Below are positions 1 through 32,442 of a stretch of DNA of 32,442 nucleotides, in pieces (the first letter of the stretch is position 1; every line of letters starts with the position of its first letter). The stretch is from assembly GCA_025656375.1 (NCBI GenBank), contig JAHXHU010000141.1, positions 1-32,442 on the forward strand, in the 5' to 3' direction. Both the position numbers and the translations under genes were made by a program. Source of the DNA: Candidatus Thiodiazotropha sp. (ex Ustalcina ferruginea). Lineage in GTDB: Bacteria > Pseudomonadota > Gammaproteobacteria > Chromatiales > Chromatiaceae. Under the pieces are notes generated by a model. It saw only the letters and a program-made list of their open reading frames with translations, ran no database searches and had not been told where the DNA came from.

Positions 1-84
1 AACTGCTGAATTCATTTTTTCCTTCCTTTGCCATAAACCGGAACACTGGGAATTATAAATGAATATTTTATTCAGGACACTACA
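1..84 (-). mobile_element. Insertion sequence, 5' end (transposase start), continues beyond window
   Basis: The IS end is at position 84, where the inward-reading terminal sequence on the minus strand begins TGTAGTGTCCT. The same 11 bases, with the same abutting CTAG outside, occur in the opposite orientation at 32356-32370; the next 17 bases match at about 13 positions, as expected for left and right inverted repeats of one element. On the minus strand a purine-rich ribosome binding site (AAAGGAAGG, about 22-31) precedes an ATG at 15 whose frame starts MNSAV and runs off the window, so the transposase is transcribed leftward. The TG tip is compatible with an IS3-like element, but the family cannot be assigned from so little sequence. 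The insertion removes the 5' part of the HD-GYP gene to its right. Confidence 0.65.
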
Positions 85-86
85 CT

Positions 87-572
87 AGTGAACGATGCGA
101 TTTGATCGCCCAGTCTGCTCCGATGCATGATATCGGGAAAATCGGCATCCAGGATGCCATCCTGCTAAAACCCGGACACCTCACTACGGATGAGTTCAAA
201 ATCATGCAGCGCCACACATTACTAGGTTATGAGATTCTCAAAGATAGCCCCTCCAAGTACATTCAGACCGGTGCTATAATCGCCCTCAGCCAGCATGAGA
301 AGTTTAATGGCCAGGGCTATCCAAACAGCCTCAGCGGTGAATATATCCCCCTGGAAGCAAGGATTGTGGCTGTAGCCGACGTTTTTGATGCACTGGTTAC
401 CGATAGACCCTATAAAAAGAGCTGGCCGATAGAAAAAGCAATCGATTATATTAGTGAGGAGCGTGGTATTCACTTCGATCCCGACTGCGCAGATGCGTTT
501 CTCAGCGAGATCCAGGAAGTGGAATCGATTCACAACGCTTTAAAGGTCACTCCCGAAGAGACAGATGCTTGA
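87..572 (+). pseudogene. HD-GYP domain protein (RpfG-like), 5' end removed by IS
   Basis: The protein is the C-terminal part of a cyclic-di-GMP phosphodiesterase of the HD-GYP family. The metal-binding HD appears in MHDIGKIG and the signature in NGQGYP, followed by the usual ARIVAVADVFDAL helix. In RpfG-type proteins a receiver domain precedes this domain. Here the reading frame is open without a start from the IS junction (SERCDLIAQSAPMHDIGK, starting at 87), so the receiver and the first helices of the HD-GYP domain are missing. A TTG at 102 would allow only a fragment. The stop overlaps the TTG start of the next gene by four bases (569-572), the translational coupling expected of an rpfG-rpfC type operon. 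The RpfG assignment rests on the neighbours; the HD-GYP call itself is firm. Confidence 0.85.
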
Positions 573-2474
573 AACAACTCACGACAAATAGCCTGTTGCC
601 CACTTACCCGAAAAGTGGTCATAGTAACTACCACAGCTTCGCATTTATTGTCAGCAGCATCGTACTCTGCAGCCTGATTGGGCAGTTTCTGTGGCAGACT
701 CCAACAGCGGCTCACCTTGCAACAGTGACTTTAGCCGCATACTACGCCCTGATTCGGCTTATACAGCTATTGACCCTAAGAAAAAGTTACTCCTTTCCCC
801 CCCTGACACATGGATCGTCTATTGTTTTTGATCAAATCTACCTGGGCATGATTACCTTAGCTGGGATGCCCGTGTTTCTGACGCTACCACTTAGTGGCGC
901 TTTACTTTATGCCACACGAGCAATGGGTAGTGGATATCTCTTGATTGCCGTTCCAACTGCCTTCGTAATGATACTAGTATCTCTGAGTCAGGGTCCGATC
1001 ATACAGTTAGATCTCGTACAATCGATAACCACCGGCCTGATCGCTGTAGTACTACCCAATCTATTCCCACTCAAGCTTCTTTCAGCACAGCGAAGTGAGT
1101 ACGGCACTGCCAACACACAAATTGTGAACGAAACTGATGAACTTCCTGAGAGTGAAGGCCTTCAGAGAGAAACAGAATCCACACTATCTGAACTCGAAAA
1201 CGGTACTCATCGGGTCCTGATACTTTCCAAAAACGATAACACTACCGAATCGATCTCCCATTATCTGAAAGATTGGGGGTGTGAATACACAGCCAGCAGA
1301 AATTGTGTCCAGGCGTTCAAACATATGCTGTCACGCAGACAGGGTGAGGTATTTGTCCCGTACAATGCGCTGATTGTTGACCAGCATGAATTGAATATTG
1401 ACCCCCGTTCTTTGGTAGGCCTGATTCGAGATGAAGTCAAATTAGCGGATTTAAAACTGGTTTGCCTAAAAAGCCCAACTGAGATAGAGGGTCATGCACA
1501 GCGGTTGATAGATGCTGGGTACTCCACACTACTCGAAAACCCTGTAAATAAAGCTCAGCTTTTTAGTGCCATCATGGGTGAGCCGCAACATTTCCCTGAA
1601 TCAACCAATATCATCTGCCTGTCAAAACACAGAGCGAGCAAGAAAAATCAACCAAGACAGGAAACGATACTACTGGCAGATTCTCCATCTACCGAACGTA
1701 CTTTACTCGGTAAGAAACTGATCCAATCCGGTTATCTCATCCTCATGGTCGATAATGGAGATCAGGCGCTTGATGCACTGGAAGAACGGGGTTTCGATCT
1801 GGCAATTGTTAATTTAAAGATGCCGGTTATGAGCGGTACTCAAGTCATAAAGTTACATCGTTTTACCACACCCTATAAGCATTGGGTTCCCTTCATCTTC
1901 ATGACCGATGAAAATACACCTGACACCCTGCGACTCTGCCGCAGCATTGGTGTGCAGGCTTGTCTATTCAAACCAGTGACTGCTGATGATTTATTGGAGA
2001 TGATCCCAACGGTATTAGGCCAACACCAATCGCTGGGGCCTGCACACGACAGTTACCGCAGTGCATCTTTTAAACACAATATCACCCAATTTCAACATTC
2101 TCGCCTACTGGACCATATGACTCTCGTACGACTGGAACAATTGGATAGCGGCATAGAATTCATCAGTGATCTGTTTAAGATATTTGAAGCTGAGGGACAT
2201 GTCATTCTTCGCACTATGCGAAGAGCCGTAGAGAGGAATCAGTTAGGCCAGTTTCTTGATCAAGCACAAAACCTCCTCGATAGCGCCGGTCAGCTTGGAG
2301 CATTCGTGTTGTATGAATTGAATCAACAAGCGACAAAGATTCAAGCAAAATGAATTCGAATACAAGGGTCCAGCGCTTCTGGAAGAGATAGAACACACCT
2401 TTAATCTTACACTGCAAGCATACGACCACTACCTGTCACAACGAACTGCTTCACAGCACACTGACAATATCTAA
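569..2474 (+). pseudogene. Kinase-less RpfC-like membrane protein: degenerate receivers and Hpt, frameshifted
   Basis: The main frame (569-2353, 594 residues, TTG start) has about five or six hydrophobic segments in residues 25-170, then a degenerate receiver (about 213-330), a second receiver (about 365-480) and the start of an Hpt domain (about 510-594). The order matches the RpfC-like hybrid kinase at 2608-5170 except that HisKA and HATPase are absent. In the second receiver the phosphoacceptor aspartate is asparagine (AIVNLKMP), and one acidic-pocket residue is lost. The Hpt phosphohistidine position reads Q (QNLLDSAGQLGA). The frame stops at TGA 2351, but a one-base shift in the A-tract at 2347-2350 continues the Hpt helix (ANEFEYKGPALLEEIEHTF) to TAA at 2472-2474. 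It probably could not phosphotransfer even before the frameshift. An inactive regulatory paralogue is the alternative to simple decay. Confidence 0.75.
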
Positions 2475-2553
2475 ATAACAATGCTTTCTCTCATAGAGGG
2501 GGTAAGTTGAGCATATGATCAGAAATTAATATAAATTGATTGCATCGTCACCG

Positions 2554-2571
2554 TGTAGGCTGCGGCCTACA
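2554..2571. repeat. Perfect 7-bp hairpin between convergent genes, possibly a diverged REP copy
   Basis: TGTAGGC (2554-2560) and GCCTACA (2565-2571) form a perfect stem with the loop TGCG. It lies between two convergent genes, so it could stop transcription from both sides, but no T-run follows. The outer part (TGTAGG/CCTACA) matches the outer arm of the GGTGCGGC repeats elsewhere in the window, so it may be a shortened member. Confidence 0.5.
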
Positions 2572-2607
2572 TTGCAGTTACCCAACTAACCAAGGGAAGA
2601 AGTAAAA

Positions 2608-5170
2608 CTATTTCTGCTTCGATTGTAGATAGTGATGCAGTGCCTGGCACGTCACAGAAAATGTTGATGATATCTTCGCTAGCAGTTTAACTGCCATGCT
2701 CATCAAATTCGCTCTGATCAATGTTTGAGGCAACAGAACAGACTGTCTTAAGAGAGAATGCCCCTATCCCTGTAGCATTATCCGTCAAGGCATGCGCTGT
2801 ATCTCTGTACTTATGAAGACTGTGCACTTCCAATGCCTTCTGCATTAGAATCAGTAGTGCTTCACTGTCATGTAAAAAACTCTCAGCCATATTCTGTACG
2901 AAATCCGGATCCTTACTCAGTTTTTCCAAATCATTGAGTGTTTTTATATCGATTACCCGGAGGTTTTTTTCAGTGGCAGAATCCCTGGTCGGCTGATCAA
3001 TGATTGTGTCTATTGGGATATTCTTGATATCAATTCCTAATACTTGATTCACTACTTCCAACAGATGGGAAGAACGAACTGGCTTTGTAAGATAGGCACT
3101 GACTCCAACCGCATCGCACTGCTTCACCGCTTCGGTCGTTGCATTTGCAGTAAGAATCATAAATGGCATTAAAGGCTCTTTGACATGCATCGCCTGATAG
3201 GACTTTATGACTTCAATACCACCCACATCAGGCATCTGTAGATCCAATATCGCCAAATCGAATACCTGACTCTCCAGCAGAGTTAAAGCATCTTCACCAT
3301 TTTCTACAACCTCAACATAATTGCCTTGCAATTCTAATATCTTCTTTACCACCTTCTGGTTAATAAGATTGTCTTCGGCCAATAATATCCTTGCCTGTTT
3401 TGACTCACTTCGAGCTATCGACCTGAATATTTTTGGTTCGAGTTGCTGTACCTCGCTTAGTTTGCTTTTATGGGCATGTTGGAGTGCATGGTGTAGCTTC
3501 TCTGCGGAGACAGGTGGTGATATAACAGCCGTACAACCCTCTCTACAGAGCATGGCTTCTCTATCCCGGTCTTGCGCATCCTGTGTGATACAGACCAATG
3601 CAAGCTGTTCCAGGCTTTTTTCAGCCCTTATTCCGCTAACCAGCTCATTGATGGATAGACCACTCTGACTTTCATCAATAATTGCAATATTATAAAGTGC
3701 ATCCAACTTTTCTGCACTCAACAGTTCAAGCATTCCATCCGTGATGCTGTTACAAACCTTGGTTATTACCTGCCACTCCTGAAGGTAATCAAGGACAGAC
3801 TCTTGATCAGACAATAGATCGGCAAAAAGAAGGACCTTGGCCTCAGACAATTGACTCATCATAATCGATTCATCCCCGGGAATGGCTAGAATTTCAAACC
3901 AGAAACGGCTGCCCTTGCCTAGACGACTCTCCACTCCGACCTTCCCGCCCATTAACTCAACTAATTGTTTTACGATAGTAGTGCCCAGTCCACTACCGGA
4001 GTAATGGCGTGTATTTGAGTCATCCCCCTGCATAAAGGGTTCGAATATCTGTTGCAGTTGAGTCTCTGTAAGTCCTATTCCAGTATCGATCACCTCGAAT
4101 AGCAACCTTGGCTCATACTGTTCCTTTTTACTATTTGAGCGGGTGGAAATCCTCAAGGTTTTACTACCCTGATCGGTAAATTTGATTGCATTATTCAGTA
4201 AGTTAATCAGGATCTGTCGCAGCAGCTGAGGATCAGTACGAATGACCGGTGGAACCTCCACATCGATGCTACTATTCAATTTGATTGACTTGGCATCAGC
4301 TGCTGGCTGCATCATGGAGAGAACAGCATCTACCAGATGTGCAATATCTTGATCAGAAGTGGAAACTTCTACCTTGCCTGCCTCGATTTTTGAGAAGTCT
4401 AGAATATCTTCAATCAAGCTTAACAAAGTATCTGCGGAAGCCTAAATAGTCTGCATGATCTCACGTTGCTCAACTCCCATGGGGGTTCCTGCCAATAGAT
4501 CAGTCATACCGACCACTCCATTTAACGGGGTGCGGATTTCATGACTCATATTTGCCAGAAACTGACTCTTGGCCTGGCTCGCTTCCTCAGCACGCTTTTT
4601 CTCATTTTCCAAGCGTTTCAGTAGTAGTGAGACATAGAGAGATGTGACTAGAAGCCCAATGAGTAGACCAACACTTAGAACCTGCTGTTCACTCCAGAAA
4701 TCACTGATGAGAATGACAAATGAAAACCCAATAAACCCTAAAGCACTGGTTAAATAGAGTGAGGGAATCCCGAAACGAAAGCCATTTCCCAGGCTAATCC
4801 ATAGATAAAACACATATAATATCGATACGCTTTCGCCACCCATCCACATCGCCAAAGTAACCATCCCCACATCGAACAACATCGTGAATAACCGACGGAG
4901 CCGGAAATTCAAGGGTGAGATGGCAATGGCAGCTACAACAATGAATGAGACCGCTGTATAGATAAATGAAATAATGAGCAGTGTCTGTGCCTGCTCATCC
5001 GCTGGTGATTGAAGCACCAACATGACACAGTAGCTCATCATCACTAACGCAATGACCACCCTGACGAATGCCGGCTCTGACTCCCGATCCGGTGACAGTT
5101 TCAGTCGATTAATTATTATCTGCAGTTGCATGTCTGTCGTTGTTGCTATCCTGGGAATAAATGGCATCAC
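2608..5170 (-). pseudogene. RpfC-like hybrid sensor histidine kinase, broken by an amber stop and a frameshift
   Basis: The gene starts with GTG at 5170 (or ATG at 5167). About five membrane helices (residues 35-190) are followed by a HisKA H-box ([13 protein letters not shown]210). TAG at 4442-4444 then interrupts the frame. After it the same frame carries on without a gap: second HisKA helix ending DILDFSKIEAGK, HATPase N box (LLNNAIKFTDQG), G1 (DTGIGL) and G2 (GSGLGTTIVKQL), a degenerate receiver, an intact receiver (AILDLQMP, LTKPV) and an Hpt domain with its histidine (AHALTDNATGIGA). The frame stops at 2687, but shifted by one base it continues as VKLLAKISSTFSVTCQALHHY to TAG at 2608. 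Family members in this layout sense diffusible fatty-acid signals in Xanthomonas and control an HD-GYP partner; the ligand here is unknown. GAG/CAG to TAG at a usual Q position is the simplest origin of the amber codon. Confidence 0.85.
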
Positions 5171-5705
5171 CCTATGGGGTATCCCCAGGATGGATTGGGT
5201 TGTTATCCCCTGTCTTTAAGCTCTAATATGAGAATAGTATCTTATAATAAGCGTCGCCACTGGGACCATGAAGATCAAATCCTTGCATTGCATAGGTTAC
5301 AGGTTATCTATGGACCTGGCTGACTCATGAATCTTCCACTCAGGTCGACGCCTGCTCCTCACCACACAGGGTGAGAAGACTGATTCCACTATCTGAATAA
5401 ACAGCTCGTACAGTCAACGGGCAATTGTCATTTTACATCTAAGGGAAATACGACCTTGGCAATCTACTATTAAATCAAACCGCCTGGAACTAGACTAAAG
5501 TATGAAGATGGTGCGGCGGGCCGCACCCTACATGCCAGATCGATCTTCAAGCACAATAAATAAGGGCATTTCAGATTATCGAATGCAATAATGGAAGAGA
5601 AAGCTGAAAGACAGGATATATGATCTGATTAGTCAACAAGTTTGTCATAGCTGAGATTCAAGCAAGGGTCCGATATCATACTAATCAATGGCGGGGGGGG
5701 GCGAT
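5171..5705. other. 535-bp intergenic region between divergent genes
   Basis: No coding sequence is supported here. The region must hold the promoter of the RpfC-like kinase (minus strand) and of the SRPBCC gene (plus strand). Next to the kinase start lies the near-perfect palindrome GGGGTATCCCC (5176-5186). One REP-like hairpin lies at 5510-5527. A convincing -35/-10 pair could not be placed for either gene. Confidence 0.6.
5510..5527. repeat. REP-like palindrome, copy 1
   Basis: GGTGCGGC and GCCGCACC pair over eight bases (loop of two, or seven pairs with a four-base loop) and are followed by CTACAT. It is one of at least five intergenic copies of the same core in this window (10482, 13301, 13401, 19751). 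Confidence 0.75.
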
Positions 5706-6146
5706 ATGCATCAAATCATACACAGAGTCGGCATTGCTGTACCTCGCAGTGAAGTCTACAACGCATTGACCACAGATAAAGGCCTCTCCCAGTGGTGGAC
5801 GACAGATACTGCCGGTGCTGGCGATGTGGATTCTATCATTAAGTTCAGATTCGGCGGTGGTGGTCCCGATTTTACAGTGGCTGAACTCCATACTGACAAT
5901 CTCGTCAGATGGAAACATTCGGGTGAAGAGCCAAGACCCTGGATGGGTACTGAAATCTCTTTTCAACTACAGGACGATGGGGCGCAGACAATTGTTCTAT
6001 TCAAGCATTCGAACTGGCAAAAGCCGACCGATTTCATGGGACACTGCAGTACCAAGTGGGCTGTCTTCCTACTGAGTCTTAAAGATGCACTTGAAACAGG
6101 CAAAGGTAGACCGTTTCCTGATGATATCCACATAGATCACGATTGA
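5706..6146 (+). CDS. SRPBCC/AHSA1-type ligand-binding domain protein
   Basis: The protein has about 146 residues and shows the hallmarks of the SRPBCC (START-like, AHSA1/Hsp90-activator) fold. These are an N-terminal strand and helix with VYNALTTDKGLSQWW, a central set of strands with a glycine-rich turn, and a C-terminal helix beginning KWAVFLLSLKDALE. Such proteins bind hydrophobic ligands; none can be named here. The ATG at 5706 is preferred to the one at 5688 because a G-rich stretch ending four bases upstream can serve as the ribosome binding site, whereas the upstream start would translate through it. That stretch contains nine consecutive G (5693-5701), which is unusual. The gene stands alone, with about 90 bases before the thioredoxin gene. 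Confidence 0.75.
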   Translation: MHQIIHRVGIAVPRSEVYNALTTDKGLSQWWTTDTAGAGDVDSIIKFRFGGGGPDFTVAELHTDNLVRWKHSGEEPRPWMGTEISFQLQDDGAQTIVLFKHSNWQKPTDFMGHCSTKWAVFLLSLKDALETGKGRPFPDDIHIDHD

Positions 6147-6226
6147 ATACTTTCAAATTCATACTTCTGTTTACCATTTTACAGTTACAGAAACGACATA
6201 TAGACTAGATGAACTGAACTTATGAG

Positions 6227-6712
6227 ATGATAGGCACTATGGAACAAAGACTGCTTTCACTACTTCTGGTTGTACTGTTGATGCAGCCAATTCATGTACT
6301 GGCTGATGCCCCCGAAGGTTATCCCTTTGTCCCATTCTATCAAGCCATGACGCAATCACAGAGTGAATCTAAATTATTGTTCGTCTACTTCGGTCGTTAT
6401 GGCTGTGGTTATTGCGAAAAAACCAATCGAGAAGCTTTTATCGATCCAACAGTAAGGCAACGATACTCAGAGAACTATGCACTTGCCTATGTAGATGCAG
6501 AGAGTGGTCGGCGTCTACGGCTACCCAGTGGCGAGCGAATTGCAGAACGTGACCTTGGAACACGTTATCACTCCCTGGTCACACCGGTATTCACTTTCAT
6601 AAACCCTGACGGTGAGCTTGTCCACCGCATGGTTGGCGTACAACGTATCGAAGATCTGATCGATGCGGATAATAAGATCCAAGCCGCACTGTCAAAGGCA
6701 AAGCAACAATAA
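6227..6712 (+). CDS. Exported thioredoxin-fold protein (CGYC motif)
   Basis: This is a periplasmic thioredoxin-like protein of about 160 residues. A signal peptide (hydrophobic stretch LLSLLLVVLLMQPIHVLA, cleavage probably after ADA or VLA) is followed by a thioredoxin domain. The domain has the redox motif CGYC in FGRYGCGYCEKTNREAF and the cis-proline in SLVTPVFTFI. It resembles the thioredoxin_2/SoxW-like group that reduces partner proteins or tolerates periplasmic thiol chemistry. A second in-frame ATG at 6239 is equally possible and has AGG five bases before it. The stop overlaps the next start (TAATG at 6710-6714), so both exported proteins are translationally coupled and may work together. 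Confidence 0.8.
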   Translation: MIGTMEQRLLSLLLVVLLMQPIHVLADAPEGYPFVPFYQAMTQSQSESKLLFVYFGRYGCGYCEKTNREAFIDPTVRQRYSENYALAYVDAESGRRLRLPSGERIAERDLGTRYHSLVTPVFTFINPDGELVHRMVGVQRIEDLIDADNKIQAALSKAKQQ

Positions 6713-7956
6713 TGCAGATATTGATCACTGTGTTATTGTGGCTCACACCTGCGTCACTTCTTCTTGCAGAGCCTTGGCAATTCGAACATGCAGTGAATGT
6801 AACGCGTGCGGAATCGAGCACGACCCACAATATCTTTCACCATCTCGACTCATCAGGTCGACGCAATATTGCAACCTCTACGCAGGGCATTGCAGTCACC
6901 TGGGAGGATGATCGTGACGACACACCTCGTATCTATCTGGCCTTTAAAGCCAACAATGAGGACAGTTTTAAATACGAGGTTAAAATCAGTGGAGAGGGTG
7001 AAGCTTTTGAACCCTCATTGATCGCACTGGCTAACAACCGTTTTGTTGTTGCATGGGAAGAGAATAGCCAGATATTTGCACGGATGGTCGAATTCAACCG
7101 TGAGTTGCGACTAGGCCCAACAAGCATGCTCAATAAAGGCACCGCTGCGCAAGTCAGTCTGACGCAACACAAAGATAGCCTGTTTGCCTTGTGGTCAGAG
7201 CGAATGGGGCGCTATGGCCAGATTCGTTCACAGCGCTTGAGTGTCAACATTGATGGTGTATTGGAACCCGGTACCAGCTGCCCCATTGACACTGTTCCCC
7301 CTACCGATGAGCAGCTCTACCCCTCAGCCGTAATGACTGACAACCGATTAGTGGTTGCCTGGGAAGACCGCCGCCCGAAGCACACCATCATTATGGCCGC
7401 AGCTGAGCTGCCGGGAGAACCCTGTCACTTCAGTGAACCAATCCGCATCAGTGAAAAACCCGAGTCCCGCAACCTGCCTTATGGCGCAGGGCATGGTGTA
7501 TCGAGAGTTGCACTTAGTCGTTTCGGTCGTGAAGGTGTGTTCGCCGCCTGGGCTGACAAACGGGATTTTCGTGATGGTTACGATATCTGGGGTGCCGACT
7601 TCTCTTTAAGCAAGGGTGAATTCGGGACTAACGAAAAGGTGCAGGACGATTTTGGTGGACTCTCCAAACAGCGCCATGCCACAGTCGGCGGACACGCTAA
7701 GGGTATGCTCGTGGTAGCCTGGGATGATGAACGTGAGGGAAATGCCGATATCATGCTGAGCTGGCGTGAGAATGGAGAATGGAGTGAAGACTGGCCCCTG
7801 CCTGTCGCTTCCGGTGTGGGCCAGCAAAGCAATCCCAGCATTGTGCTGGATAGTGAAGGAAACCTGCATATTGCCTGGGTGGAACGTAACGCAATCGGTG
7901 CTACAACCCGATTAAAATATGCCTTCGGGAAATGGCAGGCAGATCCTGGTTTATAA
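6712..7956 (+). CDS. Exported repeat protein, probable seven-bladed beta-propeller
   Basis: The 414-residue product begins with a signal peptide (MQILITVLLWLTPASLLLA). The mature part contains seven recognisable repeats around the motif hydrophobic-x-AW-(E/D/S)-x-x-R: AVTWEDDR, VVAWEEN, FALWSERM, VVAWEDRR, FAAWADKR, VVAWDDER and HIAWVERN. Most repeats are followed by a strand. Spacing of about 45-60 residues and the count of seven suggest a beta-propeller of the sialidase/BNR type, but the Asp-box S-x-D-x-G-x-x-W is not clearly present and no catalytic residues are visible. It is coupled to the exported thioredoxin upstream. The function is unknown; binding of an extracytoplasmic protein or polysaccharide is an inference from the fold. 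Confidence 0.75.
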   Translation: MQILITVLLWLTPASLLLAEPWQFEHAVNVTRAESSTTHNIFHHLDSSGRRNIATSTQGIAVTWEDDRDDTPRIYLAFKANNEDSFKYEVKISGEGEAFEPSLIALANNRFVVAWEENSQIFARMVEFNRELRLGPTSMLNKGTAAQVSLTQHKDSLFALWSERMGRYGQIRSQRLSVNIDGVLEPGTSCPIDTVPPTDEQLYPSAVMTDNRLVVAWEDRRPKHTIIMAAAELPGEPCHFSEPIRISEKPESRNLPYGAGHGVSRVALSRFGREGVFAAWADKRDFRDGYDIWGADFSLSKGEFGTNEKVQDDFGGLSKQRHATVGGHAKGMLVVAWDDEREGNADIMLSWRENGEWSEDWPLPVASGVGQQSNPSIVLDSEGNLHIAWVERNAIGATTRLKYAFGKWQADPGL

Positions 7957-8080
7957 TTCCTGGAGCCTTTGATAGGATCGTCTTGTTGAAAAAAACCAAT
8001 CGAAAACTGGAGGGTATTGATGTTTGTAATAGCAGCCTTCCGGGCCATATCAGCGTAAATAACTTAGCCTGATATTTCTG

Positions 8081-8099
8081 CCCGGTTTCTAAAACCGGG
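8081..8099. repeat. 8-bp hairpin before rsgA
   Basis: CCCGGTTT (8081-8088) and AAACCGGG (8092-8099) form a perfect stem with a CTA loop in the gap between the propeller gene and rsgA. No T-run follows on the plus strand. It may end transcription of the upstream pair or sit in the rsgA leader. Confidence 0.45.
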
Positions 8100-8159
8100 G
8101 CACATGCCATGCCCCTGATGAGTAATTCTACTGGACGCTCTTACGCGCCAGGGGTTTCT

Positions 8160-9200
8160 ATGACACACTCATATTCTCCATCCCAATTGGGATGGCAGCC
8201 ATTTTTTCAACAACAACTCACACTTGAAGAGTGGGATCAATACGATATCGCACGTGTAGTTGCACAACACCGCTCAACAGTCGATCTACTAACAGCCACA
8301 GGCAAACAGACCTTGCCGCTAGTACCTGGAATGCCTGCCATGACAGTAGGTGACTGGATATTGCTCGATACAACAGGGAAATTTCATCGACGATTGGAAC
8401 GGTTGTCGCTATTTTCCCGTAAAGCAGCAGGAAGCAAAATATCAACTCAACTCATTGCAGCCAATGTGGACACCCTTTTTGTGGTCTGTTCACTCAATCA
8501 GGATTTTAACCTCAATCGTATTGAGCGCTATTTGGCGTTGGCGAATGACACCGATGTGGAAGCAGTTGTTGTGCTTACGAAAGCGGATTGCTGTCTTAAT
8601 CCTCAGCAATATACCCAGCAAGTGCAAATGCTTGATCCACACCTTATGGTCATTACGGTAAACAGTCTTGATCCTAGTGAGGTGAGTAAACTTGAACCTT
8701 GGTGCAGTGCAGGCAAAACGGTGGCGCTTCTCGGCTCATCCGGTGTCGGCAAATCCACACTGATCAATACCCTCGTTGGTGGCGTGGTCCAGCAGACAGC
8801 CACAATCAGGGAAGATGATGATAAGGGTCGTCACACCACAACAGGACGATCTATACATTTTTTACCAACCGGAAGCCTACTGTTGGACACACCCGGCATG
8901 AGGGAGCTACAGCTGGCCGATTGTGAGCATGGGATCATAGACACATTCAAGGAGATCAGTGATCTGGCAATCCAATGTCAATTCTCGGATTGTCAGCACC
9001 AACATGAACCCGGCTGTGCAGTCCGGTCAGGGATCGAAGCTGGAAAACTGGATGAGCGAAGGCTATCTAACTATTTCAAATTAATGCGTGAACAGAACCG
9101 CAACGGGGCAACCCTGGCTGAAAAAAGAGCGCAAGATCGTAAATTGGGTCGATACTACCGTTCTGTTCTATCTGAAGTACATCGCCGAAAAAAGAGGTAA
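8160..9200 (+). CDS. rsgA: Ribosome small-subunit-dependent GTPase A
   Basis: RsgA is a circularly permuted GTPase that acts in late 30S subunit maturation. The protein shows an N-terminal OB-fold, then G4 (LTKAD), G1 (GSSGVGKST) and G3 (DTPGM) in permuted order. A C-terminal zinc-binding segment follows with CQFSDCQHQHEPGC. The ATG at 8160 (346 residues, MTHSYSPSQLGW) is chosen because AGGGG lies six bases upstream; an upstream start at 8109 has no such site and adds a segment unlike the family. The C-terminus is basic (HRRKKR), as is common. It is the YjeQ/RsgA-like type with a W near the start rather than the classical E. coli N-terminus, so it may be a second paralogue of the genome. Confidence 0.92.
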   Translation: MTHSYSPSQLGWQPFFQQQLTLEEWDQYDIARVVAQHRSTVDLLTATGKQTLPLVPGMPAMTVGDWILLDTTGKFHRRLERLSLFSRKAAGSKISTQLIAANVDTLFVVCSLNQDFNLNRIERYLALANDTDVEAVVVLTKADCCLNPQQYTQQVQMLDPHLMVITVNSLDPSEVSKLEPWCSAGKTVALLGSSGVGKSTLINTLVGGVVQQTATIREDDDKGRHTTTGRSIHFLPTGSLLLDTPGMRELQLADCEHGIIDTFKEISDLAIQCQFSDCQHQHEPGCAVRSGIEAGKLDERRLSNYFKLMREQNRNGATLAEKRAQDRKLGRYYRSVLSEVHRRKKR

Positions 9201-9331
9201 GCAAAGAGTCAGTATCTCTACACTACAAGGATGTAAGTAGAGGTGGGAATATTTCCACCATCTGTAAGTTTACAAAATAACTTTTCTCTACACAGAGAGT
9301 AAACTGACATGAACGCCTCAATTTCGGTAAC

Positions 9332-9583
9332 CATTATCCTAGAATCCGCAGTTGAACGTGGATTTGTGGGAAATCCCGGCGTGCCCAGCAAGGCGACGTT
9401 CGCCGTTAATGGCTATGCCCTTAACAAGAGCGACAACGCAGCTGGGGGCGTCGGTATTTTTCACAAATTCATGTAGCGTTCCAAGACTCACCCAATGGGT
9501 GAGGAGAAAATTCATTATATGATTCGGCATATCATTACCTTACGTCAGATAACAGCGGTCAACTGCGGATTCTAGGATTATGG
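9332..9583. mobile_element. 252-bp MITE-like element with 25-bp terminal inverted repeats
   Basis: The left arm (9332-9356, CCATTATCCTAGAATCCGCA...) and the right arm (9559-9583) are inverted repeats matching at 24 of 25 positions. The interior is about 200 bases and holds no plausible gene; a 63-codon minus-strand frame (9339-9530) covers it but has no family resemblance that I recognise and may be a relic of a transposase end. No clear target duplication flanks the arms. Size, arms and lack of a transposase fit a non-autonomous element. Confidence 0.65.
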
Positions 9584-9630
9584 TGCCTTGGCTGAAAAAT
9601 GTTCCATCCACCTTTATGTTGGTTTAGATC

Positions 9631-10416
9631 GTGACCGGACTAGAACCACTTACCCAGGAACTTATCTGGATGGCCGTTCCCGGCATTCTCTTAGCCGGAT
9701 TTGTTCATGGCACCTTCGGCATCGGTTTTCCCATGGTTGCCACACCCCTGTTGGCCCTGTTTACCGATGTATTCACCGCTGTGCTTATCTGTCTGATTCC
9801 AACCATGTCGGTTAACCTGACGGTAATATGGCAGGGTGGTATTAAGCAGTTGAAGAATAGTCGCCACTATTTGCCAGTCGTCCCCTTTATCCTACTGGGT
9901 ACGGTGATTGGCTCATTTCTGTTGTTATGGCTTGATCCACGTCCCTTTTTACTGCTGCTTGCGGTTGCCATCCTGCTTTATCTTAATCAACACCGCTTAC
10001 AAGGATTGGACTTCCACTGGGTAACAGATCACCCCATCCTTGCTTATGCCATTTTTGGATTAACTGCTGGTTTGATGGCAGGCACTGTCAATGTCATGTT
10101 GCCGGTATTGATTATCCTGTTTATGGAACTTCGCATTGCTGCGGCTACGATGGTGGTCTTGTTTAATCTGAATTTCTTTACCGGTAAACTAACTCAGAGC
10201 CTGATCTTTCTACAGCAAGACCTCCCGGGTATCGGATCTTTTCTGTTAACCACCCTATGCCTGGTACCTGTTGCTCTTGTGGCTCTCTACCTGGGCATGC
10301 AACTACGTAAATGGATTACTGCTGAAAACTATATAAGCATATTGAGAAGCGTGTTGTGGTCGATGGCAGGCATATTGATTGCACGATTTCTTTATGCCTA
10401 TCTGGTCACTGCGTGA
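9631..10416 (+). CDS. TauE/SafE family permease (probable sulfite/organosulfonate exporter)
   Basis: The protein of 261 residues consists almost wholly of hydrophobic helices (about seven or eight), including the two internally repeated glycine-rich halves of the family: GFVHGTFGIGFPMVATPLLAL near residue 22 and GLTAGLMAGTVNVMLPVLII near 145. TauE/SafE proteins move anions such as sulfite, sulfoacetate or related sulfur compounds across the inner membrane; the substrate cannot be told from sequence. The GTG at 9631 gives the full first helix but has no good ribosome binding site; ATG at 9670, preceded by CAGGAAC, is an alternative. The MITE-like element lies only 47 bases upstream and may have replaced or altered the native promoter. 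Confidence 0.85.
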   Translation: MTGLEPLTQELIWMAVPGILLAGFVHGTFGIGFPMVATPLLALFTDVFTAVLICLIPTMSVNLTVIWQGGIKQLKNSRHYLPVVPFILLGTVIGSFLLLWLDPRPFLLLLAVAILLYLNQHRLQGLDFHWVTDHPILAYAIFGLTAGLMAGTVNVMLPVLIILFMELRIAAATMVVLFNLNFFTGKLTQSLIFLQQDLPGIGSFLLTTLCLVPVALVALYLGMQLRKWITAENYISILRSVLWSMAGILIARFLYAYLVTA

Positions 10417-10481
10417 CTTTCATTCCAGCACGGATTTAGCTCGTAATTGCCTAACAAATAAGGCTGAATCAACTGGCATCC

Positions 10482-10503
10482 AGGGTGCGGCAGGCCGCAC
10501 CCT
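10482..10503. repeat. REP-like palindrome, copy 2, likely bidirectional terminator
   Basis: AGGGTGCGG (10482-10490) and CCGCACCCT (10495-10503) form a perfect nine-base stem with a CAGG loop, followed by TTTCCTT. It lies between the convergent permease and hrpB genes, where a shared terminator is expected. This is the most symmetrical copy of the repeat in the window. Confidence 0.75.
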
Positions 10504-10566
10504 TTCCTTCATGACCTGTCCTCGTCAAGGTGGCTCTGTGATTGGGTGCTGTTCTGATATGAAACA

Positions 10567-13098
10567 TCACGACTTTCTCGGCTTTGCTCTGGCAGTGGGT
10601 TCTGCCTGCAATGGATCATCCGGCCAATAGTGTTTGGGATATCGCCCCTTTAACTCCTTTTTTACCTGGGGATAGGTCCTTTCCCAGAATCCGGCCAGGT
10701 CGTCTGTGATCTGCATCGGACGTTGTGCAGGCGAGAGCAGATGCAGCATGACAGGTACCCTGCCACGACATAACCTTGGCGTCTCTGCCAAACCAAACAT
10801 CTCCTGCAGCCTGACCGCCAGTACAGGTGGCTCACCTGCAGCATAACCAAGAGGAACCCTGGAACCACTGGGTACTTTCAGATGAGTGGGTGCCTCCTGC
10901 TCTAGCAACTGTTGCTGCTGCCAATCGAGTCGAGCATGGAGTATCGCACTCAGATCGAGACGTCGCAGCTGATCCTTGCTGACGATCCCCTCAAGCCAGG
11001 GTGTCAGCCATTCTGAAAGATTTTCAGACAACCACTGATCCGACAGGTCAGGCCATGGGTCATCCTGAAGTTGGCTGCCAAGCCAACAGACTCTACCCTG
11101 CCATTGGCGGAGCTGTTTACTCCAGGGCAAAACCTCAAGACCCATTTCTGAGATCCCCTGCAGCATGGCAGTGAGTAGCGCATTCTGATCGGGATCGATA
11201 GCTTGGCGACGATTCAACACGACCGACCCTACCCGTTCTTCCTGTATGGCGCTCACCCGTTGGCGCTGTTTGTCCCAGACAACGTCAGTTACTCTATCAA
11301 CAGTGATATCGGGCAGTTGACGGATCTCCTTCTCGCTAATAACCGCAGCCAGCCTGACCCAACCCTGGGTCTCTCCCGCATCCAGTTGTGCGACGACCAG
11401 ATAGGCCTGACCGGCTAACGGATCATCTGCGGCCAGTTGTACCCCACGACCGTTTGACAAGCGGAAACGACCATGCCCAGTCTGTTGTGCAAGACGGTCC
11501 GGATAAGCCAATGCCAAGTGTTGAGCGGTGGATAGAACATCCCCACGGTGTAAGCTTGTCACATTTTTCAATCGCCTGCGCCAATCCTTACTAACTCGAT
11601 CTACCCGTTTACAAGCTCGTGGATCGACCCTTGATTGTTCTCCTGCTTGACGCTTTGCACGCCATGCTTCAAGGAGATGCAATCGTAGTTCTACATCCGT
11701 ACCTGGATGATGCTCTTTCTGACGTGGCAGGATATCCCGTTCGCTCAATAGCGCCACCAAATCGTAAACAGTTTGGTTCTCACCTTCACCTGCATTGAGC
11801 AGGATATGCGCCAGCCTCGGATGGGCGGGTAGTGCTGCCATACGTTTACCCAACGGTGTCAGCTGTCGCCGTTGGTCCATAGCACCGAGTCGCTGGAGTA
11901 GTTCGCAGGCTTGATCGTATGCAGCCAGTGGAGGTGGATCGAGCCAGTGCAGATCACTGGGATCGACAACGCCCCAACTAGCCAATTCCAACGCCAGGGG
12001 AGCCAGATCGGCCTGGAGGATCTCTGCAGGATGGTAGTCTGGTAACCTTGTCTGATGCTGTTCAGCCCATAAACGGTAGCAAATACCAGGGCCAAGACGT
12101 CCGGCTCGCCCGGCGCGTTGATCGGCTGCTGCACGGGAGACCGGCACAGTCTCCAGTCGGGTCAGACCTATACCAGGCAGGAACCGGGGCAGTCGTGACC
12201 AACCGCAATCAATCACCACCCCTACACCCTCAATGGTCAAACTGGTCTCTGCAATGGATGTTGTAAGTACAATACGGCGTCTGTTTTTCTGATCGGGAAA
12301 GAGTGCGCGATCCTGCTCCGTTTTTGGTAGATCACCATAGAGTGGACAGACCACAGGTTGCTCATCTGCATCGGCAAAGCGGGATATAAGACCTTGTTGT
12401 GTACGCCTTATCTCAGCCACACCAGGTAGAAAAGCCAGCAGATCTCCGCTCTCATTATGCCAAGCCTGAGAGATCGCCTTCACAACCTGTTCAGGTATTG
12501 CCCTTCTGTCCAGTCTCTGCCCAAGATAGCGGATTGTCACGGGGAATTGCCGACCCTTGGCTTCAATGACGGGTGCACCCTCCATCAGATCACTGATGCG
12601 GCGACTGTCGAGTGTTGCAGACATAAGCAGCAGATGCAGATCCTCCCGCAATCCCTGTTGCGCATCGAGTGATAGGGCCAATGCCAAATCACTATGTAGG
12701 TTCCGTTCATGGAATTCATCAAAGATGATCAGCCCTACACCCTGTAGTTCAGGGTCATGCTGCAGTCGGCGGGTCAGCATGCCCTCTGTCACTACTTCGA
12801 TACGGGTATTGTGGGAGACTTTACGTTCCAGACGTATGCTATATCCAACCCGCTCACCGAGGGATTCACCCAGCAGTTCCGCCATTCGTGCAGCAGCTGC
12901 CCGCGCAGCCAGACGACGAGGTTCCAACAACAGGATATTATGACTGGCCAACCAGCTGGCATTCAGCAACTCGATGGGAACCAGTGTGGTCTTGCCCGAG
13001 CCGGGGGGAGCACTTAGTACCGCCCTGCAGCTTGTTGCCAGTGCCGCTGAGAGTGCAGGCATGACCTGCTTGACCGGGAGTTCAACCTCTGGCTTCAC
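10567..13098 (-). CDS. hrpB: ATP-dependent helicase HrpB
   Basis: HrpB is a DEAH-type RNA helicase of unknown precise role found widely in proteobacteria. The 843-residue protein has Walker A APPGSGKTT near residue 33, the DEFH form of motif II (IIFDEFHER, typical of HrpB) and SAT (LLMSATLD). Motif V-VI follow as TTSIAETSLTIEGV and QRAGRAGR. The HrpB-specific C-terminal region holds PRLCRGRVPVMLHLLSPAQRP. Length is as usual for the family (about 810-850). The start is GTG at 13098 with GGAG about nine bases upstream. It appears monocistronic and ends convergently with the permease gene. Confidence 0.95.
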   Translation of the reverse strand: MKPEVELPVKQVMPALSAALATSCRAVLSAPPGSGKTTLVPIELLNASWLASHNILLLEPRRLAARAAAARMAELLGESLGERVGYSIRLERKVSHNTRIEVVTEGMLTRRLQHDPELQGVGLIIFDEFHERNLHSDLALALSLDAQQGLREDLHLLLMSATLDSRRISDLMEGAPVIEAKGRQFPVTIRYLGQRLDRRAIPEQVVKAISQAWHNESGDLLAFLPGVAEIRRTQQGLISRFADADEQPVVCPLYGDLPKTEQDRALFPDQKNRRRIVLTTSIAETSLTIEGVGVVIDCGWSRLPRFLPGIGLTRLETVPVSRAAADQRAGRAGRLGPGICYRLWAEQHQTRLPDYHPAEILQADLAPLALELASWGVVDPSDLHWLDPPPLAAYDQACELLQRLGAMDQRRQLTPLGKRMAALPAHPRLAHILLNAGEGENQTVYDLVALLSERDILPRQKEHHPGTDVELRLHLLEAWRAKRQAGEQSRVDPRACKRVDRVSKDWRRRLKNVTSLHRGDVLSTAQHLALAYPDRLAQQTGHGRFRLSNGRGVQLAADDPLAGQAYLVVAQLDAGETQGWVRLAAVISEKEIRQLPDITVDRVTDVVWDKQRQRVSAIQEERVGSVVLNRRQAIDPDQNALLTAMLQGISEMGLEVLPWSKQLRQWQGRVCWLGSQLQDDPWPDLSDQWLSENLSEWLTPWLEGIVSKDQLRRLDLSAILHARLDWQQQQLLEQEAPTHLKVPSGSRVPLGYAAGEPPVLAVRLQEMFGLAETPRLCRGRVPVMLHLLSPAQRPMQITDDLAGFWERTYPQVKKELKGRYPKHYWPDDPLQAEPTARAKPRKS

Positions 13099-13300
13099 AC
13101 CCCATGACTCCTTTCCTGGTCGGATGGACAGATAATAGAAGTCATCACAATTGTATTGGTTAGCTTAGAGAGGATTGTCGACGAATAAACGCATATGGCG
13201 TTAGTCTGTCCGGCGCAACACCTTGATATTTTAACAGGACCACTAGTGAGGTGACATAGCCCATTGAGCATGTCGTAATCTACAAACAGGACAACCGAAT

Positions 13301-13326
13301 AGGGTGCGGCCTGGGCCTGCCACACC
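13301..13326. repeat. REP-like palindrome, copy 3 (imperfect)
   Basis: AGGGTGCGGC is followed by CTGG and GCCTGCCACACC, so the right arm carries an insertion and a substitution relative to GCCGCACC. The left arm is identical to copy 2. Confidence 0.55.
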
Positions 13327-13400
13327 AAACACTGTGGTCCATACAACATAAAAATATGCACAACGGCTAAACGATTCAACCGTTTGATCCGAGACTTTTA

Positions 13401-13422
13401 TGGTGCGGCTGGGCCACACCCT
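13401..13422. repeat. REP-like palindrome, copy 4 (one mismatch)
   Basis: GGTGCGGC, a TGG loop and GCCACACC pair with one mismatch, followed by CTACT as in copy 1 (CTACA). It lies 65 bases past the 3' end of the ATPase gene (minus strand) and may help to end its transcript. Confidence 0.6.
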
Positions 13423-13486
13423 ACTAAGTGACGAAACCAGGTGTAAATCCAGGTAATCAACCCATTGGCTTGTATTTGTGGGCCGG

Positions 13487-15394
13487 TTACGCTTGCTTCA
13501 GCGGAATTGAATCACCCTCCCGATCGCAATGCACATGCAGATCGAAGTTCAAATCATCGGCAAAATCCTGTGCGACTATCCAGATCTGGTTCAACTCTTC
13601 GCTCAGTGTAGGCAGTACCGTCAATGAACTGCGGGTACGTTTCTCATCAAAGAAAGCAAAGGGCTCATCCAGGAACAGGAACTGACTGCCTTGCACGGCC
13701 CGATCGACCAGCTCCTGTGAGAGGGCCAGACGTACCGCCAGCATAATCTGTCGCTGGGTACCACTGGAGATCTCATCCAGATCCATAAAGTCCCGCTTCT
13801 CACTGGAGAAGGCACGTACACTCAGATCATCATCGATTTGGAGATGCTCATAGCGGTTTTCCGTAAACAGGGGAAGCGTCTTGCTGACCAGACAACGAAG
13901 CTTGTGATTGAACTGATGGGAAACTTCACGTGTAGTGCCCTGAATCAACTCATCCGCAACGGCACAGACAGCCATATGACGCTCTTTATCATCAATCTTC
14001 TGCTTCAAGTCAACCTTTATCCCCTGAAGTTGTTCGACCTTATCCAACCTCGCCTGCTCTTGTGCAATAGCTTGATCGAGCTGCCCCAGACGACGCCTGT
14101 CCACTTCCACACCTTTACGTAATTGACTCTCTTCATGACCCACGCCATCCCTGACCTCGGCTATGCCTGGACGCCAGTCACTGACCCGTTGACTCAGACG
14201 TTCCCGGGCGGCACGATCAACCACGATAGACTCGGATTCAGATTCAGTCGGCTCTTCTGATGAGGGAGATTCAGAGTGCTCGACTTCAGATGCTGTCTCC
14301 TGCCCCTCGCTATCGTCCTGGATTTCTACAGTTGGCAGACTGCCCAGGTTATCCAGGGCCGTTGCCAATACAGACGCTGTCTCATCATAGGCTTCAGCAC
14401 TATTGTATTTCGACGCCCGGCGTATCCAGAAAATCACAAACAGCAGAGCAAAGCCACCTGCAGCATAGAGCAGCCAGGGAATCATAGATGCTTGCCAGTT
14501 AGGCACATTGTTGCTGATAAATTCAGATAACTGCAGCGCATATTCATGCTCAGGCATCTTTGCCAGCACATACCAGGCGCCACTTGCAAGCAGGGTCAAC
14601 AAGAGAAAGATGAACCGAAAGAAACCGGCGCGGCCCTGAGCCGAGAGGGCTTTCTCCCGTTTTGGAAGCGCATCCTGATAAGCAATGGATGCATCATCCA
14701 ACTGCTCGATCAGCCGGTTGGATTCATCCATGTGCCGGGAAATCTCAGCATGTTCACCATCCAGGGATGGCATCAGGTGGGGGTTGATACCTATTTCCTC
14801 AATTTGACCCTGTACTGTGATCTGTTCCGCCTGACGTTGCTCAACTTCATTGAGAGTCTCCTCCTTGTCCTCCTGGCAGGCTTGATCACAGTATTCCAAG
14901 GTCACGAGTCCCGCCATGGTCTTGACCGCGTAGCTATGAGGATGCGGTGTTGTGATCTCCCGCTGAGCCAGATAGAAGGATTCAACGAACTCTTCATACT
15001 CATAGCCGATGAGTTCATAAACCTTGTCTGCAACCTGCTCAACACCCCGGGCTATAGGTTCATCGTTTGGTGCTGACGCAGCAAGTGTCAACCGGGCACT
15101 GTGATTGCCTCCGTCATCAAGAAAACGTTCCAATCTGTATCTTTTTCCATCCCGGGGTGTGAACTCCAGTTGTGCTGAACAGTGGGTCTCCCCCCAGCGG
15201 ATTACCTTGGAAAGCTCATCCATGCCCAAAGAGAAGGTTCTGCCAAACAGGGCGAAACAGACGGTTTCACCAATCGAACTCTTTCCCGATTCATTGGGTC
15301 CGGAGACAGCGATCAATCCCCGCTCAGGAATATCCTGCAAATCCAGATCGGCGTATTTCAGAATATTGCTTGATTGAATAGCATTGATAATCAT
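13487..15394 (-). CDS. Membrane-anchored SMC/Rad50-like ATPase (YhaN-like)
   Basis: The 635-residue protein has the split ABC ATPase of the Rad50/SbcC/RecN group. The N-terminal half has Walker A GPNESGKSS at about 32-40 and a Q-loop region with FYLAQREIT. The C-terminal half has the ABC signature ISSGTQRQIML near 545 and Walker B FLFLDEPFAFFDE near 573. Between them the coiled coil is short and, instead of a zinc hook, holds two transmembrane helices (about 257-279 and 302-325) and a very acidic S/E-rich stretch (about 358-392). That layout resembles B. subtilis YhaN, which normally pairs with an SbcD-like nuclease, YhaO; no nuclease gene is adjacent here. ATG at 15394 is chosen because GAGGG lies seven bases upstream and the ATG overlaps the stop of the small upstream gene (ATGA). 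Role in DNA repair or membrane-linked DNA processing is an inference from the family. Confidence 0.8.
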   Translation of the reverse strand: MIINAIQSSNILKYADLDLQDIPERGLIAVSGPNESGKSSIGETVCFALFGRTFSLGMDELSKVIRWGETHCSAQLEFTPRDGKRYRLERFLDDGGNHSARLTLAASAPNDEPIARGVEQVADKVYELIGYEYEEFVESFYLAQREITTPHPHSYAVKTMAGLVTLEYCDQACQEDKEETLNEVEQRQAEQITVQGQIEEIGINPHLMPSLDGEHAEISRHMDESNRLIEQLDDASIAYQDALPKREKALSAQGRAGFFRFIFLLLTLLASGAWYVLAKMPEHEYALQLSEFISNNVPNWQASMIPWLLYAAGGFALLFVIFWIRRASKYNSAEAYDETASVLATALDNLGSLPTVEIQDDSEGQETASEVEHSESPSSEEPTESESESIVVDRAARERLSQRVSDWRPGIAEVRDGVGHEESQLRKGVEVDRRRLGQLDQAIAQEQARLDKVEQLQGIKVDLKQKIDDKERHMAVCAVADELIQGTTREVSHQFNHKLRCLVSKTLPLFTENRYEHLQIDDDLSVRAFSSEKRDFMDLDEISSGTQRQIMLAVRLALSQELVDRAVQGSQFLFLDEPFAFFDEKRTRSSLTVLPTLSEELNQIWIVAQDFADDLNFDLHVHCDREGDSIPLKQA

Positions 15395-15588
15395 GACCAA
15401 CCCTCATCTGCCAGCACTTTCAGCTTGCTCATGACCATTTCGATTGCCTGATCGAATGCCTCCTCATCGAATGCCTCACCGGAGTTGAGCCTCCGCTCAC
15501 GCTCTGCCGCGCAATAATCGAGAAATTCCTGGGCCGACGCCCCCAATGACAGATTCTCCTGATGTGTAGTCCGTTCAGACGAAGACAT
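15391..15588 (-). CDS. Small acidic protein coupled to the ATPase
   Basis: This gene encodes about 65 residues (MSSSERTTHQENLSLGASAQ...), helical and acidic, with no signal peptide or membrane helix and no family that I recognise. ATG at 15588 has GGGGAG six bases upstream, a better start than the in-frame ATG at 15627. Its TGA overlaps the ATPase ATG by four bases, so the two are translated together. The C-terminal half (EAFDEEAFDQAIEMVMSKL) looks like one amphipathic helix, suited to binding the ATPase. Function unknown. Confidence 0.7.
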   Translation of the reverse strand: MSSSERTTHQENLSLGASAQEFLDYCAAERERRLNSGEAFDEEAFDQAIEMVMSKLKVLADEGWS

Positions 15589-15770
15589 ACAGATCTCCCC
15601 TTTCTTGTTGTGTACTGCCTGAATCAATAGGTTCAGGTACCCATTCTGATTTTCTAACCCTCACACTGAGATCAGACTGCACAAGCCACAGGATGTGTGC
15701 CGGGTTGTTGTTGGAGGTCCAGTATAGGGAGTTCTGTACAACAGGTCATCACTCGTGTAGCGCACTATAA

Positions 15771-15796
15771 GTTACATCTTGTTACAACGGGTTACA
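15771..15796. promoter_or_regulatory. Three GTTACA repeats at exact 10-bp spacing
   Basis: GTTACA occurs at 15771, 15781 and 15791, one helical turn apart, between the divergent ATPase operon and TetR gene. Direct hexamers at 10-11 bp are the usual site form of OmpR/PhoB-type response regulators, whose dimers bind in tandem on one DNA face. The site lies about 180 bases upstream of the small acidic gene and 120 bases upstream of the TetR gene; which promoter it serves is unknown. Confidence 0.5.
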
Positions 15797-15873
15797 TATC
15801 AGAGAAGATTTCACAAATTACAACAACCAAACTAGCTGAAACGGCACCGAACAAACAGCAGCGCTGATGAGAT

Positions 15874-15912
15874 TTGACAGTTTGCAAATGTAGATACATA
15901 CTGGTTGGTATG
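15874..15912 (+). promoter_or_regulatory. Promoter and TetR-type operator of the regulator gene
   Basis: TTGACA (15874-15879) and CATACT (15897-15902) are separated by 17 bases, a good sigma-70 pair. The inverted repeat CATAC (15897-15901) and GTATG (15908-15912) overlaps the -10 box and ends four bases before the ATG region of the TetR gene. A repressor bound there would block its own promoter, the usual autoregulation of TetR proteins. No separate promoter is visible for the export genes, so they are probably co-transcribed. Confidence 0.6.
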
Positions 15913-15916
15913 CTAG

Positions 15917-16531
15917 ATGAATGTGCACAAAAACATGAATGCTGATGCTGACAGTACCCGACAATCACTCCTGAAAGCCGCCTACGAGGAGATCCATCGT
16001 TATGGTTTTCAAGCTGCCAGCCTGAATGCCATTCTGGATCGGACCGGCGTGACGAAAGGAGCCCTCTACCATCACTTCAGCAATAAGCTGCAACTCGGCT
16101 ATGCGGTGCTGGATGAACATATCGCCGTTGAATTGGAATCACTCTGGTTCGAACCCATGCAACAGCCCGGACATCCGATCGAGGTCTTAATGGCAGCAAT
16201 TAAACAGTTGGGGGATCACTATGAATGTGAAGAGATCACCCTTGGCTGCCCGCTTAACAATCTGGCTCAGGAGATGTCAGCCATCGATGATGGCTTTCGT
16301 CAGCGAGTTGATACCCTCTACCAGCGCTGGCAGACCAGTATCGAAACACTCCTGGCCAGAGGACAGCAGCAAGGCAGTGTGAACACCTCTATCGACGCTG
16401 CTGACACTGCATTTTTCATTTTGGCCTCCCTTGAGGGTTGTATGAGTATGGCAAAAAATGCGCAGAGTCACGACGAACTGATGCGCTGCGGCCAGGGACT
16501 GATGAACTATCTGAATAGTCTCCGTGCCTAA
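15917..16531 (+). CDS. TetR/AcrR family transcriptional regulator
   Basis: The 204-residue protein has the TetR helix-turn-helix at residues about 15-60 (AAYEEIHRYGFQAASLNAIL, TKGALYHHFSNK). A ligand domain with EITLGCPLNNLAQEMS follows, which places it in the NemR/AcuR-like subgroup. Several members of that subgroup sense electrophiles through a cysteine; a Cys is present at GCPL, but sensing is not shown. It lies 95 bases upstream of the RND exporter in the same direction, so it probably controls that operon and itself through the operator over its promoter. Confidence 0.88.
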   Translation: MNVHKNMNADADSTRQSLLKAAYEEIHRYGFQAASLNAILDRTGVTKGALYHHFSNKLQLGYAVLDEHIAVELESLWFEPMQQPGHPIEVLMAAIKQLGDHYECEEITLGCPLNNLAQEMSAIDDGFRQRVDTLYQRWQTSIETLLARGQQQGSVNTSIDAADTAFFILASLEGCMSMAKNAQSHDELMRCGQGLMNYLNSLRA

Positions 16532-16625
16532 GCCTTAGTCAGAATAGGCAGCATCATTTCCATGGATTGAAAAAATTGAAGATCCTATTAACCAACAACA
16601 AAAAGTCAGTGACAGGGACAGAACA

Positions 16626-19028
16626 ATGAGCGAAGCATTTTTTCAGTTTGTATTGAAACACCGATTACTGGTGATATTCCTGGCTGTGACGCTCTCCCTG
16701 CTGATGGGAAGTGGTGTAAAACAGCTACAGTTCAGCAATGACTACCGGATGTTTTTCAGCGAGGAGAACCCTCAACTTAAGGCCTTCGAACAGCTGCAGA
16801 ACACCTACACCAAAAACGATAATGTGCTGTTTGTCATCAAACCCCGGAATGACAAAGTCTTTACCAGAGAGACACTGACTGCTGTCGCTGCACTGACCAA
16901 GGAAGCCTGGCAGATCCCCTACTCATTGCGGGTCGACTCTATCACCAATTTCCAGCATACCTATGCGGAAGGCGATGACCTGGTGGTTGAGGATCTGGTG
17001 CTGGATCCTCAGTCTCTGACTGATGAACAACTGGCAGAGAAGCAGCAGATCGCTACCAGCGATCCTTTGCTGGTCAACCGGCTCATATCACCTACTGCTC
17101 ACACCACCGGTGTCAATGTGACCGTTCAACTCCCGGGTAAAAAGCTGACTGAAGTGCCCGAAGTAGCCAGTATGGCCAGAGAAATGGTGCGCAATCTAGA
17201 AGCGGACTATCCCCATATCAAAGTTCACCTTACCGGTATGGTGATGATGAACAACGCCTTTCCCTCCGCCTCCCTGGATGACATGAAGAGCCTCTATCCC
17301 ATCATGTTCGGGGCGGTGATTCTGGTGCTGGTCGTGATGTTGCGCTCAATTCCCGGCACCCTCTCTACCCTGATCATAATTATCCTTATGATCATTGCCA
17401 CCCTGGGTTTGACAGGCTGGCTCGGCATCAAGATGTCACCACCCACCACAACTGTGCCGATCGTCATCATGACCCTGGCTATCGCAGACTGTGTACATAT
17501 CCTGGTCAATTTCTTACATAATATGCGCGACGGTGAGAACAAATATCAGGCGATGATGGAAAGCCTGAGAATCAATCTGCAACCGATTTTTCTCACTACA
17601 TTGACTACCGCAATCGGTTTTCTCAGCCTCAATTTCAGCGAGGCACCCCCTTTCCGTGATCTGGGTAACATGTCTGCGATGGGTGTGGTACTGGCATTTC
17701 TTCTCTCCATTACCTTCCTCCCTGCAATGATGATGCTGCTACCGGTAAAGGCACTGAGTGGTGATACCTTGGGCAGCGTCGCAATGATTCGATTTTCTGA
17801 ATTCGTAGTGCGCAATAAGAAAGGGCTGCTGTGGGGAATGGGAATAGTCATTCTGTTTCTCGTTTCACAGATACCCAACAATCGGCTTGACGATCAGTTT
17901 GTTAAATATTTCGATGAGACCATTACTTTCCGTCAGGCGACTGACTTCACCACTGAGAACCTGACTGGTATCTATCTGGTTGAATACTCATTGGAGAGCG
18001 GCGAGACAGGTGGCATCAGCGAGCCGAAGTTCCTACAAAAGGTGGAGGGGTTTGCCCAATGGTACCGACAGCAACCCTATGTGCTGCATGTCAACTCCAT
18101 CACCGACATCATGAAGCGTCTCAATCGCAACATGCATGAGGATGACAACGATTGGTACCGACTGCCGGATCAACGCGACCTGTCGGCCCAATACCTGCTG
18201 CTGTATGAATTCTCCCTTCCCTTTGGGCTTGATCTGAACAATCAGATCAATGTAAAGAAGTCTGCTATACGTTTTACTGTGACAATGGAGAGTATATCCA
18301 CACAACAGCTGTTGAAGATCGAGGAGAGTGCCCAGGCATGGTTGACCGAGCATGCACCGGGTATGCGTATTGATGGGGCCAGCCCAACGATCATGTTCGC
18401 CCACATCGGCAGTCGTAATATTATTGCCATGCTCAAGGGCACCACATTGGCCCTGGTAATGATCTCTATCATCTTGATATTCGCACTGAAATCATTGCGC
18501 ATCGGTGGACTCAGTCTGATTCCCAACTTAGTGCCTATGGGTATGGCTTTCGGACTCTGGGGCATGTTTGTCGGTGAAGTAGGTCTCGCCCTTTCCGTAG
18601 TGACAGGCATGACACTCGGTATTGTGGTTGACGATACGGTGCATTTTCTCAGTAAATATCTTCGTGCACGACGGGAGAAAAACATGGACCGGGAAGATGC
18701 GGTTCGTTATGCATTCTCCACTGTCGGCACCGCGCTATGGGTCACCTCACTGGTATTGATGGTTGGTTTCGGTATCCTTGCCTTCTCCCATTTCCAACTC
18801 AATGCGGGTATGGGTTTACTAACCGCCGTCACCCTCGGCTTTGCCCTTATTGCCGACTTTCTGTTTCTGCCCCCGCTGCTGATCTATTTCGGAGGAAAAA
18901 ATCATGAAGCCAATCCTTATTCCCATTGTATTGCTATTTGCGCCCGCTACGGCACTGGCAGCTACCGCAGAAGAACGCGGTTTGGAGATCGCCACGGAGA
19001 TCGAAGTACGGGATACCGGCTTCCATGA
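16626..19028 (+). CDS. MMPL/RND superfamily exporter, C-terminus probably shifted
   Basis: The protein has two copies of the RND layout, a helix, a large periplasmic loop and five helices (helices at about 12-31 and 222-370, then 398-416 and 610-780). Family motifs are visible, for instance GIVVDDTVHFLSKYL in the second half and IVIMTLAIADCVHILVNFL in the first. Such exporters move lipids or other hydrophobic molecules across the inner membrane. RBS: GACAGGGACAGA before ATG 16626. The last 42 residues of the frame (after FGGKN) are arginine-rich and overlap the next gene by 125 bases. With one more A in the tract at 18896-18901 the protein would end FGGKKS with TGA overlapping the next ATG (TCATGA). 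That is the expected operon junction, so a one-base deletion, slippage or sequence error is likely. Confidence 0.85.
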   Translation: MSEAFFQFVLKHRLLVIFLAVTLSLLMGSGVKQLQFSNDYRMFFSEENPQLKAFEQLQNTYTKNDNVLFVIKPRNDKVFTRETLTAVAALTKEAWQIPYSLRVDSITNFQHTYAEGDDLVVEDLVLDPQSLTDEQLAEKQQIATSDPLLVNRLISPTAHTTGVNVTVQLPGKKLTEVPEVASMAREMVRNLEADYPHIKVHLTGMVMMNNAFPSASLDDMKSLYPIMFGAVILVLVVMLRSIPGTLSTLIIIILMIIATLGLTGWLGIKMSPPTTTVPIVIMTLAIADCVHILVNFLHNMRDGENKYQAMMESLRINLQPIFLTTLTTAIGFLSLNFSEAPPFRDLGNMSAMGVVLAFLLSITFLPAMMMLLPVKALSGDTLGSVAMIRFSEFVVRNKKGLLWGMGIVILFLVSQIPNNRLDDQFVKYFDETITFRQATDFTTENLTGIYLVEYSLESGETGGISEPKFLQKVEGFAQWYRQQPYVLHVNSITDIMKRLNRNMHEDDNDWYRLPDQRDLSAQYLLLYEFSLPFGLDLNNQINVKKSAIRFTVTMESISTQQLLKIEESAQAWLTEHAPGMRIDGASPTIMFAHIGSRNIIAMLKGTTLALVMISIILIFALKSLRIGGLSLIPNLVPMGMAFGLWGMFVGEVGLALSVVTGMTLGIVVDDTVHFLSKYLRARREKNMDREDAVRYAFSTVGTALWVTSLVLMVGFGILAFSHFQLNAGMGLLTAVTLGFALIADFLFLPPLLIYFGGKNHEANPYSHCIAICARYGTGSYRRRTRFGDRHGDRSTGYRLP

Positions 19029-19683
19029 TTTCAAAGCGACTATGAGCATGCTATTACGAAACAAGCATGGCGAAGAGAGTTTGCGTGACATGCGCAACCA
19101 AACCCTGGAAGTGGACAATGACGGTAACAAGACGCTGGTCGTGTTCGATGAACCACGGGATGTCAAAGGCACCGCCCTGCTCAGCTTTTCTCATAAGGCG
19201 GGCGATGACGACCAATGGCTCTACCTGCCGGCCCTGAAAAGGGTAAAACGTATAGCATCACGCAACAAGTCAGGCCCCTTCATGGGCAGTGAATTTGCCT
19301 ATGAAGACATCTCCTCCCAGGAGGTAGAAAAATACAACTATAAGTTCATTGATGAAGGTGGACACGAAGGCATACCCAGTTTTATTCTCGAACGCTACCC
19401 GGTTGATCCCAATTCAGGCTATACCCGTCAACAGGTATGGGTCGATAAGGAGCGATATATTCCACTCAAGATCGATTATTACGATCGCAAAAACTCACCC
19501 TTGAAGACATTGGTTTTTCGTGATTACCAGCAATACCTCGATCAATATTGGCGGGCAGACGAGATGTATATGGAAAATCACCAGACGGGTAAAAGTACAC
19601 TGCTGACCTGGAAACAGTATGGCTTTCGCAGTGGCCTGACTGATGGGGATTTCAATAAGAACAGTCTGAAGCGGGCAAGGTGA
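18904..19683 (+). CDS. Outer-membrane lipoprotein-sorting (LolA-like) periplasmic protein
   Basis: This protein of 259 residues has a signal peptide (MKPILIPIVLLFAPATALA) and a LolA-like beta-sheet fold of the family that accompanies MMPL/RND exporters. Characteristic segments are LVVFDEPRDVKGTALLSF, DDDQWLYLPALKRVKRI and a conserved acidic turn (GSEFAYEDI). It probably carries the RND substrate through the periplasm, as LolA-like proteins do for lipoproteins or lipids. A strong ribosome binding site (GGAGG, 18891-18895) lies eight bases before ATG. It overlaps the RND frame only because that frame seems shifted. Confidence 0.87.
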   Translation: MKPILIPIVLLFAPATALAATAEERGLEIATEIEVRDTGFHDFKATMSMLLRNKHGEESLRDMRNQTLEVDNDGNKTLVVFDEPRDVKGTALLSFSHKAGDDDQWLYLPALKRVKRIASRNKSGPFMGSEFAYEDISSQEVEKYNYKFIDEGGHEGIPSFILERYPVDPNSGYTRQQVWVDKERYIPLKIDYYDRKNSPLKTLVFRDYQQYLDQYWRADEMYMENHQTGKSTLLTWKQYGFRSGLTDGDFNKNSLKRAR

Positions 19684-19718
19684 CTTTGAGTTTTGAGTTT
19701 TGAGTTTTGAGTTTTGAG
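19684..19718. repeat. Heptanucleotide tandem repeat (TTTTGAG)
   Basis: Four perfect TTTTGAG units (19691-19718) follow a near-perfect unit CTTTGAG (19684-19690), directly after the stop codon of the LolA-like gene. Such short repeats can change in unit number by slippage; here they lie outside coding sequence. Confidence 0.9.
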
Positions 19719-19719
19719 T

Positions 19720-19773
19720 CATAGGGTGTGGATCTTAAACAAAGCGCTCTGTGCGGCAGGGCCGCACCCTATG
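19720..19773. repeat. REP-like palindrome, copy 5, with outer arms
   Basis: An inner hairpin, GTGCGGC (19751-19757), AGG, then GCCGCAC (19761-19767), has the repeat core. Outer arms CATAGGGTG (19720-19728) and CACCCTATG (19765-19773) are also complementary. It lies between the LolA-like and outer-membrane genes and may set their relative expression. Confidence 0.65.
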
Positions 19774-19833
19774 TGGCTGTTTTCTGCTCGACCAGGAAAA
19801 CTGGCCATTATTTTATTCTTAGGAGTATGTAGT

Positions 19834-21012
19834 GTGAAAGTATGGCGATGGGTATTGCTGCTGATCCCCGGGCTGTTATCTGCTGGTGAATGGAGTGGTT
19901 TTGTCGAAATGCAGGGGCGATTTTTTCCTCAGCAGGCACTGGATAGTGATCAGTCTGGTCAACTCGTCTCGGTTGTGCTGCAACCGGAATACTATCAACG
20001 CTGGGATAAGGATAAACAGAGTCTGCTGTTCATACCCTTATTCCGTTGGGACAGTGAAGATGATGAACGAACCCATGGCGATATCAGCGAACTGATCTGG
20101 ACCTATGCTGGAGACGGCTGGGAGACCCGGGCCGGCATCGGCAAGGTATTTTGGGGCGTCACAGAGGCACTGCATCTGGTGGATGTGATCAACCAGACCG
20201 ATCTGGTCGAAAACCCGGACGGTGAACAAAAGCTGGGCCAACCGATGATAAAGCTTTCTCTTGAACAAGCGTGGGGCATACTCGATTTATATGCCTTGCC
20301 AGGTTTTCGTGAGCGAACCTACCCGGGTGAAACCGGACGTCTGCGGACTCATCCACGTGTAGAGACAGATCAGGCAACCTATCAATCTGACCGGGAAGAG
20401 AGACATATCGATCTGGCGTTGCGCTGGTCCCATTTTATCGGTGACTGGGATATTGGCCTGGCCCATTTCAACGGTACCAACCGCGATCCCCTACTGATGC
20501 CTGATCTTAATGATAGGGGAGAGGTGATACTCATACCCTTCTACGAACAGATGCATCAAACCAGCCTCGACCTGCAAGCCACAAAAGGTGATTGGCTGTG
20601 GAAGATGGAACTCCTCCACCGCTCTCTCGATAGCGGCAGTTTCAATGCTGCAACCGGCGGTTTTGAATATACCCTGGTTGGCATCGCTGATAGTGACATG
20701 GACCTGGGTCTATTGGGCGAATATCTCTATGACGACCGAGGCGACGATGCCTCAACACCCTTTGAAAACGATCTGTTTATCGGTTTGCGTCTGACTGCCA
20801 ATGATGTGGAAGGCAGTGAACTCTTGGCAGGTGTCATCAAAGATCTGGATAATGACGGCTGGATGTTCAACCTTGAAGCGAGCCGGCGAATCGGTAACGA
20901 CTGGAAAACGAGTGCACAAATCCGCTTATGGTCAGATATCCCAGTAGATGATCCGCTATATATCTTCCATCGCGATGATTACCTGGAGTTTACGCTGACA
21001 CGTTTTTTCTAA
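19834..21012 (+). CDS. Predicted outer-membrane beta-barrel protein of the export operon
   Basis: The product of about 392 residues starts with GTG at 19834, with AGGAG at 19821-19825. The upstream frame to 19714 adds residues without a signal sequence and crosses the repeat. A signal peptide (MKVWRWVLLLIPGLLSA) is followed by many alternating-hydrophobic strands rich in W, Y and G. The chain ends in DDYLEFTLTRFF, a C-terminal aromatic as required for barrel assembly. Outer-membrane proteins of this kind follow RND/LolA-like pairs in many gammaproteobacteria, and the order fits a three-component route from inner to outer membrane. No closer family is recognised. Confidence 0.7.
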   Translation: MKVWRWVLLLIPGLLSAGEWSGFVEMQGRFFPQQALDSDQSGQLVSVVLQPEYYQRWDKDKQSLLFIPLFRWDSEDDERTHGDISELIWTYAGDGWETRAGIGKVFWGVTEALHLVDVINQTDLVENPDGEQKLGQPMIKLSLEQAWGILDLYALPGFRERTYPGETGRLRTHPRVETDQATYQSDREERHIDLALRWSHFIGDWDIGLAHFNGTNRDPLLMPDLNDRGEVILIPFYEQMHQTSLDLQATKGDWLWKMELLHRSLDSGSFNAATGGFEYTLVGIADSDMDLGLLGEYLYDDRGDDASTPFENDLFIGLRLTANDVEGSELLAGVIKDLDNDGWMFNLEASRRIGNDWKTSAQIRLWSDIPVDDPLYIFHRDDYLEFTLTRFF

Positions 21013-21098
21013 GCTGGCTTTTGTATTAGCTGTAATCATATTTTGTATTCGGTGAGCGGGGCCGGCACCCCATATAACTCGCTTGCACATATGACATT

Positions 21099-21123
21099 AG
21101 CGTTTATTCGCATCCATTTGCGG
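21099..21123. repeat. Dispersed TCCATTTGCGG repeat, copy A
   Basis: TTAGCGT, TTATTCGCA and TCCATTTGCGG lie downstream of the lipoprotein gene. A related copy lies on its other side at 21757-21793, in the same orientation. Both are near-identical in the ATTAGCGT and CCATTTGCGG parts. Confidence 0.55.
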
Positions 21124-21144
21124 ACCCAATGAAATAACGTCAAT

Positions 21145-21687
21145 CTAAATCGCCAAAATAAGCTCAGCAAAATCACCCAGTGCCTCTCTGACCTCCCGAA
21201 TGGAGGGTGGATCTGCACCCCACCTATCGTTAAAAGCGCCTCGGCAGGTCAACCGCATGACATCGGGTTGCCGTGCTGAGTCAAGCCAGAGATGGTAACC
21301 GAGGGTAATCAGGGAGGATCCGGGATCTTCATAGCTTACTGTTATATTCCCCCGTCCGGTCATCTGTTGATATACAACCTGTTCCATCACCCGCTGTACT
21401 TTTTTAACGACAAAGGTGTCAGGCTCAATCCGTAGTGAACTATCCGCCAGGTTGCTGATTTCGAAATTACAATTCGGTACATACCGGTCGAATTCACTGA
21501 GTGCCATTGACACTCCCTGCTGAATAAAGGTACGCGTGGTTCCTGGTTGAATCATCACAGACTGCTTCAACAACAACTGACTGCCGACCGGTGGCAGGTT
21601 ATAGGGATACCCCAGATCGTCAGAGACCAGATAGGATTGACTGCACCCTGCCAACAGAATCAAAAGAAGTAACCATCTCATGTTCAT
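21145..21687 (-). CDS. Predicted lipoprotein of unknown function
   Basis: The 180-residue product has a lipoprotein signal (MNMRWLLLLILLAGCSQ) with lipobox LAGC and Cys at residue 15. The residue after it (S) suggests sorting to the outer membrane. The rest is a mixed alpha/beta domain with an internal Cys pair (PNCNFEI and LTCRGAF) that could form a disulfide. No family is recognised. ATG at 21687 has AGGATAG upstream. It lies alone, flanked by the TCCATTTGCGG repeats. Confidence 0.7.
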   Translation of the reverse strand: MNMRWLLLLILLAGCSQSYLVSDDLGYPYNLPPVGSQLLLKQSVMIQPGTTRTFIQQGVSMALSEFDRYVPNCNFEISNLADSSLRIEPDTFVVKKVQRVMEQVVYQQMTGRGNITVSYEDPGSSLITLGYHLWLDSARQPDVMRLTCRGAFNDRWGADPPSIREVREALGDFAELILAI

Positions 21688-21756
21688 CTATCCTAATCAT
21701 CCAAGAAGATCTTGTCGCAAATTTTCGCAAATAACCTCTACAAGGAAATCTCTTAT

Positions 21757-21793
21757 TTGGCGTTAATTCGCGGTGATTAGCGTCCATTTGCGG
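21757..21793. repeat. Dispersed TCCATTTGCGG repeat, copy B
   Basis: GGCGTTAATTCGCGGTGATT is followed by AGCGTCCATTTGCGG, matching copy A in its right part. A shorter relative (GTCGCAAATTTTCGCAAAT) occurs about 45 bases to its left, near 21714. Confidence 0.55.
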
Positions 21794-21848
21794 CTTGTTT
21801 CTTAAATATGAGTACCGTTTGTGTCTGACGCCTGATTTGATGCCACTT

Positions 21849-23660
21849 TCAGAGCACTCTGAAGTAGCAGTTGAGATCCGGCAGGTCGATCTCTCGGGGC
21901 TTCAACCTGACACGATCATTCAAGCCGGCGTCTCCTTTAATGCGTAGCCTGGATTCCATGCCGATCGACGGCAGCAGTATGGTCGCCTTCTCCCCCTCCT
22001 TGGCTACTATGATCGCATCCCCCTGCCATTCGGGATTATTGAGCAGATAGATCAGACGCCAATGATTGTTCGACACCCGTTCGGTCTTGCGGTTCGCCAT
22101 GCTACCCATCTCCGACTGGGCAATCCGTTCAGAGATGGCATGGATATCCAGCACCGGGTCACCCTTCAAATGGGCACGCAGTTGTTGGTGGGTCAATAGA
22201 TCGGAGTGGCGCCTGAGTGGGCTTGTAGCACGGGTATAGGCTGCCAGTCCCAACCCGGAATGGGGCTCCGGCTGGGTCTTGACCTTGGTGGGTTTGAAGA
22301 AGCGTCGATAGGCATACATACCTGCCATATCTTCAGGTTCATTCAGCTCCTCCGGCGGCACCTGGGTGGCAAACGGGATGGGGATTTCGTTGATTTGGCA
22401 ATAGTCAGCTATCCCCTCCCCCGCCATCAGCATCAGATCGGTAACCATTTCCCGGCTTTCCAACCTGGGAAGCGGATCGATCTCCACCTTGCCGTCACGG
22501 ACTTTCAGCTTTACTTCCGGTAGTTGGATTGAAGCCGCCCCCGCCGCCTTTCTACGCTGACGATAGATTTGGCTTTTAGTCAGCAGTGGTGCAAACGGCA
22601 TTTCATGCAATCGCTGATCCGCCTCGGCATAGCTGATTCGCTCGACCTTCAGCCAACTCGGACGAACCTCAATAGCCTTTATCTCTCCCTGTTCTGACAG
22701 CCTGAAGCCAATAGATAGCGCTGGCGACCTCTCCTGCAGGCCGAGACCCAGCTGGTCGGTTACGGCTGGTGGCAGCATGGGAATTACACGGTCCGGCAGA
22801 TAGAGGTTGGCGCCACGAGCGCGGGCATCCAGATCCATATCGCTGTCCGGTGCTACCAGGGCGGCCACATCTGCCACATGGACCCAGATTCGCTCTCCAT
22901 CCAGACTGATCGCATCATCCGGGTCCTGGTTGTCCTCGTCATCTATGGCGAAGGCAGGTAAGTGGGTCAGGTCAAGCCGATCTTCCTCCGGTAGAATGGG
23001 CACTTCATGTCCAGGAATGGTTTCATCTATACCCATCCGACGTGGATAGGGATTTTCATAGGCCGGCCAATACCCGGTCTTAATCAGCAGACGGTGGGCA
23101 TTAACCGGCGTCTCCTGTATCTCCATTGCCTGCAGAATACGGCTCTTCTCACGTTTCTCGAGGGCAACTGCCTCTACTTCTCCAAGGGCCTTACGATCTT
23201 CTTCAACGATGGCTTCTGTTCGCAGTCGCTGCATGAAACTATGCCAGGCCTCTTCCTCGACAGCCTTCTGCTCCCGAGCGGCGATCTCCGACTCCACCTG
23301 CGCAGCGGCTCGTGGGCGGATCGACGGAGGAGTACCCTCAAAATAGACCTCTTCTGCAACTAACTGCCAAGTTGCCCAGGCCATCGCCGGTGTGTAGTCC
23401 CCAAATACCAGTTCACTCAGCTCCTTGATATCGGTCTCAGTCCCCTCTAGCAGCTCCCAATTCTCCTCAACCTCGCCGGTTTGTGGCGTCAGCTGATTCA
23501 GACTGGATAGTGGCCCTGGATGAAGCAACACCACATCCTTATCCCTGACACGTTTATTTTTAGCCCCCTCCAATTCAATGGTTATCTTGTCCGACACCTC
23601 AACGATACGAGCCGGTCGAATTTTGTAGAGAACCAGAGCACCTGCAGTCAATTTACTCAT
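21849..23660 (-). CDS. RNase II/R family exoribonuclease (RNB domain)
   Basis: This is an RNase II-like 3'-to-5' exoribonuclease of about 603 residues. The RNB catalytic motif is AIDDEDNQDPDDAIS near residue 240, with the four metal-binding aspartates. The substrate arginine segment is YTRATSPLRRHSDLL near 485. The N-terminal part has a short beta-rich domain followed by a helical, charged region (about 110-175) unlike E. coli RNase II, and the C-terminal S1-like part is short. ATG at 23660 has GGAAGG just upstream. The length is below RNase R (about 800) and near RNase II (644). It is divergent from ygfZ. Confidence 0.88.
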   Translation of the reverse strand: MSKLTAGALVLYKIRPARIVEVSDKITIELEGAKNKRVRDKDVVLLHPGPLSSLNQLTPQTGEVEENWELLEGTETDIKELSELVFGDYTPAMAWATWQLVAEEVYFEGTPPSIRPRAAAQVESEIAAREQKAVEEEAWHSFMQRLRTEAIVEEDRKALGEVEAVALEKREKSRILQAMEIQETPVNAHRLLIKTGYWPAYENPYPRRMGIDETIPGHEVPILPEEDRLDLTHLPAFAIDDEDNQDPDDAISLDGERIWVHVADVAALVAPDSDMDLDARARGANLYLPDRVIPMLPPAVTDQLGLGLQERSPALSIGFRLSEQGEIKAIEVRPSWLKVERISYAEADQRLHEMPFAPLLTKSQIYRQRRKAAGAASIQLPEVKLKVRDGKVEIDPLPRLESREMVTDLMLMAGEGIADYCQINEIPIPFATQVPPEELNEPEDMAGMYAYRRFFKPTKVKTQPEPHSGLGLAAYTRATSPLRRHSDLLTHQQLRAHLKGDPVLDIHAISERIAQSEMGSMANRKTERVSNNHWRLIYLLNNPEWQGDAIIVAKEGEKATILLPSIGMESRLRIKGDAGLNDRVRLKPREIDLPDLNCYFRVL

Positions 23661-23694
23661 CAAACCTTCCGAAAAAGATACATACCAGAGATAC

Positions 23695-23745
23695 TAGGGC
23701 CTGTTAACACTAATTTGGTTGTCAAATTAGTGTTAACAGGCCCTA
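23695..23745. repeat. 23-bp perfect hairpin (palindromic element)
   Basis: TAGGGCCTGTTAACACTAAT and the following TTG (23695-23717) pair perfectly with 23723-23745 around the loop GTTGT. It lies between the divergent RNB and ygfZ genes, so it is not an ordinary terminator. TA flanks or ends both arms, compatible with a small palindromic mobile element inserted at TA. Confidence 0.8.
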
Positions 23746-23884
23746 ATCAAAGTGAGGTGTAAGACCTCTCCCCTTTGGAAACCCCATGATCTCAAAGAAC
23801 AAAACCTTCAGCAGTTCAAAAAACAGGCTGCAGAATAATTATATCCGGAGTATCACAGGGAGTTTCGTCCTCTGCGGGATCGGG

Positions 23885-23890
23885 TATGAT
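23885..23890 (+). promoter_or_regulatory. Possible -10 box of ygfZ
   Basis: TATGAT lies 40 bases before the ygfZ ATG in a run ending GGGTATGATACG, a common gammaproteobacterial -10. No good -35 is seen at 17 bases, so this is weak. Confidence 0.3.
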
Positions 23891-23930
23891 ACGCACTGTT
23901 TAATCTTAAACCCAGGAGCCTGTTCCTGAC

Positions 23931-24926
23931 ATGAATAAAGAATGGACTGAATTCCTCGCCTCACACGCTGCTCCGGTACAGGAGAGTGCTGACATTGGTT
24001 GTGCCATGAATGATCTCTCCCACTATGGCCTGGTCCGTGTCGAAGGTGAGGATGCCATGCAGTTTCTACAGGGCCAGATGACCAACGACATGGGACAGAT
24101 TACAGAGACGCACAGCAACCTGGCAGGTTGGTGTAATGCCAAGGGACGCATGATGGCCAGCTTTCGCTGCTTTCGCCGAGCTGAGGCCTTCTACCTGCAG
24201 ACACCGTTGGAAAACATCTCCCGGGTGTTACAGCGGCTATCGATGTATGTGCTGAGATCCAAGGTCACTATCAGTGACGCCAGTGATGAACTGGTAAGAA
24301 TCGGTTTCACCGGTATCTGCGCTGAAGCCCTATTACAGCCCTTTTTCGAAGAACTGCCTGAGCAGGTCAATGATGTACAGCAGCAGGATCAGATGACACT
24401 CATTCACGTGCCGGGCGTCAGTCTGCGCTTTGAAGTGATTGGTCCGATCGGACAGATACAGGAGATATGGCAGACGGCAGAGGGTCAGGCACAAGCGGTC
24501 GATGAAAATTTCTGGGCGCTACAGGAGATTCGCGCCGGTATCCCAACACTTTATCAAAGTACCAGTGAGTCGTTCGTCCCACAGATGACCAATATGCAGT
24601 TGATAGATGGCGTGAGCTTCACCAAGGGGTGCTATACAGGCCAGGAGGTCGTCGCCCGCATGCAATACCTGGGCAAACTGAAACGACGCATGTATCTGGC
24701 CCATGTCAGTACCGCAACGCCCCCGAATCCAGGAGATGAACTATTCGCCAAGGACAGCACTTCGGGACAGGGTACCGGTAAGGTGGTGGATGCCCAGGCC
24801 AACGGTGATGGTTACGACCTGCTTGCAGTGATCGAAATTGCCAGTGCCGAGGAGCAGCAGGTCTGCCTGGGAGAAAATGGACCTAAGCTGGAGATCCTTA
24901 ACCTGCCCTACAGCTACTCAGAATAG
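23931..24926 (+). CDS. ygfZ: Folate-binding YgfZ (Fe-S cluster maintenance)
   Basis: YgfZ is related to the GcvT aminomethyltransferase and helps keep Fe-S enzymes such as MiaB active. The diagnostic segment KGCYTGQEVVARMQYLG lies near residue 228, with the reactive cysteine in KGCYTGQE. The N-terminal half has the GcvT fold segment MQFLQGQMTNDM. Length 331 matches the family. The ribosome binding site (AGGAG) sits 12 bases upstream, rather far. It faces away from the RNB gene and precedes the HDOD gene in the same direction. Confidence 0.93.
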   Translation: MNKEWTEFLASHAAPVQESADIGCAMNDLSHYGLVRVEGEDAMQFLQGQMTNDMGQITETHSNLAGWCNAKGRMMASFRCFRRAEAFYLQTPLENISRVLQRLSMYVLRSKVTISDASDELVRIGFTGICAEALLQPFFEELPEQVNDVQQQDQMTLIHVPGVSLRFEVIGPIGQIQEIWQTAEGQAQAVDENFWALQEIRAGIPTLYQSTSESFVPQMTNMQLIDGVSFTKGCYTGQEVVARMQYLGKLKRRMYLAHVSTATPPNPGDELFAKDSTSGQGTGKVVDAQANGDGYDLLAVIEIASAEEQQVCLGENGPKLEILNLPYSYSE

Positions 24927-25004
24927 ACAAGATACCGATTAAGAAATGCCTATAGTGACCGCTAAGCTGTCACTACAGCTGCAGCCAAGGGAAGCACACG
25001 GAAA

Positions 25005-25832
25005 ATGATCGACGAAAACCAGTTTATTGAAACCCTCAATGAGGCCATCGACAAAAACCGTCTCACCCTTCCCACGCTACCGGAAGTGGCACTGAAAGTC
25101 AGGGATGCGGTGGAAAAAGAGCAGATTTCCGCCAACCAGATTGCCGAGATCATCGCCTCTGATGCTGCTCTCTCAGCACGCCTTCTACAGGTTGCCAACA
25201 GCCCTCTTTATCGTGGCCGGGTAGCGATCGACAATCTGCAAATGGCAGTGGCGCGCTTAGGGGTGCGTCTGGTGCGCAGTCTTATCATGCAGCAGATCTT
25301 TCAAGCCACCAATGATCTGCTGGATGCCAAATTTCGCCAGGTCTGGGAAGAGAGTGTGCAGATCGCCGCAATCTCTCGTGTCCTGGCAGGTAACGCGGAC
25401 CACCTCGACAAAGAACAAGCTATGCTGGCAGGCCTGATCCATAATATTGGGGCACTGCCGGTCCTCGCCATGGCCGAGAGCCATGAGGAACTGTTACAAG
25501 ACCCTCAGGAGTTGGACCGGATCATTGATGCGCTAAGTCCTCAAGTCGGCCAGCGGATTCTGGAGATGTGGGATTTTCCACCATCATTGATCAAAGTACC
25601 GGCAAATTTTCTCAATCTTGAGTATGTGAGTGAAGGCGATGCCTACTATGTGGATATCGTTCTGGTGGCACGTCTCGAGTCCCTGATGAACTCAGATCAC
25701 ACACCCGATACAACGGAGTGGTCTCAAATACCCTCGTTTGCCAAACTCGGCGTTGAGCCGGAGATCAATATCATTGAGATCGAAGGGGTCGCTGACGATA
25801 TCCAGGATATCGAGGTCATGTTTCTATCATGA
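25005..25832 (+). CDS. HDOD domain signalling protein
   Basis: The HDOD domain covers residues about 18-215. It starts with LPTLPEVALKVRDAVEKEQI and includes IIASDAALSARLLQVANSPL, RLGVRLVRSLIM and the remnant HD segment LAGLIHNIGALPVLAM. The last sixty residues are acidic. HDOD proteins lack the catalytic residues of HD phosphohydrolases and act as adaptors in signalling or motility. Start ATG 25005 has only weak GGAA upstream. It may be an operon member between ygfZ and the ABC pair, since gaps are 78 and 30 bases. Confidence 0.9.
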   Translation: MIDENQFIETLNEAIDKNRLTLPTLPEVALKVRDAVEKEQISANQIAEIIASDAALSARLLQVANSPLYRGRVAIDNLQMAVARLGVRLVRSLIMQQIFQATNDLLDAKFRQVWEESVQIAAISRVLAGNADHLDKEQAMLAGLIHNIGALPVLAMAESHEELLQDPQELDRIIDALSPQVGQRILEMWDFPPSLIKVPANFLNLEYVSEGDAYYVDIVLVARLESLMNSDHTPDTTEWSQIPSFAKLGVEPEINIIEIEGVADDIQDIEVMFLS

Positions 25833-25862
25833 TGTTATGCCGCTTTCAGCGCCAAGCAGACC

Positions 25863-26741
25863 ATGATTGAGGCAGAAAACCTCTGTAAACACTACGCAGG
25901 TGTAAAAGCGGTGGATGGGGTCAGTTTCGCTATACCCCGTGGCGTCTGCTTTGGCCTGCTAGGACCAAATGGTGCCGGTAAGACCACCACTGTGGAGATG
26001 CTGGAAGGTATCAAGACCCCCTCTTCCGGTGACATCCGATATAAAGGGGAGCCGCTTGGCCAGCGCTTCCGTAACGAAGCCGGAATCATGTTTCAGCACA
26101 CGGCCCTGCAAGAGTTTATTCGTGTCGACGAAGTGCTGAAGATGTTTCAACAGTTCTACAGCCACACCCGACCGATAGAAGAACTGGTAGAGGTCTGTGC
26201 CCTGGAAGAGTTCCTTACCCGAGATACGCGCAAGCTGTCCGGCGGACAGAAACAGCGTCTGTTGCTGGCGATTGCCCTGATCAACGATCCGCAAGTGGTG
26301 TTTCTCGACGAACCCACTACCGGCCTCGATCCCCAGTCACGTCGCAATCTCTGGCATCAAGTACGCAGCATCAAGGCTGAAAACAAAACCCTGGTGTTGA
26401 CGACCCACTACATGGAAGAGGCGTTTGAGCTGTGTGACGAGATCATCATCATGGACCATGGTGTTATCATTGCCCAAGGCAATCCAAAGGAGCTGTTAGC
26501 CAACCATTTTGACAACTCAGTCATTACACTGCCCCTCTCCGCACTACCCGCAGACTTTCGTGCCGATGAGGCATCTACACTCCATCCTCAGGATGGTCAG
26601 ATGGAGATTCTATCGCGGGATGCGGATGCTACCATCCACTACCTGGCAGCACAGCATATTCCTTTGAAGCAGTTACAAGTACGCTCTCCTACCCTGGAAG
26701 ATCTGTTCCTGGAATTGACCGGACACCATCTTCGTACCTGA
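25863..26741 (+). CDS. ABC-2 type exporter, ATP-binding subunit
   Basis: The 292-residue protein has Walker A GPNGAGKTTT near residue 38, the signature LSGGQKQR near 127 and Walker B VVFLDEPTTGLD near 150. The H-loop is in TTHYMEEAFEL. The C-terminal extension (about 215-292) is as found in NatA/DrrA-type subunits. It ends two bases before the permease gene, so the two form one transporter. The substrate is unknown. Confidence 0.93.
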   Translation: MIEAENLCKHYAGVKAVDGVSFAIPRGVCFGLLGPNGAGKTTTVEMLEGIKTPSSGDIRYKGEPLGQRFRNEAGIMFQHTALQEFIRVDEVLKMFQQFYSHTRPIEELVEVCALEEFLTRDTRKLSGGQKQRLLLAIALINDPQVVFLDEPTTGLDPQSRRNLWHQVRSIKAENKTLVLTTHYMEEAFELCDEIIIMDHGVIIAQGNPKELLANHFDNSVITLPLSALPADFRADEASTLHPQDGQMEILSRDADATIHYLAAQHIPLKQLQVRSPTLEDLFLELTGHHLRT

Positions 26742-26743
26742 TC

Positions 26744-27742
26744 ATGTCGATACGCCGTTTTCTCGCCGCTCTGCAAGCACGCAACCTGGAATTTCTGCGT
26801 GACCGTACTGCACTGGGTTGGAATCTGATCATGCCGGTATTGATTGTGATGGGTTTTGCCTTTGCCTTCTCCACCGGGCAGGAGGAGCTCTATAAGGTCG
26901 GACTCTATGGCCATTCTGAACAAGACCTTGCCGTACATGATTTCCTACAGACTCGCTATGTTGATTTCATACCTGTGGATGAGCTGGAGAGGATGATCGA
27001 CAAGGTTGACCGACATCAAATTGATCTGCTGCTTGATCTGAAAAATAGCCGTTACTGGGTCAATAGCACATCTCCCAAAGGTTACCTATTGGAACAGTTG
27101 CTTGCGCCTTTTCAGCTCAAACGGGAAGCGGTCAGCGGTTCAGAGATTCGCTATGTCGACTGGGTCATTCCCGGTGTATTGGGCATGAACATCATGTTCA
27201 GCGCCCTTTTCGGGGTCGGTTATGTGATTGTCAGATACCGAAAGAACGGGGTATTAAAACGTTTGCGTGCAACACCGCTCAGTGCCTTTGAATTCCTCTC
27301 GGCACAGATCACCTCACGCCTGCTGATGATCGTGACGGTAACTGTACTGGTCTATGCCGGCACAAACCTGGTTGTTGATTTCCGCATGGTCGGCTCATAT
27401 TGGCTGCTATTTTTGATTCTGGTCCTCGGTGCATTGAGTATGATCAGTGTCGGTCTGTTGGTTGCCGCACGCATCACCAGTGAGGAGGCAGCAAATGGCC
27501 TGCTGAACCTGATCAGCTGGCCGATGATGCTGCTTTCCGGGGTCTGGTTCTCACTGGAGGGATCACACCCTTTGGTTCAGAATCTGGCGCTCGCTCTTCC
27601 TCTGACCCATATGGTCGATGCCGCTCGGGTAGTGATGATTGAAGGCGCAGGACTTGCGGATGTCACAGATCAATTATTCACATTGCTCCTGTTTACCCTA
27701 TGCTTTGTCAGCATAGGTTCAAAAACCTTTCGCTGGGAGTGA
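26744..27742 (+). CDS. ABC-2 type exporter, permease subunit
   Basis: This is a 332-residue permease with one N-terminal helix (about 26-44), a large soluble loop of about 110 residues, and five or six helices (about 140-330). The family segment IPGVLGMNIMFSALFGVGYV starts the core, followed by RATPLSAFEFLSAQ. The layout matches the long-loop ABC-2 permeases (YadH/YhhJ-like). It shares the operon with the ATPase, and its stop is six bases before the deaminase gene. Confidence 0.9.
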   Translation: MSIRRFLAALQARNLEFLRDRTALGWNLIMPVLIVMGFAFAFSTGQEELYKVGLYGHSEQDLAVHDFLQTRYVDFIPVDELERMIDKVDRHQIDLLLDLKNSRYWVNSTSPKGYLLEQLLAPFQLKREAVSGSEIRYVDWVIPGVLGMNIMFSALFGVGYVIVRYRKNGVLKRLRATPLSAFEFLSAQITSRLLMIVTVTVLVYAGTNLVVDFRMVGSYWLLFLILVLGALSMISVGLLVAARITSEEAANGLLNLISWPMMLLSGVWFSLEGSHPLVQNLALALPLTHMVDAARVVMIEGAGLADVTDQLFTLLLFTLCFVSIGSKTFRWE

Positions 27743-27747
27743 GCAGG

Positions 27748-28224
27748 ATGGCGGAGAATGATGCGTATTTCATGGCTGAAGCCCTAGATCTTGCACGCAG
27801 GGGGATCGAACGGGGCGATGGAGGCCCATTTGGTGCAGTGATTGTCTCAGAGGGTCGTATCATCGGCCGTGGTTGGAATCAGGTGGTCAACTTAAACGAC
27901 CCAACAGCACATGCTGAAATGCAGGCAATTCGTCAAGCTTGCCAAAGCGTTGCCAACTACCATATCCCTGGCAGTGTACTCTATGCTACATGTGAACCCT
28001 GTCCGATGTGTCTCAGTGCAGCCTACTGGGCACATATCGAACGCCTGGTTTATGCTGCTGATGCAGAAGACGCTGCTGCCATCGGTTTTAGTGACAGGGC
28101 GATCAAACTGGAACTTGATAAACCCCTGGTCGAGAGAAGCATCATTGTTAAGCAGCTGCACCGGAATGAGAGTCTTGCTCTCTTCAAACAATGGAAAATG
28201 AGCGATAAGAAAAAAGAATACTAA
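27748..28224 (+). CDS. guaD: Guanine deaminase (CDA-fold, GuaD-like)
   Basis: The protein has about 158 residues and a cytidine-deaminase fold. The zinc motif is TAHAEM (H-A-E) plus CEPCPMC, and the flanking segment DPTAHAEMQAIRQAC matches the GuaD family. As in the B. subtilis enzyme the chain ends KKKEY, where the C-terminus reaches the active site of the partner subunit. It likely converts guanine to xanthine, although substrate range varies in this group. ATG at 27748 has AGG and GGAG just upstream and follows the permease stop by five bases; the frame continues upstream to 27700 inside the permease gene, which is a less likely start. Confidence 0.82.
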   Translation: MAENDAYFMAEALDLARRGIERGDGGPFGAVIVSEGRIIGRGWNQVVNLNDPTAHAEMQAIRQACQSVANYHIPGSVLYATCEPCPMCLSAAYWAHIERLVYAADAEDAAAIGFSDRAIKLELDKPLVERSIIVKQLHRNESLALFKQWKMSDKKKEY

Positions 28225-28325
28225 GAAATGATAAAAGCTTGGATATTATTTTATGAACCAATGCTGACCGGAATGCACGAACGACGCACTCCCTCGAAAA
28301 TAACTTAATAAAACGAACCAACAAC

Positions 28326-30277
28326 ATGTGCGGTATAGCTGGAATAATTAACCTCAAGGATGGCACACCACCCTCCAGAAATGAACTCGAGGGTATGATA
28401 CATGCTGTCCATCACCGTGGTCCTGACGGCTATGGTTTCTTTTATCATGACAAACTTGGCCTAGCCCATGCCAGGCTCAGTATTATCGACTTGATCGGTG
28501 GTGATCAACCTATTCATAATGAAGACCAATCGGTTCAAGTGGTTTTCAATGGTGAAATCTTCAACTATCTCGAGTTGAGAGCGCAGCTCCAGAAAAAAGG
28601 CCATCGATTCTATACCCATTCCGACACTGAGGTCATTGTCCATCTCTATGAGGAACATGAAGAGGAATTTGTAAACCATCTCAACGGACAGTTTGCGATT
28701 GCTCTATGGGACAATACAAAACAGAAACTCTTACTTGCCAGAGACAGAGCCGGCATACGTCCACTGTTCACAATTGAAACGGGAGGGAGACTCTATTTCG
28801 CCTCTGAAGTAAAGTCCCTATTCTCTTCCCTCGTGAGATTAATCTGACGGCCCTGCAGGAAGTGTTCACATTCTGGACAACCCTGCCTCCTCATTCACTG
28901 TTCGAATCTGTAGAGATACTGCCACCCGGCCATTTCATGGTGATCGATAAGGGCGATAAGAGCGTGTCCAGATATTGGGACTGGTCATTTCCCAATGAAC
29001 AGATTGACAATCATAAATCGGTTACCGAATGGAGTGAGGAATTAAAGGCACTGATGGTCGACTCAGTTCGTCTACAGTTACGATCGGATGTCCCTGTCGG
29101 AGCCTATCTCAGTGGAGGCCTGGACTCTTCTGTTCTCACTTCCTTGATCAAGAACTTCACTGATACGCCACTGAGGACCTTCTCCATCGGATTCGAAGAT
29201 GAGGAATTCGATGAAAGCGGCTTTCAGAAAGACTTGGTTGATTATCTTGGTACCAAGCATACCCATGTTCTCTGCAAGCGTTCTGACATAGGCGCCGCAT
29301 TCCCAAAAGTGATCTCGCATACCGAGTCTGCCATTGTGAGAACTGCGCCGACACCCTTGATGCTGCTTTCCGGTGCGGTACGTGAAGCCGGTTATAAGGT
29401 TGTACTCACCGGGGAAGGTGCCGATGAAGTATTTGGTGGATATGATATCTTCAAGGAGGCTAAAGCAAGACGATTTTGGAGCCATGCTCCAGACTCGCAC
29501 TGGCGTCCTCTGATACTGCAGCGTCTCTATCCCTATCTGAAGCACTCACCTACAGCGAGTGGCGCATTCACTAAGCGCTTCTTCCAGCAGGGTATGGAAC
29601 ACCTCGAAAAACCCTATTTTTCACACATACCCCGATGGACTACAACTCAACGCATTTTGCAGTTCTTTTCTGATGAAGCGCGTGCAGCAGTGCCCCATCC
29701 GGTCGAGTTTGCTGCAATCAATCGCCTCCTCCCGGATGAGATCAACAGCTGGAAGCCGCTCAACAGGGACCAATATATCGAGGCCAATACGCTCCTTTCA
29801 GGATACCTGTTGAGCTCTCAGGGTGACCGCGTTGCAATGGCAAACTCAATAGAAGGAAGATTTCCTTTTCTCGACCACCGGGTTATTGAATTTGCTGCGA
29901 CGCTGCCAAGCCGTTATAAAATCATGGGATTAAATGAGAAATATATACTCAAGCACACCATGCAGGGGTTGATCCCGGAAAGCATCAGAAACCGAAGTAA
30001 ACAACCCTATCGAGCCCCAGACAATCAATCATTCTTTGTCGATGGTAAACCCCTGGAGTATGTCGCCTACCTCTTCAGTGAAGAGCGTATCCGTAAAGCA
30101 GGGTATTACAACCCCAAAACCGTCAACATGCTGATGAAAAAATGTGCCCGGGGTAAAGCGCTGGGATTTGCTGATAATATGGCCTTTGTCGGCATTCTCT
30201 CCAGCATGCTGCTCAATGAAACGATCATCGAAAAAAATGCCATTGAACCCTATAATCGCCATCAATCAAGCTGGTAG
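28326..30277 (+). pseudogene. Asparagine synthase-like glutamine amidotransferase, frameshifted
   Basis: The gene would encode about 650 residues. The first part (28326-28847) is the class II glutaminase domain with the catalytic MCGIAG start (Cys2) and the segment VVFNGEIFNYLEL. It runs to FASEVKSLF and then leaves frame. The true frame resumes near 28823 as LFPREINLTALQEVFTFW and continues to 30277 with the PP-loop SGGLDSS and the segment GEGADEVFGGYDIF of the synthase domain. The break needs one base change at about 28818-28830 (CTATTCTCTTCCCTCG), not in a long homopolymer. The family (AsnB-like, including amidotransferases of exopolysaccharide and exosortase loci) transfers ammonia to an acyl-adenylate. 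Order with an ACP and a ligase suggests a biosynthetic cassette rather than asparagine synthesis. Confidence 0.88.
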
Positions 30278-30485
30278 AATGTGGCAACCGAATTTCAGTG
30301 AAATATTACCTAAACTAGTTGATATTAGAATTTTAAAATATTGATTAGTCGATATGATCCATTGAAGGACACTGTATACAGGCCCCTGCCACCGATACCA
30401 TGAATGGGGCATATTGATTAATCAGCATGCGCAAAAGTAACAATTTTTTTACGGTTATCATATTGTCGAACCTTTAGGAATACCC

Positions 30486-30732
30486 ATGTCATCAGAAGCA
30501 AAAATTAGAAACTATATCCTTGAAAACTACCTTTTCACGGATGACGAGTCTGCCCTGGACAGTGCTGACTCCTTCCTGGACAAAGGAATTTTGGACTCTA
30601 CCGGTATTCTGGAAGTCATCTATTTTCTTGAAGATGAGTTTGAAATCAAGGTCGAAGACACAGAAATGTGTGCCTGAAAACCTCGACTCGGTGAACAACA
30701 TCGTCTCTTTTATCGAAAGAAAAAGGCAGTAA
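30486..30732 (+). pseudogene. Acyl carrier protein, frameshifted near the C-terminus
   Basis: The start is ATG 30486 with TAGGAA six bases upstream. The protein is acidic, with the phosphopantetheine serine in LDSTGILEVIYFLEDEF. The frame stops after residue 63 (EMCA), but with one base removed in GAAATGTGTGCC (about 30664-30672) it continues EMVPENLDSVNNIVSFIERK to TAA at 30730, giving a normal ACP of about 81 residues. An extra T at that place is the simplest explanation. The stop overlaps the ligase start (TAATG). The carrier probably holds the ligase product for the amidotransferase neighbour. Confidence 0.85.
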
Positions 30733-32260
30733 TGTGGCACCTGCCAACTACGCTATTCGATCATTTTAAAACGACTGTAAACAAATACCCTGATTCGCTC
30801 GCCATTGCAGATAATAAGCAACGGGCCACCTATCAGAATCTTTTAGAAGAAGTCGGTAAAGTCAGTCGGTACCTGCTGGAATCAGGACTTAAAAAGGGTG
30901 ACCGAGTCTCCCTTGTTATCACCAATTCAGTTGAATATGCCGCAGTTTTTTATGCGATTTGGGCCGTTGGCGGCGTCACAGTTGCACTCAACACACAAGC
31001 AAAGGCGAGGGATATCATTAACTAGGTATACCACTCAGAAGCCAAATGGCTGTTTGTTGATGAGCGGCACCAAGAATTTAAAGCCGTAGTAGCAGAGATT
31101 AAATCGGATGTTGAGTTAATCTCAGTAGGCAGAGGTGCTGCGGATTACCAGACAGAATCCGCCGTTTCTTGGCAGCTGATACTTGACCAAACAGCCTCAG
31201 AGCCAAACATCAGTCTCACTCCATCGGATCTTGCTTCGATTATCTACACATCAGGTACAACAGGACATCCTAAAGGCGTCACCCTCAGCCACGGTAATCT
31301 TTCCGCCAACATCGATTCCATACTGACCTATCTTGAACTCACCGAACAGGATAGCATTCTCAATGTGTTGCCCTTCTACTACTCCTATGGCAACTCCATA
31401 CTACATACCCATCTTGCGGTGGGTGGTTCATTGGTATTGGAAAACAGTCTTGCCTATCCGCACCGCGTCATGGAGAAGATGGCCAATGAAGCGGTGACAG
31501 GTTTTTCAGGTGTACCCTCAACATTCGCCCTGTTACTTGGCCGGGTGAATATCAAAGATTATGGCCTCTCAAATTTGCGCTATATCACGCAGGCTGGTGG
31601 TGCGATGGCGCCTGCACTGGCTGACAAATTATCCTCCACACTACCCGATACTGAGCTGTTTATTATGTATGGTCAAACCGAGGCGGGTGCAAGATTGACC
31701 TACCTGCCACCTAAGATGCTTAAAGAAAAGCGGGGCTCTATCGGTATAGCCATACCTAATACAACAATTGAAGTGCGCAGTAAGGAGGGGAAAGTTACCG
31801 AACCAGGAGAAACCGGAGAGATCTGCGCTTTTGGTAAGAACATCATGCAGGGCTATTGGAAAGACAGTGAGAAAACAGGCGAAATTATCAAGAACGGCTG
31901 GTTGTATACCGGTGATTTGGCACATACCGATGTTGATGGATACCTCTATATCGATGGCCGGTCATCAGACATGATCAAAAGCGGCGCTAACCGGATCAGC
32001 CCGAAAGAGATTGAGGAGGTTATCCAGGAGATAGACCAAGTCCTGGAGGTCGCTGTTGTAGGTTGCCCTGATGATATGCTGGGAGAGGTCATTAAAGCTT
32101 ACGTGGTGCTGAAAAAAATAACAGCCTCGAAAAAAGGGTGATCCAACATCACTGTAAGAGTAATCTTGCACTCTATAAAATCCCAAAAATAATCGAGTTT
32201 ATTGAAGAGTTACCTAAAACAGCCTCAGGCAAGATACAGAAGTTTCTACTACAAAAATAG
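30732..32260 (+). pseudogene. AMP-forming acyl-CoA/acyl-ACP ligase, amber stop and frameshift
   Basis: The restored frame encodes about 508 residues of the adenylate-forming enzyme family. The A3 motif YTSGTTGHPKGVTLSHG lies about residue 172, and YGQTEAG and GWLYTGDLAHTD lie in the middle. The catalytic lysine motif TASGKIQKFLLQ lies at the very end. TAG at 31023-31025 interrupts the frame after 97 residues, at a place where relatives have a tryptophan (DIIN-x-VYHSEAKWL), so TGG to TAG is likely. A second lesion in the seven-A tract at 32112-32118 stops the frame at 32141; shifted by one base the protein ends at TAG 32258 with the SGKIQK motif. It would activate a carboxylic acid for the ACP before it. 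Exosortase-associated ligases have a similar neighbourhood, but no exosortase gene is visible. Confidence 0.87.
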
Positions 32261-32359
32261 AAGTGCTCACTGAACACTGGACCATGATGACTTAGGCCGA
32301 TGGAGTAGTAAACTGAATCTCACCTGAGCCCAATTGGTTAGGGCAATAGAACAATCTAG

Positions 32360-32442
32360 TGTAGTGTCCTAAACATATTATCCATTTTGCAATACAACCT
32401 TGGCTCGCCCCACTTTTTCCAGTATCTGATCAACGCTTTTAG
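32360..32442 (-). mobile_element. Insertion sequence, 3' end (transposase C-terminus), continues beyond window
   Basis: The tip starts at 32360 (TGTAGTGTCCT, abutting CTAG at 32356-32359). On the minus strand an open frame coming from beyond the window ends with SVDQILEKVGRAKVVLQNG and TAA at 32378-32380, inside or next to the inverted repeat, as is normal for a transposase end. The left boundary of the window carries the transposase start next to the same tip, in the same gene direction. Together they look like the two ends of two copies of one IS. The IS family is not assigned. Confidence 0.6.

Follow-up and report, generated by a model that had tools for sequence, protein, structure and literature searches.

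The window analysed here is a stretch of 32,442 nucleotides, contig C5 of a 3.86-Mb assembly (genome G000). The nearest named relatives of its host belong to Candidatus Thiodiazotropha, the sulfur-oxidising symbionts of lucinid clams, and identity to the isolate LCAP3_T1 is 96%. Two ORFs are located on the forward strand at 6227-6712 and 6712-7956, exactly where a sequence-only reading had placed them. They share a TAATG stop/start overlap at 6710..6714, in which TAA occupies 6710-6712 and ATG 6712-6714, with one base in common. The first ORF encodes a thioredoxin-fold protein of 161 aa, designated TRX, and the second a beta-propeller of 414 aa; both products are predicted to be exported. Both ORFs were judged to be real genes since TRX matches Pfam profiles, both genes are under purifying selection (Ka/Ks about 0.1-0.2 against relatives), and homologues extend to identities as low as about 33%. 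Scanning 5500-8300 for promoters and terminators produced hits no more often than shuffled sequences did. Elsewhere in the window, a hybrid sensor kinase is present as two ORFs on the reverse strand (2687-4426 and 4442-5170). The related loci L104 and L105 carry a single 853-aa ORF of the same family, which suggests a frameshift or a pseudogene in the window assembly. An asparagine-synthase-like gene is likewise present as two consecutive forward ORFs, of which the first (28326-28847) holds the N-terminal glutaminase part and the second (28862-30277) the synthase part, possibly owing to a frameshift.

TRX (6227..6712, with an alternative ATG start at 6239) was assigned by Pfam to Thioredoxin_2/Thioredoxin_7 (Thioredoxin_2 E 6.5e-9; PF13098, 36.5 bits; PF13899, 29.9 bits; cut-off 27 for each). 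With a profile score above the gathering cut-off and a CxxC motif, it has both marks of a thioredoxin-fold oxidoreductase. The hydrophobic segment at its N-terminus was read as a putative signal peptide of residues 1-26 (6227..6304), ending in PIHVLA before DAP, and AlphaFold2 places a helix at residues 3-18. Homologue alignment identified the active-site motif CGYC at residues 60-63 (6404..6415) and a Thr-(cis)Pro motif at residues 119-120 (6581..6586). Both Cys residues of the CxxC motif are invariant in 32/32 homologues, and the two residues between them vary (GY, GW, GF, PT, NT, ST, AW, TW and GS). The cis-Pro position is occupied by Pro in all 32 homologues, preceded by Thr in 31 and by Ser in one. 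A Thr before the cis-Pro and a CGYC motif are features of DsbC. The solved folds closest to TRX are DsbD-gamma, DsbH and the domains of exported oxidoreductases related to cytochrome c biogenesis. The DsbD-gamma/DsbH-like fold, the CGYC motif and the Thr before the cis-Pro together point to the reductive branch for TRX. The alignment also revealed a family-specific stretch, ESGRRLRLPSGERIAE, at residues 92-107 (6500..6547), predicted to form a short beta-hairpin. Six of its positions are invariant (E92, R96, L99, G102, E103 and E107), and the pattern ESGxRLxLPSGERxxE distinguishes TRX from its paralogues. We infer that this stretch is a candidate interface.

The second protein (6712..7956) has a putative signal peptide at residues 1-19 (6712..6768), ending in LLLA before EPW, where AlphaFold2 predicts a helix at residues 2-17. 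It contains seven W-x-[DE]-x-(R) repeats between 6889 and 7896, with the Trp residues at W64, W115, W161, W217, W280, W337 and W389. The pattern [LIVFA][VFAHI][AVI][AVTL]W.[DE], which was composed after the protein had been seen, starts at residues 60, 111, 157, 213, 276, 333 and 385, and occurred on average 0.01 times, and at most once, in 10,000 shuffles. A seven-bladed fold had been proposed from these repeats, and the AlphaFold2 model agrees with it. Predicted from the window protein and ten relatives, the model shows seven four-stranded blades around an axis, with one repeat in each blade (pLDDT 82.9, pTM 0.86), and the N-terminal strand of residues 22-24 likely closes the last blade. Searches of Pfam, NCBIfam and PDB sequences, with the single sequence and with a profile, assigned the protein to no family. 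Sialidase, GH145 and CV39L lectin families gave no Pfam match above the cut-off, and the NCBIfam CV39L model scored 15.7 bits against a cut-off of 350. SBP56/MtoX has a propeller fold, and no Pfam match to SBP56 was obtained at E<=1. TcDH chains are present in the PDB, and the family profile matched no PDB chain at E<=1. In Foldseek, the model matched sialidase-like propellers, namely GH145-like enzymes, PL24/PL42 lyases and the CV39L lectin, with TM scores of 0.53-0.69 for the leading matches. Since identity in these matches is only 8-12%, the fold of the propeller is known but its sequence family is undescribed.

The occurrence of the two genes was examined in 22 genomes of the genus, among them G000, in 369 genomes across the class, defined as in GTDB with Betaproteobacteria inside Gammaproteobacteria, and in 399 genomes across the phylum. 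The pairing seen in the window held throughout: TRX is located immediately upstream of the propeller gene, on the same strand, in 38/38 loci whose contig reaches both genes. A stop/start overlap of -4 or -1 base is present in 31/38 of these loci, mostly as ATGA, GTGA or TTGA (-4) junctions. At one locus, in a Thiodiazotropha genome (L105, G003:C9, between 9415 and 9568), the genes are about 150 bases apart. Propeller homologues were found in 17/22 genomes of the genus, one of them (G009) with the homologue split over two contigs, and in one other genus of the host family. The five remaining genomes of the genus (G012, G014, G016, G017 and G021) lack both the propeller and this TRX. In the class sample, the propeller was found in 22/369 genomes from 15 families, and it is also present in a Betaproteobacterium MAG (L060). 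With the TRX profile, exactly the same 22 genomes of the class sample were recovered (E<=1.2e-62), and the best-scoring thioredoxins after them were at 1.8e-25. Weak partial propeller matches (E 9e-10 to 1e-3) were seen in three further genomes (G101, G246 and G321). The identity matrices of TRX and propeller over 31 loci correlated with r=0.89, a value reached in 0/2000 permutations. As the genome of the window itself was the sole match in the phylum sample, the family seems restricted to this class. A search of plasmids for the pair gave no match. A candidate 1138-aa propeller fusion at locus L089 was rejected as an upstream extension of the frame; a normal TRX gene is present there in another frame, with a 4-base overlap. 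The neighbours other than TRX and propeller vary between families, so that the strict pairing identifies the two genes themselves as the unit. At L106 (10109-10831, reverse strand), L107 and L087 (9894-10616, reverse strand), the pair has beside it a gene for an exported protein of roughly 241 aa that matches no Pfam family; these loci come from two different bacterial families, and the orientation of the gene differs. These results support the view that the pair is one genetic unit and functionally coupled.

The sequence-only reading had further raised a location near sulfur or cytochrome genes. Regular adjacency was not found, the neighbours being variable, and linkage to sulfur genes is sporadic, in isolated lineages. 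At L091 (10660-12615), the pair is immediately preceded by genes for a rhodanese, a DsrC-like protein and a 2OG-Fe(II) oxygenase, and this genome (G260) has dsrA at a distance of about 6 kb. A rhodanese gene lies upstream of the pair in L092 and L101, and in G344 dsrA is 15 kb from the pair. In two distant lineages (L060 and L090), the distance between dsbD and the pair is no more than about 1-3 kb. In no genome of the class sample was soxB seen near the pair, whose neighbours are only partly annotated; in the host itself the two are on different contigs, soxB on C94 and the pair on C5. In the clade of the window, the pair is followed by two genes that, from reading their sequences, we take to be rsgA-like and TauE/TSUP-like (9631-10416); a sulfur role for the latter would be a guess.

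Co-occurrence at the genome level, in contrast to adjacency, was strong. Within the class sample, we compared the 22 pair-bearing genomes with 56 that lack the pair for four families (SoxB, DsrA, DsbD_N and DsbC_N), of which SoxB had been chosen beforehand because of the observation followed up here. The soxB gene was present in 21/22 pair-bearing genomes and 19/56 controls (Fisher 4e-7; 4e-5 with one vote per family, which controls for kinship only roughly). For dsrA, counted irrespective of its oxidative type, the numbers were 20/22 and 10/56 (Fisher 2e-9; 1e-6 with one vote per family). Either gene was present in 22/22 pair-bearing genomes and in 19/56 controls (Fisher 1.8e-8; 1.3e-6 with one vote per family). 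The pair thus marks sulfur oxidisers. However, soxB and dsrA are both present in 10/56 controls, which lack the pair, and five Thiodiazotropha genomes with soxB lack it too. This makes the pair an accessory of sulfur-oxidising physiology and not a core step.

DsbC and DsbD are near universal in the class sample. In 22/22 pair genomes (G000:C252 and 21 others) and in 13/56 controls, DsbD carries two tandem DsbD_N domains within a single long frame. This form was considered as a pair-specific partner and rejected, because it is also present in pair-lacking members of the host family; its occurrence follows sulfur oxidation and not the pair. Two-domain DsbD was also recorded in G035, G077, G131, G143, G155, G179, G191, G227, G251, G324 and G329. 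Of 41 genomes that have soxB or dsrA, 33 carry it, against 2/37 that have neither, and G032, the sole fairly complete genome of the host family seen with a single DsbD_N, also lacks soxB. Two-domain DsbD looks like a sulfur-oxidiser form of DsbD. DsbC_N is encoded by a gene of its own in 22/22 pair-bearing genomes. This ruled out TRX as a replacement of DsbC and indicates that TRX is an addition to general isomerisation.

It had also been proposed that TRX serves the propeller or its target. The functional coupling in this proposal stood, whereas a disulfide of the propeller itself did not hold up as the object of TRX. Homologue alignment of 31 propellers showed that Cys190 (7279..7281) and Cys238 (7423..7425) are jointly present in 15/31 and jointly absent in 16/31. 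As the two residues come and go together, they probably form an optional structural disulfide. In 10/31 propellers, from several families, the mature part contains no Cys at all, and the partner TRX still has its CxxC. TRX must then act on something else, and a third target is favoured over the propeller disulfide. A TRX dedicated to making, isomerising or reducing the disulfide of its own propeller would agree with the co-varying C190/C238 in the clade of the window and with the two cysteines that four other propeller homologues have at other places. For the family as a whole, however, such a folding catalyst is already contradicted by the Cys-free propellers, and with the general isomerase DsbC in every pair genome it is highly improbable. 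General housekeeping of the envelope, such as cytochrome c maturation or disulfide quality control with no tie to sulfur, would suit the relationship of TRX to exported cytochrome-c-biogenesis-related and DsbD/DsbH domains, as well as the closeness of dsbD to the pair in two lineages. A pair that occurs in about 6% of the class sample, where DsbC and DsbD are near universal, and that is strongly restricted to genomes with soxB or dsrA makes this explanation very unlikely.

Two further explanations place the activity in the propeller. It could bind or act on carbohydrate, in the manner of GH145, PL24, PL42 or the CV39L lectin, with envelope or extracellular polysaccharide as its substrate; TRX would then help to fold or regulate the propeller or a partner, and the link to sulfur would be ecological. 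The best fold matches are indeed GH145-like enzymes, rhamnose-glucuronate lyases, sialidases and the CV39L lectin, and the NCBIfam CV39L model gave its weak match. However, identity is at the level noted above in a fold common to propellers of unrelated function, the protein has no Asp-box, polysaccharide genes do not recur beside the pair, and the association with soxB/dsrA is strong. We regard a carbohydrate function as rather unlikely. The propeller could instead be a sulfur enzyme with a metal or quinone cofactor, similar to thiocyanate dehydrogenase (TcDH) or methanethiol oxidase (MtoX), with TRX as its maturation factor or sulfur acceptor. There are precedents in the TcDH cluster of Thiohalobacter/Guyparkeria, in which a thioredoxin-superfamily gene directly upstream is proposed to accept sulfur from TcDH (PMC6504805), and in MtoX, which is encoded beside the copper chaperone SCO1 (PMC5739008). 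Against a TcDH-type multi-copper site, the 31 propellers have a single invariant His (H386) and no invariant Cys or Met. The family profile and SBP56 searches gave no match, and TRX, unlike the neighbour of TcDH, retains both redox cysteines. A cofactor enzyme is accordingly judged improbable.

The reading that we prefer is that the two genes encode an exported redox module, characteristic of sulfur-oxidising Gammaproteobacteria, in which TRX is fed by DsbD and the propeller holds a client; we give it a probability of about 0.42. More broadly, the pair probably works as one unit on extracytoplasmic sulfur or protein thiols. The reading draws directly on the paired inheritance, the overlapping frames, the fold prediction, the invariant CxxC, the dispensable propeller cysteines and the soxB/dsrA association. 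TRX would be a periplasmic thiol or persulfide reductase, most likely re-reduced by DsbD, and would pass the DsbD electrons to a thiol, disulfide or persulfide client. The propeller would be its obligate non-redox partner, a docking surface that holds the client, or holds TRX on the client, in an arrangement that may resemble the cleft between the propeller and thioredoxin domain of NHLRC2/SOQ1. The client would most likely belong to the Sox/rDsr pathway, as a sulfur carrier in the periplasm or as stored sulfane sulfur. In symbiotic sulfur oxidisers, mostly periplasmic sulfur globules are formed via truncated Sox and oxidised via Dsr (PMC11237559), and the supply of periplasmic sulfur to cytoplasmic oxidation has been described as an unknown or poorly understood step (PMC3397948, PMC11582611). 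In a more specific form of the preferred reading, the propeller would attach to sulfane sulfur, either stored or bound to a carrier, and TRX, supplied by DsbD, would release or load this sulfur as a persulfide for import to cytoplasmic Dsr. We consider this form unlikely. If it were true, the pair would be the missing extracytoplasmic step of sulfur-globule metabolism.

The pair is conserved and appears to be undescribed. A strictly paired redox protein and nameless propeller family in 15 families of sulfur oxidisers make it a concrete candidate for a periplasmic sulfur step. In most sulfur oxidisers of the class, the N-terminal domain of DsbD is doubled, which suggests an additional set of clients for the reducing power of the periplasm.

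In agreement with the sequence-only reading, which knew of no named system with this pair, a literature search found no report describing it, and the pair has the defining features of none of the systems compared here; the TcDH cluster and NHLRC2/SOQ1 are close precedents. TRX is closest in fold to DsbD-gamma, the C-terminal domain of DsbD, and to DsbH. However, with 161 aa it consists of the thioredoxin domain only, lacks the DsbC dimerisation domain (PF10411) and the membrane domain of DsbD, scores 18.1 bits against a cut-off of 190 with the DsbH model (NCBIfam NF043050), and has the additional E-S-G-x-R-L...G-E stretch, which sets it apart from all three proteins. SoxS is also a dedicated periplasmic thioredoxin of sulfur oxidisers, a thiol-disulfide oxidoreductase of Sox systems that binds the sulfur carrier SoxY (PMC11582611). 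It is encoded in soxSR/soxSRT, whereas the pair has no sox linkage and its TRX is accompanied by a propeller. MtoX (SBP56), an exported enzyme of the sulfur cycle, resembles the propeller in being encoded beside the gene of a thioredoxin-fold protein, the copper chaperone SCO1 (PMC5739008). There the gene order is the reverse of that in the pair, for which no MauG was seen and no Cu ligands are conserved.

In NHLRC2 and plant SOQ1, a thioredoxin domain and a propeller are joined around a conserved cleft (PMC6107167). A thioredoxin-like module and a beta-propeller work together there, as is proposed for the pair, and SOQ1 is a thylakoid-membrane protein built in this way. NHLRC2/SOQ1 is one polypeptide with a six-bladed NHL propeller and a TlpA-like thioredoxin carrying CC(I/V)NC, whereas the pair is encoded by two ORFs at every locus and has seven blades and a DsbD-gamma-like thioredoxin with CGYC or another CxxC. 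TcDH differs from the pair in being a Tat-exported multi-copper enzyme whose thioredoxin neighbour has no redox cysteines, whereas the CxxC of TRX is invariant. The pair, for its part, shows no conserved His set, no sequence match to TcDH and no recurring copper-transport neighbour. Like the propeller of the pair, TcDH has seven blades, is exported and is encoded just downstream of a gene of the thioredoxin superfamily, and its hosts too are sulfur-oxidising Gammaproteobacteria (PMC6504805). TcDH with its upstream thioredoxin-fold gene is the nearest precedent of the pair.
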